DNA of 42,428 nucleotides, taken from assembly GCF_007004665.1 (NCBI RefSeq), contig NZ_ML660071.1, forward strand, positions 1 through 42,428, in the 5' to 3' direction. This DNA comes from Denitrobaculum tricleocarpae (GTDB lineage Bacteria; Pseudomonadota; Alphaproteobacteria; Kiloniellales; Kiloniellaceae). The translations under genes were made by a program, and so were the position numbers. Under the pieces are notes generated by a model. That model worked only from the letters and a program-made list of their open reading frames with translations, was not told the DNA's origin and did no database searches. Every line of letters starts with the position of its first letter. The first letter of the stretch is position 1. This document shows, one piece after another, positions 1-42,428 of the stretch.

Positions 1-50
1 TCGATCCGAGACCACTCTTCGTCGCTTAGATAAAATAACTTTCTGCCCAT
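1..50 (-). CDS. IS5-family transposase, N-terminal fragment cut by window edge
   Basis: Reading the minus strand from an ATG at 50 gives MGRKLFYLSDEEWSRI before the sequence ends. The pattern 'LSDEEWSRI' close to the N-terminus is typical of IS5-group DDE transposases (DUF4096-type N-terminal region). A very good ribosome-binding site, AGGAGG, sits at about 56-61, five or six bases upstream of the ATG. The stretch gaatcacagttcc at about 76-88 could belong to the terminal inverted repeat, because IS ends usually lie a few tens of bases before the transposase start, but no partner repeat is visible. The element would have inserted just beyond the stop of the oxidoreductase gene at 123, leaving that gene intact. 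The family call rests on 16 residues only. Confidence 0.6.
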   Translation of the reverse strand, partial: MGRKLFYLSDEEWSRI

Positions 51-122
51 CCAAACCTCCTATCATCAGAAAGCTTGAATCACAGTTCCAATGTCACGAA
101 AAGCACCAATTGAGTACAGACC

Positions 123-1238
123 CTAGATCAGCTCGGCAACGTATTCCGCGATGGCGAGGGAGGAGGTCAGGCCTGGAGACTCAATTCCGAAAAGCTGGAC
201 CAGGCCCGTGACACCATGAGAGTCGGGCCCCAAGATCATGAAATCCGCGAGCGGCGCGCCCGGCGGTGTGATGCGGGGACGGATGCCGCAGGTATCGGGT
301 TGCAGCGCGTCATCAGGGAGACCGGGCCAGTAGGTCCGCACCGCCCGCTCGAAAGCGGCGATGTTTGCACCGTCGTTGCTGTAGTCCAGATCCAGGCCGT
401 CCATCACCCTGACATCCGGACCGAAAGTGACCCGCCCCGCGATATCGCGGATGTAATGGACGCCAAGTGACGCGCCATCGGGCATGGGATAGATCAATCG
501 CTGGAACGGCGCCTTCCCAGCGGAGAGCGAGACGTAGCAGCCCTTGGTCAGACATTGGGGCGGAATCAGCGTAGGGTCGAACCCGGCTGTCCGGCGCGCG
601 ACATCCCAGCCACCGAGGCCGGCAGCATTTATCAGATGATCGCAGGACATCCGGGTATTGTTGGCGTCCCCGACCGAAAGCTCGAATCCCTTGTCGGTGA
701 CAACGACGTCCTCCAGCGGTGAATGATAGGCAATAAAAGCTCCTGCCGCCTCGGCCTCCCCCAAAAGGGCGTTCATGTAAGAGGGGGCATCTATGATACC
801 GGTCGAGGGAGACAGGATGGCAGCACAGCAGGCCAGTTCCGGCTCACACTTCATGGCATCCTCGGCAGTGACAAGCGTCAGGTCGGTAACGCCGTTCGCG
901 TGGCCCCGGTCGTGGATGGCTTTCAGAGCCGCAACCTGATCCGGCGCGGTCGCCACAATCAGTTTCTCAATGCGGTCGTGGTCGATATGGCGGGTCCGGC
1001 AGAAATCGTAGAGTCGTTTTTTACCCTCGACACAAAAACGCGCTTTCAAAGACCCCGGCGCATAGTACATGCCGGCGTGAATGACCTGAGAATTGCGGGC
1101 ACTGGTGTGATGCCCCCAGGAGTCCTCCGCTTCGAGGATCAGGACCTCCCGGCCTGCGCGCGCCAATTTACGCGCAATGGCGAGGCCGATCACCCCGCTG
1201 CCGACGACAACGCTCTGAACATGGTACTCCGGTCGCAC
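123..1238 (-). CDS. FAD-dependent oxidoreductase of the L-2-hydroxyglutarate oxidase (LhgO/DAO) type
   Basis: 371 aa, the usual length for the D-amino-acid-oxidase-fold/LhgO group. A Rossmann dinucleotide motif G13-S-G-V-I-G18 is followed by an acidic end of beta-2 (ILEAE). Around residues 46-70 there is an 'ARNSQVIHAGMYY...GSLKA' segment typical of LhgO-like enzymes, and the C-terminus 'SPGLTSSLAIAEYV' is the family's FAD-binding end, so the protein is complete. Family members oxidise 2-hydroxy acids (or related alpha-substituted acids) to 2-oxo acids and pass electrons to the respiratory chain or to oxygen. It is the last gene of the tctCBA-TPP enzyme operon, 76 bp after the TPP gene, which suggests it acts on the imported acid. 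The exact substrate cannot be read from sequence. Confidence 0.85.
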   Translation of the reverse strand: MRPEYHVQSVVVGSGVIGLAIARKLARAGREVLILEAEDSWGHHTSARNSQVIHAGMYYAPGSLKARFCVEGKKRLYDFCRTRHIDHDRIEKLIVATAPDQVAALKAIHDRGHANGVTDLTLVTAEDAMKCEPELACCAAILSPSTGIIDAPSYMNALLGEAEAAGAFIAYHSPLEDVVVTDKGFELSVGDANNTRMSCDHLINAAGLGGWDVARRTAGFDPTLIPPQCLTKGCYVSLSAGKAPFQRLIYPMPDGASLGVHYIRDIAGRVTFGPDVRVMDGLDLDYSNDGANIAAFERAVRTYWPGLPDDALQPDTCGIRPRITPPGAPLADFMILGPDSHGVTGLVQLFGIESPGLTSSLAIAEYVAELI

Positions 1239-1314
1239 GCCTGCCTCTTGCTAAGCCCTCAACATCGTCGGCAAGGATGCAGCTTCGCCGCAGGAGGCCG
1301 AGGACGCAAGCCCG

Positions 1315-2937
1315 TCAGTGTCCAGCCCCGCTCGGCGCGGGTAACCCGGCAATCACGACGTTCACGCAGGCGGCTTTGCCGCTTTGCACAGCGCGTGTGA
1401 GCGCGGCGTCAAGATCGGCCAGATCGGTCACGTATTCGCCATGCCCGCCCAGCCCCCTGACCGCCTCGTCGTAGCGCGCACCACTCAGCTGGCAACCGAT
1501 GAGGCGATCCGGGCCGTACGCGCGCATCTGAATCTGATGCTCTGCGTTCCAGCATTCGTCATTGCCGATCACCACGACAAAGGGTGTATTCTCCCGCGCC
1601 GCCGTCTCGAACTCGGCAAAGTGAAAGCCCACAGTGCCGTCCCCCATCAACGCAAAGACCGCAGCGTCGGGCCTGGCCTTCTTTGCGGCGATAGCATAGC
1701 AAAGCCCGCCTCCGATAGCGCCCGACGGCCCGTTGATCAGGCGATTGGAAGCGCTTGTGCCCGCTTGCGCCCATTGGCCGAACTCGCCGCCGTCACAGAT
1801 AACCACCGCCTCGCCAGCCGCATCGATCTGTCTTTGAACCGCCGCAGAGAGCGCGGCAGGCGTGATCTTCCCATCGGGGGCCGGGTCCTGAGCACTGAAG
1901 TGACGCGCAGCGATTAAGTCATCGACCTCTGCCCGCCACGCGGCGCGTGCTCCCTTGCCGTCACCGGCGTTCGTGAGGGCCACGGCCGCATCCCGCGGAT
2001 CCGCCGCCACCGCAAGCTTCAAGCGATCGCCAAGATTCAGGTGAGCGCGATCACGCTCCTGCGCTTCGGGGTCGATCACGATCCATTTGCAGTCGCCGGC
2101 ACAGACCTTGGTTCCACCGAAGCCGAGGGTGAAGTTGACCGGCTTGCCGAGGCAAAGCAACAGATCGGCTTTTGCCAGAGCCTTGGCAAAATCGCCCAAA
2201 GAAGGATCCTTCAGGCCGCGTGGGCTCTCCATGGCGACAACGGGCGCATCCACAGCCGCCGCCAAAGCGTCTACGGCCGAGCTCTGGCGGGTTGTGTTCA
2301 TAACGGGCCCCGTCAGGACGAGCGGCCGCTTCGCATCCGCCAAGGCCTGCGTCACAATCGCCGCTTCCTCGCTTCGAATTGCCATCTCTTCGCGCTTCAG
2401 CGCCCCTGCAGCGGGAACTGCACTTGAATCGGCGTCGCCTTCCACGACGTCGAAGGGCAAGGCAACATGGACCGGCCCTGGACGCCCCGACAACGCCATG
2501 CGGATCGCCCGCGCCATGTCCGTGCCCAGGCCGGCCGCCGACTGCGCGCGGAAGGAAAGTTTCGTCAGCGCGGCGGTCATGGGCACCTGGTCGAGCTCCT
2601 GGAAGGCCCCTCTACCATCGAGAGAGAGTGGACTGTCTCCGGTCAGGAACAACACCGGGCTCTCCGAATGCCGGGCGGTGAAGAGCGGCCCTAAGGCGTT
2701 CGCGGCGCCGGGCGCGGCTGTGACCATGCAGACCCCGATCTCTCCCGTCAGCTGGGCATAGGCGTCAGCCATGAAGACGGCGGCAGCTTCGTGCCGGGTA
2801 TGAATGATCTCGATTTTCGCATCGATGCAGGCATCGTAGACCGGCATGATCTGATTGCCGGAGAGCGAGAAGATCTTTGTGACACCAGCGGCCGCGAGTG
2901 TCTGCGCCAGAAGGTCGGCGCCGCGCATCTTTGTCAT
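1315..2937 (-). CDS. Thiamine-diphosphate-dependent enzyme, acetolactate synthase/decarboxylase-like
   Basis: 540 aa with the three-domain layout of the IlvB/benzoylformate decarboxylase superfamily. The N-terminal PYR domain has the cofactor-activating glutamate in the RHEAAAVFMADAYA motif (E50). A central Rossmann-like domain follows (about 190-320). The C-terminal PP domain carries the ThDP/Mg motif starting G432-D-G and ending near GND (about 458-460). The product would decarboxylate or ligate a 2-oxo acid in the cytoplasm. It is not obviously the housekeeping IlvB: there is no small subunit gene nearby, and it sits between a tricarboxylate-type transporter and a hydroxy-acid oxidase. A decarboxylase or C-C lyase for the 2-oxo acid made by the neighbouring oxidase is therefore a reasonable inference. 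Substrate unknown. Confidence 0.85.
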   Translation of the reverse strand: MTKMRGADLLAQTLAAAGVTKIFSLSGNQIMPVYDACIDAKIEIIHTRHEAAAVFMADAYAQLTGEIGVCMVTAAPGAANALGPLFTARHSESPVLFLTGDSPLSLDGRGAFQELDQVPMTAALTKLSFRAQSAAGLGTDMARAIRMALSGRPGPVHVALPFDVVEGDADSSAVPAAGALKREEMAIRSEEAAIVTQALADAKRPLVLTGPVMNTTRQSSAVDALAAAVDAPVVAMESPRGLKDPSLGDFAKALAKADLLLCLGKPVNFTLGFGGTKVCAGDCKWIVIDPEAQERDRAHLNLGDRLKLAVAADPRDAAVALTNAGDGKGARAAWRAEVDDLIAARHFSAQDPAPDGKITPAALSAAVQRQIDAAGEAVVICDGGEFGQWAQAGTSASNRLINGPSGAIGGGLCYAIAAKKARPDAAVFALMGDGTVGFHFAEFETAARENTPFVVVIGNDECWNAEHQIQMRAYGPDRLIGCQLSGARYDEAVRGLGGHGEYVTDLADLDAALTRAVQSGKAACVNVVIAGLPAPSGAGH

Positions 2938-3018
2938 ATCAGTGTTGTGCCCATGGTCCGGAAACTAAAACTGGTGAAACACCAGGTGCCTGGTGAAGCC
3001 ACTGGACGCATCCTTCTC

Positions 3019-4533
3019 TCACTCTTCGTTTTCCTTGTGCTGATCAAGACCTTTGCGCGTCGCCCGGATACCGGTGTGGACAATGGCGACGACGGTGATC
3101 GCGGTCACTGCCCAGAAGAACCAGGTGATCGGCCCGCGGAATAGAATGGCTGGGGAGCTCCCGCTCATCAGCATGGCCTGGCGGAAATTATCCTCCAGGA
3201 GGGGGCCGAGGATAAAGGCGATCAAAAAGGGTGCCGCCGGAATCCGGTAGCGCAACATCAGGAACCCGACCCAGCCCATCGCAAACATCACGCCGACATC
3301 GAAGATGTTGTTGTTCACCGCGAAGACGCCATAGACACAGAGGATCAGGACGGCTGGGAACAGAACACCCCGTGGAATATCGGCGACGTATTTAAAGCCA
3401 CGGATCGCGACCGAGCCCAGCAGGAACAGAAAGACCGAACTGACGATCAGACCGATGAAAAGCCCGTAGATAATATCGACATTGAGGATGAACATCATGG
3501 GTCCGGGCTGCAACCCGTGGATCATGAAGGCACCGATAATAATCGCCGTGATCACATCGCCGGGAACGCCAAGAGCCAGAAGCGGAATGAGCGTGGCGCC
3601 GGCAACACCATTGTTGCCGGCTTCGGCGGCAGCGACGCCTTCAATCTCGCCTTTGCCGAAGTTTTCCTTGTTGGCCGATGTCCGCCGTGCCTCGGAATAG
3701 GACAGAAAGGCAGAAGGTGCCGCGCCGATCCCGGGAATAGAGCCCAGGAAGACGCCGATAAAACTGCCGCGCACGATGGACTTGAAGCTCCTTTTATACT
3801 CGCTGAAGGTGACCCAGTTTTTCCCGATGATACGCGTCGTTCCCTCGTGAGAACGCGGGTTCCAGACCATGGCGAGAATTTCAGGGATCGCGAAAAGACC
3901 GATCAGGACGGCAATGAAGTTCAGGCCGCCCATCATGTTGGGATCGCCGAAAGTGAAGCGGTTGGTGCCGTAGACCAGATCCAGACCGATCGTCGCCAGC
4001 AAGAGTCCCAGCATGGCCGACAGCGCGCCGCGCAGCAGGCTCTCGCCCGAGACACCGGCGATAATGGTCAGGGAAAAGAGAATCAGGGTGAAAAACTCGG
4101 GCGGACCGAAACTCAGGGCAAAAGACGCCAGCCAACCAGCGAAGAGGATCAGCGACAGGTTGGAAATAACGTCGGCGGTACAGGAGGCCCACAACGCCAT
4201 GCCCAGCGCCTTACCGGCCTGTCCCTTCTCCGCAAGGGGGTAGCCATCCAAAACCGTCGCGGAGGAAGCCGGCGTGCCAGGCGTCTTGATGAGGATCGCG
4301 GGAATGGACCCGCCGAAGATACCGCCCTTGTAAACACCCAGAAGCAACAGAATGCCGGTGATCGGCTGCATGGTGAAGGTAAAGGGCAGCGTCAGAGCAA
4401 CCGCCATGGTCGCGGACAGACCGGGGATGGCCCCACCGATCACCCCGATCGCGACGCCGATGGCAAGCGCCAGAAAACTCTCCAGGTTTCCGACCAGCGA
4501 GAGACCGGCCAGCAGGCTGTCGATAAAACTCAC
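3019..4533 (-). CDS. tctA: Tripartite tricarboxylate transporter large permease TctA
   Basis: 504 aa, the standard TctA length, strongly hydrophobic with about 12 membrane spans. Family-typical segments include 'GAIPGLSATMAVALTLPFTF' near residue 35 and 'GGSIPAILIKTPGTPASSATVLDGYP' near 75. A second matching loop, 'GSIPGIGAAPSAFLSYSEARR', lies near 265; the two Gly/Pro-rich loops reflect the internal duplication of the family. It works in the inner membrane with TctB and the periplasmic TctC to import di- or tricarboxylates using an ion gradient. Its ATG overlaps the tctB stop by four bases (4530-4533), so translation is probably coupled. The TPP-enzyme gene follows after about 80 bp. The ligand is not predictable, because this family takes citrate, tartrate, other carboxylates and aromatic acids. 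Confidence 0.96.
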   Translation of the reverse strand: MSFIDSLLAGLSLVGNLESFLALAIGVAIGVIGGAIPGLSATMAVALTLPFTFTMQPITGILLLLGVYKGGIFGGSIPAILIKTPGTPASSATVLDGYPLAEKGQAGKALGMALWASCTADVISNLSLILFAGWLASFALSFGPPEFFTLILFSLTIIAGVSGESLLRGALSAMLGLLLATIGLDLVYGTNRFTFGDPNMMGGLNFIAVLIGLFAIPEILAMVWNPRSHEGTTRIIGKNWVTFSEYKRSFKSIVRGSFIGVFLGSIPGIGAAPSAFLSYSEARRTSANKENFGKGEIEGVAAAEAGNNGVAGATLIPLLALGVPGDVITAIIIGAFMIHGLQPGPMMFILNVDIIYGLFIGLIVSSVFLFLLGSVAIRGFKYVADIPRGVLFPAVLILCVYGVFAVNNNIFDVGVMFAMGWVGFLMLRYRIPAAPFLIAFILGPLLEDNFRQAMLMSGSSPAILFRGPITWFFWAVTAITVVAIVHTGIRATRKGLDQHKENEE

Positions 4534-5021
4534 GGCAACCTCACAAAGACGCCTTGCGGGATAGCGACCCCGGCCACATGCGCGAAGAAGATGTAGAGAA
4601 CCAGCGGCATGACGACCGCCGAAATCAAGGCGGCGACCGGGTGACTGGTGCGGATCAGAAAGGCGACCGATGCAAAGGCCAGCATGGAGGTCCAGACCAT
4701 TCCGAGCCGTGGCAGCGCAAACATGGTCAGCCCCATGATCACGGCCATCGCAAACAGACGGACGTAGGCCGCCGCCCGATCATCGACGTCCGGAACAGCC
4801 GCAGTGTTCAGCTTTGGACTCCGGATCGAGGTCAGCAGCAACCCAAGGCCCACGAGGCCGGTCAGGCCCGCCAGTGTATTGGGCCAGAAGAGCGGCGAGA
4901 GGATAATGTTCGGCACGTTGCTGGGGGATGAAACCCAATTCGGAATCGCGACCAGCAACAGAAAACCTGAAGCGAGGAGTGCGCCAACACCCAGCTGTAT
5001 CTGAATCGTACGATTATGCAT
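4530..5021 (-). CDS. tctB: Tripartite tricarboxylate transporter small permease TctB
   Basis: 163 aa with four predicted hydrophobic membrane spans (about 12-30, 40-62, 85-120 and 125-158), the normal size and architecture of the poorly conserved TctB subunit. The assignment depends mainly on position, between tctC and tctA in the same orientation and with a four-base overlap into tctA. It acts as the small membrane partner of TctA. The C-terminal 'LYIFFAHVAGVAIPQGVF' is like other TctB tails. The gene is separated from tctC by 125 bp that contain a strong hairpin, so tctBA may be expressed at a lower level than the binding protein. Confidence 0.9.
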   Translation of the reverse strand: MHNRTIQIQLGVGALLASGFLLLVAIPNWVSSPSNVPNIILSPLFWPNTLAGLTGLVGLGLLLTSIRSPKLNTAAVPDVDDRAAAYVRLFAMAVIMGLTMFALPRLGMVWTSMLAFASVAFLIRTSHPVAALISAVVMPLVLYIFFAHVAGVAIPQGVFVRLP

Positions 5022-5090
5022 TGCCCCTCCCCCCGGGTGCGCGCCCGCCTCTGCTTCCCGCGCAGTAAGACGACCGGACTCCAGACGGTT

Positions 5091-5117
5091 GCGCCGGGCA
5101 CATTCCGGGCCCGGCGC
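5091..5117 (-). promoter_or_regulatory. Intercistronic hairpin between tctC and tctB
   Basis: Inverted repeat gcgccggg (5091-5098) / cccggcgc (5110-5117), GC-rich, with no T-run on the minus strand side, so it is not a classic terminator. It lies just downstream of the binding-protein gene. Such hairpins commonly protect the highly expressed binding-protein transcript from 3' decay; that role is inferred here. Confidence 0.45.
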
Positions 5118-5146
5118 CTGTCACCTCGACGACTTTTGCCGTTCTT

Positions 5147-6127
5147 TTAACCTTCGATCCGCATGCCCAGCTCGTCAACCAACTTGCGGAAGGTGTTGTA
5201 CTGACCCTGGATGAAGACGTTCGCATCTTCCGGGTTCATGAGCTCAATGATAGAGCCTCGGGCTTCCATGGTGCTGCGGAATTTTTCGTCCTGGGTGGCT
5301 GTGGCCATCCAGTCGCCCCACTTTTTCGCAACCTCGTCGGGCAGATCGTCCGGACCGGCAATGCCCGTCCAACCGACAAGCTGATGCAGCGCAGGCTTGC
5401 CCAGATCGGCCGCGGTCGGCGCGTCAAAGCCGGCAACCGGCTCGGCAGTGGTAACCAGGATCGGCTTCAACTGGCCATTCGAGATGAAGCTGGCGATCGC
5501 CGAGGAGTTGGTGCAGAGGAATGCCGCCGTGCCGTTCAGGACCGCCGTTGCAGCCGCGCCACCACCCTTTTGCGGAATGTGTGTTGCCTTCTCCAGCGGA
5601 TTTTCGACACCGAATTCCTTCAACACCATAACGGCTGCCAGATGCAGCAGCGAGCCGACGCCGGAAGAGCTGTAGGACACACCGCCTTCATTCACTTTGG
5701 CGACGAGATCCTCCATGGAGTCGATCCCGCTATCGACCCGCACGGCACAGGCCACCGGGTTGATCTCATAGACCGTGACAAAGCGGAAATCGTCGAGGGT
5801 GTAAGGCAGTGTCGCCTTCATCGCGGGATTCACGGAGTGCGAACCGACCCGTGCAAACAGCATGGTGTAACCGTCGCCCTTTGCGTTCTGAACCGCGACC
5901 GAGCCGGTCGCGCCGCCTGCACCCGTCACGTTCGCCATGATGAGCGGCTTGCCCACGGCGTTCCCGAGCGGCTCAGCAATGGTCCGCGCCGATATATCGG
6001 TCGCGCCACCGGCACCATAGGGGATGACCATGTTGATCGGACGTTCCGGATAGTCGTCGGCCAGCGCCGTCGTTGCCGTGAAGCCAAGGACCGCGGCCCC
6101 CAGCATTCCCAGTTTAAGCTTTTTCAT
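5147..6127 (-). CDS. tctC: Tripartite tricarboxylate transporter substrate-binding protein TctC (Bug family)
   Basis: 326 aa, a typical Bug/TctC length. A Sec signal peptide spans residues 1-23 (MKKLKL, a hydrophobic core, then TALA cleavage). The mature N-terminus 'YPERPINMVIPYGAGGATD' is the hallmark of the family: the ligand-binding P-Y-G-A-G-G-A-T-D loop holds the carboxylate. A second family loop, 'AKGDGYTMLF', follows near residue 85. The protein captures a carboxylate in the periplasm and hands it to TctAB. The start at 6127 is supported by GGGAGG a few bases upstream. It is the first gene of the five-gene minus-strand operon and is divergent from a LysR gene, the usual arrangement for ligand-induced control. 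Confidence 0.96.
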   Translation of the reverse strand: MKKLKLGMLGAAVLGFTATTALADDYPERPINMVIPYGAGGATDISARTIAEPLGNAVGKPLIMANVTGAGGATGSVAVQNAKGDGYTMLFARVGSHSVNPAMKATLPYTLDDFRFVTVYEINPVACAVRVDSGIDSMEDLVAKVNEGGVSYSSSGVGSLLHLAAVMVLKEFGVENPLEKATHIPQKGGGAAATAVLNGTAAFLCTNSSAIASFISNGQLKPILVTTAEPVAGFDAPTAADLGKPALHQLVGWTGIAGPDDLPDEVAKKWGDWMATATQDEKFRSTMEARGSIIELMNPEDANVFIQGQYNTFRKLVDELGMRIEG

Positions 6128-6258
6128 TTTTTCCTCCCTTGCAAAACAAGCCCGAATTCAATCTGGAACAGTCAAATGACCAACCCGGAAGATACGGTTT
6201 CTTGACAAATTATAATGTTAAGGCAATTTTGTAAAAAGCCACAATAGATTACATTGCT

Positions 6259-6275
6259 TGTAAGATTTTCTTACA
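6259..6275. promoter_or_regulatory. LysR-type operator dyad in tctC/lysR divergent region
   Basis: Perfect inverted repeat tgtaaga-ttt-tcttaca, which satisfies the T-N11-A LysR-box rule. It lies 17 bases before the LysR start and about 130 bases before tctC. The same half-site tgtaaga is present upstream of the sdh-like operon at 12839-12845. Binding by the adjacent LysR protein is inferred from position and symmetry. Confidence 0.5.
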
Positions 6276-6291
6276 TTTAGGGTTACCTGGA

Positions 6292-7212
6292 ATGTCGATT
6301 CGGATGCTGAAAACGCTGATTGCCGTCGAGGAAAACGGCACTTTCAGCGCGGCCGCCGACGCGGTTTTCGTCACCCACGCCGCCGTCAGCCAGCAGATGA
6401 AAGCCCTGGAGGCGGAGTGGGGCGTCACCATCTTCGACCGCTCGCGGCGCACGCCTGAACTCACGCCGATTGGCCGGGCTCTGGTGGCGAAATCACGCGA
6501 GATCGTAAAGGCTTACGAGAATATCGTCCCCTCTGTCCTGGGCGATGACGGTCTGGCCGGCGAGTTGATGCTGGGGGCCGTGCCCACTACTTTGACGGGC
6601 CTGGTTCCGCTCGCGGTCTCCCTGCTCAAGGCTCCCTACCCCGACCTTCATGTCGGGGTTCAACCCGGCCTCACGACAGATTTGCTGTACCAGGTCGAGC
6701 GCGGAAACGTGGATGCGGCCATCATTTCGAAGCCCGGTGTGATTCCCCGGGGTCTCGCGTGGCACGATATTGCATCCGAAGCACTGCAACTGCTCGCCGC
6801 GCAGGAAACCGAAAGTGACGATCCGGTCTTTCTGCTCAAGAACAATCCCTTCATCCGCTTTTCACGCAACGCCGTGGTGGGGATGATGATCGAAAACTGG
6901 CTTCAGAAGAAAAAGATCGAGGTGGCGGATTCGATGGAACTGGAAGGACTGGAGGCCATTTCCAGTATGGTGCTCTGCAACATGGGGGTCTCGATCGTGC
7001 CGCGCCGCTGCGTGCAGGTGATGAACCCGCTGCCCCTCAAACGCATCTCTCTGGGCCCGGATGCACCTGTCCGCCAACTGGGATTGATCAGCCGTCAGGA
7101 CAACGCGAAAGCGCGCGTCATCGATGAAGTTTGCCTGAAACTTCGCGAGGCCGTCGAGATCGGCCAGTTCTCGCCAGGCAAACTGAGGAGCGCCGCCAGC
7201 GGTGACGATTGA
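6292..7212 (+). CDS. LysR-family transcriptional regulator
   Basis: 306 aa. The N-terminal winged helix-turn-helix occupies about residues 1-60 ([40 protein letters not shown]; only the first '[15 protein letters not shown]' and '[11 protein letters not shown]' elements are diagnostic). A periplasmic-binding-like effector domain covers about 90-295. The gene is divergent from tctC with a symmetric operator candidate between them, so it is likely the activator or repressor of the tct operon, with the transported acid or its product as effector. Its 3' end overlaps the TSUP permease gene by 11 bases, tying that permease to the same pathway. There is only a weak Shine-Dalgarno (AGGG at 6279-6282). 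Confidence 0.93.
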
Positions 7213-7948
7213 ATTCACGCTCTACTTGCTTCTCGGCGCGGCCGCGGGCGGATTTATCAACGGGCTGGCAGGTTTCGGCACGGCCCTTTTCGCTCTTGGC
7301 TTCTGGCTGCAGATCATGCCGCCGGTCCAGGCGGTTTCCATCGCCGTCGTGATGTCGGTGTTCAGCGGCGTTCAGGGTGTCTGGCTGGTCCGCCACAGCA
7401 TGATGGCGCAGCCCAGAAGGCTGCTGCGGTTTCTGCTGCCGGCGCTGGTGGGGGCGCCTTGTGGCGTGGCGGCGTTGGCGGTTCTGGATCCTACGGTCCT
7501 GAAACTGGTGATCGCGGCCCTGCTGATTATCTACGGCGGCTTCTTCACCGCCCGGCGCAACCTGCCGAAGTTCACCCGCCCCACGCCCGTCATTGACAGT
7601 ACCGTCGGATTTGCCGGGGGTGTTCTCGGCGGCGCGGCCTCTCTCTCCGGTGCCCTACCGACCATATGGTGTTCTATGCGGCCCTGGCCGAAGGCGGAAA
7701 CCCGTGCGACACTGCAACCTTACAATGTCGTGGTGCTGGGGCTCACGGCCCTCCTTTTCGCGCTGCAGGGCGCCTATGGCTGGGAGACGTTGAAGCTGAT
7801 CGCCATCGCCCTGCCCTCAACCATGATCGCGGCGCAGATCGGCATTTTTGTTTTCAAGAAACTCACCGATGACCAGTTCCGCCGCCTCATCATCGCGATG
7901 ATGTTTCTGTCGGGCATCGTGCTGCTGATCCGCGAGACGCTGGGCTAA
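7202..7948 (+). CDS. TSUP (TauE/SafE) family membrane permease
   Basis: 248 aa, seven or eight predicted membrane helices. It has the two-repeat layout of the TSUP family, with the N-terminal '[22 protein letters not shown]' and the second-half '[19 protein letters not shown]' Gly-rich motifs. Members export sulfite, sulfoacetate or related organic anions, or import other acids; specificity cannot be assigned. Translation probably starts at GTG 7202, inside the end of the LysR gene. The overlap implies co-transcription with the regulator. It is convergent with the fumarase-like genes, with only about 26 bp between stops. Confidence 0.85.
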
Positions 7949-7974
7949 ACGGGCTCACTCTCGCGCATTTCAGA

Positions 7975-8655
7975 TCAGCCGATCAGTTCATCGCTCCGGT
8001 CGTCGGTCTCACCGAAGCGTTTCAGCACGGCAGGTTTGGTTCCTTCGTAGACCTTGGCCAGATTGGCCGAAATCTTTGCATTTTCACGCTCGAAGAGAGA
8101 ATTCCCCGCGAGGTCGCTCTCCACGATGAAGGGGCCCATCTTCTCGGCTTCCAGCACCCACATGGCCTGCGCAAGACCGAGCTCCTCGTTCCAGTGGACG
8201 GTCTTCACCCGCTTCACACCGCGGCCCAGCAGGGCGCCGGTGCCGTAGCCGACCGTGGTCAGATAGATCGCGCCATTGGGCACGAAGTGGTCCTTGTAGT
8301 CCTGCGCGCTCATTCCGCCCTTGCCGATGATCAGCTTCGCGCCCGATTTGGCCATCCACGCGCCGATCCACTTGGAGAAACGGAAGGAGGCCGTGGCCGT
8401 CACCGCGCCCATGTTGTAGCTGCCGTCCGGATTGATGGCGGCAGCGGGCGAGCAGTGGAAGTTCGCGGCGCTCTCCGCAGGTAACTCCATGGGGATGTTC
8501 GCGTTCTGCTCCAGCGCGCGCATGTAGACACCTTCGCGCGCGGTATAGATCAGGCCGTCGAGATAGACGATGTCACCCAGTTTCAATTCGGCCAGCGCTT
8601 CCGGCGTGGGCGTCGTGCTTAAGCGGATTTCTCGTGGCTTTGAGGGGGTTCCCAT
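7975..8655 (-). CDS. Class I fumarate hydratase/tartrate dehydratase, beta (C-terminal) subunit
   Basis: 226 aa, homologous to the C-terminal domain of Fe-S fumarases and to TtdB. Typical segments are 'LKLGDIVYLDGLIYTARE', 'GKGGMSAQDYKDHF' and 'HWNEELGLAQAMWVLEAEKMGPFIVESDLAGNSLF' (parts of the family core). It pairs with the alpha subunit encoded immediately upstream; the coding regions overlap by 37 bases (8619-8655). GGGAG lies shortly before the ATG. The enzyme hydrates or dehydrates fumarate/malate-like acids. Two-subunit class I enzymes include fumarases, L-tartrate dehydratases and mesaconases, so the substrate is open. It is the last gene of the sdh-like operon. Confidence 0.9.
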   Translation of the reverse strand: MGTPSKPREIRLSTTPTPEALAELKLGDIVYLDGLIYTAREGVYMRALEQNANIPMELPAESAANFHCSPAAAINPDGSYNMGAVTATASFRFSKWIGAWMAKSGAKLIIGKGGMSAQDYKDHFVPNGAIYLTTVGYGTGALLGRGVKRVKTVHWNEELGLAQAMWVLEAEKMGPFIVESDLAGNSLFERENAKISANLAKVYEGTKPAVLKRFGETDDRSDELIG

Positions 8656-9581
8656 TCCACAGTCTCCCGGCGTTGATAGTCAGTGAACCAGTCCGGGTCG
8701 GTGCGGTGCTCCACACGCCCGTCGGGATAGACCCGCGCCACGGCCCGGCGCGAGGAAAGGCAGAAGGCATGGACCGACATCTGCATGCCGCCGGTATGGC
8801 AATAGCCCACCTCGATGTTGGCGTCGATCACCATGGACTTGCCGACAAAACCCATCGCGCCCATACCGATGGAGTTACCCAGCTCCTTTAGTTCCAGCTC
8901 AAGCTCGGCAATCCTGGGATCGGGGTTTCTGGACCCGACGACCCTCAGACAGGCGGCGCGCTTGCCCAGAACCATGCAGGTGTCCTTGCAGCCGCCCAGG
9001 CCGATGCCGATGATGGCTGGCTGGCAGGCTAGGCCGCGTTTGCCAAAGGCGACGAGACTGTCCAGATAAAAGCGCTTGATGCCCTGGATACCGTCGGACG
9101 GAAACAGCATCCGGTAGTCCGTGCCGAAAAGTCCGCCCTTGTGTACCGTGATCAGATCGATCCATTCTCCGCCCGGCTCGTAGCCGTATTCGATCTCGGG
9201 TGCGCCGATTCCGACGTTGTTGTTGTGATCGGTCCGCCAGAGCGGATGGACCCGGTTCGGCCGCAGCGGCACACCGTTGGTCGCCTTGGCGGTTGCGCGC
9301 CTGAGGGCCGCTTCCAAAGCAATGGGGCCGCCCTCAACCTGGGTCTCGTTACCCATCTTCACATACCAGCGCGGGGTTCCCGTATCGCCGCACATGGCGC
9401 GGCCATCCTCCTTTGCGGCCTTATAGTTCTCCAGCATCGCATGGAGAACAAAGGAAGAAAGGTCGCCATCCTCGACCTCGGCGGCGGCCTGCAGCCCCTG
9501 CAGATAATCGTCCGGAATTTCGATGGCCGCCTTCGCCATCAGGACCTCGGCGGTCTTTTCAATCAAATCAAGGGAGATCAT
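8619..9581 (-). CDS. Class I fumarate hydratase/tartrate dehydratase, alpha (Fe-S) subunit
   Basis: 320 aa, the N-terminal catalytic [4Fe-4S] half of class I fumarases/TtdA. The three cluster cysteines are visible: in 'MCGDTGTP' (C64), in 'GIGLGGCKDTC' (about 198) and in 'GYCHTGGMQM' (about 283). The cluster acts as a Lewis acid for water addition across a C=C bond. The gene's start overlaps the final base(s) of the flavoprotein gene at 9581. The overlap, together with the beta gene, gives a continuous B-D-C-A-alpha-beta transcript. A dedicated hydratase directly after a succinate dehydrogenase-like complex suggests sequential dehydrogenation and hydration of one C4-type dicarboxylate. Confidence 0.92.
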   Translation of the reverse strand: MISLDLIEKTAEVLMAKAAIEIPDDYLQGLQAAAEVEDGDLSSFVLHAMLENYKAAKEDGRAMCGDTGTPRWYVKMGNETQVEGGPIALEAALRRATAKATNGVPLRPNRVHPLWRTDHNNNVGIGAPEIEYGYEPGGEWIDLITVHKGGLFGTDYRMLFPSDGIQGIKRFYLDSLVAFGKRGLACQPAIIGIGLGGCKDTCMVLGKRAACLRVVGSRNPDPRIAELELELKELGNSIGMGAMGFVGKSMVIDANIEVGYCHTGGMQMSVHAFCLSSRRAVARVYPDGRVEHRTDPDWFTDYQRRETVEWEPPQSHEKSA

Positions 9582-11344
9582 TATCCTGCCTCCACCAGTG
9601 TTTCGGGCTCGCCCTCAGGCAAAATCGTCTCGCCCGGCCGTACGATCGTAAAGCGGACATCTTCACGGCCGACCTCGACATCATTCCCGCGCTTGCGGGC
9701 GACCGTGAAGTAGGAGTCTTCCATCGCGCCCGCCTCGGGGAAGTCCTCGCGAAAATGCGCGCCACGGGAGTTCTCCCGCGCCAATCCCGCCTTGGCGACG
9801 ACTTCAGACACATCGCAAAGGGATCTGAGGTTCAGCCAGTCGTGCCAGGTTAGATTGAATGCCAGGTTGCTTCCATCAACCCCCAACTCCATCAGCTCAG
9901 AACTGATTTCGCCAACGCGCCGCACGCCGCGCTCCATGCCCGGCGCCGTCCGCATCACGCCGACATCTTCCCACATGACATCCTGCAGTGTCTTGCGGAG
10001 TTCCTGGATCCTCGCCGGTTTTCTTGACAGCGGATGACAGGCACGTTCGACCTCGCGGTTGAGCACCGTTTCATCGGGATCCCGCAGCGCGCCCATCTTG
10101 CGGATGTCCGCCCCCATCACATCACCGGCAACACCGCCATAAACGGTGGAGTTCGCCACACCGTTACCGCCAAGACGGTTTGAGCCATGAGCGCCGCCTG
10201 CATCCTCGCCGGCAACGTAGAGGCCTTCCATCTCCGTGCGGGTATCGGGGTCCACGACAACGCCACCCATGAAGTAGTGAGCCGTTGGCACGACCTCGAC
10301 CTTGCCCGCTGCCAGATCGAACCCGCTATCCGCGCAGCGCTTGACCATGCCGGGGAACTTTCGCCGCACATTCTCGGGGCCCAGATGGCTCATAGAAATG
10401 AAGACACCGCCGTTTTCGGTGACGTTGCTCTTGCGCATTTCCGCGTAAATGCTGCGGCTGACCACATCGCGCGTGGCACGCTCGCCCTGCGCATCGTAAT
10501 CGAACATGAAACGCTGATCGGCGCCATTGAGCAACTGACCGCCCGCACCCCGCAGGCCCTCCTCAAGCACCGTCCCGGTCATCTTGGTATGCTCACCCGC
10601 CAGAAGCCCGGTCGGATGGAACTGCACCATTTCCATATCGCGCAGGGACAGGCCGGCGCGCAACGCCATGGCCAGGCCATCCATGGTCTTGTCGCCCGAC
10701 GGCGTGTGGAACTTGTACATGGTGGGCCCGCCACCCGTGGCCATCAGAACGGTCTTCGCCCGCACGAAGCGGAAGCGGCCGCTACGCATATCGATGAAGA
10801 GAACGCCCGCCAGCGAAGCGCCGTCGCGGGTCGGGATCAGCCCGATCGCGCGATGTTCCTGCAGCTTCTCGAGGGGGCGCGAGAGGATCTGTTCCATCAG
10901 GCGGTTGATGATCTCGATCCCGGTCAGGTCGCCCTTATGCACCGTGCGGTCCGCGGTCTGTCCTGCAAAGGCTTTTTGATGCAGCGTGCCGTCGGCATTG
11001 CGATCGAAGAAGCAGCCCACTTCATTCTCCAGCTCGCGGACCCGCACCACGGCCTGCTCGCAGAGTTTCCAGGCCATATCCTGATCCGGCAGCCACTTGC
11101 CGCCGACGATGGTATCCATGAAATGCCGCTCGACGGTATCGCCGCCGCCCAGGGCGACGTTGTAACCGCCTTGGACCATCCGCGTGCAGCCGCACTTGCC
11201 AATCAAGCCCTTGACCGCGATGGTGATCCTGGTGCCCGCAGGCGCGGACTGCTGTGCATGCAAGGCCGCAAAGAGGCCGGCGCCGCCCGTGCCCAGGATC
11301 AGAATATCGGTGTCATGGCGCTCTATGCCGTGGTTCGAAGACAT
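9581..11344 (-). CDS. sdhA: Succinate dehydrogenase/fumarate reductase-like flavoprotein subunit
   Basis: 587 aa. N-terminal FAD motif 'GTGGAGLFAAL' (18-28). The substrate/catalytic residues of SdhA are kept: 'QFHPTG', the Arg in 'ATRDVVSRSI', the His in 'PTAHYFMGG' and the Arg in 'SNRLGGNG'. It would interconvert succinate and fumarate (or an analogue) and pass electrons to the Fe-S subunit. Oddity: where SdhA has the covalent-flavin His in 'SHTxxAQGG', this protein reads 'GCTRMVQGG', putting C53 in the His place. FAD may therefore be non-covalent or cysteinyl-linked. Non-covalent or altered flavin normally changes redox potential, so a role in a non-standard dicarboxylate reaction is possible. 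It follows sdhC by three bases. Confidence 0.9.
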   Translation of the reverse strand: MSSNHGIERHDTDILILGTGGAGLFAALHAQQSAPAGTRITIAVKGLIGKCGCTRMVQGGYNVALGGGDTVERHFMDTIVGGKWLPDQDMAWKLCEQAVVRVRELENEVGCFFDRNADGTLHQKAFAGQTADRTVHKGDLTGIEIINRLMEQILSRPLEKLQEHRAIGLIPTRDGASLAGVLFIDMRSGRFRFVRAKTVLMATGGGPTMYKFHTPSGDKTMDGLAMALRAGLSLRDMEMVQFHPTGLLAGEHTKMTGTVLEEGLRGAGGQLLNGADQRFMFDYDAQGERATRDVVSRSIYAEMRKSNVTENGGVFISMSHLGPENVRRKFPGMVKRCADSGFDLAAGKVEVVPTAHYFMGGVVVDPDTRTEMEGLYVAGEDAGGAHGSNRLGGNGVANSTVYGGVAGDVMGADIRKMGALRDPDETVLNREVERACHPLSRKPARIQELRKTLQDVMWEDVGVMRTAPGMERGVRRVGEISSELMELGVDGSNLAFNLTWHDWLNLRSLCDVSEVVAKAGLARENSRGAHFREDFPEAGAMEDSYFTVARKRGNDVEVGREDVRFTIVRPGETILPEGEPETLVEAG

Positions 11345-11347
11345 GCT

Positions 11348-11689
11348 TTACACCGCCTGCAGAAAAAAAGTGCCCGAGACGAAGAAAGCCGCCGCGACCG
11401 CGCCGGCGGCCAGGCTTTTCTGGCGCCCGGACCAGGGCAGCCATTCCAGCGCGATCAGCCGCAGCCCACCGAAAAAGTGTACCGCCAGCAAAAACACCAG
11501 GCCGAACTCGGCAACCTTGACCAGCGGATTTTCCGCCAGCGCCAGATAGCTGTCCAGACTTACGGGGTCGGTGAGTGCGAGGGACAGCAGGTAAAAATGC
11601 GCAGGGAGGAAGAGCGCAAGCCCGAGCCCGGAGACACGGTGTAACGCGAAGGCAAACCAGAGCGGGTGACTGCGGTGCGGGCGGATCAT
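11348..11689 (-). CDS. sdhC: Succinate dehydrogenase-like membrane anchor subunit C
   Basis: 113 aa with three predicted membrane spans. 'HPLWFAFALHRVSGLGLALFL' near the N-terminus resembles the SdhC quinone-site segment (HRxSG). 'AVHFFGGLRLIALE' near residue 75 carries the conserved heme-b-region H-x-x-G-x-R pattern. The protein anchors the dehydrogenase in the inner membrane and helps bind quinone and heme b. It overlaps the preceding anchor gene by four bases (11686-11689) and is followed within three bases by the flavoprotein gene. Assignment as C rather than D is by the HRxSG motif. Confidence 0.85.
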   Translation of the reverse strand: MIRPHRSHPLWFAFALHRVSGLGLALFLPAHFYLLSLALTDPVSLDSYLALAENPLVKVAEFGLVFLLAVHFFGGLRLIALEWLPWSGRQKSLAAGAVAAAFFVSGTFFLQAV

Positions 11690-12018
11690 AGAACCGTCAC
11701 GGCCCAGACGGCCCGCCCTCCCATCGCCAGAAGAACTAAACCCACCCCCCAGGTGAAGAGACGCAGCGCCGCTCCCTTGACGCCCAAGGTCTCATGCAGG
11801 ATGACCCGCAGGCCGATGGCGGCATGAATGGAAACGGCAACGACGAAGAGGCCGTAAAAGAGAAACCATGCGAGACTGCCCTGCGTGCGCCCCAGGATTT
11901 CTGCCGCGGTCAGGCCGTCCTGAATAGCATAGATCATCACCGCGATATGGCCCAGTGTCAGGGGAGCCATAATCAAGGCCGTGATCCGCTGCAACATGTA
12001 GAGTCGCATGTCGAGCAT
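11686..12018 (-). CDS. sdhD: Succinate dehydrogenase-like membrane anchor subunit D
   Basis: 110 aa from the ATG at 12018, giving MLDMRLYMLQRITALIMAPL. The open frame extends further upstream to 12303, but that part is antisense-like shadow of the Fe-S gene. The ATG at 12018 comes directly after the Fe-S stop (12021-12023), as expected in this operon. Three membrane spans are predicted. 'LYMLQRITALIMAPLTLGHIAVM' and 'SIHAAIGLRVILHETLG' hold the Arg and the H-x-x-x-G-x-R element of the heme/quinone anchor family. It forms the membrane domain with subunit C. The small size is normal for the family. Confidence 0.83.
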   Translation of the reverse strand: MLDMRLYMLQRITALIMAPLTLGHIAVMIYAIQDGLTAAEILGRTQGSLAWFLFYGLFVVAVSIHAAIGLRVILHETLGVKGAALRLFTWGVGLVLLAMGGRAVWAVTVL

Positions 12019-12020
12019 GG

Positions 12021-12779
12021 CTACTTCCGCTTCTTGAAGAAAGACGCGGCGGTGGCGCGCTTCAAGCCCGCAATGGCTTTCATGGGATTGAGCTCGTTGG
12101 GACAGTGGAGCGTGCAGCTTCCCTGGCTGTGGCAGTTGTGGCAGCCGCCGTTCCCCGCGACCGCATCCAGGATCGTCTGTTGTCCGGCATCCTTCGCGTC
12201 GTTGTAGAGCGTCCAGGCCCGCTGCAGCGCCGCGGGTCCCAGATACTCCGCGTTGCCGGTCACGGTATCGCAGGCCGCATAGCAGACCGAACAGTTGATG
12301 CATTCGATCCCGGTGTCGGCCTCGAGCCGCGTCGCGCTTGAGGGATCGACCGGCTCAATCGGATCGTCGCGTGTTTTGGAGGGATGGTGCACGCCGGCAG
12401 CCTTGATCCACTTGTCGAAGAAAGGATCCATGTCGGTGGCGAGATCCTTGATTACGGGCAGATTACGCAGCGGCGCCACCGTAACCTTCTTATCCTTCAG
12501 GACCTTTTTTACATGCGTCCGGCAGGTCCAGCGCGGCACGCCGTTGACCATCATCGCGCAGGAGCCGCACATCCCGACACGGCAGGCAAAGCGGTAGGAA
12601 AGGGTTGGGTCTTCGTTCTGCTGAACCCACGCGACAACATCCAGGACAGTCTGGCTGTCCTGCGCGGGCACCCTGAAGGCCTCAAATCCGCCGCCGGTCG
12701 CGTCGCCGCGCCAGATCGCAACCTCTAGCTCTTCCCTCTCCAGAGACAAACCGGTGCTCCAGTCTCCATGACAAAACAT
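12021..12779 (-). CDS. sdhB: Succinate dehydrogenase/fumarate reductase-like iron-sulfur subunit
   Basis: 252 aa. The N-terminal [2Fe-2S] ferredoxin domain has C66, C71, C74 and C86 in 'CRVGMCGSCAMMVNGVPRWTC'-type spacing (the motif runs 66-86). The C-terminal bacterial ferredoxin domain has C160/C163/C166/C170 and C216/C222/C226, matching the standard [4Fe-4S] and [3Fe-4S] sets. Two details are unusual: C170 is followed by Asp instead of Pro, and an additional C213 precedes C216. The protein relays electrons between flavin and quinone. First gene of the operon. The ATG at 12779 lacks a clear ribosome site. A TTG at 12749 (Leu11), preceded by GGAG, would also give a normal N-terminus, so the start is uncertain. 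Confidence 0.92.
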   Translation of the reverse strand: MFCHGDWSTGLSLEREELEVAIWRGDATGGGFEAFRVPAQDSQTVLDVVAWVQQNEDPTLSYRFACRVGMCGSCAMMVNGVPRWTCRTHVKKVLKDKKVTVAPLRNLPVIKDLATDMDPFFDKWIKAAGVHHPSKTRDDPIEPVDPSSATRLEADTGIECINCSVCYAACDTVTGNAEYLGPAALQRAWTLYNDAKDAGQQTILDAVAGNGGCHNCHSQGSCTLHCPNELNPMKAIAGLKRATAASFFKKRK

Positions 12780-13028
12780 GAAGCGCGAGTATAATTATGA
12801 ACTTTTCTAACAAAAATGAATAAATTCTAACCAATAATGTAAGAAAAATTTTCAATTAGAATTCTGCAGTGTCAACCAAAGTTTTGACCTCCAGGACAAT
12901 CTGAAAGCCTTTGAATTTAAACAACTCAGAGTCCGACAAAATCAACATCTCAATTATAAATAATAATAAGTCTTATACCCAAAATCATAAAATTATAAAT
13001 CATTATTTTACACGTTTTTTGTTTACAA

Positions 13029-13277
13029 ATGAAATTATTAAAAATCTCCATTACTAATACCATTTTTTGTATTTATACAAATCACCTAAATGTGAAATGC
13101 AGAACCTTTATTACTAAAACTCATCTTCAAGTCGATATTCAATCTGACCATCTGACTAGGATCGTACAGGAATACCGAAAACGCCGCGGACAACGCTTTG
13201 GAAACCGCAGAACTCTCAGAAAAGCTGAGCGCATGATCGCCAAAACTGCAATAAAGACGCTCTCATCAAATCAATAA
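13029..13277 (+). CDS. Possible small hypothetical protein or decayed gene remnant
   Basis: 82-codon open frame inside the AT-rich gap. The first half is low-complexity AT-rich translation without a Shine-Dalgarno. The second half (from about 13130) has more normal base use and reads as a basic helical segment, 'RIVQEYRKRRGQRFGNRRTLRKAE' in part, with alternating Arg/Lys. That could be the tail of a lost gene or a tiny nucleic-acid-binding protein. No family was recognised, and it may be non-coding. Confidence 0.2.
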   Translation: MKLLKISITNTIFCIYTNHLNVKCRTFITKTHLQVDIQSDHLTRIVQEYRKRRGQRFGNRRTLRKAERMIAKTAIKTLSSNQ

Positions 13278-13490
13278 ACTAAATCAAAAATTAAGAAATT
13301 ATATAATTTTTATTTCAATATATAAAATAAAAATCAGAAATAATTCTTACCGCTTGCCGCTTAGCTCACATCAACACGCCAGACCATTCAGCGCAAAAGA
13401 ATTTGCATCAAATCACTGTTTATTATATATTATTTTTGATTTTCGACAACCAAACCTTGAAGCTCACAAGACGGAAAACAGGGAGGTGTG

Positions 13491-13529
13491 ATGAATTTTT
13501 TCAAAGATAATTTTATTTTAAGTTACTGA
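13491..13529 (+). CDS. Possible 12-residue leader-type micro-ORF
   Basis: MNFFKDNFILSY followed by TGA. It is preceded at 13481-13487 by gggaggt, one of the best ribosome-binding sites in the region, at suitable spacing. It lies about 260 bases before the coiled-coil protein gene, so it could be a leader peptide or a chance hit. No attenuator structure was found behind it. Confidence 0.2.
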   Translation: MNFFKDNFILSY

Positions 13530-13791
13530 TATTATTAAATAATTTATCTACTTCAATTAAAATCTTGCATCTTTCCAAAAAATTAATAAATCAAAGCTTT
13601 TTTAATACATAGAATGGCAAGTTTAATACATCAAATTAGAGGCATGAGCGCGATTGAGTGCACACCAAAGGTTTAAGGCAAGCACGGTACGGAGGCAGGA
13701 CTTTTCGAACAAGCAGGACCGCCGCGCCGCGTAGCCCTGAGCCATGCAACTGCAGCCCTTTCCATACCTTCCAACTGCAATGGAACATCCA

Positions 13792-15759
13792 ATGAGAAAC
13801 TTTGGTCAGATCTCTTGTTTTCTTGCCGTCTCGCTGATGATCGGCAGCGCCTCCGGTGCGGCGACAGCGGCTTACGCGACGTCGGCGGACACGGGGCTTG
13901 CCCCCGGCAGCGTGCAGCTTGCCGCGACAGCCGAAGAGAAAGCAAAGGAACGCGCGGAAAAAAAGCGGATTAAAGAAGAAGAAAAACGTATCAAGGCCGA
14001 GAAGAGAGCGGAAAAAAAGCGCCTCAAGGCTGAGGAAAGAGCCGCCAAGAAAAAGGCCGCTGCGGAGAAGAAAGTCGAAAAAGCCCTGAAGGACATCGAA
14101 AAGAATCTCTCAAAGCTCGAGGGTGCGGTCGATGAATCGATCCCGCTGGTGTCCTTCACGAGCCCGGTCAGCAGGCAAGTGAGTTCAGCCATAAAGGGCG
14201 CGGACCGCGCTCTTAAGAACCTGGCGAAAGCCGACCCGGAATACGATCTGACCGAAATCAACGAACGCTACGAACCTCTGAAGGCCTTCTTCGAGAACAA
14301 GGCCGCGGAAACGGAGAGCCCGGCGGCCCAGTCGATCCGCAGCATGGTTTTCGATTTGAAGTTCTTGGAGAGAGACGCCGAGGGCGGGGCCGTCCGAACC
14401 TTCAATCCCTCCCCAGTCAACGAGTTCGTCTCGGAAGGGGAATTTAAGGAACAGACAGTCGCCCGGCACTTGACAGAGGCGATGAACCTGGATCCGGAGT
14501 ACGACTTCACCCAGTTGCTGGAGAGATTCGACCCTTACGCGCGCAATTTCGTTGAGGGGACCGGCCAGCTTCTTGAGCATATGGATGGCTATAAAACCCA
14601 GCAAGAGATCGCGCAAGCCATTACCAACGCAAACGTGCTTGGAATGCATTATGACAATTTCCGACTATTAATCGATGGCCGGATGGCTGAGTTCACACTC
14701 AACGAAGTTAGAATCGAGCGGGCGAAAGCCGATAACGCGACCTTAATGGAATTGATTGCGGCGGTGGAGAAAAACATCCCGCTTCTCCAGCAGGAAGCAC
14801 AAACCATTACCTACTACAACACCCAGGTCTTCGAAGCAGAGCTCGGGAACATTCATCAAGCCCTTGAAGCAGCGAGCCGCCACGAACTCGTCGCCTACGA
14901 CAAAATCGATACCTCCTGCCAGGCGGCCATCGCCGGCAAGGTTGTTTTTGGTAGCGACCATCTCACCTTCGAGTGTGATCCTTCCAGCTTCATCACTGAG
15001 TACATCATCGGCGACAAGCTTTATATGCGGGCCGGTTTCGAAGACATTCCCGCCAATGCCTACATCGTGGCGCGCGATCATGAGCTCACCCTCGGCGTGC
15101 CCAACGGCATTACGGTGAAAGCTGTTTACAAGCTCGACGGCGAGGAACTCTTCGCATTTTATCCGAAGCATTCCGAGACCACCCAGAACATCGAGGCGGA
15201 GCTGATCACGACCTACCCGCCTTCGACGAATAGCGCCTATCACTGGAACCTGCGCGATGTATTTTTCGCGATGATGGACGCAGGCAAGGAACAAGCGGTT
15301 CTCGACATTGAACTCTACGCTTTCAACCGAGACGATAGGGTGGACGAGTCTTTGAAAGACGGTCCGCTGATCGCCAAGGGCAGCCTGAAACTCGATGCCT
15401 CAACCGATGCAGCACAAACCTATCTGCTCCAGGGTCTGGTCGGCGTTACCCCTCCGGGGCCGTTGCATGACGCCTTTGCCAGCAATGCCGCGCGGGCCAT
15501 GGCGCGCAGCGAAATCGCATACGACGTACTACACGTCACCAGCAAGGAAATGACCGTGGTGAAGAACATCCTGGGCATTCCCCTGAAAAAGGTCATCGCC
15601 ACGACGGTCGCGCAAAAGCACGCGGACAACAGCTGCACTGTCTATGTCCAGTGGATGAAGCAGGTCTTCGATGGCACGGGATACGCCGGCGGTCTCTCGC
15701 TGGACCGCAAGGAGCCTGATCACACAGTCCACTGCAAAGCGGTGGAACAGTACCTGTAA
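13792..15759 (+). CDS. Exported coiled-coil protein of unknown function (paralogue of the next gene)
   Basis: 655 aa from the ATG at 13792. The frame opens at 13744, but only the later ATG places a signal peptide (MRNFGQISCFLAVSLMIGSASG) at the N-terminus. Residues about 45-110 are an extremely Lys/Glu/Arg/Ala-rich coiled coil ('KAKERAEKKRIKEEEKRIK'-like). A helical domain comes next with two repeated-looking segments, 'INERYEPLKAFFENKAAETESP' and 'LLERFDPYARNFVEGTGQLLE'. A beta-rich C-terminal half (about 380-655) has no recognised motif. The helical part matches the following gene product. Probably periplasmic or surface-exposed. The two genes are separated by a terminator-like hairpin. Function unknown. 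Confidence 0.8.
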   Translation: MRNFGQISCFLAVSLMIGSASGAATAAYATSADTGLAPGSVQLAATAEEKAKERAEKKRIKEEEKRIKAEKRAEKKRLKAEERAAKKKAAAEKKVEKALKDIEKNLSKLEGAVDESIPLVSFTSPVSRQVSSAIKGADRALKNLAKADPEYDLTEINERYEPLKAFFENKAAETESPAAQSIRSMVFDLKFLERDAEGGAVRTFNPSPVNEFVSEGEFKEQTVARHLTEAMNLDPEYDFTQLLERFDPYARNFVEGTGQLLEHMDGYKTQQEIAQAITNANVLGMHYDNFRLLIDGRMAEFTLNEVRIERAKADNATLMELIAAVEKNIPLLQQEAQTITYYNTQVFEAELGNIHQALEAASRHELVAYDKIDTSCQAAIAGKVVFGSDHLTFECDPSSFITEYIIGDKLYMRAGFEDIPANAYIVARDHELTLGVPNGITVKAVYKLDGEELFAFYPKHSETTQNIEAELITTYPPSTNSAYHWNLRDVFFAMMDAGKEQAVLDIELYAFNRDDRVDESLKDGPLIAKGSLKLDASTDAAQTYLLQGLVGVTPPGPLHDAFASNAARAMARSEIAYDVLHVTSKEMTVVKNILGIPLKKVIATTVAQKHADNSCTVYVQWMKQVFDGTGYAGGLSLDRKEPDHTVHCKAVEQYL

Positions 15760-15776
15760 CTCTCATGGCAACAACT

Positions 15777-15813
15777 GGAGCAGGGGCGCAAGACCGCCCC
15801 TGTTCCGCTTTTT
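15777..15813 (+). terminator. Rho-independent terminator-like hairpin between the two paralogues
   Basis: Stem ggagcaggggcg (15777-15788) / cgcccctgttcc (15795-15806), with one G-T pair, followed by gcttttt (15807-15813). It starts 18 bases after the stop of the first paralogue and ends just before the second paralogue's ATG at 15828. It could end or attenuate transcription between the two. Confidence 0.75.
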
Positions 15814-15827
15814 CGGGTGATCGTTTC

Positions 15828-16697
15828 ATGAAAACCGCATATCGCATTTCCGTCCTGTTGCTGGCCGCGCTCACGATGTTTTTGAACGTCGAACTCGCGG
15901 TGGCGGCAGATAAACAGACCCAGTGGAAAAACAAGTTCCGCTACCAGCAGCGACTCGAAGAGACGATTACATCCATGGAAAAATCGTTGGCGGCTCTCGA
16001 AGAAATTCAGCAGGAAGCCTTGCCCAACGTGCCATTGGGCGGCGTCGCCCGGACCGTCGTTCCGAAACAGCTGAAGTTCGTGCGCGTGAAGCTGCGCAAC
16101 CTCGATCCGGATAAGATGCCCGAGGACACGCACGCCACGTTTGAAGACCTGAAAGAGCGTTATCAGTCGGTCAGAGTCTTCTTCGCCAACAAAGAAAAAG
16201 AAGTCGCGAGCCCGGCGCAGCAGTTTGTGCGCCGGCTATACGAGAATCTCGAAGACCTGGAAGCGTCAGCGGAAACCGGCGCCAGCGAAAGTATGAGCGA
16301 GGAAGCACGCCTGCTGATGATATGGGATACCGCCCGTAACGTCGCCCGAGTCCAAGAGCATGACGCCAATTATCCACTTCAAGAAGCATTGGAGCGTTTC
16401 GAGCCCCATGCCGAAGAATACGTGGTCGCAAAGCAGCAATTGCTGGAGATCCAGCCCGGCGCGGAGCAGCAGCAGCATGCTCTGTACTATCTGGGATTGG
16501 CGCAAAAACGCATCGAGAACGGCGTTCCACCGCACGACGCGAAACTGAAGCAATTCCTGAAAAGGGCCGAAGGACTGATCAAAGAGTCCAGAGAACTGGC
16601 GCCGAGCTACTACAACCCGGAACACATGGATGAGAAACTGGAGGAATTCCGGGACTACACCATTGTGCCGGAACTCGAGAGCACGGAGCCGACCTAG
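15828..16697 (+). CDS. Exported helical protein of unknown function (paralogue of the preceding gene)
   Basis: 289 aa from the ATG at 15828. The frame opens at 15765, but the ATG gives a clean signal peptide, MKTAYRISVLLLAALTMFLN followed by VELAVAA cleavage. The mature protein is helical and charged. Similarity to the preceding protein is visible by eye: 'LKERYQSVRVFFANKEKEVASP' matches 'INERYEPLKAFFENKAAETESP', and 'ALERFEPHAEEYVVAKQQLLE' matches 'LLERFDPYARNFVEGTGQLLE'. It lacks both the K/E-rich coiled coil and the large C-terminal domain. It is probably a periplasmic partner or a truncated duplicate with its own role. No family was recognised. Confidence 0.8.
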   Translation: MKTAYRISVLLLAALTMFLNVELAVAADKQTQWKNKFRYQQRLEETITSMEKSLAALEEIQQEALPNVPLGGVARTVVPKQLKFVRVKLRNLDPDKMPEDTHATFEDLKERYQSVRVFFANKEKEVASPAQQFVRRLYENLEDLEASAETGASESMSEEARLLMIWDTARNVARVQEHDANYPLQEALERFEPHAEEYVVAKQQLLEIQPGAEQQQHALYYLGLAQKRIENGVPPHDAKLKQFLKRAEGLIKESRELAPSYYNPEHMDEKLEEFRDYTIVPELESTEPT

Positions 16698-16957
16698 CGG
16701 AATCGGAGCAGCCCAGTCCTCGCCGATAGAGAATTTGAGTGTCCCAAAAGTGAGTGGGACGCCGCATTGGACAGTGAGAATTGCCGAAAAATCTCTCGAT
16801 ATCAAAAGCGCGAGCCCGCACGACACCTCTTTCTCACTCTTGCGATCTGAGAAAATTCTGCTAGGACAGACAGCGGTGGTTGTGGCCTGCCGGCCCACCC
16901 CGCTGATTTGTCCGGGCAAACCGCACTCGATGCGCGCGCCTGAATTGGAGACGTCAC

Positions 16958-17674
16958 GTGACAGAGCAGAAAAGTCTGAGCGACCACGAGCTCATGAAGC
17001 TACTGCCGTTTTATGTCAACCTGACCCTCGACCCACTTGAGCGGGCTTCAGTCGAAAACTATCTGGCCCGCTCGGAAGAGGCGCGGAAAGAAGTCGACTA
17101 TCTCAAGCAACTCCGAAAGTCCCTGAAAGCACAGCCTGAAGCGACCTCGCCCGGTGAACTTGGCTTGAAACGGCTGCAGCGAGAGATCAAACGCATGCAG
17201 GAACCTCCCGAAGGTTCCGAAACCGAGGCGGTTCCCGCTGCTGCCTCTGAGAGGTCTGCGGACCCCGCGGCCCTTCGCGGGCAAAGGTTCAGCGACAGCG
17301 CACAGAAAGCTCAGGAAAGCGCGGGCAGAAAGCCGGTTCCCGCGTGGTGGCGCAGTCTGGCCGTTGCGGCCTGTCTGGCGCTGGCGGTGATCAGCAGCGT
17401 GACTCTCAGCACTCAATTCGGCAACGACGGTTCCCCTCAACTCGCAAGCGGTGAAAGCGGAACGGTCCTGCAAGTGACTTTCAAACCGCAGATTACAGAA
17501 GAAGCCATTCGCTCACTCCTTCTGGAAACCGATCTCACGATTACCGCGGGCCCATCTGCCTTGGGCGTCTACCATTTAACCCCCGGCTCGAGCGCGGACA
17601 GCAAAAACTTGGAAGAGACCCTGCGAGAACTCCGCCTGCGCAGCGATATCATTGAGTCAGCAGAAGCCGGGTAA
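16958..17674 (+). CDS. Anti-sigma-factor-like membrane protein
   Basis: 238 aa from GTG 16958, supported by GGAG at 16947-16950. The N-terminal helical domain, 'LSDHELMKLLPFYVNLTLDPLERASVENYLARSEEARKEVD' (quoted only as a pattern: L-P-x-Y-x-x-x-x-L, then x-E-x-x-x-V-E-x-x-L), resembles the anti-sigma domain of ECF systems but has no zinc-binding HxxxCxxC. A linker, one membrane span (about 131-153) and a C-terminal domain of about 75 residues follow. That domain ('VTFKPQITEEAIRSLLLETD') looks like a small alpha/beta fold similar to peptidase propeptides. No sigma-factor gene is adjacent, so the partner may be elsewhere. Envelope signalling together with the two exported proteins upstream is an inference. 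Confidence 0.65.
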   Translation: MTEQKSLSDHELMKLLPFYVNLTLDPLERASVENYLARSEEARKEVDYLKQLRKSLKAQPEATSPGELGLKRLQREIKRMQEPPEGSETEAVPAAASERSADPAALRGQRFSDSAQKAQESAGRKPVPAWWRSLAVAACLALAVISSVTLSTQFGNDGSPQLASGESGTVLQVTFKPQITEEAIRSLLLETDLTITAGPSALGVYHLTPGSSADSKNLEETLRELRLRSDIIESAEAG

Positions 17675-17782
17675 ACGCTGCGCCGCTCCCTGCCGTAGCC
17701 GATGGTCCGTGTTAACGCGCCGGCGCACCTGACCCGACCTGAACGATCGTTAACCCCCCAACAGAGTCCGCCGCGTTTGGAG

Positions 17783-18070
17783 CTAAAACCTGATCGCGGC
17801 GTAGTCTTCTCGCGGTAAAACCGGACGCGGCCTGATCTCTCCCACGAAGCCCTTGTTTCCACAGCCGCCGCCCCGGCGGCAGGTGAGCGCATCCAGAAAT
17901 TCTCCAAAGGTGACATCCTCGTAGCGGCGGCCGAAGAAACGGCCCTCGGTCGTCGAACTCTTACCGCAGTTGGGACACACCAAATGAAGAAGGCAGCCTC
18001 TTTCGACAAGCTCGGACAACAAAACGTCCGAAGCATCATCCACCCTGATTTCGTTATTGTTTATAGCCAC
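17783..18070 (-). CDS. Small zinc-ribbon protein of unknown function
   Basis: 95 aa. A CPNCGK knuckle near residue 32 and a CRRGGGC knuckle near 64 could form a four-Cys zinc ribbon with a 26-28 residue loop. The N-terminus, MAINNNEIRVDDASDVLLSE, is acidic, and the remainder is basic. There are no membrane or signal segments. It is convergent with the anti-sigma-like gene. No family name was recognised. The paired Cys knuckles and ordinary codon use make it likely to be a real gene. Confidence 0.6.
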   Translation of the reverse strand: MAINNNEIRVDDASDVLLSELVERGCLLHLVCPNCGKSSTTEGRFFGRRYEDVTFGEFLDALTCRRGGGCGNKGFVGEIRPRPVLPREDYAAIRF

Positions 18071-18178
18071 TTTGAACCGCCAGACGAGGTCGTAAGACGA
18101 AGAGAAGGTTACATCTCTTAGTCCTTGAAAACCTGATGCGGTTCAAAATTACATCCCTATCACTCAATCAGAGTGTGT

Positions 18179-19063
18179 CTAAGAACCATTGCGGGGAGAG
18201 GGTGACCAGCGTGGCGGCTGAAATGCAGGCGTAAAAGTCTCGCGCAGCCACCGGATCGTCGACTGAATACGCAGCGTCTGCACTGTGTCGTGATTCGCAT
18301 GGAGATGAAGCGTTCGAATCAATTCCGGCTCGCCATCGTTTACGCGCACAAGCCCCTCATCCGCCTCCGCAAGGCACATGGGTAGGAGACCTTTCCCTGC
18401 ACCGCGTTTCACCGCGGTGAAAAGAATGGCGGCGTCGGTGGCCGTCAAACGCACGGACTCCCGTTGCTGCCTGGATTGCCTGTAGGCTTGCGCAATGATC
18501 GGGCGGGACTCGTCTTCATCGAAGAAGGACACCCACTCGGACGAGCGCAGTTTGGTATCGCTTGACCGATAGACCGCATAGGGCACCTGTCCAAGCTCTA
18601 TAGTGAACTCTCCGTCCTTCGGTTCGACCTCAAACCAGAGCGCCAGGGACGCCTCGCCGCGGACCCTGCTGTAAGGTACACGCGTGATCATGCGCAGATC
18701 CAACCTCGGATGCGCCTTAAGGAAGCCGGGGACGGCGATATCGGTCAGGCGGTCGAGCGTCCAGGCATTGCCCAGCAGCCGCACCGTTCCCACAGGGCCT
18801 TCGTCAGATCGCGTCACTTCGTCAATCAGCAGCTCGATCCGGCTCTGCACTTCGACAGCGCGATTGATCGCGGCCTCACCGGCGTCGGTGAGAGCGAAGC
18901 CCGCTTTTGTTCGAACGAAGAGAACGGTTCCCAGGTCTGCTTCCAAGGCGGACAGACGGCGCCCGGCCGTCGATTTATCGATGCCCAGAACCTGAGCCGC
19001 CTGGGTCAGAGAACCCGCCCGGCTGATCGCCAGCGCTATTTTTAAGTTATCCCAATCCATCAA
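18179..19063 (-). CDS. LysR-family transcriptional regulator
   Basis: 294 aa. The N-terminal winged helix ('LKIALAISRAGSLTQAAQVLG' then 'DKSTAGRRLSALEADLG') is of the LysR type that acts on one or few targets. The effector domain (about 90-285) is divergent: 'VPYSRVRGEASLALWFE' resembles regulators annotated near amino-acid or amine metabolism, but the ligand is unknown. It follows the nitrile hydratase operon on the same strand after a gap of about 210 bp (19064-19273), in which no further gene is seen, only a small aaccac-ttt-gtggtt hairpin. Control of the nitrile operon is possible but unproven. A second ATG one codon downstream is equally possible. Confidence 0.9.
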   Translation of the reverse strand: MMDWDNLKIALAISRAGSLTQAAQVLGIDKSTAGRRLSALEADLGTVLFVRTKAGFALTDAGEAAINRAVEVQSRIELLIDEVTRSDEGPVGTVRLLGNAWTLDRLTDIAVPGFLKAHPRLDLRMITRVPYSRVRGEASLALWFEVEPKDGEFTIELGQVPYAVYRSSDTKLRSSEWVSFFDEDESRPIIAQAYRQSRQQRESVRLTATDAAILFTAVKRGAGKGLLPMCLAEADEGLVRVNDGEPELIRTLHLHANHDTVQTLRIQSTIRWLRETFTPAFQPPRWSPSPRNGS

Positions 19064-19273
19064 AACCCCTCGCTGTTTTCAACCGCCCGGGGATCGTCGC
19101 TCAGGCAGCGAAACAACACCGCCTCCGGGGTCTTGTGAGGATCGGGAGACCCTAAACCGGTTCATGTCTGATCGGAACCACTTTGTGGTTTCGTCGAAAC
19201 ACGTTGGTGCGCTCATCTTCAATTACGCAGAGCGGACTCACGAGACCCGCCAAAGGACATCGCTGTATACTGC

Positions 19274-19651
19274 TCAGGAAGTCAGCTGATCGGCGCGGGT
19301 TTGGACGACAGACGTGCGGATCGCTTCGATCTGACGTGCAACCTGGCTTGTCTCCACGAAACCCGCTTCAAGAAGCGTCTCCTCCGCGGCAAGGAGCCAG
19401 CATTCAAAGTACTGCAGATCGATTTCCTCAGCGGTTAATTGGACATCCGCCGACTGATGTTGTTTGAGTGTCGACACCAGTTTTTCCTGAAAGCTTTTCC
19501 AGGGAATTTCTTCGTTCTTCACCAGCGCCACGATCAACGCGAAGATACGTGCATGCCACGGCGTGCGGAACAGCGGTTCGCTGTCGGATCTGTCCGGTAA
19601 AGTAGCCTGCGCCAGATCGAGGGCTTCGCGGTGTTGTTCAAACGGGTTCAA
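19274..19651 (-). CDS. Nitrile hydratase accessory (activator, p14K-like) protein
   Basis: 125 aa from TTG 19651, reading (M)NPFEQHREALDLAQATLP. The open frame continues upstream inside the beta gene, but GGGAG lies seven bases before the TTG, and family members begin in exactly this way. It resembles the N-terminal half of the beta subunit ('FRTPWHARIFALIVAL', 'YFECWLLAAEETLLEAGFV'). That is the known relation between cobalt-type activators and beta. These proteins deliver cobalt to the alpha subunit by a self-subunit swap. It overlaps the beta stop by 14 bases, so it is translationally coupled. Last gene of the operon. Confidence 0.85.
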   Translation of the reverse strand: MNPFEQHREALDLAQATLPDRSDSEPLFRTPWHARIFALIVALVKNEEIPWKSFQEKLVSTLKQHQSADVQLTAEEIDLQYFECWLLAAEETLLEAGFVETSQVARQIEAIRTSVVQTRADQLTS

Positions 19652-20300
19652 GGTAGGACTCCCAGAGATCGACAGAAATCCTGTCTTCAGCCTCCGCGTC
19701 CTCGCCCCAGAGCGTACTCGTCGAAAAGGCGACGTTGTAGCAATGCTGCGGCGCTGGCCCCGTTCCCGCCGCGACGGCATCGGCAAATTGGAAGACGCCT
19801 TCGTCACTGACGATTTCACCAATCTTGCCACGGACATAGCCCGGTACACGCGTGTGTCGGGCAGTCTGAACCTTCGACACCCGCACAGACTGACCAACCT
19901 GAAAGCGCGCCGCTTGGCTATCGTCGGGAAAGCGTAATGCCGCCCCGGCACGCGTCGCTTCCACGATCTCTTTTGAGCCGACCGGCTGGTGCTTCGTCCG
20001 ATCGATATCGAAGTGTTTCAGACCGGCCTCCAGCTCACTCTGATCGACCAGGCCTGCTTCCTGCAGGAGTGTTTCCGACGCGATAATCCAGTTCTCGAAA
20101 TAGTCGCGGCGCAGGTACTCCTCCGGAGGAACGCGTTCCACAGCGTGTCGGTGCTGATCGGTGTTGTAGGGCGTCGCCCAGGCCAGGGCTTCGACCAGCG
20201 CAAAAGCACGGCGCTGCCAGTCGGCTCGGAAGACATAGTCATCCTCGAGAGGAATTTTTCCAAAACCCTGTTTGCCACCCATATCGTGAATTGCGTCCAT
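19638..20300 (-). CDS. nthB: Nitrile hydratase beta subunit
   Basis: 220 aa, a full-length beta. The diagnostic N-terminus 'MDAIHDMGGKQGFG' is followed by the helical domain ('YFENWIIASETLLQEAGLV') and an SH3-like C-terminal domain ('FQVGQSVRV...RVPGYVRGKIGEIV', ending 'ISVDLWESYLEPV'). It forms the alpha/beta heterodimer and lines the substrate channel. Together with alpha it hydrates nitriles to amides in the cytoplasm. It begins seven bases after the alpha stop. The order alpha-beta-activator is that of cobalt-type enzymes. No third subunit gene, as in thiocyanate hydrolase, is present. Confidence 0.95.
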   Translation of the reverse strand: MDAIHDMGGKQGFGKIPLEDDYVFRADWQRRAFALVEALAWATPYNTDQHRHAVERVPPEEYLRRDYFENWIIASETLLQEAGLVDQSELEAGLKHFDIDRTKHQPVGSKEIVEATRAGAALRFPDDSQAARFQVGQSVRVSKVQTARHTRVPGYVRGKIGEIVSDEGVFQFADAVAAGTGPAPQHCYNVAFSTSTLWGEDAEAEDRISVDLWESYLEPV

Positions 20301-20307
20301 GATCTTC

Positions 20308-20982
20308 CTAAAGCGCCGCAGTTCCGATCATGCCGTCGCGCGTCACCATTTGGGCAAGCTCTTCGGCTGACATTTTCTCGGTGCCGGCCGGGCGTTTCGG
20401 CATAATCAGGTAACGGACCTCGGCCGTGCTGTCCCAAACCCGCAGCTGCACAGTCCGGGGAATCTCCAATCCGAATTCCTTCAAAACGGCTCGTGGTTCC
20501 CGAACCACGCGGGAGCGATATGCCGGGCTCTTGTACCAGGCGGGCGCCAACCCCAGCACTGGCCAGGGATAGCAGGAACAAAGCGTGCAGACGACGACGT
20601 TATGGACCTCGTCCGTATTCTCGAGGACACGGATATGCTCGCCCTGAACACCGCCAAAGCCCATGCTTCTGATGGCCGCGGTGCCATCATTCAGGAGCCA
20701 GTCTTTGAATTCGGGATCGGTCCAGGCTCTCGCAACAACGGTTGCTCCATTCCTGGGTCCGGTTTCACGCTCGTAATATTCGACGATGCTGTCGAGCGCC
20801 TCGGGATCGACAAGGCCTTTGGCGACGACGATCTCCTCAAGCGCCCGCACCCGCAGGGCCGCACCCTCTTCGAGCGGATCATGCTTATGGTCATGGTGGT
20901 GGCCCTGATCATGGTGGTGGCCCTGATCATGGTGGTGGCCCTGCGCACGACCATCATCTGAACCGCTAGTTTTCTTCGCCAC
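20308..20982 (-). CDS. nthA: Cobalt-type nitrile hydratase alpha subunit with His-rich N-terminus
   Basis: 224 aa. The metal claw is V131-C132-T-L-C135-S-C137. Thr after the first Cys is the hallmark of the cobalt enzyme (iron enzymes have Ser), and the second and third cysteines are normally oxidised. Hydrates R-CN to R-CONH2. Unusual feature: residues 15-34 are a His-rich tract with GHHHDQ repeated, holding eleven His within 19 residues. The family does not need this for catalysis, and it looks like a built-in metal-binding tail. The tract comes from an 18-bp tandem repeat in the DNA. The start is GTG 20982, which overlaps the amidase gene by 17 bases, and GAGG lies about nine bases before it. 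Confidence 0.95.
20892..20945. repeat. Three 18-bp tandem repeats encoding the His-rich tail
   Basis: Unit catggtggtggccctgat at 20892-20909 and 20910-20927, with a third copy at 20928-20945 that differs in its last two bases (16 of 18). In frame on the minus strand it encodes (Q)GHHHD units. Exact tandem copies suggest recent expansion and probable length variation between strains. Confidence 0.9.
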
Positions 20983-21763
20983 GCTGGAGCCTCTTCAGGT
21001 CGTCGAGATAGCAAGAGTTGCTGCGGCTGCTGCCAACCTCCGAGAGATCCAGGTCCGCGAGGATGAGCGCGGGATCTCCCCCGGCCCGGGCCAGTACTTT
21101 TCCGTCGGGCGCGACAATGCTGGAAAGGCCGAGAAAGTCGAGTTCTTCCTCCTGCCCGACCCGATTGCAGTAGGCCACAAAAATCTGGTTTTCGATCGCT
21201 CGGGCCGGCACCAGGACCTGCGCGACTTCAGTGCTCGGCGCCATCAAAGCCGTAGGTGTCGCGATAAGCTCGGCGCCGGCTTGGGCCAACTGGCGCGTGA
21301 GTTCCGGGAACTCGATATCATAGCAGATCAGAAGGCCTGTTTTGATCCCGGCCAGAACCACCACTTCGCTGCATTCACCAGGCGTAAAAGTGGCCTGCTC
21401 CCATTTGCCATAGAGCGCGCGCTTGCAGTACTGCGCGACCAACTCGCCTTCTTCATCGATCGCGAGGGCCAAGTTTCGGATCGACTCTCCGTCCGCCACC
21501 AAAGCCCCGATGATGATCGCAAGCCGAGAGCTTTTGGCCCGCCGCTGCAGCTCGGGGAGCCAGGCCGAAATATCGGGCACGCGCGCGGCCGTCAGATCGG
21601 CGCTGTAGTAGCCGGTCATGATGCCTTCGGGGAAGATCAGGAGGTCGGCCTTCTCCCTCGCGGCAGCCTCAACATCCGACAGCACCCGCGCCATGGTTGC
21701 TTCGATATCGCCGGGAACGCCGGCCATCTGGGACAGTGCTACGCGTTTCATGCCGGCATCCAT
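20966..21763 (-). CDS. Nitrilase-superfamily carbon-nitrogen hydrolase (probable amidase)
   Basis: 265 aa, the size of the small C-N hydrolases (omega-amidase/NIT2, carbamoyl and guanidinobutyramide-type amidases) rather than of true nitrilases. The catalytic triad is visible: E46 in 'FPEG', K114 in 'YCKRALYG' and C147 in '[10 protein letters not shown]'. It hydrolyses an amide (or nitrile) to the acid plus ammonia. Placed directly before the nitrile hydratase genes and after the importer, it is the natural second step, turning the amide into an acid. The start is not certain: ATG 21763 has GGAG touching it, while ATG 21751 (MKRVALSQ) would also fit the family. It overlaps nthA. Confidence 0.9.
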
Positions 21764-21775
21764 CTCCGCATTGCC

Positions 21776-22573
21776 TTACTTCGCATCTTTAGCCGCTGCG
21801 CCGAGCAGACGCGGCAGATCGCCGTAGCGGGCTACCAGCCCGAAGACCACAACGGAAACCAATGCAAAGATGACGGCAACAGCTGCCATCACAGGCGTAT
21901 AGCCGTAGCGCAGGGAATTAAAGATCTTAATCGGCAGAGTCTCGACCGTAAAACCTGCCACCATATAGGCGATGATATACTCGTTGAGACTGAGCACAAA
22001 CGCGAAGGCAAAGCCCGAGACGATGTAAGGTGTAATGAGCGGCCGGATGACGGTAAAGAAAACCGTCCTCTCATCCGCGCCCATCGTACGCGCGGCTTCC
22101 ACCAGTTGACGGTTGATGGACTCCAGGCCCAGCGAAATTGTCACGAGCGGCAGGGTGACCAGAAAGACTCCGTGAGAGACAATCGTCGCCGCCATATGTC
22201 CAGAGCCACCAACGGAAACCCAGAAAATCAGCAGGCCAAGTGCTGTGATCACCGGCGGCAGCATAAAGGGCGCGAGACCGATGCTGAAGAGCAGGCGCCC
22301 GAAGAGGGAGTTGCGTTGCCAGAGATAGAGCGCGACGGGCAGCGCCACAGAGACCGCCAGAAGACTGGCGAAAAGTGCGATCAGAACTGAGTTCTGCAGG
22401 GCGTTGAACCAGGCGCTCTGCGTGAAGAGCTCGCCGTACCAATCCAGCGTGAAACCCTTGGGCGGAAAGAGCAGCCGCTTCTTTTCATTCACGGATACGC
22501 CGGCGACCACGAGAATCGGCGCGCTCATGAGACAAAAGACGGCGATCATGAAGACGACGCGGATTGCCTTCAT
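21776..22573 (-). CDS. ABC transporter permease, PotC-like (spermidine/putrescine type)
   Basis: 265 aa with six predicted membrane spans. The binding-protein-dependent permease 'EAA' loop is 'LVEAARTMGADERTVFFTVIRPLITPYIVSG' in pattern (E-A-A-x-x-x-G then P), near residues 165-185, where the ATPase docks. It pairs with the other permease encoded upstream, whose stop overlaps its start by four bases (22570-22573). It imports a cationic or polyamine-like molecule, judged from the Pot-type family, but the actual ligand is unknown. The amidase gene follows after only 12 bp, so transporter and enzymes share one transcript. Confidence 0.92.
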   Translation of the reverse strand: MKAIRVVFMIAVFCLMSAPILVVAGVSVNEKKRLLFPPKGFTLDWYGELFTQSAWFNALQNSVLIALFASLLAVSVALPVALYLWQRNSLFGRLLFSIGLAPFMLPPVITALGLLIFWVSVGGSGHMAATIVSHGVFLVTLPLVTISLGLESINRQLVEAARTMGADERTVFFTVIRPLITPYIVSGFAFAFVLSLNEYIIAYMVAGFTVETLPIKIFNSLRYGYTPVMAAVAVIFALVSVVVFGLVARYGDLPRLLGAAAKDAK

Positions 22574-23454
22574 GCCTTTCCTCCCGCCGCATCTTCTTTA
22601 CCCATCAAGAGCGTGATGGCAACCATCACCAGGGACACAAGCAGCAGAAGGATCGCCATGGCCGCCGCGAAAGGCAGGTTCGCCTCGAAAATCGCCTGAT
22701 CGGTGATATGGACCGAGAGCGTCCAATGTGGGGGCTTTCCGAGCGTCTGTGGCAGGATGTAGGCGCCGAGTGTAAAGACAAAGGCCAGGATAATCGTGCT
22801 GATGATCGTGCGTTTCATCACCGGGACGACCACGGTGAAGAAGGTTCTGACCGGCGAAGCCCCCATCATTCGGGCCGCCTCGGACAACTCCGGATCCAGT
22901 CTGGAAAGCGCCGGATACAGCACGAGGACGGTGTAGGGAAAGCTCAAGTAGACGAGACCCAGCAGCAGTGCGGGAAGGCTCGGATAGTAGGCCGCGCTTC
23001 GTTCAAACAAGCCCACGGCAACAAACAGGTTTGACACGCCGGCAGTCCGGGAAAGCAGTGTCGACCAGGAAAAGCCGATGATCACCTCCGACAGCGACAG
23101 AACCGCCAGGAGGAAGACAAGCGCAAAAATCTGAGTGCCCCGGCGCGCGCGGGTCAAGCTGTAGGTAAAGGGAAAGGCGATCAGAACGGCGATGACGGCC
23201 GCGGAAATGGAGAGGCCAATCGAAAAAGCCAGAATCCTGATAAAGAACGCATCCAGGAAACGCGCGTAGTTTGTCAACTCGAAGGACGGCTCGTAGAAGG
23301 CGCCTTCAACGCGGTGAAAGAAGCTGACCGCCAGCATGATGCCCAGGGGAACGAGAAAGAACAGGCCCAGCATCACGGACGCATAGGCGGGCGGTAGCAG
23401 CTTCAGCGAAAAGCCGCGCTCAGTTCCCGAGGCATCATCTTCCATGGCACTCAT
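22570..23454 (-). CDS. ABC transporter permease, PotB-like
   Basis: 294 aa, six membrane spans after a short cytoplasmic start. The EAA loop reads 'ELSEAARMMGASPVRTFFTVVVPVM' around residue 190. The sequence is of the PotB/opine-type permease class, forming a heterodimer with the downstream PotC-like protein. Coding ends overlap on both sides by four bases (with the ATPase at 23451-23454 and the second permease at 22570-22573), a sign of strict co-translation. The inner-membrane channel role follows from the family, and ligand identity is inferred only from context. Confidence 0.92.
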   Translation of the reverse strand: MSAMEDDASGTERGFSLKLLPPAYASVMLGLFFLVPLGIMLAVSFFHRVEGAFYEPSFELTNYARFLDAFFIRILAFSIGLSISAAVIAVLIAFPFTYSLTRARRGTQIFALVFLLAVLSLSEVIIGFSWSTLLSRTAGVSNLFVAVGLFERSAAYYPSLPALLLGLVYLSFPYTVLVLYPALSRLDPELSEAARMMGASPVRTFFTVVVPVMKRTIISTIILAFVFTLGAYILPQTLGKPPHWTLSVHITDQAIFEANLPFAAAMAILLLLVSLVMVAITLLMGKEDAAGGKA

Positions 23455-24518
23455 GCCGGAAACACCCTGCAGGCCTCCGTGGGGATCTCAACACACACCA
23501 CGTCTCCGACGGCAACGTCCGGTTTGTCTTTGGGTGTCATGGTCGCGATGAGGTGCTGTTCGCCGTGCTCAAGCATGATCTCGACCTGGGCGCCGAGATC
23601 ACGAATAAAGGTCACGGTGGCGCTCAGACTGTTCGTCTCACGCTCCACACCGGGCAAGATGTGGATATCCTCGGGCCGTACCGAGAGCATCGCGCCCTGG
23701 CCGGGACGGAGCGTATCAGAAAGATCCGGCGTTACGATTTTCCGGCCGTAGAGCTCAACCGCGGCGCTGTCCGTCACCGCGCAGGGCATGAGGTTGCTGG
23801 CGCCGATAAAGTCCGCGACGAAAGCCGTCGCCGGCTTGCGGTAAATCTCCAAGGGCGGACCGTATTGCTGAACCTTGCCATCCTTCATGATGACAACGTG
23901 GTCCGCCATGGTCATGGCCTCGCGCTGATCATGGGTAACGACGATGGTCGTAATGCCCAGGCTTTTCTGTAGTTGCCTGAGCTCGACCTGCATCGCCTCA
24001 CGCAATTTGGCGTCGAGGGCGGACAGGGGCTCATCCAGCAGAAAAAGGCGCGGATGGATAGCGAGCGCCCGTGCTATGGCGACGCGCTGGCGCTGTCCAC
24101 CGGAAAGCTGTGTGATGCGCCTGTCCCCGACACCGGGCAGATGCACCATTTCCAGGAGTTCTTCGACCCGCGTCTTCATCTCCACCGCGGACTGTCCCCG
24201 GATCCGAAGCGAATAAGCGATGTTCTGAGCGATGTTGAGGTGAGGGAACAAGGCCAGCGACTGAAAGACCATCCCGAAATCCCGTTTGTGAGACGGTACG
24301 CCGGTCATCGACTTTCCATTGAAAACAATATCGCCGCTGCTCGGGTTCTGCAGCCCGGCGATCAGACGCAGCAGGGTTGTCTTGCCGCAGCCTGAGGGGC
24401 CGAGCAGGCAGACGAACTTTCCTTCAGGCAGCGTCAGATCGATCCCATCGATCGCGCGGACGGAACCGAAGTTCATGGTGAGGTTTTGCAGCTCAAGACC
24501 GCCGGGTGTCTCTGACAC
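23451..24518 (-). CDS. ABC transporter ATP-binding protein, PotA-like
   Basis: 355 aa. Walker A G40-P-S-G-C-G-K-T-T48; signature 'LSGGQRQRVAIARAL' near 140; Walker B 'LFLLDEPLSALD' near 160; and a switch His in 'VVTHDQREAMTMADH'. The C-terminal TOBE regulatory domain (about 280-350, including 'SVRPEDIHIL') is characteristic of importers for polyamines, opines, iron or sugars. It energises the two permeases. First of the ABC genes after the binding protein, from which it is separated by 87 bp containing a strong hairpin. Start ATG 24518. Confidence 0.94.
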   Translation of the reverse strand: MSETPGGLELQNLTMNFGSVRAIDGIDLTLPEGKFVCLLGPSGCGKTTLLRLIAGLQNPSSGDIVFNGKSMTGVPSHKRDFGMVFQSLALFPHLNIAQNIAYSLRIRGQSAVEMKTRVEELLEMVHLPGVGDRRITQLSGGQRQRVAIARALAIHPRLFLLDEPLSALDAKLREAMQVELRQLQKSLGITTIVVTHDQREAMTMADHVVIMKDGKVQQYGPPLEIYRKPATAFVADFIGASNLMPCAVTDSAAVELYGRKIVTPDLSDTLRPGQGAMLSVRPEDIHILPGVERETNSLSATVTFIRDLGAQVEIMLEHGEQHLIATMTPKDKPDVAVGDVVCVEIPTEACRVFPA

Positions 24519-24567
24519 GAAAAGGCCTTACCGATTCAATCGCTGTTTGGAAGACTTCTGGGAAAGT

Positions 24568-24589
24568 GGGACGGGGCTGCCCCCGTCCC
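24568..24589 (-). promoter_or_regulatory. Intercistronic hairpin between binding protein and ABC genes
   Basis: Perfect 9-bp stem gggacgggg (24568-24576) / ccccgtccc (24581-24589) with a ctgc loop and no T-run on the transcribed strand. Like the hairpin at 5091-5117, it follows a periplasmic-binding-protein gene. It probably sets a higher level for the binding protein by protecting its mRNA or by partial termination. Confidence 0.5.
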
Positions 24590-24605
24590 GTGACATACCG
24601 TTCAA

Positions 24606-25685
24606 TCAGCTGGCAATGAGTTCAGCCCATTTCTGGTTCAGCCAGTCACCCTTGCTGTTGTAGAGGTCGTAACGTGGGATGATCGGCTTGATATCACTTG
24701 AGACCGCGGCAAATTCCTCATCCGTCAGGTCCGTCAGCTCACGCGGCACGGTCGGCGCGGTTCCGACCTTTCGGGCAAGCTTGGCCTGAATGTCGGTCTG
24801 GCTCATGTAGTTGATGAAAGTCTCCGCCTGCTCCTTCATTTTGGAGGTCTTGATGAGGCACCAGGAACCTGAATCGAGGATGCCGCCCTCCTGCGGGAAG
24901 GTCGAACGGACCGGCTGACCGTCCGCCGCGGCGAGCCCGGTGACATCGTGGTAGTACTGGCCCATCGGGATCTCACCCGATTCCAGCGCCTGCTGGAACT
25001 GGCCCTCGTCGCGGTACCAGAGCCGCACGTTGTCCTTCAACTCGGCAAGCTTGTCCATGACCTTGAGAATACCTTCCTCGGTATCCATGATCTCCGTTCC
25101 GCCGAACCAGGTGGTCGCCGTAACCTCGAGCAGGAAGGAATTATCGACCTTGGCCAGAAGACCAAGTGTGTCCTTGTATTTGGGATCCCACATGTCTTTC
25201 CAGGAGGTCGGCGCCTCAGGATAGACTTCCGTGTTGGTGACCAGGGTAATGTACCAGGACAGCGCGCCGATCGCGTAGATGGAACCGTCGTCGTATTTAC
25301 GCACAAAGTGCTCGGGCAGCGCAGTGGTATTTTCCAGTTTGCTGCTGTCCAGCGGCATCCAGAGCTTGTCATTCGCCCCTTTCGTTGCCGCTGTCTGCGT
25401 CATCATGGAGACGTCTGCCGGTGCCTGTCCGGCACGCGCCGCGGCCTGCAGCTGAACCAGCCAGGCCGATCCGGTCGGTTCGCTGATGGATTCCACCTCG
25501 ATTCCGGTCGCCTTGGTGAACTCCGGATAGATGTGCTTATCGAAAGAGTCCTGAAAGTAACCGCCATAGGTGCCCACTTTCAGCGGCTCACCAGCAGCAC
25601 GCAGGATCGCCGGCGCTGCAAGGATGCCGACACCGGCCGCGGTTGTCGTTTTCAGAAACTGTCGTCTGGTTGCTTTTTTAAGCAT
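24606..25685 (-). CDS. Periplasmic solute-binding protein, PotD-like, Tat-exported
   Basis: 359 aa. The N-terminal twin-arginine signal is 'ATRRQFLKTTTAAGVGILAAP' (R7-R8, cleavage after about residue 30), so it is exported folded. The mature protein starts 'GEPLKVGTYGGYFQDSFDK', the usual first strand of the spermidine/putrescine-binding group, and has two lobes linked by 'ALSWYITLVTNTEVYPEAPTSWKDMWDP' (family pattern, about 140-170). It captures the substrate for the PotABC-like importer downstream. The ureohydrolase gene is 36 bp upstream on the same strand, which favours a guanidino or polyamine ligand; that is inference. Confidence 0.93.
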   Translation of the reverse strand: MLKKATRRQFLKTTTAAGVGILAAPAILRAAGEPLKVGTYGGYFQDSFDKHIYPEFTKATGIEVESISEPTGSAWLVQLQAAARAGQAPADVSMMTQTAATKGANDKLWMPLDSSKLENTTALPEHFVRKYDDGSIYAIGALSWYITLVTNTEVYPEAPTSWKDMWDPKYKDTLGLLAKVDNSFLLEVTATTWFGGTEIMDTEEGILKVMDKLAELKDNVRLWYRDEGQFQQALESGEIPMGQYYHDVTGLAAADGQPVRSTFPQEGGILDSGSWCLIKTSKMKEQAETFINYMSQTDIQAKLARKVGTAPTVPRELTDLTDEEFAAVSSDIKPIIPRYDLYNSKGDWLNQKWAELIAS

Positions 25686-25721
25686 GATATTCTCCCTGTT
25701 TTTCTACAGATCCCTCGGATA

Positions 25722-26684
25722 TCACGATTTGGATTTACGAGGCAAAACGCAAAGCATTTCATAGAGCAGATTGGCGCCCAGCAACGCCGTATTCCCACTG
25801 GTGTCATAAGGCGGCGAAACCTCGACAAGATCGCCCCCCACGAGATTGAGGCCAGCGCAGCCGCGCACGATTTCCAGGCCCTGCATGGAAGTCAGCCCCC
25901 CGACCTCGACAGTGCCGGTCCCGGGTGCGAAGGCCGGATCCAGGCCGTCGATGTCAAAGGTCAGATAGACCGGCGCGTCGCCAATCCTGACCCTAATATC
26001 CGCCATCAGCGGCGACAAGGATTTGTGCCAGCACTCATGAGCCTGAACGACCGTAAAGCCCCGGCTGCGTCCCCACTCGAAGTCGTCCGGGGCATAACCC
26101 GTTCCGCGCAGCCCGATCTGAAAGACCTTGTCGTTGATCAGCAGCTTGTCTTCCACGGCGCGGCGAAAGGGCGTCCCATGGGCGATCTTTTCGCCGAACA
26201 TTTCATCGTTTGTGTCCGAGTGTGCGTCGATGTGTATCAGGGCCACCGGGCCGTGCCGCTCTGCAACTGCCCTCAGGATGGGGTAGGTCAGCGTATGGTC
26301 TCCGCCCAGGGTCAGCGGGATAACGCCATGGCTCAGGATCTGGCGGTAAGCCTCGGCGATGAGTTCGATCGATTTTTTCAGATCGAAGGTATTAATGGCG
26401 ACGTCCCCAATGTCCGCGACCTGCATTTCCGAGAAGGGCGCGGCACCCGTGGCCATATTGAAAGGTCGCAGCATCGCACTTTCGGCCCGCATGGCACGCG
26501 GGCCGAAACGCGTTCCGGAGCGGTTCGAAGTTCCGATGTCCAGGGGCACGCCAACGAAACAGGCATCCAGGCCTGCCGCGGTTTCCTGTGCGGGCAGACG
26601 CATCATGGTTGCGTTGCCGCCGAAACGCGGCATCTGATTCCCGCCCAACGGCTGATTGAGTTCCTCGTTCGCTTCTACATTCAT
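25722..26684 (-). CDS. gbuA: Ureohydrolase, guanidinobutyrase/agmatinase family
   Basis: 320 aa. Binuclear manganese ligands are visible: H130 in GGDHT, D153/H155/D157 in 'DAHSD', and D244/D246 in 'TFDIDGLDP'. The N-terminus 'LNQPLGGNQMPRFGG' and the segment 'GVPLDIGTSNRSGTRFGPR' look more like guanidinobutyrase (GbuA of Pseudomonas) than agmatinase, from memory of that sequence. It would split 4-guanidinobutyrate (or an analogue) to 4-aminobutyrate and urea. First gene of the nine-gene minus-strand operon, with a LysR gene upstream, as gbuA has in Pseudomonas. Agmatinase, guanidinopropionase and guanidine hydrolase are alternatives that only biochemistry can separate. Confidence 0.85.
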   Translation of the reverse strand: MNVEANEELNQPLGGNQMPRFGGNATMMRLPAQETAAGLDACFVGVPLDIGTSNRSGTRFGPRAMRAESAMLRPFNMATGAAPFSEMQVADIGDVAINTFDLKKSIELIAEAYRQILSHGVIPLTLGGDHTLTYPILRAVAERHGPVALIHIDAHSDTNDEMFGEKIAHGTPFRRAVEDKLLINDKVFQIGLRGTGYAPDDFEWGRSRGFTVVQAHECWHKSLSPLMADIRVRIGDAPVYLTFDIDGLDPAFAPGTGTVEVGGLTSMQGLEIVRGCAGLNLVGGDLVEVSPPYDTSGNTALLGANLLYEMLCVLPRKSKS

Positions 26685-26717
26685 CCCTGCAACCGGCGCC
26701 TTCCTGTCATGACAAGC

Positions 26718-26791
26718 TGTAAGAATAGCGACGCGGCGCAGACGGCTTCAATAAAGGCCCGTCAACTGATATATTTGAAAAAACAAATGTA
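26718..26791. promoter_or_regulatory. Candidate LysR control region upstream of the ureohydrolase operon
   Basis: Holds tgtaagaat (26718-26726) and acaaatgta (26783-26791). The dyad atttg-N6-caaat spans 26773-26788. Both nine-base words recur fused together at 27713-27726 on the other side of the LysR gene. Shared words on both sides of a regulator suggest its binding sites; no footprint is known. Confidence 0.35.
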
Positions 26792-26802
26792 TTGCTTCAG
26801 TA

Positions 26803-27696
26803 TCACTCTCTGTGAGCCTGAACCAGGGTTTCGCAAAAAGCCCTGATGACAACAGGCTTTTTGCCAGATTTCGTCACCATCTGCATTTGGCAGATATAGG
26901 GGTCCTGATCGAGCTCAAACTTTCGCAGGCGCTTCGCGTCCACGTAAGACCTTGCCAAATGGTCCGGCAACAGGCCGATGTAACGGCCACTGAGCACGAT
27001 CATCAGCTGCGATTCAATCTCGTGCACCGAAAGATCGATCTCGCGGATATTAAGGGCGCGCTGGCGCTGCCGGCTCCAATAGCCGCGGTCGATCCGGGCG
27101 CTGTCTTCGATCATCTGCTCCGTGATATCGGCGTCCGGCACATGAAACAGCGGATGACTGGCCCCGCAGTAGAAGGAATGCCGCTCGGCGTAGAGATCGA
27201 CGAACTCCAGCCCGTGGATTGCCTTGTCGAAGCTGCCTATCCCCACATGCAGGGCACCGTCCATAACCTGCCGCAAAATCTCCTGCGGGCGTTGCTGCGA
27301 GAGCTCGAAGCGGATCATGGGCGCGTGATTGATGAAAGAGCTGATGGCGTCCGGCAGCTTCATCGCGTCGTCGGTGGATATGCAATCGACCGTCGCAACC
27401 CGGAGCGAACCCACCATGTTGCCCCTGAGTTCCGCCAATCGGCTGGAGCTGTCTCCGATCGCGGTAAAGAGGTCCTGACTGACCTCATGTACCATGCGCC
27501 CCTTTTCCGTCAGCATGAACCCGCGCCGGCCGCGCTGGCAGAGCCTGATCCCCAAGCGCTCCTCCAACGCCGTGATGTGATTGGAGATCGTCGGCTGACT
27601 CAAGCCCAGCTCCGCCTGCGCCGCGGAAAAGCCTCCGTTGCGGACCACGCAATCAAAAACGGTCAGGAGATGTAGATCGGAACCGGATATCTTCAT
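26803..27696 (-). CDS. LysR-family transcriptional regulator (GbuR-like position)
   Basis: 297 aa from ATG 27696 (MKISGSDLHLLTVFDC). An in-frame ATG at 27738 would add 14 residues, but it would run over the operator-like sequence at 27711-27726 and gives an unusual N-terminus. Winged helix-turn-helix in residues about 5-65 ('GFSAAQAELGLSQPTISNHI'), effector domain about 90-290. Located between the ureohydrolase operon (same strand, downstream) and the divergent aminotransferase, so it most likely controls both. The effector might be a guanidino acid or amine by analogy with GbuR. No clear Shine-Dalgarno is seen for either start. Confidence 0.88.
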   Translation of the reverse strand: MKISGSDLHLLTVFDCVVRNGGFSAAQAELGLSQPTISNHITALEERLGIRLCQRGRRGFMLTEKGRMVHEVSQDLFTAIGDSSSRLAELRGNMVGSLRVATVDCISTDDAMKLPDAISSFINHAPMIRFELSQQRPQEILRQVMDGALHVGIGSFDKAIHGLEFVDLYAERHSFYCGASHPLFHVPDADITEQMIEDSARIDRGYWSRQRQRALNIREIDLSVHEIESQLMIVLSGRYIGLLPDHLARSYVDAKRLRKFELDQDPYICQMQMVTKSGKKPVVIRAFCETLVQAHRE

Positions 27697-27710
27697 AAAA
27701 TCATTGAAGG

Positions 27711-27727
27711 TTACAAATGTAAGAATT
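27711..27727. promoter_or_regulatory. Operator-like dyad between LysR and aminotransferase genes
   Basis: ttaca-aa-tgtaa (27711-27722), continuing into gaatt. It combines acaaatgta and tgtaagaat, the same words found apart upstream of the ureohydrolase gene. Position between divergent genes fits LysR autoregulation; inferred. Confidence 0.4.
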
Positions 27728-27770
27728 TGCAAGCGCATATTTCTTGAATTTCAGCGCCGATTAGACTGAA

Positions 27771-29009
27771 GTGCGCAAATCCGAGGCCTCAGTCTCTTCG
27801 CGGCGTCGGGCTATCCCGATCACCCAGAATTTTGGAGACCCCGTCATCTCTTCCGCTCCCTTAAACAGTGCCGTAACGCGGTTGAGTATGCCGCCCATCC
27901 CCGCCGTCCAGGAATCCGCGCAAAACTATGACGGCCATCACGGGCCTTTGATCGATCTCTCCCAAGCCGTACCTGGCTATCCCGCCCATCCCCTTCTGCT
28001 CACGCACCTGCAGGAGAGCGCGCGGCAGCCTGAACTCCTGGGTTATGGAAAGATCGAAGGCGAACCGACGCTACGTGACGCTTACGCGGCAGACTTGAGA
28101 CAGGTTTATCACGCTGATGTCAGCGACGCGGAAGTTCACATCACCTCTGGCTGCAACCAGGCCTTTGTGGCAAGCGCGCTGACCGTTGCCGGTCCGGGCG
28201 AAAAACTGCTTCTCGTCACACCCTTCTACTTCAATCATGAATCCACCCTTTCGATGCTGGGAATCGGAACCAAGGCTGTTGCCGCCAAGGCCGAGGATGG
28301 TTTTCTGCCTGACCCTGACCTGGTGAAGGCTGCAGTGACGCCGGACATAAGAGCGCTCGTCTGCGTGACCCCGAACAATCCGACCGGCGCGGTCTATCCA
28401 CCCGATCTGATGGATGTGCTGTTCGATATCTGCGTGGAACGCGGCATCTGGCTTATCGTCGATGAAACCTATCGCGACTTTTTGCCCGGGAACGCAGCGC
28501 AACCGCATAGGCTCTTTCAACGCCCGAATTGGCGCAATCATCTCATCGGGCTTTACAGCTTCTCGAAATCCTTTTGCATTCCCGGTCATAGACTGGGCGC
28601 GGTAACGGCCGGGCGTGATATCGTGATGCAGATCGCCAAAGTGATGGACAACCTTCAGATCTGCGCGCCGAGGCCGCCGCAATGTGCCGTCGCCAAGGCC
28701 ATGCCGCAGCTTGGTGACTGGCGGGACTCCAACCGCGCGGAAATCGCACGCCGTCGTGACAGCCTCGAAAAAGTCGTCTCCGGCCTTTCAAACTGGCAGA
28801 TCGCGAGCATCGGTGCCTACTTCAGCTACATCAGACATCCCTTTGAAGGCAGCGCATCCGTCGATGTCGCCGCCCGACTTGCCGCCGAACGCGGTGTCCT
28901 GTGCCTGCCGGGCGCTTTCTTCGGTGAGGGACAGGACGCGTTTCTTCGGCTGGCTTTCGCCAATGCGGGCTGTAGCGAGCTGGAAGAACTCTCCGTCCGG
29001 CTCGCGTAA
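27771..29009 (+). CDS. PLP-dependent class I/II aminotransferase
   Basis: 412 codons from GTG 27771. Fold-type I aminotransferase: substrate/PLP motif 'NNPTG' (202-206), 'DETY' (231-234) and the Schiff-base lysine K266 in 'FSKSFCIPGHRLGAV'. The family core starts near 'PLIDLSQAVPGYPAHP' (59-74), so the first 30-40 residues are doubtful. An ATG at 27888 (residue 40) would lose little, and GGAG at 27834 is followed by no standard start codon. It transfers an amino group to a 2-oxo acid. Near a ureohydrolase, an arginine- or amine-specific transaminase (AruH-like) is a reasonable guess, not proven. GABA transaminases belong to another class. Confidence 0.88.
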   Translation: MRKSEASVSSRRRAIPITQNFGDPVISSAPLNSAVTRLSMPPIPAVQESAQNYDGHHGPLIDLSQAVPGYPAHPLLLTHLQESARQPELLGYGKIEGEPTLRDAYAADLRQVYHADVSDAEVHITSGCNQAFVASALTVAGPGEKLLLVTPFYFNHESTLSMLGIGTKAVAAKAEDGFLPDPDLVKAAVTPDIRALVCVTPNNPTGAVYPPDLMDVLFDICVERGIWLIVDETYRDFLPGNAAQPHRLFQRPNWRNHLIGLYSFSKSFCIPGHRLGAVTAGRDIVMQIAKVMDNLQICAPRPPQCAVAKAMPQLGDWRDSNRAEIARRRDSLEKVVSGLSNWQIASIGAYFSYIRHPFEGSASVDVAARLAAERGVLCLPGAFFGEGQDAFLRLAFANAGCSELEELSVRLA

Positions 29010-29258
29010 GAGAGGGCGGGACCGCAGCCTTTATCTCGACGAGACCGAGAGATGCGATGGGTGCCCCCCTCAAAGACGCCGTCTCCCCCCATCTCCAGCC
29101 GCAGGAGGCCGGATTATGTCAACAGACGGCAGGTCGCCGGTGAGAGATTTCAGGAATTGCGCTTTCAGTGAATCGTGGGTGGCTGCTCGAGAGCCCATGA
29201 ATCTTGAGCGAATCATAAAGCAGGTGGTTCATGGTGTTTTATCGAATACGCGCAGCTT
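29010..29258. other. Intergenic region without a recognisable gene
   Basis: About 250 bases between the convergent aminotransferase and SRPBCC genes. An open frame starting at ATG 29115, preceded by ggagg, runs on into the antisense of the SRPBCC gene. Its first 45 residues match no family known to me and are probably not coding. No terminator with a T-run was found. Confidence 0.4.
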
Positions 29259-29828
29259 TCAGGCAGCCTGCGCAAGATCCTCGCGTATGTGGGCGAGCTT
29301 CTTGCCGATCGCGCGGCGCAACTGAAGCCGTGCCCAGGGACGAAAGAAAAACCGTGTCACGGGGCTGATTCCCTCCATCCTGATCGTGGCGACCGAATAG
29401 GTCAGGCGGGTGCGCGCCGGTCCAAGCGGCTCTAGCTCAATGATTTGCCGGTGATCCGGCGTGCGTTTCGAACCGGCGCTGCTATCGATGTTCAACTCCG
29501 CGACGGATTGTCGTTTGAGCGGCTCCCAGTCCATGATCACTCCCACGAAGCGCTGGTCCGGCATCGGCCAGGGGATAATCGGGTTGTTGGTGTGGAGCAT
29601 CTCGAAATAGGTGCCGACGCCGCCCGCATCCTGCATGTCGACAATCTCGTTGTGAAAGGCATCGGCTTCCCAATGCAGCGGGTCCTGGATCACCCGCCAT
29701 ACCTCTTCAACAGCATAATCGAGGAGAAAAGACCGCCGTGCCATAACCTCAAGCCTGGGATTTTCAGTGACACGTGTACGTGCTTGCATCTCCCAATGGG
29801 CCGAATCTCCGCCAGTGTCCAGCGTCAT
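29259..29828 (-). CDS. SRPBCC (START/Bet v1-like) family protein
   Basis: 189 aa. The pattern 'SFLLDYAVEEVWRVIQDPLHWEADAFHNEIVDM' (first strand, helix, then an acidic strand) and the final long helix ('RPWARLQLRRAIGKKLAHIREDL') are those of the SRPBCC ligand-binding fold used by polyketide cyclases and coenzyme Q-binding proteins. It would bind a hydrophobic small molecule in the cytoplasm, but which one cannot be read off. The first 30 residues may not belong to the domain; the GGAG-like site ahead of ATG 29828 is good (aaggagtggcgc). It stands alone, convergent with the aminotransferase gene. Confidence 0.75.
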   Translation of the reverse strand: MTLDTGGDSAHWEMQARTRVTENPRLEVMARRSFLLDYAVEEVWRVIQDPLHWEADAFHNEIVDMQDAGGVGTYFEMLHTNNPIIPWPMPDQRFVGVIMDWEPLKRQSVAELNIDSSAGSKRTPDHRQIIELEPLGPARTRLTYSVATIRMEGISPVTRFFFRPWARLQLRRAIGKKLAHIREDLAQAA

Positions 29829-30357
29829 TGCGCCACTCCTTGCTCTCTCGTCATGACGGTCCTTTGCATTCCAGCCAGATGGGCGCTGGCAGGCTCTGCG
29901 AGCGCATCACCCGACGGCGGCTTCAGCTTCACATATGTGTCTCATGTCGAATAAAAAAACCCGTTGTGTAACGGATACACCCCCCAGGGCCTCTTCGCCG
30001 TGCAACGTCGCTTGGCCCTGATGTTTGATTTGGTTGTGGGGATGATGGTTTCCGGTGGAAAGCATTGTGATGCAGAAGCGGAACTGCTTCACCACTGACA
30101 CTCCAACAACGGCCTTAGAGTTCTCAAACCGCGACAAGCGGTCTTTCGTTGACGGTACAGCAAACAGCAGCTGCAAGCCTATTCTGCGACCTTGGTTCGG
30201 AGCGCAGCACTCTACCTGGAGGGCGGATTGCGGTCGTTCGCCATAAGTGCGCGCTAGACAAAAGGCTTCGCCGGAAGCTGACATTCAGGTGGGCGTAAAG
30301 GCGGTTTTCTCTCTGCGACGCCGCAAGTCTGCAACCACCCAAACTGACATTCGAATG
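29829..30357. other. Non-coding stretch between SRPBCC and GNAT genes
   Basis: About 530 bases with no convincing gene. The open frame at 29907-30284 (minus) is Cys/Arg-rich with no domain and no clear ribosome site. The sequence has the look of degenerate intergenic repeats found in many alphaproteobacteria: the word tgacattc occurs at about 30278 and again in the palindrome at 30337-30368. It holds a minus-strand terminator (29951-29974). Confidence 0.45.
29951..29974 (-). terminator. Rho-independent terminator (minus strand)
   Basis: On the minus strand, stem ccgtt/aacgg (29961-29965 with 29970-29974) with an acac loop runs into gggttttttt. It would stop transcripts coming from the GNAT gene side before the SRPBCC gene. 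Confidence 0.55.
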
Positions 30358-30368
30358 TCAGTTTGGGT
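30337..30368. repeat. Perfect 32-bp palindrome overlapping the GNAT stop codon
   Basis: Each arm is acccaaactgacattc and its complement, with no loop (centre between 30352 and 30353). It includes the last codons and the stop of the acetyltransferase gene (stop 30358-30360). No T-run follows on either side. It could be a cruciform, a bidirectional transcription end or a repeat-element tip. The word tgacattc appears again about 70 bases away. Confidence 0.8.
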
Positions 30369-30795
30369 TGGTCCAGCGATGCTCGATATTCATAAGGTTT
30401 GATTCGTGCTCGATTTCCCGAGAGACTTCGAGCAGACCCTCCCGCTTATAGAATCTTAGCGCATGTATGTTCTTTTCATACACCCATACGGTTATCCAGT
30501 CGCGGTCTGCTTTTGCCATGTCCAGCAAACGCTTGCCGATACCTGTGCGACGCGCTTCGGCTACCACGTAGAGTGCGCCAATATTGTCGTCATCACGTGT
30601 ACAAAAACCCACAATGCGGTCTCCCATCTCCGCAACCCACACCAAATCAGTCTCGAAGAGATCCCTCCAAAAAGCCTGCATCGGTTGAAGGTCGTCCAGC
30701 TCGGCCATCCACAGTGTTTCGTCCGCCCAATCGCGCAGTATGTCGACGCAGGCTACGACGTCAGATTGTTGTCCAGGTCGGATGTGAGGAGTCAT
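30358..30795 (-). CDS. GNAT-family N-acetyltransferase
   Basis: 145 aa, a compact GNAT fold. Motif A for acetyl-CoA is 'VVAEARRTGIGKRLLDMA' (the R-x-x-G-x-G/A pattern as RRTGIG), near residue 80. Motif B is 'NIHALRFYKREGL', near residue 110. It transfers an acetyl group to an amine; the substrate is unknown. The start at ATG 30795 gives a standard N-terminus ('TPHIRPGQQSDVVACVDIL'). It is flanked by long non-coding regions, so it looks like a single-gene unit. Its 3' end forms one half of a perfect palindrome. Confidence 0.88.
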   Translation of the reverse strand: MTPHIRPGQQSDVVACVDILRDWADETLWMAELDDLQPMQAFWRDLFETDLVWVAEMGDRIVGFCTRDDDNIGALYVVAEARRTGIGKRLLDMAKADRDWITVWVYEKNIHALRFYKREGLLEVSREIEHESNLMNIEHRWTNPN

Positions 30796-31429
30796 GGAAA
30801 CGACAATAAAGCGTAGACATCATACGGTCTATCTTGGTTTGAGCTGGCTCAAGAAGGACAGCTTTGTCCACCCTGCTGACAAACGCCCAGCTCAATACTT
30901 TGCGGTCGCGGCGAATGCCCGGAACCGGGTATGCAGGCGCAGCAACTGAGGGTCGCTTTGGATGTCGGCGAAGGGCCGTGAGCACCAATTGACAACGAAC
31001 GGCCCAAAATCCGGATCGTCCGCTGATCAGACCTTGGACCTGAGTGCAGCGAAAGCCCGCTAGTCATCCAGTACAACTGTTATACGTGATGGGGTAAATG
31101 ACTGTATTGGATCGTAAGTTCGTAGGTTGGTTGCGGGGAGCACGCAACCAACTCTGTGCAGTGTTCTCGGTTAACGGGTTCGTGCGACCAAAGAAGCTAA
31201 AATACCAGAAGAGCCAGAAACCTGCCTACCAACCAGCAACCCCGGATAACATTGGATCGTGTCTCAATTTGAAGTCAAAAATTACGGCTTTTCGGATCTT
31301 CTGCGTGTCGAGGTGTGCAAAAAGCCGCCCCAGCTCATGAGCTTAAGAGATAACGAAAAGCACTTGGTTTAAATGATGCGTCCCGGTAGCGTGACTATCG
31401 TGCAAAAGTAATTTCATGAGGAAAGTCAG
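30796..31429. other. Non-coding stretch before the five-gene YehI-Q-like operon
   Basis: About 630 bases. Open frames at 30849-31076 (minus) and 31098-31340 (plus) show no domain, no good ribosome site and poor codon character; the first resembles degenerate intergenic repeat translations common in alphaproteobacteria. The promoter of the downstream operon must lie here or in the last 100 bases, but no convincing -35/-10 pair was found. An eight-codon frame (ATG 31416, ending TAA at 31442) overlaps the start of the next gene. Confidence 0.45.
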
Positions 31430-34400
31430 TTGCGGTCGCTAATCTCCAGTCTTTTTAAGAATCTCAAGATTTCCGACGCTATTACCAGAGATTTACACCG
31501 ATTGAACGGTTTGCAGAACGGATTGGGAGACAAAGCCGCGGCCTATGTCAGCAATGGGACTAACGAGACCGTTTTATCCACTCTGACAACTCTGGATTGC
31601 CGCGAGACGCTTGGATTGACAGCGCGCTACTCCAAAGACAAGGCAGACCATGCAAGACGCGTTTACCTAGCCCGTCAGGCGAACGACGCCGAGATACTCG
31701 CACGATATGCAGAAGTTCTGGGCGCGGCCACTGGCTCGGAGCAGGGCGATCTCTCTGGGTCGAAACACACGCCCCTGCCCCTGAGGGCACTCTTCACAAT
31801 TGCAGGTACTGGCCTGGTTGAGTCTTCGAATAGATGGCCGCGTCCTGTGATCGACGGGTCAGCCTGTAACCTGACCCCTGAATTCTGCCTTGCCGTTTGC
31901 CGGGCAGCAGGCGGTTCGGCGACGGATCTTTTCGACATTCTTTTCCAGGATGACGGCCGTTGGGAGACCCAAACCGAAATCAGAAGACTGCCGGAGCTCT
32001 TCGACTTTGCACCTTTGGCTCGCGACCATCCCGAGGAGTTGCTCTCAGCCGGACGGCGGATTAGCGCCAGCGGTAAGGTGGTCCTGATAAAGCAAATGCG
32101 CAAATGGTCGTTCTTTTCGGAACCGGCATTTTGCGGCTATCTGACCGAAATGACCGCCGATGGCGCCAAATCGGTCCGCCAGGAAGCGGTCCAGGTCATG
32201 ATGACCCTGCCGCACGAGCAGGTCCTGCCCGTCGCCGAAAAAAATCTGTCGGAGGGTAGCGCGCCGGTCCGCAGCGCCATGGTCTCGCTCTTGGCCGGGC
32301 TCCAGGCGCCCGAAGCGCTAAATATACTGCGCGAACATCAAAAGACGGAGAAGACCGCCCGAATTAAAGCGGCCATCGAATCAGCGCTTACAGTTGAGAC
32401 AGTGAACACCCGCGAGACCGAGGAGGCAGACGACGCAACCAGCTACCTCGCCCTTGACGGAAGCCGTGTCGAAATTCCGCCGAAACGGATGCCGAGCACC
32501 GCGCCTGAGATAACCTTCAGCAAGGAAGACCTGCAGCATCTTTCTGAGCTCATCAAAAAAGAGAACGCCGAGATCGATCGCCGCAACAAGACGAGAACGG
32601 GATTGAGCAAGTACGTCGAACCTTCGCTTTCAAGCGGCTTCGCAAACCAGATCATCGAGCTGCTCAACGGACCGCCTGAAGAGTTCCTGCTCGAGAAGAA
32701 CCAGCTGATGCGCATGTTCCTCTATCATACGGCGCGGGACAGTTGGACACTGCCGACTTTGAAACGCATGCCCCAAGACAGGGCGCTGCGCTTCGCCTTG
32801 CGCATGAGTCGAGACTTCGACGCCGCATTCCATCAAGGTGACTACACAGCGGGCGATGCCTACATTTCGTACTACGTGAACAGCGAAGGCGCCGACTACC
32901 GTGTCCTGGAGGACCTGAACGCAACAGGTGTCGCCCAAATTCAATATGGATCCTGGGGGGACCGGAAAAGCCGTCACGCCGGTCCCGGGGATTTGATCCG
33001 CGAAGAGATGTCGCGCGATTGGTTCAACTACGAGGTCGCGGACTTGCCGCGTGAAGCCATCTGGCCGCTTTTGGCCGAGAGCTTCGATGTGTTCGATCAG
33101 GCCTTTGGTTTGCGAAGCGCCGACGACCTGAAGCCCTCTAGATTTCACGCGATACGCTTTCTTCATCTCCTGCCCAAAACCCCGCAACGCTACTACGGCC
33201 CTCTTTTGGAAGTCGCCACAGGAACGACCAAGACCGGCCGGGCTGAAGCGCGGGAGATGCTGACGGGCGCCCCCGGTCTGGCAGAGCGCGTCGTCGCCCT
33301 GCTTGACGATACCCGGCAAGACGTGCGGGCGGGTGCCGCCGAATGGATTGCGGATCTTGGTTTGCAGGAGGCGACCAAGGCGCTGCAGGCGCGCCTCAAG
33401 AAAGAGAAATCGGATCTGGCCCAAGCTGCAATTCTCACCACGCTATCACGATTGGGGGTCGAGCTTTCGGACTATGTGGGTCCGAAGGCGCTTCTGGCTG
33501 AAGCCGAGAAGACCCTGAAAAAGGCGAAGTTCGATAAGCTGGAGTGGCTGATCGACGACCATCTGCCGACGATGAAGTATAGAAGTGGACAGAAAGTACC
33601 GTCGGAAGTGATCAAGGCTTGGTTGTTCCTTGCCAACAAGCTCAAACAACCGGGTGGGAATAAGCTCTTCGACATCTATCTCGACCAACTGGATCCCGAA
33701 AGCGCGAAGGAACTCTCGACCTGGATCTTCGATGCCTGGATCAACTATGACACGCAGCGTCCCAGCAATGCCGAGGCAAATGCCTATGCGGAACAGCATG
33801 CCGATCAGAACTGGAAAAGCATGCTGCGCTGGGTCAAGGATTACACGCGGGAACAGGCTTTTCGCGAGCTTTACAACGGGATCAAGAGCCAATACCTGAA
33901 CTCGGGGGCGGCCACGAAAGGCGTTCTGGCGCTGACAAAACACACCGACCCGGCGCATGCAGCGGCTTCGGTGCGCAATTACCTCAAGGCGCACGGATCC
34001 CGTACCTCCCAAGCCTCTTCGCTCTTAGATCTGCTGGCTGCGAAGGGCGATCCCCTGTCGCTGCAAATCGTCATCTCCGCGGCAACACGCCTCAAGCAAA
34101 AGGGTGTTCAGGCCTACGCAGGCAAACTGGTCGAGGCCGTTGCCGATGCCCGCGACTGGACGATGGACGAACTCGCAGACCGCACTGTTCCCTCCGCGGG
34201 CCTGAACGATGAGGGCATACTCGAGCTCCCCTGCGGACGGGAGGAAAAGCCCTATTCCGCCCGCATGGACGATGAATTTAAACTCGTCGTGTTGAATCCG
34301 GACGGAAAGAAAATCAAAGGGCTGCCAGCGGGCGATGACGATGCGACCAAAGCCAGCAAAAAGCAGCTCTCGGCTTCGAAACGGGAACTGAAGCAAGTCA

Positions 34401-35146
34401 TCACCCTGCAGGGCGAACGTCTTTATGAAGCGCTTTGTGCCGAAAGGCGTTGGCCCGTCCAGGACTGGATACGCGACTTCCGCGACCACCCTGTTATGGG
34501 CCGCCTGACAGAGCGGGTCATCTGGTTGGGTGAGAATGGCGAGGGCGCGCTCCTCGGCGCATTTCGTCCCACTGCCGAAGGCGACTACGTAGATGCCGAA
34601 GACAACGAAGTAGAGCCCCAGTCTTTCGCCTCTATCCGCCTTGCCCACGGGGCTTTGCTCGCCGCCGAGCAGGCGGAAGCCTGGGTGCAGCATCTGACCG
34701 ACTATGAAGTCAAGCCGCTCTTTACCCAGTTCGGCCGGCCCCTTCTGGCTCTGACCGAGGAACAGGGCAAGGAGACCCGGATCGAGGATCGCAAAGGCTG
34801 GACAACCGACACCTTTACGATGCGCGGTGCCGCGTCGCGTCTGGGTTATGAGCGTGGCGAGGCCATGGATGCCGGTTACTTCAACGAATACATTAAAAAC
34901 TTTCGCAGTGCCGGCCTCAGCGCCGTGATCGAATTCTCGGGCAATTGCCTGCCGGAAGAGAACCTTCCCGCTGCGGCGATACATCTGGAGTTCGTCAAGC
35001 TGCTCAACAATAACAGACGTTCACGGGCAGTTTCCTTGGCGGAAGTGCCGCCGGTCCTCTTATCGGAGTGTTGGAACGATTACCGGGACATGGTGGCGAA
35101 AGGCAGCCATGATCCCGATTGGGAAAAGAAGATGCCATGGATGTAA
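31430..35146 (+). CDS. DUF4132 (MolR/YehI-type) giant HEAT-repeat protein
   Basis: 1238 aa from TTG 31430; AGGA at 31419-31422 lies seven bases upstream, and no better ATG is near. The middle contains helical repeats of HEAT type (for example 'DDTRQDVRAGAAEWIADLGLQEATKALQARL' in pattern, about 625-660). The C-terminal third (about 960-1238) is the DUF4132 domain: 'RRWPVQDWIRDFRDHPVMGRL', 'SIRLAHGALLAAEQAEAW' and 'DYEVKPLFTQFGRPL' elements. No enzyme motif, signal or membrane segment is seen, so it is probably a cytoplasmic scaffold. E. coli YehI/MolR is the named relative. First gene of the five-gene operon; its end overlaps the MoxR gene. Confidence 0.88.
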   Translation: MRSLISSLFKNLKISDAITRDLHRLNGLQNGLGDKAAAYVSNGTNETVLSTLTTLDCRETLGLTARYSKDKADHARRVYLARQANDAEILARYAEVLGAATGSEQGDLSGSKHTPLPLRALFTIAGTGLVESSNRWPRPVIDGSACNLTPEFCLAVCRAAGGSATDLFDILFQDDGRWETQTEIRRLPELFDFAPLARDHPEELLSAGRRISASGKVVLIKQMRKWSFFSEPAFCGYLTEMTADGAKSVRQEAVQVMMTLPHEQVLPVAEKNLSEGSAPVRSAMVSLLAGLQAPEALNILREHQKTEKTARIKAAIESALTVETVNTRETEEADDATSYLALDGSRVEIPPKRMPSTAPEITFSKEDLQHLSELIKKENAEIDRRNKTRTGLSKYVEPSLSSGFANQIIELLNGPPEEFLLEKNQLMRMFLYHTARDSWTLPTLKRMPQDRALRFALRMSRDFDAAFHQGDYTAGDAYISYYVNSEGADYRVLEDLNATGVAQIQYGSWGDRKSRHAGPGDLIREEMSRDWFNYEVADLPREAIWPLLAESFDVFDQAFGLRSADDLKPSRFHAIRFLHLLPKTPQRYYGPLLEVATGTTKTGRAEAREMLTGAPGLAERVVALLDDTRQDVRAGAAEWIADLGLQEATKALQARLKKEKSDLAQAAILTTLSRLGVELSDYVGPKALLAEAEKTLKKAKFDKLEWLIDDHLPTMKYRSGQKVPSEVIKAWLFLANKLKQPGGNKLFDIYLDQLDPESAKELSTWIFDAWINYDTQRPSNAEANAYAEQHADQNWKSMLRWVKDYTREQAFRELYNGIKSQYLNSGAATKGVLALTKHTDPAHAAASVRNYLKAHGSRTSQASSLLDLLAAKGDPLSLQIVISAATRLKQKGVQAYAGKLVEAVADARDWTMDELADRTVPSAGLNDEGILELPCGREEKPYSARMDDEFKLVVLNPDGKKIKGLPAGDDDATKASKKQLSASKRELKQVITLQGERLYEALCAERRWPVQDWIRDFRDHPVMGRLTERVIWLGENGEGALLGAFRPTAEGDYVDAEDNEVEPQSFASIRLAHGALLAAEQAEAWVQHLTDYEVKPLFTQFGRPLLALTEEQGKETRIEDRKGWTTDTFTMRGAASRLGYERGEAMDAGYFNEYIKNFRSAGLSAVIEFSGNCLPEENLPAAAIHLEFVKLLNNNRRSRAVSLAEVPPVLLSECWNDYRDMVAKGSHDPDWEKKMPWM

Positions 35147-36225
35147 CAAACACCCAGAAAGAGCCGGCCGAACGCCGCTACGCCGAGGAGCTGGCTCGAC
35201 TGAAGGCCGAAGACCGGGCGCCAAAGCCGGCAGGTTGGCAGCTGTCCCCGCGCGCGGTGCGGCGTTTCATCCTTGGCGATCCCGCATTGGATGTCAGCCG
35301 GAAGTTCTACGGCGACGACCCGCTCGTCGACCGTTGTATCGTCTCGCTGATGGGGCATCAGGGCCTGATGCTGGTGGGTGAACCTGGGACGGCAAAGTCG
35401 CTGCTGTCGGAGCTTCTGGCTGCGGCGATCAGTGGCAATTCCCTCCTCGTCGTGCAGGGGAGTGCCGGCGTCATCGAGGACCATCTGCGCTATGGTTGGA
35501 ACTACGCCCTGCTGCTGGCCGAAGGCCCGAGCGAACGGGCGCTGGTTCCATCGCCGATTATGAATGCGATGCAAGACGGGAAGATTGCACGGATCGAAGA
35601 GCTGACCCGCTGTGCACCAGAGGTCCAGGACGCAATGATTTCCCTGCTTTCGGAAAAGACCATCGCCATGCCGGAGCTGGGGGCTGAGCGCGAACTGCGC
35701 GCTGCGCGCGGATTCAATGTCATCGCCACCGCCAACCTGCGCGATCTGGGCGTAAACGAGATGTCGAGCGCGCTCAAGCGCCGCTTCAATTTCGAGACCG
35801 TCTCGCCGATCGCGGATGCAGCCTTCGAAAAGGAATTGATTGCGAAACAGCTCAAGGAGCGCATGGAGGATTACGATATAGAAGCCGAGATGCCCGAGGA
35901 GGTGTTGGACGTGGTTGTTTCGGTTTTTCGCGACCTGCGAACGGGCCGCGCCGAGGACGGCGCGGTAGTGGCGCAGCCTAAAAGCGTCATGTCCACCGCC
36001 GAAGCTGTGAACGTGGCCCATGCGGCACTCTTGGATGCAGGGTATCTATCGGCGGAATCTCCGACCGGTGCTCATGTAGCACGGCAACTGGGTGGCGTTG
36101 TCTTCAAAGACGACGCCGAAGACGCCCGCAAACTGCGCGCCTATGTGGACACGATCGCGCGCGCAAGGGGCCGCAGAAGCCGGGCCTGGGCATCCTTTCA
36201 TAAAGCCGCAAAGTCGGATGACTGA
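35137..36225 (+). CDS. YehL-type MoxR AAA+ ATPase
   Basis: 362 aa from ATG 35137 (MDVTNTQK). A TTG at 35119 would add six residues and is less likely. Walker A G81-E-P-G-T-A-K-S88; Walker B region 'GKIARIEELTRC'; sensor 1 'VIATANLRDLG'; arginine finger 'SSALKRRFNF'. The C-terminal lid runs to the end. MoxR ATPases work as hexameric remodellers with VWA partners, and one follows two genes later. The length equals that given for E. coli YehL, founder of one MoxR subfamily. It overlaps the preceding gene by ten bases (ATGgatgtaa), so it is translationally coupled. Confidence 0.93.
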   Translation: MDVTNTQKEPAERRYAEELARLKAEDRAPKPAGWQLSPRAVRRFILGDPALDVSRKFYGDDPLVDRCIVSLMGHQGLMLVGEPGTAKSLLSELLAAAISGNSLLVVQGSAGVIEDHLRYGWNYALLLAEGPSERALVPSPIMNAMQDGKIARIEELTRCAPEVQDAMISLLSEKTIAMPELGAERELRAARGFNVIATANLRDLGVNEMSSALKRRFNFETVSPIADAAFEKELIAKQLKERMEDYDIEAEMPEEVLDVVVSVFRDLRTGRAEDGAVVAQPKSVMSTAEAVNVAHAALLDAGYLSAESPTGAHVARQLGGVVFKDDAEDARKLRAYVDTIARARGRRSRAWASFHKAAKSDD

Positions 36226-36267
36226 CCCACAATTCGGCTTTATGGCGACAGCAAGCACGAGAAAGCT

Positions 36268-38670
36268 ATGACCGGAGAAGCTCTCATTCGCGCCGTGCGT
36301 GAGAGAGTGTTTCAACCCGAAGCACAGCTTTACATCGCACCGGTACGTCACCATTCCCCGGCCTGCGCCAGCGCTGTGCAGAAGATGATCCGCGAGATCC
36401 GCCCCGCCAAAGTACTGATCGAAGCGCCCCACGACCTCGAACATCTGATCCCTCACCTCCTTGCCGCCGACACTGAGCCACCGGTGGCTGCAGCCAGCCT
36501 GCTTGATCGCAAGGACGGGCCCAGGCTGGCCGCTTACTATCCCTTCTGCGCCCATTCACCGGAATGGGTCGCCCTGCGCGAAGGGGCCAAAGTGGGCGCT
36601 GAACTGCGCTTCATCGATCTCGGATCAGACGCCAAGATCGCCTCCGCCGATCAGCAGGAAACCGGCCCCAGGCCTCTGGTTCGCGAGCAGGCCTTCGATC
36701 AGGGCGACTACGTCAGAGCTCTGTGCAGCCGTCTCGGGTGTCAGGATGGTTACGAGTTATGGGACCATCTCTTCGAAACCCGGATCGGTGACCAGGACTG
36801 GCGCAGCTTCCTCGCCGACGTCGGCGCCTACTGCACCGCCCTGCGCGCCTCGACACCCGCGGATGAGATCGAAAGCACGGGCGACATGGAGCGCGAAACC
36901 CACATGGCAGCCGGCCTGCGCGATGCCCTGGGTTCCGGTCCGGTGGTGGTGGTGATCGGTGGCTTTCATACCGCACCACTCCTCGACCCGATCAAAACCG
37001 CGGGTAAGACCTCGGCCGGCGGGAAGTCGGATGCCCAGTCCTATCTGATCCGCTACGGCTACAAAGAGCTTGATGCTTTGATGGGTTATGGGGCCGGTTT
37101 GCCGCAGCCAGCCTATTACGAAGCGCTGTGGAACCATGTGCAGTCCAAGGAAGGCACACCCGACTGGCAGGTGATTGCCCGCGAACTGATACAGAGCTTC
37201 TCCAGTAAAATGCGCACAGCCGGCTATGGAATTTCTCTGCCGGCGCAGGTGGAGCTACTGCGCAGCGCCGAGACGCTCGCGCGTCTGAGGAACCGTCCGG
37301 GCGCTCTGCGTCACGATCTTATCGATGCCCTGACCTCCGCCCTCGTGAAGGGCGAGACCAGTAGCGCGGATGCCTGGAGAGAACGCTTTGTCGTCTTTCT
37401 GCGCGGCCACGCGCTCGGCGAGGTCAGCGATATGGCGGGGCAGCCACCGATCGTCGCGGATGCGCGCGCCCGGGCCAAAGCCCTGCGCTTTAATGTTTCC
37501 GACGGTCTAAGGCGAGAGCGCAGCCTCGATATCCGCCGCAAACCCGCTCATCTCGCCGCCTCGCGCTTTGCCCACGCCATGACGTTGCTCGAGACCGATT
37601 TTGCCAGCCGTTCTGGAGGACCCGATTTTCTGAATGCCGTACAGACCGGCTTGCTGTTCGAACACTGGGACTACGCCTGGTCTCCGAAGGTGGAAGGACA
37701 GCTCATCGAGGCAGCGGTCTTTGGCGATACAATCCCCGCTGCCTGTCTGGGACAGCTTGCGCGAGCCCGCGCCGCGCTAACAGAGAATGGACGCTCCGAT
37801 GACCTTGACGCCCTGCTTGCTCTCTTCAAACAGGGGCTTTTAGCCGGTTTGGGGCAAGACCTGGACAGGTTGCTGACCGAGGTCAAAGACGCTCTGCGTC
37901 GAAGCGGTGATTTCCCCCAAACCGCCAGGGCTATCACTACGCTCCATGCAATCGAAGCTTCGCGCGGACCTTTGTCTTTACCCGAAGGATTGGAAATCCG
38001 CAGCGTCATGCAAGGCGCCTTCGAGAGGCTGATCTATCTCTGCGATGACCTTCCTAAGATTCGCGAAGAGGCCCTGCCCCCCTGCCTGGATGCCCTGCGC
38101 ATGCTGACCGAACTCCTACACGGGCCCGCTGCAGGCTCTTTCGAAACCGCCTTGTTCGATGAAGCTCTCGATCGGATCGCCGAGGCAGATCCAAGACCGG
38201 AACTCCTCGGCGCAGTGACAGCAATCGCGGTCGAAGGCGGGCGTAAACCGGCATCCACGCTTCCAGACATGCTGACCGGCCAGTTCAGTGGCACCGCCCT
38301 CAATCTTCCCGCTCGCTTGGGCGGCCTGCGCGGCATGCTGGCTGTAGCGCCAAACCTTCTCTGGACAGCGGACCACGTGCTCGCAGTCGTCGACGAATTT
38401 CTTGCCCAACTGGACGATGATGCCTTTTTAGCCATGCTACCCCATCTGCGCCTGGCTCTGTCGACGCTTTCGCCACGTGAGGCGGACCGCATTGCCGCCG
38501 CCTTGGTTCACCGCCATGGTGGCAGCGCCGGGGATTTCACCGCGCATCATTACGATGTCACTGACGAAGATGCCCGGCGGGGGGCGGAAATCGACGCGGC
38601 CCTGCGCGCGAGCATTCGGGCGGATGGGCTGGAAGACTGGATCTTCGCGCAGAACGAAGGTGCGGTATGA
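36268..38670 (+). CDS. DUF5682 (YehM-like) protein of unknown function
   Basis: 800 aa. The N-terminal region has 'IAPVRHHSPACA' (H28-H29) and 'KVLIEAPHDLEHLIPHLL'. The later 'VVVIGGFHTAPLLDP' (about 228-242) completes a His-rich pattern recalling TraB/erythromycin-esterase-like hydrolase folds; that likeness is only a guess. From about 320 to the end it is helical with Arg/Leu-rich repeats, ending 'ADGLEDWIFAQNEGAV'. No membrane or signal segment. It is the usual partner of the MoxR/VWA/SWIM set and corresponds in place and size to E. coli YehM. The next gene begins inside its stop (ATGA). Confidence 0.85.
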   Translation: MTGEALIRAVRERVFQPEAQLYIAPVRHHSPACASAVQKMIREIRPAKVLIEAPHDLEHLIPHLLAADTEPPVAAASLLDRKDGPRLAAYYPFCAHSPEWVALREGAKVGAELRFIDLGSDAKIASADQQETGPRPLVREQAFDQGDYVRALCSRLGCQDGYELWDHLFETRIGDQDWRSFLADVGAYCTALRASTPADEIESTGDMERETHMAAGLRDALGSGPVVVVIGGFHTAPLLDPIKTAGKTSAGGKSDAQSYLIRYGYKELDALMGYGAGLPQPAYYEALWNHVQSKEGTPDWQVIARELIQSFSSKMRTAGYGISLPAQVELLRSAETLARLRNRPGALRHDLIDALTSALVKGETSSADAWRERFVVFLRGHALGEVSDMAGQPPIVADARARAKALRFNVSDGLRRERSLDIRRKPAHLAASRFAHAMTLLETDFASRSGGPDFLNAVQTGLLFEHWDYAWSPKVEGQLIEAAVFGDTIPAACLGQLARARAALTENGRSDDLDALLALFKQGLLAGLGQDLDRLLTEVKDALRRSGDFPQTARAITTLHAIEASRGPLSLPEGLEIRSVMQGAFERLIYLCDDLPKIREEALPPCLDALRMLTELLHGPAAGSFETALFDEALDRIAEADPRPELLGAVTAIAVEGGRKPASTLPDMLTGQFSGTALNLPARLGGLRGMLAVAPNLLWTADHVLAVVDEFLAQLDDDAFLAMLPHLRLALSTLSPREADRIAAALVHRHGGSAGDFTAHHYDVTDEDARRGAEIDAALRASIRADGLEDWIFAQNEGAV

Positions 38671-39782
38671 GCGAACAGGTCAAACGTCGCTGGCGTCTCG
38701 CGCTCGGCCGCTACGCAGAACAGCAGCTCGGCGGGTTAACGGGAGGCGACGGGCGGGCGGATCGTGCGCTCGACTACCTTTATGGCCGTGAGTACGACAA
38801 ACGCGGACTGCATCGCCCGGACGGGCCCGGATCGCTCGATCCTACTCAAATGAAGGCCCTCGATTGGCTCGGCGAAGCGCGCAAACTCTTCCCGCAATCG
38901 GTCTTCCAGGTACTGCAGGACCACGCACTCGATAGATACGGGCTTTCCGAACTCCTGGATGATCCCAAGACTCTCGACAGCCTTGAGCCCAATCAGGATC
39001 TCCTGAAGACGCTGTTAAGCTTCCATGGGCGGGCCAGGCCGGAGATAAAAGATAAACTGCGGCAGGTCGCCGATGCCGTCATTCAAGACGTCCTCCGACG
39101 ATTGAAGTCGGATGTGCAGCGTGCATTTTCCGGACGACGCAATCCCTTCAAGCGCTCGCACATCGCCTCGGCGGCCAACTTCGACTGGCGGAACACACTT
39201 CGCCGAAACCTGAAACACTATGACCCAAAAGCCGGGCGCATCATCGCCGAAGAGCTGCGCTTCTTGTCCCGCGAACGACGCAGGCTACCATGGTCGGTGG
39301 TGCTCTGCGTGGACCAGTCAGGCTCTATGACAGACAGCATTATCCACTCGGCGGTGATGGCGGCTATTCTCTCGGGCCTGCCGGGCGTACGCGTCTCCAT
39401 GGTGTTGTTCGATACATCGATCATCGATGTCACCGACCGTTTGACCGACCCACTGGAAACGCTCTTGTCCGTGCAGCTTGGCGGCGGAACCGATATCGGA
39501 CGCGCTGTCGAATACTGCGAGCGCTTCGTCGAAACACCGGAACGCACGGTTTTTGTCCTGATCTCGGATTTCGCCGAAGGCGCCAGCCCCCGCCGGCTCT
39601 TCCGCGCCGTCGCACGGATGAACGAAGCCCGTGTGCGCCTGATCGGGCTCAGCGCGTTGGACGAGCTGGGCGCCCCCTATCACGATGAACAGATTGCCGG
39701 GCGCCTGACATCGCTGGGTATGCAGATCGGCGCGATGACCCCGGACCGGCTCGCGCAGTGGCTGGCGGAGGTGATGCGATGA
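38667..39782 (+). CDS. VWA-domain protein (YehP-like), partner of the MoxR ATPase
   Basis: 371 aa. A helical N-terminal half (1-205) is followed by a von Willebrand A domain with a complete metal-ion site: D216-Q-S-G-S220, T275 in 'GGGTDIG' and D301 in 'LISDFAEG'. Such VWA proteins bind Mg and clients and are moved by MoxR ATPases. There is no signal peptide or membrane span, so it is cytoplasmic. The start ATG at 38667 overlaps the DUF5682 stop, and its own stop overlaps the SWIM start (ATGA at 39779-39782), so all the later genes are tightly coupled. Matches E. coli YehP in length and position. Confidence 0.92.
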   Translation: MSEQVKRRWRLALGRYAEQQLGGLTGGDGRADRALDYLYGREYDKRGLHRPDGPGSLDPTQMKALDWLGEARKLFPQSVFQVLQDHALDRYGLSELLDDPKTLDSLEPNQDLLKTLLSFHGRARPEIKDKLRQVADAVIQDVLRRLKSDVQRAFSGRRNPFKRSHIASAANFDWRNTLRRNLKHYDPKAGRIIAEELRFLSRERRRLPWSVVLCVDQSGSMTDSIIHSAVMAAILSGLPGVRVSMVLFDTSIIDVTDRLTDPLETLLSVQLGGGTDIGRAVEYCERFVETPERTVFVLISDFAEGASPRRLFRAVARMNEARVRLIGLSALDELGAPYHDEQIAGRLTSLGMQIGAMTPDRLAQWLAEVMR

Positions 39783-41704
39783 CGCTGGCCGGCATACTGT
39801 CATCCTTTGACGATAACGCCTTGGCCGCTTTGGCAAACAAGGGCCTGCTGCGTCGCGCCCACAAAGCCTGCAAAGAAGGTGAAGCAGAGATCATCCGCCT
39901 GGATGAAACAGGTGCGGAAGTCGAGGCCAGCGGTCAAACGGTGACACTCCCAATAACTGGGCCGCAGGCTGCCGACTGTAGCTGTCCGGCATCGGGGATC
40001 TGCAGCCACATTCTGATGGCAGTGATTACCCTGCGCGATCTCCCAGCGGAAGCACGGAGCGCCGGCGCAACGCCACCTGTGCTCTCCTCGCGGCAGATGC
40101 TTCTTGAGATATCCGAGGCTGAACTGCGCAAGTTTGCCGGGTCCGACTATGATCAGGCTCTCGTCTTGGCTGGATCGGCCGAGAGGAACGATGAAGAAGA
40201 GAACCTAGCTGTCAGCTTCGCAACGCCAGAGGCGCAAGTGACTTTTGTCGCGGGTCAGCCTCTTAAAGCGGCTCTTTACAAAGGACCAGGTACGCGCAAA
40301 CGGCTGGTCATAACAGCAGCAGTGATCGCCGTTCGCTTCCAGGCCGGCATAGGCTCAAAGCTTGATAGCGACAAGGCGCCAAGCGAAACCGGTCCCGAAG
40401 CAGAGATGCTGATCGCGATTTGCGAAGCTATCGAAACTGCAATCGGTCAGGTATTCCACGGCTCTGCTTCGCTTGCCTCGGAGCGGTTTCTTGATCTCGC
40501 CATCTCTGCGCGTGTGCAATCCGCGCCCCGTCTGACATCGCAATTGATGACGTTATCGGCCTTCGCCGACTGGGCGGACAAGGGCGACATCCGGTTCGAT
40601 GGCTCCCGGTTTCTATCTAATCTCTCGCAGGCTTACGCCCTAAGCAAAGCGCTCACTGTCCGGCCGAACGACCCAGTCTTATGCGGCACTGCACGGCGCA
40701 GCTATGACCCGGCTCCCGCCATCAGCCTATGGGCGCTTGGCGCAGGAAGATGGGCGACCGCGGCAGGCGCCCGAGGACTGACCCTGCATTTGCTGAACCC
40801 TGAGAACGGCGAATTCTTATGCGCCGTGATCGCGCGTGGCGCCGGCCAGGATCCTCTCTTTACCGCCCGTGAGGCTTTTGCAGGCCCCATATGGGGCGTG
40901 CCTTCGGTAGAAACCTTGACTGGTACCCAGGTGCATTTTGCGCAGCCGTTCCTGTCCGTGGATCACCAACTCTCGACTTCCGGCAAAGCACGTGCTGAAG
41001 TTCGCGGAAATCTCCAGGCGTCCGACGTAGTGGATTCCCCGTATCTGATCCAACGCTGGGATGAACTACACAGCTCGCTGCGCGCCAGAGCCGGCACTGG
41101 CATGGCGCGTACGGCTTCCCCACTTCCATCACTTGTCTTACCAGAAAGGGTCGACGAAGCCAGGTTCGATGACTTAAACCAGCTCTATCATTGGCCTGTG
41201 CGGGATGCAGCAGGAGCGACTCTTCACCTTTCCGCCCCGCCCTCGCGGCTGTCTCGCCTGAAAACTCTGCCTCAGCAGTTTCCTGGCGCACTGGCACTCT
41301 TGATCACGACAACACTGACAGCAGATGGTCCGACCCATGAGCCGGTCTCCATCCTGATCCGTAAGGGCAACGGCGTCGAGGCAATCGACCTGCACTTCAC
41401 CACCGCACCTGCCGGCAACATTTTCTCGAAGGCTCGTGCTGGCTTTGCAAAGCAAATGCGCCGGATTTCAGAGACAGTGAATACCACACAGGGTGCGGGT
41501 TTCGGTCAATTGGCTCTCGCTGGACTGGCAGAGCATTGCCGCCAACCACAAACCGATGCCCTTGAAATCCTGGCACAGAGGGCAGAAGCGCAAAACCTGA
41601 TTTTGATTTCTGACGCGCTGCATCAGGTATGCCGCGAACGTCGAGCAGACAGAATTCTAAAGGCTTCGTATCTCTGTAGCGAAGCTTCCACGATGAGCCT
41701 TTGA
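39779..41704 (+). CDS. SWIM zinc-finger protein (YehQ-like)
   Basis: 641 aa from ATG 39779; GGAGG at 39767-39771 supports this start over an in-frame GTG at 39758. The SWIM finger is C67-x-C69-x5-C75-x-H77 ('CSCPASGICSH'), the pattern for binding DNA, RNA or protein. Residues about 100-640 are helical and beta mixed without a recognised catalytic motif. It closes the five-gene operon, as YehQ does in E. coli. A natural role is target recognition for the MoxR/VWA machine, but this is inference. Confidence 0.88.
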   Translation: MTLAGILSSFDDNALAALANKGLLRRAHKACKEGEAEIIRLDETGAEVEASGQTVTLPITGPQAADCSCPASGICSHILMAVITLRDLPAEARSAGATPPVLSSRQMLLEISEAELRKFAGSDYDQALVLAGSAERNDEEENLAVSFATPEAQVTFVAGQPLKAALYKGPGTRKRLVITAAVIAVRFQAGIGSKLDSDKAPSETGPEAEMLIAICEAIETAIGQVFHGSASLASERFLDLAISARVQSAPRLTSQLMTLSAFADWADKGDIRFDGSRFLSNLSQAYALSKALTVRPNDPVLCGTARRSYDPAPAISLWALGAGRWATAAGARGLTLHLLNPENGEFLCAVIARGAGQDPLFTAREAFAGPIWGVPSVETLTGTQVHFAQPFLSVDHQLSTSGKARAEVRGNLQASDVVDSPYLIQRWDELHSSLRARAGTGMARTASPLPSLVLPERVDEARFDDLNQLYHWPVRDAAGATLHLSAPPSRLSRLKTLPQQFPGALALLITTTLTADGPTHEPVSILIRKGNGVEAIDLHFTTAPAGNIFSKARAGFAKQMRRISETVNTTQGAGFGQLALAGLAEHCRQPQTDALEILAQRAEAQNLILISDALHQVCRERRADRILKASYLCSEASTMSL

Positions 41705-41770
41705 AATCTCCGGGCGCATCAGAACTGGCGTACTCACCCTGGACAAAAAACCTGCGTTTGTGAAGCGTGT

Positions 41771-41828
41771 GTTTTTATTGGTTCGATGTTTATGATTGAT
41801 CCCTTTCCCAGTCTGCACCAATAAAAAC
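41771..41828. promoter_or_regulatory. Long-range inverted repeat after the SWIM gene
   Basis: Arms gtttttattggt (41771-41782) and accaataaaaac (41817-41828), 12 bp perfect, 34-base loop. Immediately beyond the right arm, on the minus strand, a short cccg/cggg hairpin is followed by gtttttatt, which could act as a terminator for transcripts from the right. Function unknown. Confidence 0.45.
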
Positions 41829-41875
41829 CCGGCACGACGCGGGCGTCCCTCCGGGGGATTTCATCGGACTTACGC

Positions 41876-42185
41876 GGCGCCACTGGCGCCCCGGTTCCTC
41901 GAAATGGTTGCGTTGGCAGGATTTGAACCATTCGTCGTGCTTACGCGAGCCCAGTGGGCTCACGGTCGCTCCGAATACCCAAGGGTCGCAGGTTCAAAGC
42001 TTGTCTCATACCCAAATACATAGGGCCCCGCGAGGGGGTCATTGTATTTGGTTGCGTTTAGGATTTGGTTGCGGGATCAAACAGTCCAGTGGACTGTTTG
42101 ATGGATTTGTCCCTTGCGCAGTCTGCGCGCGGGCTGTTCGCCCGTGCTCAACCTTCGGCCTAAAAAGGCTCCACTGGAGCCTTTT
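41876..42185. repeat. Four hairpins sharing a CCA(C/G)TGG core
   Basis: Hairpins at 41876-41890 (ggcgccactggcgcc), 41947-41961 (gagcccagtgggctc), 42077-42103 (12-bp arms starting atcaaacagtcc) and 42163-42185 (11-bp arms starting aaaaggctcca). All are perfect and each is centred on CCACTGG or CCAGTGG, while the flanks differ. Such a shared core with compensated arms suggests a family of small palindromic elements. A further hairpin, gggctgttcgccc-type, lies at about 42127-42146. Confidence 0.65.
41905..42074. repeat. Decayed tRNA-fMet-like fragments
   Basis: 41905-41929 matches the 3' end of the tRNA at 42304-42328 (23 of 25 bases, minus strand sense). The T-arm word ggtcgcaggttcaaa at 41984-41998 repeats it in the opposite orientation. 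tttggttgcg recurs at 42047-42056 and 42065-42074, as at the tRNA end. A worn copy of the tRNA terminator hairpin lies at 42012-42051. No complete cloverleaf can be drawn, so these are relics. Confidence 0.6.
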
Positions 42186-42265
42186 CTTGACGGTCTCAGC
42201 CTTCAAGTTATGAGCGAGGCCCACAACCCAGCGGAGGTCTGGAGGTTGAGAGACCGGTCTGATAT

Positions 42266-42380
<115 letters not shown>

Positions 42381-42428
42381 GGAATTTCTGTTGGCTGTTT
42401 GTTGATTTTGGGATGGTTTGTGTTTGTG

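Follow-up and report, generated by a model that had tools for sequence, protein, structure and literature searches.

A conserved five-gene operon couples a MoxR/VWA pair to a probable ChaN/TraB-like enzyme and to one of two exchangeable HEAT-type proteins

The main result of this analysis is that five genes of Denitrobaculum tricleocarpae form a set that is maintained across bacterial phyla and for which we propose, with a probability of roughly 0.4, a single machine: a MoxR/VWA motor akin to NorQD would activate the DUF5682 protein, and HEAT-type and SWIM proteins would act as its adaptors. The N-terminal domain of DUF5682 is probably an enzyme of ChaN/TraB-like type, likely a metal-dependent hydrolase, and this probable enzyme goes beyond an earlier note on the same DNA, in which DUF5682 was given no role. 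Likewise new with respect to that note, the long HEAT-type protein comes in two exchangeable families. Five uncharacterised genes become one testable machine, which has a probable enzyme and a long protein from either of two families.

Organization of the operon

The window (the whole stretch of 42,428 nucleotides analysed here) contains five long open reading frames on the plus strand (Table 1). The listed frame of the MoxR gene begins with TTG at 35119 and has an internal ATG at 35137, and the SWIM gene shows a longer frame from GTG 39758 with an internal ATG at 39779. When these internal ATGs are taken as starts, the overlaps of 10, 4 and 4 bases described earlier are confirmed, and a 42-base gap separates the MoxR and DUF5682 genes. 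GAGGAAAG lies directly upstream of the TTG that opens the DUF4132 gene, and no sigma-70-like promoter was returned by the window scan (3.1 expected).

Table 1. Features of the operon in the window.
Feature	Position	Strand	Listed frame	Basis
DUF4132 protein with HEAT repeats, 1238 aa	31430..35146	+	31430-35146	TTG start at 31430; Pfam
MoxR AAA+ ATPase, YehL kind	35137..36225	+	35119-36225	ATG 35137; 51% identity to YehL; motifs
DUF5682 protein (YehM), 800 aa	36268..38670	+	36268-38670	Pfam, alignment, hhalign
DUF5682 residues 27-234, stretch with invariant residues	36346..36969	+		Alignment, 65 sequences
CoxE-type VWA protein (YehP), MIDAS complete	38667..39782	+	38667-39782	Pfam; conservation in relatives
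SWIM zinc-finger protein (YehQ-like)	39779..41704	+	39758-41704	CxC..CxH at residues 74-84, numbered from GTG 39758

In the window proteins Pfam reported DUF4132 with HEAT_2, AAA_5, DUF5682 and VWA_CoxE, the last with a score of 176 bits. The SWIM match of the window protein lies under the cut-off (17.6 vs 19.6 bits), and at E 0.01 the same model matches 36 of 58 members of this protein family. The complete Walker, MIDAS and SWIM motifs initially read from the window alone are borne out by conservation in 79, 75 and 74 relatives, respectively. Among the MoxR proteins, Walker A (GxPGTAK) and sensor-1 (TAN) do not vary, and Walker B has an unusual RxEE form; the MIDAS residues D216, S218, S220, T275 and D301 are 98-100% conserved, and each of the four positions of the SWIM CxC..CxH motif reaches 97%. 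Judged by its motifs and by 51% identity with YehL across 333 aa, the MoxR protein belongs to the YehL subfamily, one of seven named MoxR subfamilies according to the available text of PMC3893208, and a VWA partner with a complete MIDAS is encoded near the MoxR gene. Searching PDB sequences matched DUF4132 to HEAT-type repeat chains and yielded no match at E 1 for the SWIM family.

Conservation and gene order of the set

In a sample of 378 Pseudomonadota genomes the distribution of the set is patchy (14 genomes), and 14 of 15 DUF5682 genes are found within a full cluster of HEAT-type, SWIM, MoxR, DUF5682 and VWA genes, the fifteenth being located at a contig end. The HEAT families exceed their cut-off in only 2 of the 364 remaining genomes (Fisher p 1e-23, uncorrected for kinship and with several congeneric positives). 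Two types of set can be distinguished by their long protein, which is DUF4132 in the window and E. coli and DUF5691 in Deinococcus and Rhizobium; each of the eight type I clusters in the sample has DUF4132 as a neighbour. The WGR domain was rejected as a constant component of type I sets, as none of 38 DUF4132 proteins matches it at E 0.001; it is present in E. coli YehF.

All five families lie on one strand in 64 of 80 named loci, these being the best 80 of at least 566 confirmed loci and a sample that leans towards the window. At least six changes of gene order can be placed on the DUF5682 tree (66 loci, with opposite-strand DUF4132 treated as a state of its own), and pairwise distance correlations range from 0.89 to 0.96, with no outside gene as control. 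Since four loci present the order VWA-SWIM-DUF4132-MoxR-DUF5682, and DUF4132 sits between DUF5682 and VWA in rhizobial plasmids, VWA does not always adjoin DUF5682. Several loci carry two or three tandem copies of DUF4132. Contig ends are not the cause of a handful of incomplete sets, in which DUF5682 stands alone (L034, L072) or with MoxR only (L035), MoxR is missing (L082) or DUF4132 is missing (L085, L092).

The five genes have thus stayed linked in different phyla despite six or more order changes and a swap of HEAT family, which supports a single machine, and the recurrence of the five-gene set across phyla excludes chance. The survey of co-occurrence and gene order suggested in the earlier note therefore gave the expected outcome with few exceptions, and the argument made there for one five-part machine conserved outside enterobacteria holds from E. 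coli to Deinococcus. The accompanying proposal, in which the SWIM protein recognises a client and the ATPase/VWA pair remodels it, is unsupported as written: apart from MoxR-DUF5682 adjacency, the only physical links in sequence are the DUF5682-VWA gene fusions of two actinobacterial loci (L077 and L105). Similar fusions in G151 and G167 (frames of 1183 and 1180 aa) were discarded as stop-to-stop frames with an upstream part that overlaps MoxR, and so was a three-gene MoxR-DUF5682-VWA core, given that in each of the three loci concerned Pfam identifies SWIM and DUF5691 genes immediately upstream. No common extra neighbour stood out in the flanks of 83 loci (frames of at least 90 aa, blastp E 1e-8, clusters present in at least three loci), where the recurrent clusters, read by eye and not by family scan, comprise sensor kinase-like, dehydrogenase-like, regulator-like, transporter-like and similar proteins.

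The E. coli order given in the earlier note, yehI-yehL-yehM-yehP-yehQ, proved correct, with yehK intervening between yehI and yehL. Families and order match those of the window, with identities of 27% for YehI (over 373 aa), 51% for YehL, 28% for YehM, 42% for YehP and 33% for YehQ (over 85 aa only). As opposed to the window, E. coli has yehK between the DUF4132 and MoxR genes and a second DUF4132 gene upstream, represented in K-12 by yehF (with its WGR domain) and the pseudogene yehH and whole in two other strains. The set is near-core in this species (5162 of 5426 genomes; 95% of complete genomes contain yehL-Q), and 5320 of its 5322 places are chromosomal, a status unlike that of an ordinary accessory defence island. 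The yeh genes are under purifying selection, with dN/dS of 0.18-0.35 for yehI, 0.03-0.05 for yehL, 0.10-0.12 for yehM and 0.06-0.09 for yehP (yehQ was left out), and the flanking btsR and btsS (0-0.02) are more constrained. In the literature we found no function for the E. coli yeh set and no description of the five-part system; the YehL subfamily had already been named.

DUF5682 as a candidate enzyme

Residues 1 to about 300 of DUF5682 make up a putative ChaN/TraB-like alpha/beta domain, and the remainder is mainly helical. R27 H28 H29 P31, E52, D117, R209 E210 M213 and G231xxH234 are invariant throughout the 65 sequences of the alignment, which covers E. coli and three members of type II. 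Within this group, H28/H29, E52, R209-E210 and G231xxH234 parallel G16xxH19, E45, R215-N216 and G238xxH241 of TraB, and H16, E44, D168 and G192xxH195 of ChaN. The window protein displays the ChaN/TraB pattern of a His in the first motif, a Glu some 25 residues further along and a GxxH that closes the second motif; it lacks the Gly with which GxxH begins in the first. Profile comparison with hhalign (profiles from 28 of 30 ChaN, 29 of 30 TraB and 12 of 12 EreA loci) matched the N-terminal domain to ChaN (71.7%, E 3.5e-5) and TraB (22.8%, E 9e-4), in both cases repeatedly, with TraB-ChaN as a yardstick (56.6%, E 1e-4) and with reversed profiles, unrelated families and the C-terminal half as controls (E 0.075-0.8). 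EreA, which belongs to the same superfamily as ChaN and TraB, did not match the domain (E 0.29). It is because of the profile match and of the parallel invariant His, Glu and GxxH that DUF5682 is probably an enzyme.

Other searches returned less. Pfam reported PF18934 alone in DUF5682, with no ChaN or TraB match, and the best hit among PDB sequences had E 0.47; the same search retrieved mostly helical designs with TraB (best E 0.005) and recovered 2g5g with the ChaN profile. For neither predicted DUF5682 model did Foldseek match a PDB structure at E 0.001 or below, so the fold comparison does not confirm the ChaN/TraB assignment. For the N-terminal domain the best match was 7w5z_E (0.18), with 5t09 ranking fourth (0.56) and the ChaN structure 2g5g absent among the 50 best matches listed; the full-length model yielded weak matches, for the most part with helical repeats of HEAT/ARM and similar type.

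Regulation by DNA damage

Allowing up to one mismatch, neither GTTCN7GTTC nor GAACN7GAAC, which we take to be LexA site patterns, occurs within 250 bases before the start of the window operon. At this threshold a site was located in 3 of 25 loci of the alpha group, 4 of 24 of the gamma/beta group and 8 of 22 of the Gram-positive group, several of these eight coming from one genus, against an expectation of about 0.07-0.11 per locus. The scan relied on profile-estimated starts and consequently missed a site in E. coli, where CTGGATAAAATTACAG precedes the WGR-DUF4132 gene (K-12 yehF) by 25 bases in three of three strains, with one base different in one of them. A stricter best-match test gave p 0.099 for 22 Gram-positive loci and p 0.026 for 22 gamma/beta loci; of these 44 loci, 3 had a p value no higher than 0.05, and even the E. 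coli site attained only p 0.105. In Deinococcus taeanensis, the promoter of the type II operon carries a DdrO-like site, and of 2000 Markov copies of the intergenic sequence 4 have one as good; when three mismatches are allowed, locus L103 shows no enrichment of the DdrO motif (4 matches, a number reached by 18 of 100 shuffles). In addition, molR is listed as LexA-regulated, and a Deinococcus paper reports that the DUF4132 protein DRA0166 is induced by mitomycin C. General SOS control of the operon is unsupported, most tested lineages (the window included) being without a site, and DNA-damage control may possibly operate in some lineages, through LexA in E. coli and through the DdrO-like site in Deinococcus.

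Proposed mechanism and alternatives

By analogy with NorQ-NorD and CoxD-CoxE, and taking the available text on the NorQD mechanism as a basis (PMC9976466, PMC13036017), the MoxR ring would be plugged by the VWA protein and would use ATP to twist or open DUF5682, which might thereby be loaded with metal or switched on. In the least secure step of the proposal, the SWIM protein and whichever HEAT-type protein is present (DUF4132 or DUF5691) would carry the enzyme to its target, possibly a nucleic-acid-associated protein, in stress. Mean column identity across species is 26% for DUF4132, 27% for DUF5682 and 21% for SWIM, and the adaptor reading is weakened because DUF4132 is no more variable than DUF5682 and only SWIM is. 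Within E. coli, on the other hand, the dN/dS of yehI exceeds those of yehL, yehM and yehP, which counts in favour of the proposal. The likeliest signal in lineages with LexA- or DdrO-like sites would be DNA damage. A broader version, which we regard as unlikely, envisages a widespread ATP-driven damage-response machine, under LexA in enterobacteria and DdrO in Deinococcus, in which MoxR/VWA would charge the ChaN/TraB-like hydrolase and the HEAT-type and SWIM proteins would deliver it to damaged or blocked nucleoprotein.

The set might instead be an anti-phage MoxR-vWA conflict system, with HEAT and SWIM proteins sensing the invader, MoxR/VWA setting a threshold and DUF5682 as the effector enzyme. 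Conflict systems of this kind have been described (eLife 2020, in its available text), and the patchy distribution in Pseudomonadota, the tandem DUF4132 copies and the presence of the set on true plasmids, once beside a type I restriction set, all fit this reading. We nonetheless deem it rather unlikely: the best hit to a PADLOC 2.0 component model has no more than E 0.008 (for the SWIM protein), MoxR scores below the bpMoxR cut-off (24.2 vs 27 bits), no effector or defence gene was recognised by eye in the recurrent flank clusters of the 83 loci, 27 of 36 matching plasmid records are typed as non-mobilizable and several are chromosome-sized, and in E. coli the set is near-core, chromosomal and under purifying selection.

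Little credence can also be given to maturation of another metalloenzyme in the CoxDE/NorQD sense, perhaps linked to molybdenum as the name molR suggests, with DUF5682 as carrier or helper and not as client. The VWA protein does belong to the CoxE family, MoxR/VWA pairs insert metals into NOR and CO dehydrogenase (in the available text of the sources), and the WGR protein MolR is related to the DUF4132 proteins considered here; yet no metalloenzyme gene was recognised by eye in the same flank clusters, moeA and moeB are unchanged in the Deinococcus paper, and DUF5682 keeps catalytic-looking residues of its own in the 65 aligned members. Those invariant polar residues, which occupy ChaN/TraB positions in both types of set and would be unexpected in a dead domain, also make it quite improbable that the operon encodes a general protein-quality chaperone with an inactive N-terminal domain and DUF5682 as a mere scaffold, a notion that the weak, mostly HEAT/ARM-type Foldseek matches of the full-length protein (none at E 0.001) would otherwise favour.

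Comparison with known systems

The ternary MoxR-vWA conflict systems, as far as the available text of PMC7159879 describes them, resemble the window set in joining a third component to MoxR and vWA, and include HEAT among their scaffold domains. Pfam reported none of their VMAP, iSTAND or propeller domains in the window proteins, and the terms YehL, SWIM, DUF4132, TraB and EreA are absent from the available main text of that source. ChaN (PF04187) and TraB/PrgY/GumN (PF01963) are like the N-terminal 300 residues of DUF5682 in motif pattern and profile, whereas DUF5682 carries about 500 extra, mainly helical residues. NorQ-NorD, CoxD-CoxE and RavA-ViaA share with the window a MoxR ATPase encoded together with a MIDAS-bearing VWA protein; to this pair the window set adds DUF5682, HEAT-type and SWIM proteins, and the MoxR/VWA family thus gains a new architecture.

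A conserved five-gene system

The frames, overlaps and motifs that an earlier note had described for five plus-strand genes of the window were all confirmed, and the E. coli genes yehI, yehL, yehM, yehP and yehQ are indeed their counterparts in identical order, encoding a HEAT-type long protein (DUF4132), a MoxR ATPase, a DUF5682 protein, a CoxE-type VWA protein and a SWIM zinc-finger protein. The operon resembles the remaining contig in G+C, and its nearest DUF5682 relatives among the matches listed are those of Thalassococcus and Pelagimonas (68-69% identity), which marks the window as alphaproteobacterial. The expectation that the five families would keep company was borne out in an evenly drawn sample of 378 Pseudomonadota genomes, where a full five-part cluster surrounds 14 of the 15 DUF5682 genes; the remaining gene (genome G167) adjoins MoxR only 347 bases short of the end of its contig, and DUF4132 genes are present on another contig.

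In this sample, DUF5682 exceeds the cut-off in 14 genomes (one more match, in G246, falls below it), DUF4132 in 11 and DUF5691 in six. One or other of the latter two families occurs in all 14 DUF5682 genomes against just two (G007 and G200) of the remaining 364, an association with a Fisher p of 1e-23 if kinship is ignored; counted by genus, DUF5682 is positive in 10 of 200. DUF5691 matches below cut-off were found in two genomes without DUF5682 (G009, G209). Eight of the 14 full clusters contain DUF4132 (type I), including L185, counted as full although its SWIM gene extends beyond the fetched stretch, and six contain DUF5691 (type II), always as SWIM-DUF5691-MoxR-DUF5682-VWA; genome G196 carries one of each. 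DUF5691 is tentatively classed as HEAT-type too: HEAT matches fall below cut-off in two of three proteins, the DUF4132 profile matches one DUF5691 protein at E 8e-8 and, conversely, one DUF4132 protein matches DUF5691. A Fusobacterium record has SWIM, MoxR, DUF5682 and VWA, with no long protein recognised.

Scanning a species-genome collection with two peptide patterns derived from seven DUF5682 proteins confirmed at least 566 loci, of which the best 80 come, by record title, from Alpha-, Beta- and Gammaproteobacteria, Planctomycetota, Acidobacteriota, Verrucomicrobiota, Bacillota, Actinomycetota and one Bacteroidota genome. In 64 of these 80, a single strand encodes the whole set of five families. 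The order DUF4132-MoxR-DUF5682-VWA-SWIM prevails (42 loci including tandem DUF4132, plus three in which a further DUF4132 gene sits on the complementary strand), followed by MoxR-DUF5682-VWA-SWIM-DUF4132 (nine), MoxR-DUF5682-VWA-DUF4132-SWIM (six) and VWA-SWIM-DUF4132-MoxR-DUF5682 (four). A tree of DUF5682 from 66 complete loci requires at least six order changes, with opposite-strand DUF4132 scored as its own state. The ten pairwise distance correlations across these loci range from 0.89 to 0.96, against at most 0.14 when shuffled; comparing the five families only, with no outside gene as control, they partly reflect shared ancestry.

Of the 16 loci departing from the full one-strand set, 11 span less than 20 kb and may for the most part be cut, though the flanks of L072 (DUF5682 alone) and L082 (lacking MoxR) are long enough to establish that the gap is real. 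The five longer ones comprise L071, whose DUF4132 genes run in the opposite direction, L085 and L092, without DUF4132, L035, with DUF5682 and MoxR only, and L034, with DUF5682 alone. L034, L035, L072 and L082 are MAG contigs titled Blastocatellia and Planctomycetes, in which parts of the system may be working or decaying separately. Tandem DUF4132 copies, seen also in Gilliamella loci, possibly reflect diversification of the long protein.

Among the papers listed on DUF5682, DUF5691, DUF4132, the yeh genes and MoxR with YehL, SWIM or vWA, where short yeh names are ambiguous and subscription coverage is thin, we found the five-part system described nowhere; the YehL subfamily of MoxR is already named in the available text of PMC3893208.

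Features of the window and of the compared loci
Feature	Location	Strand	Remarks
Five-gene operon	window 31430-41704	plus	
tRNA-Met gene	window 42304-42380	minus	600 bases downstream of operon, near contig end
G+C dip	window 12001-14000		0.47, vs 0.53-0.63 elsewhere in window
No ORF of at least 120 aa	window 12779-13744		
LexA-like site	L008:6450-6465; also L183, L184 (E. coli)		at -25 of first DUF4132 gene
DdrO-like (RDRM) site	L103:5748-5762 (Deinococcus taeanensis)		type II operon
Three tandem DUF4132 genes	L190:9894-19049 (G196)		ahead of single MoxR gene
Extra short DUF4132 copy	L065:1830-2756		
Orphan DUF4132	L017:9713-12316		with DUF7737
Split DUF4132 copy	L105:2872-3738		adjoins 1639-aa protein with no Pfam match
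Type I operon and following genes	L104:13514-18734 (Iodobacter plasmid)		then type I restriction genes and PDDEXK nuclease gene
DUF5682 gene	L106:9004-11296 (Hymenobacter radiodurans plasmid)		annotated as three overlapping pieces
VWA gene	L108:11169-12397 (Methylosinus plasmid)		scattered across three frames

Cellular role and regulation

A role in genetic conflict would fit the patchy distribution of the system, its restriction neighbour on one plasmid and its carriage by plasmids of Allorhizobium, Sinorhizobium and Iodobacter (type I) and of D. taeanensis, Rhizobium, Hymenobacter and Methylosinus (type II), the Hymenobacter and Methylosinus copies having broken parts and looking decayed. 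Its near-core status in E. coli points away from such a role, with 5166 of 5426 genomes carrying yehM and 5162 carrying the yehL-Q block at a query coverage of 80% or more, as do purifying selection in this species and the PADLOC search, which gave no match better than E 0.008. These three observations fit a cellular role better.

Control by DNA damage is possible in some lineages. In three E. coli strains, the LexA-like site CTGGATAAAATTACAG, with one base differing in one of them, precedes an upstream WGR-DUF4132 gene, presumably molR, which is annotated as one piece in L183 and L184 but as yehF plus the pseudogene yehH in K-12. The available text of two sources lists molR as LexA-regulated (PMC11039860, PMC4576408), and that of a third assigns MolR a WGR domain, a basis for equating the two (PMC8533742). 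Because a 306-base gap precedes yehL, the whole E. coli set need not be one transcript. The D. radiodurans DUF4132 protein DRA0166, a possible member of the system, is described as rising after mitomycin C in an IrrE-dependent manner (PMC8533742, available text). At the D. taeanensis type II operon we observed a new DdrO-like site, at this one locus, with 2 mismatches of 15, immediately downstream of a -10-like element and some 20 bases upstream of the SWIM gene that opens the operon; its score was reached by 4 of 2000 Markov-generated versions of this intergenic region, and at three mismatches the motif is not enriched across the locus overall. No LexA or damage-type site was found at the window operon, and a test of 44 loci including E. 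coli gave combined p values of 0.099 (22 Gram-positive) and 0.026 (22 gamma/beta), with p at or below 0.05 in three loci (best, Priestia abyssalis) and 0.105 for E. coli. The absence at the window and the 44-locus test count against general DNA-damage control.

DUF5682 as probable enzyme and client

Sequence comparison suggests that DUF5682 is probably the enzyme of the system. In the 800-aa window protein, R27, H28, H29, P31, E52, D117, R209, E210, M213, G231 and H234 are among the residues invariant across 65 DUF5682 sequences from types I and II. Confident AlphaFold2 models of the full length (pLDDT 91.8) and of the N-domain, residues about 1-300 (92.2), show an alpha/beta N-domain followed mostly by helices. 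ChaN, TraB and EreA form one superfamily, and profile comparison matches the N-domain to ChaN (71.7%, E 3.5e-5) and TraB (22.8%, E 9e-4), against a TraB-ChaN yardstick of 56.6% (E 1e-4) and controls at E 0.075-0.8 (reversed profiles, unrelated families, DUF5682 C-terminal half); a second tool gave 69.5% and 16.6%. The EreA profile shows no match to DUF5682 (E 0.29) and barely matches ChaN (1.25%). As expected, the TraB-matched stretch holds the first motif and following Glu in one run and the second motif in the other, and the ChaN-matched stretch holds the second motif ending GxxH. Counting against this link, Foldseek with the full-length and N-domain models returned nothing at E 0.001; its fourth weak match is 5t09 (HopBA1), which we take to be ChaN/EreA-like.

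The HEAT-type and SWIM proteins would serve as adaptors, a role we infer. Mean column identity across species is lowest for SWIM (21%), but DUF4132, at 26%, does not exceed DUF5682, at 27%, in variability; among E. coli strains, YehI changes more rapidly than YehL, YehM or YehP. MoxR and DUF5682 genes are directly consecutive in 76 pairs among the best 80 of at least 566 loci, with gaps of at most 100 bases in 72, and DUF5682-VWA fusions occur on one Micrococcales contig and one Streptomyces plasmid. For NorQ-NorD, a well-studied MoxR/VWA pair, the available text of PMC9976466 and PMC13036017 describes a ring whose pore is occupied by a finger of the VWA protein, with ATP use twisting a linker to let iron into nitric oxide reductase. 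On the basis of this precedent, the adjacency and the fusions, DUF5682 may be taken as the client on which MoxR and VWA would act.
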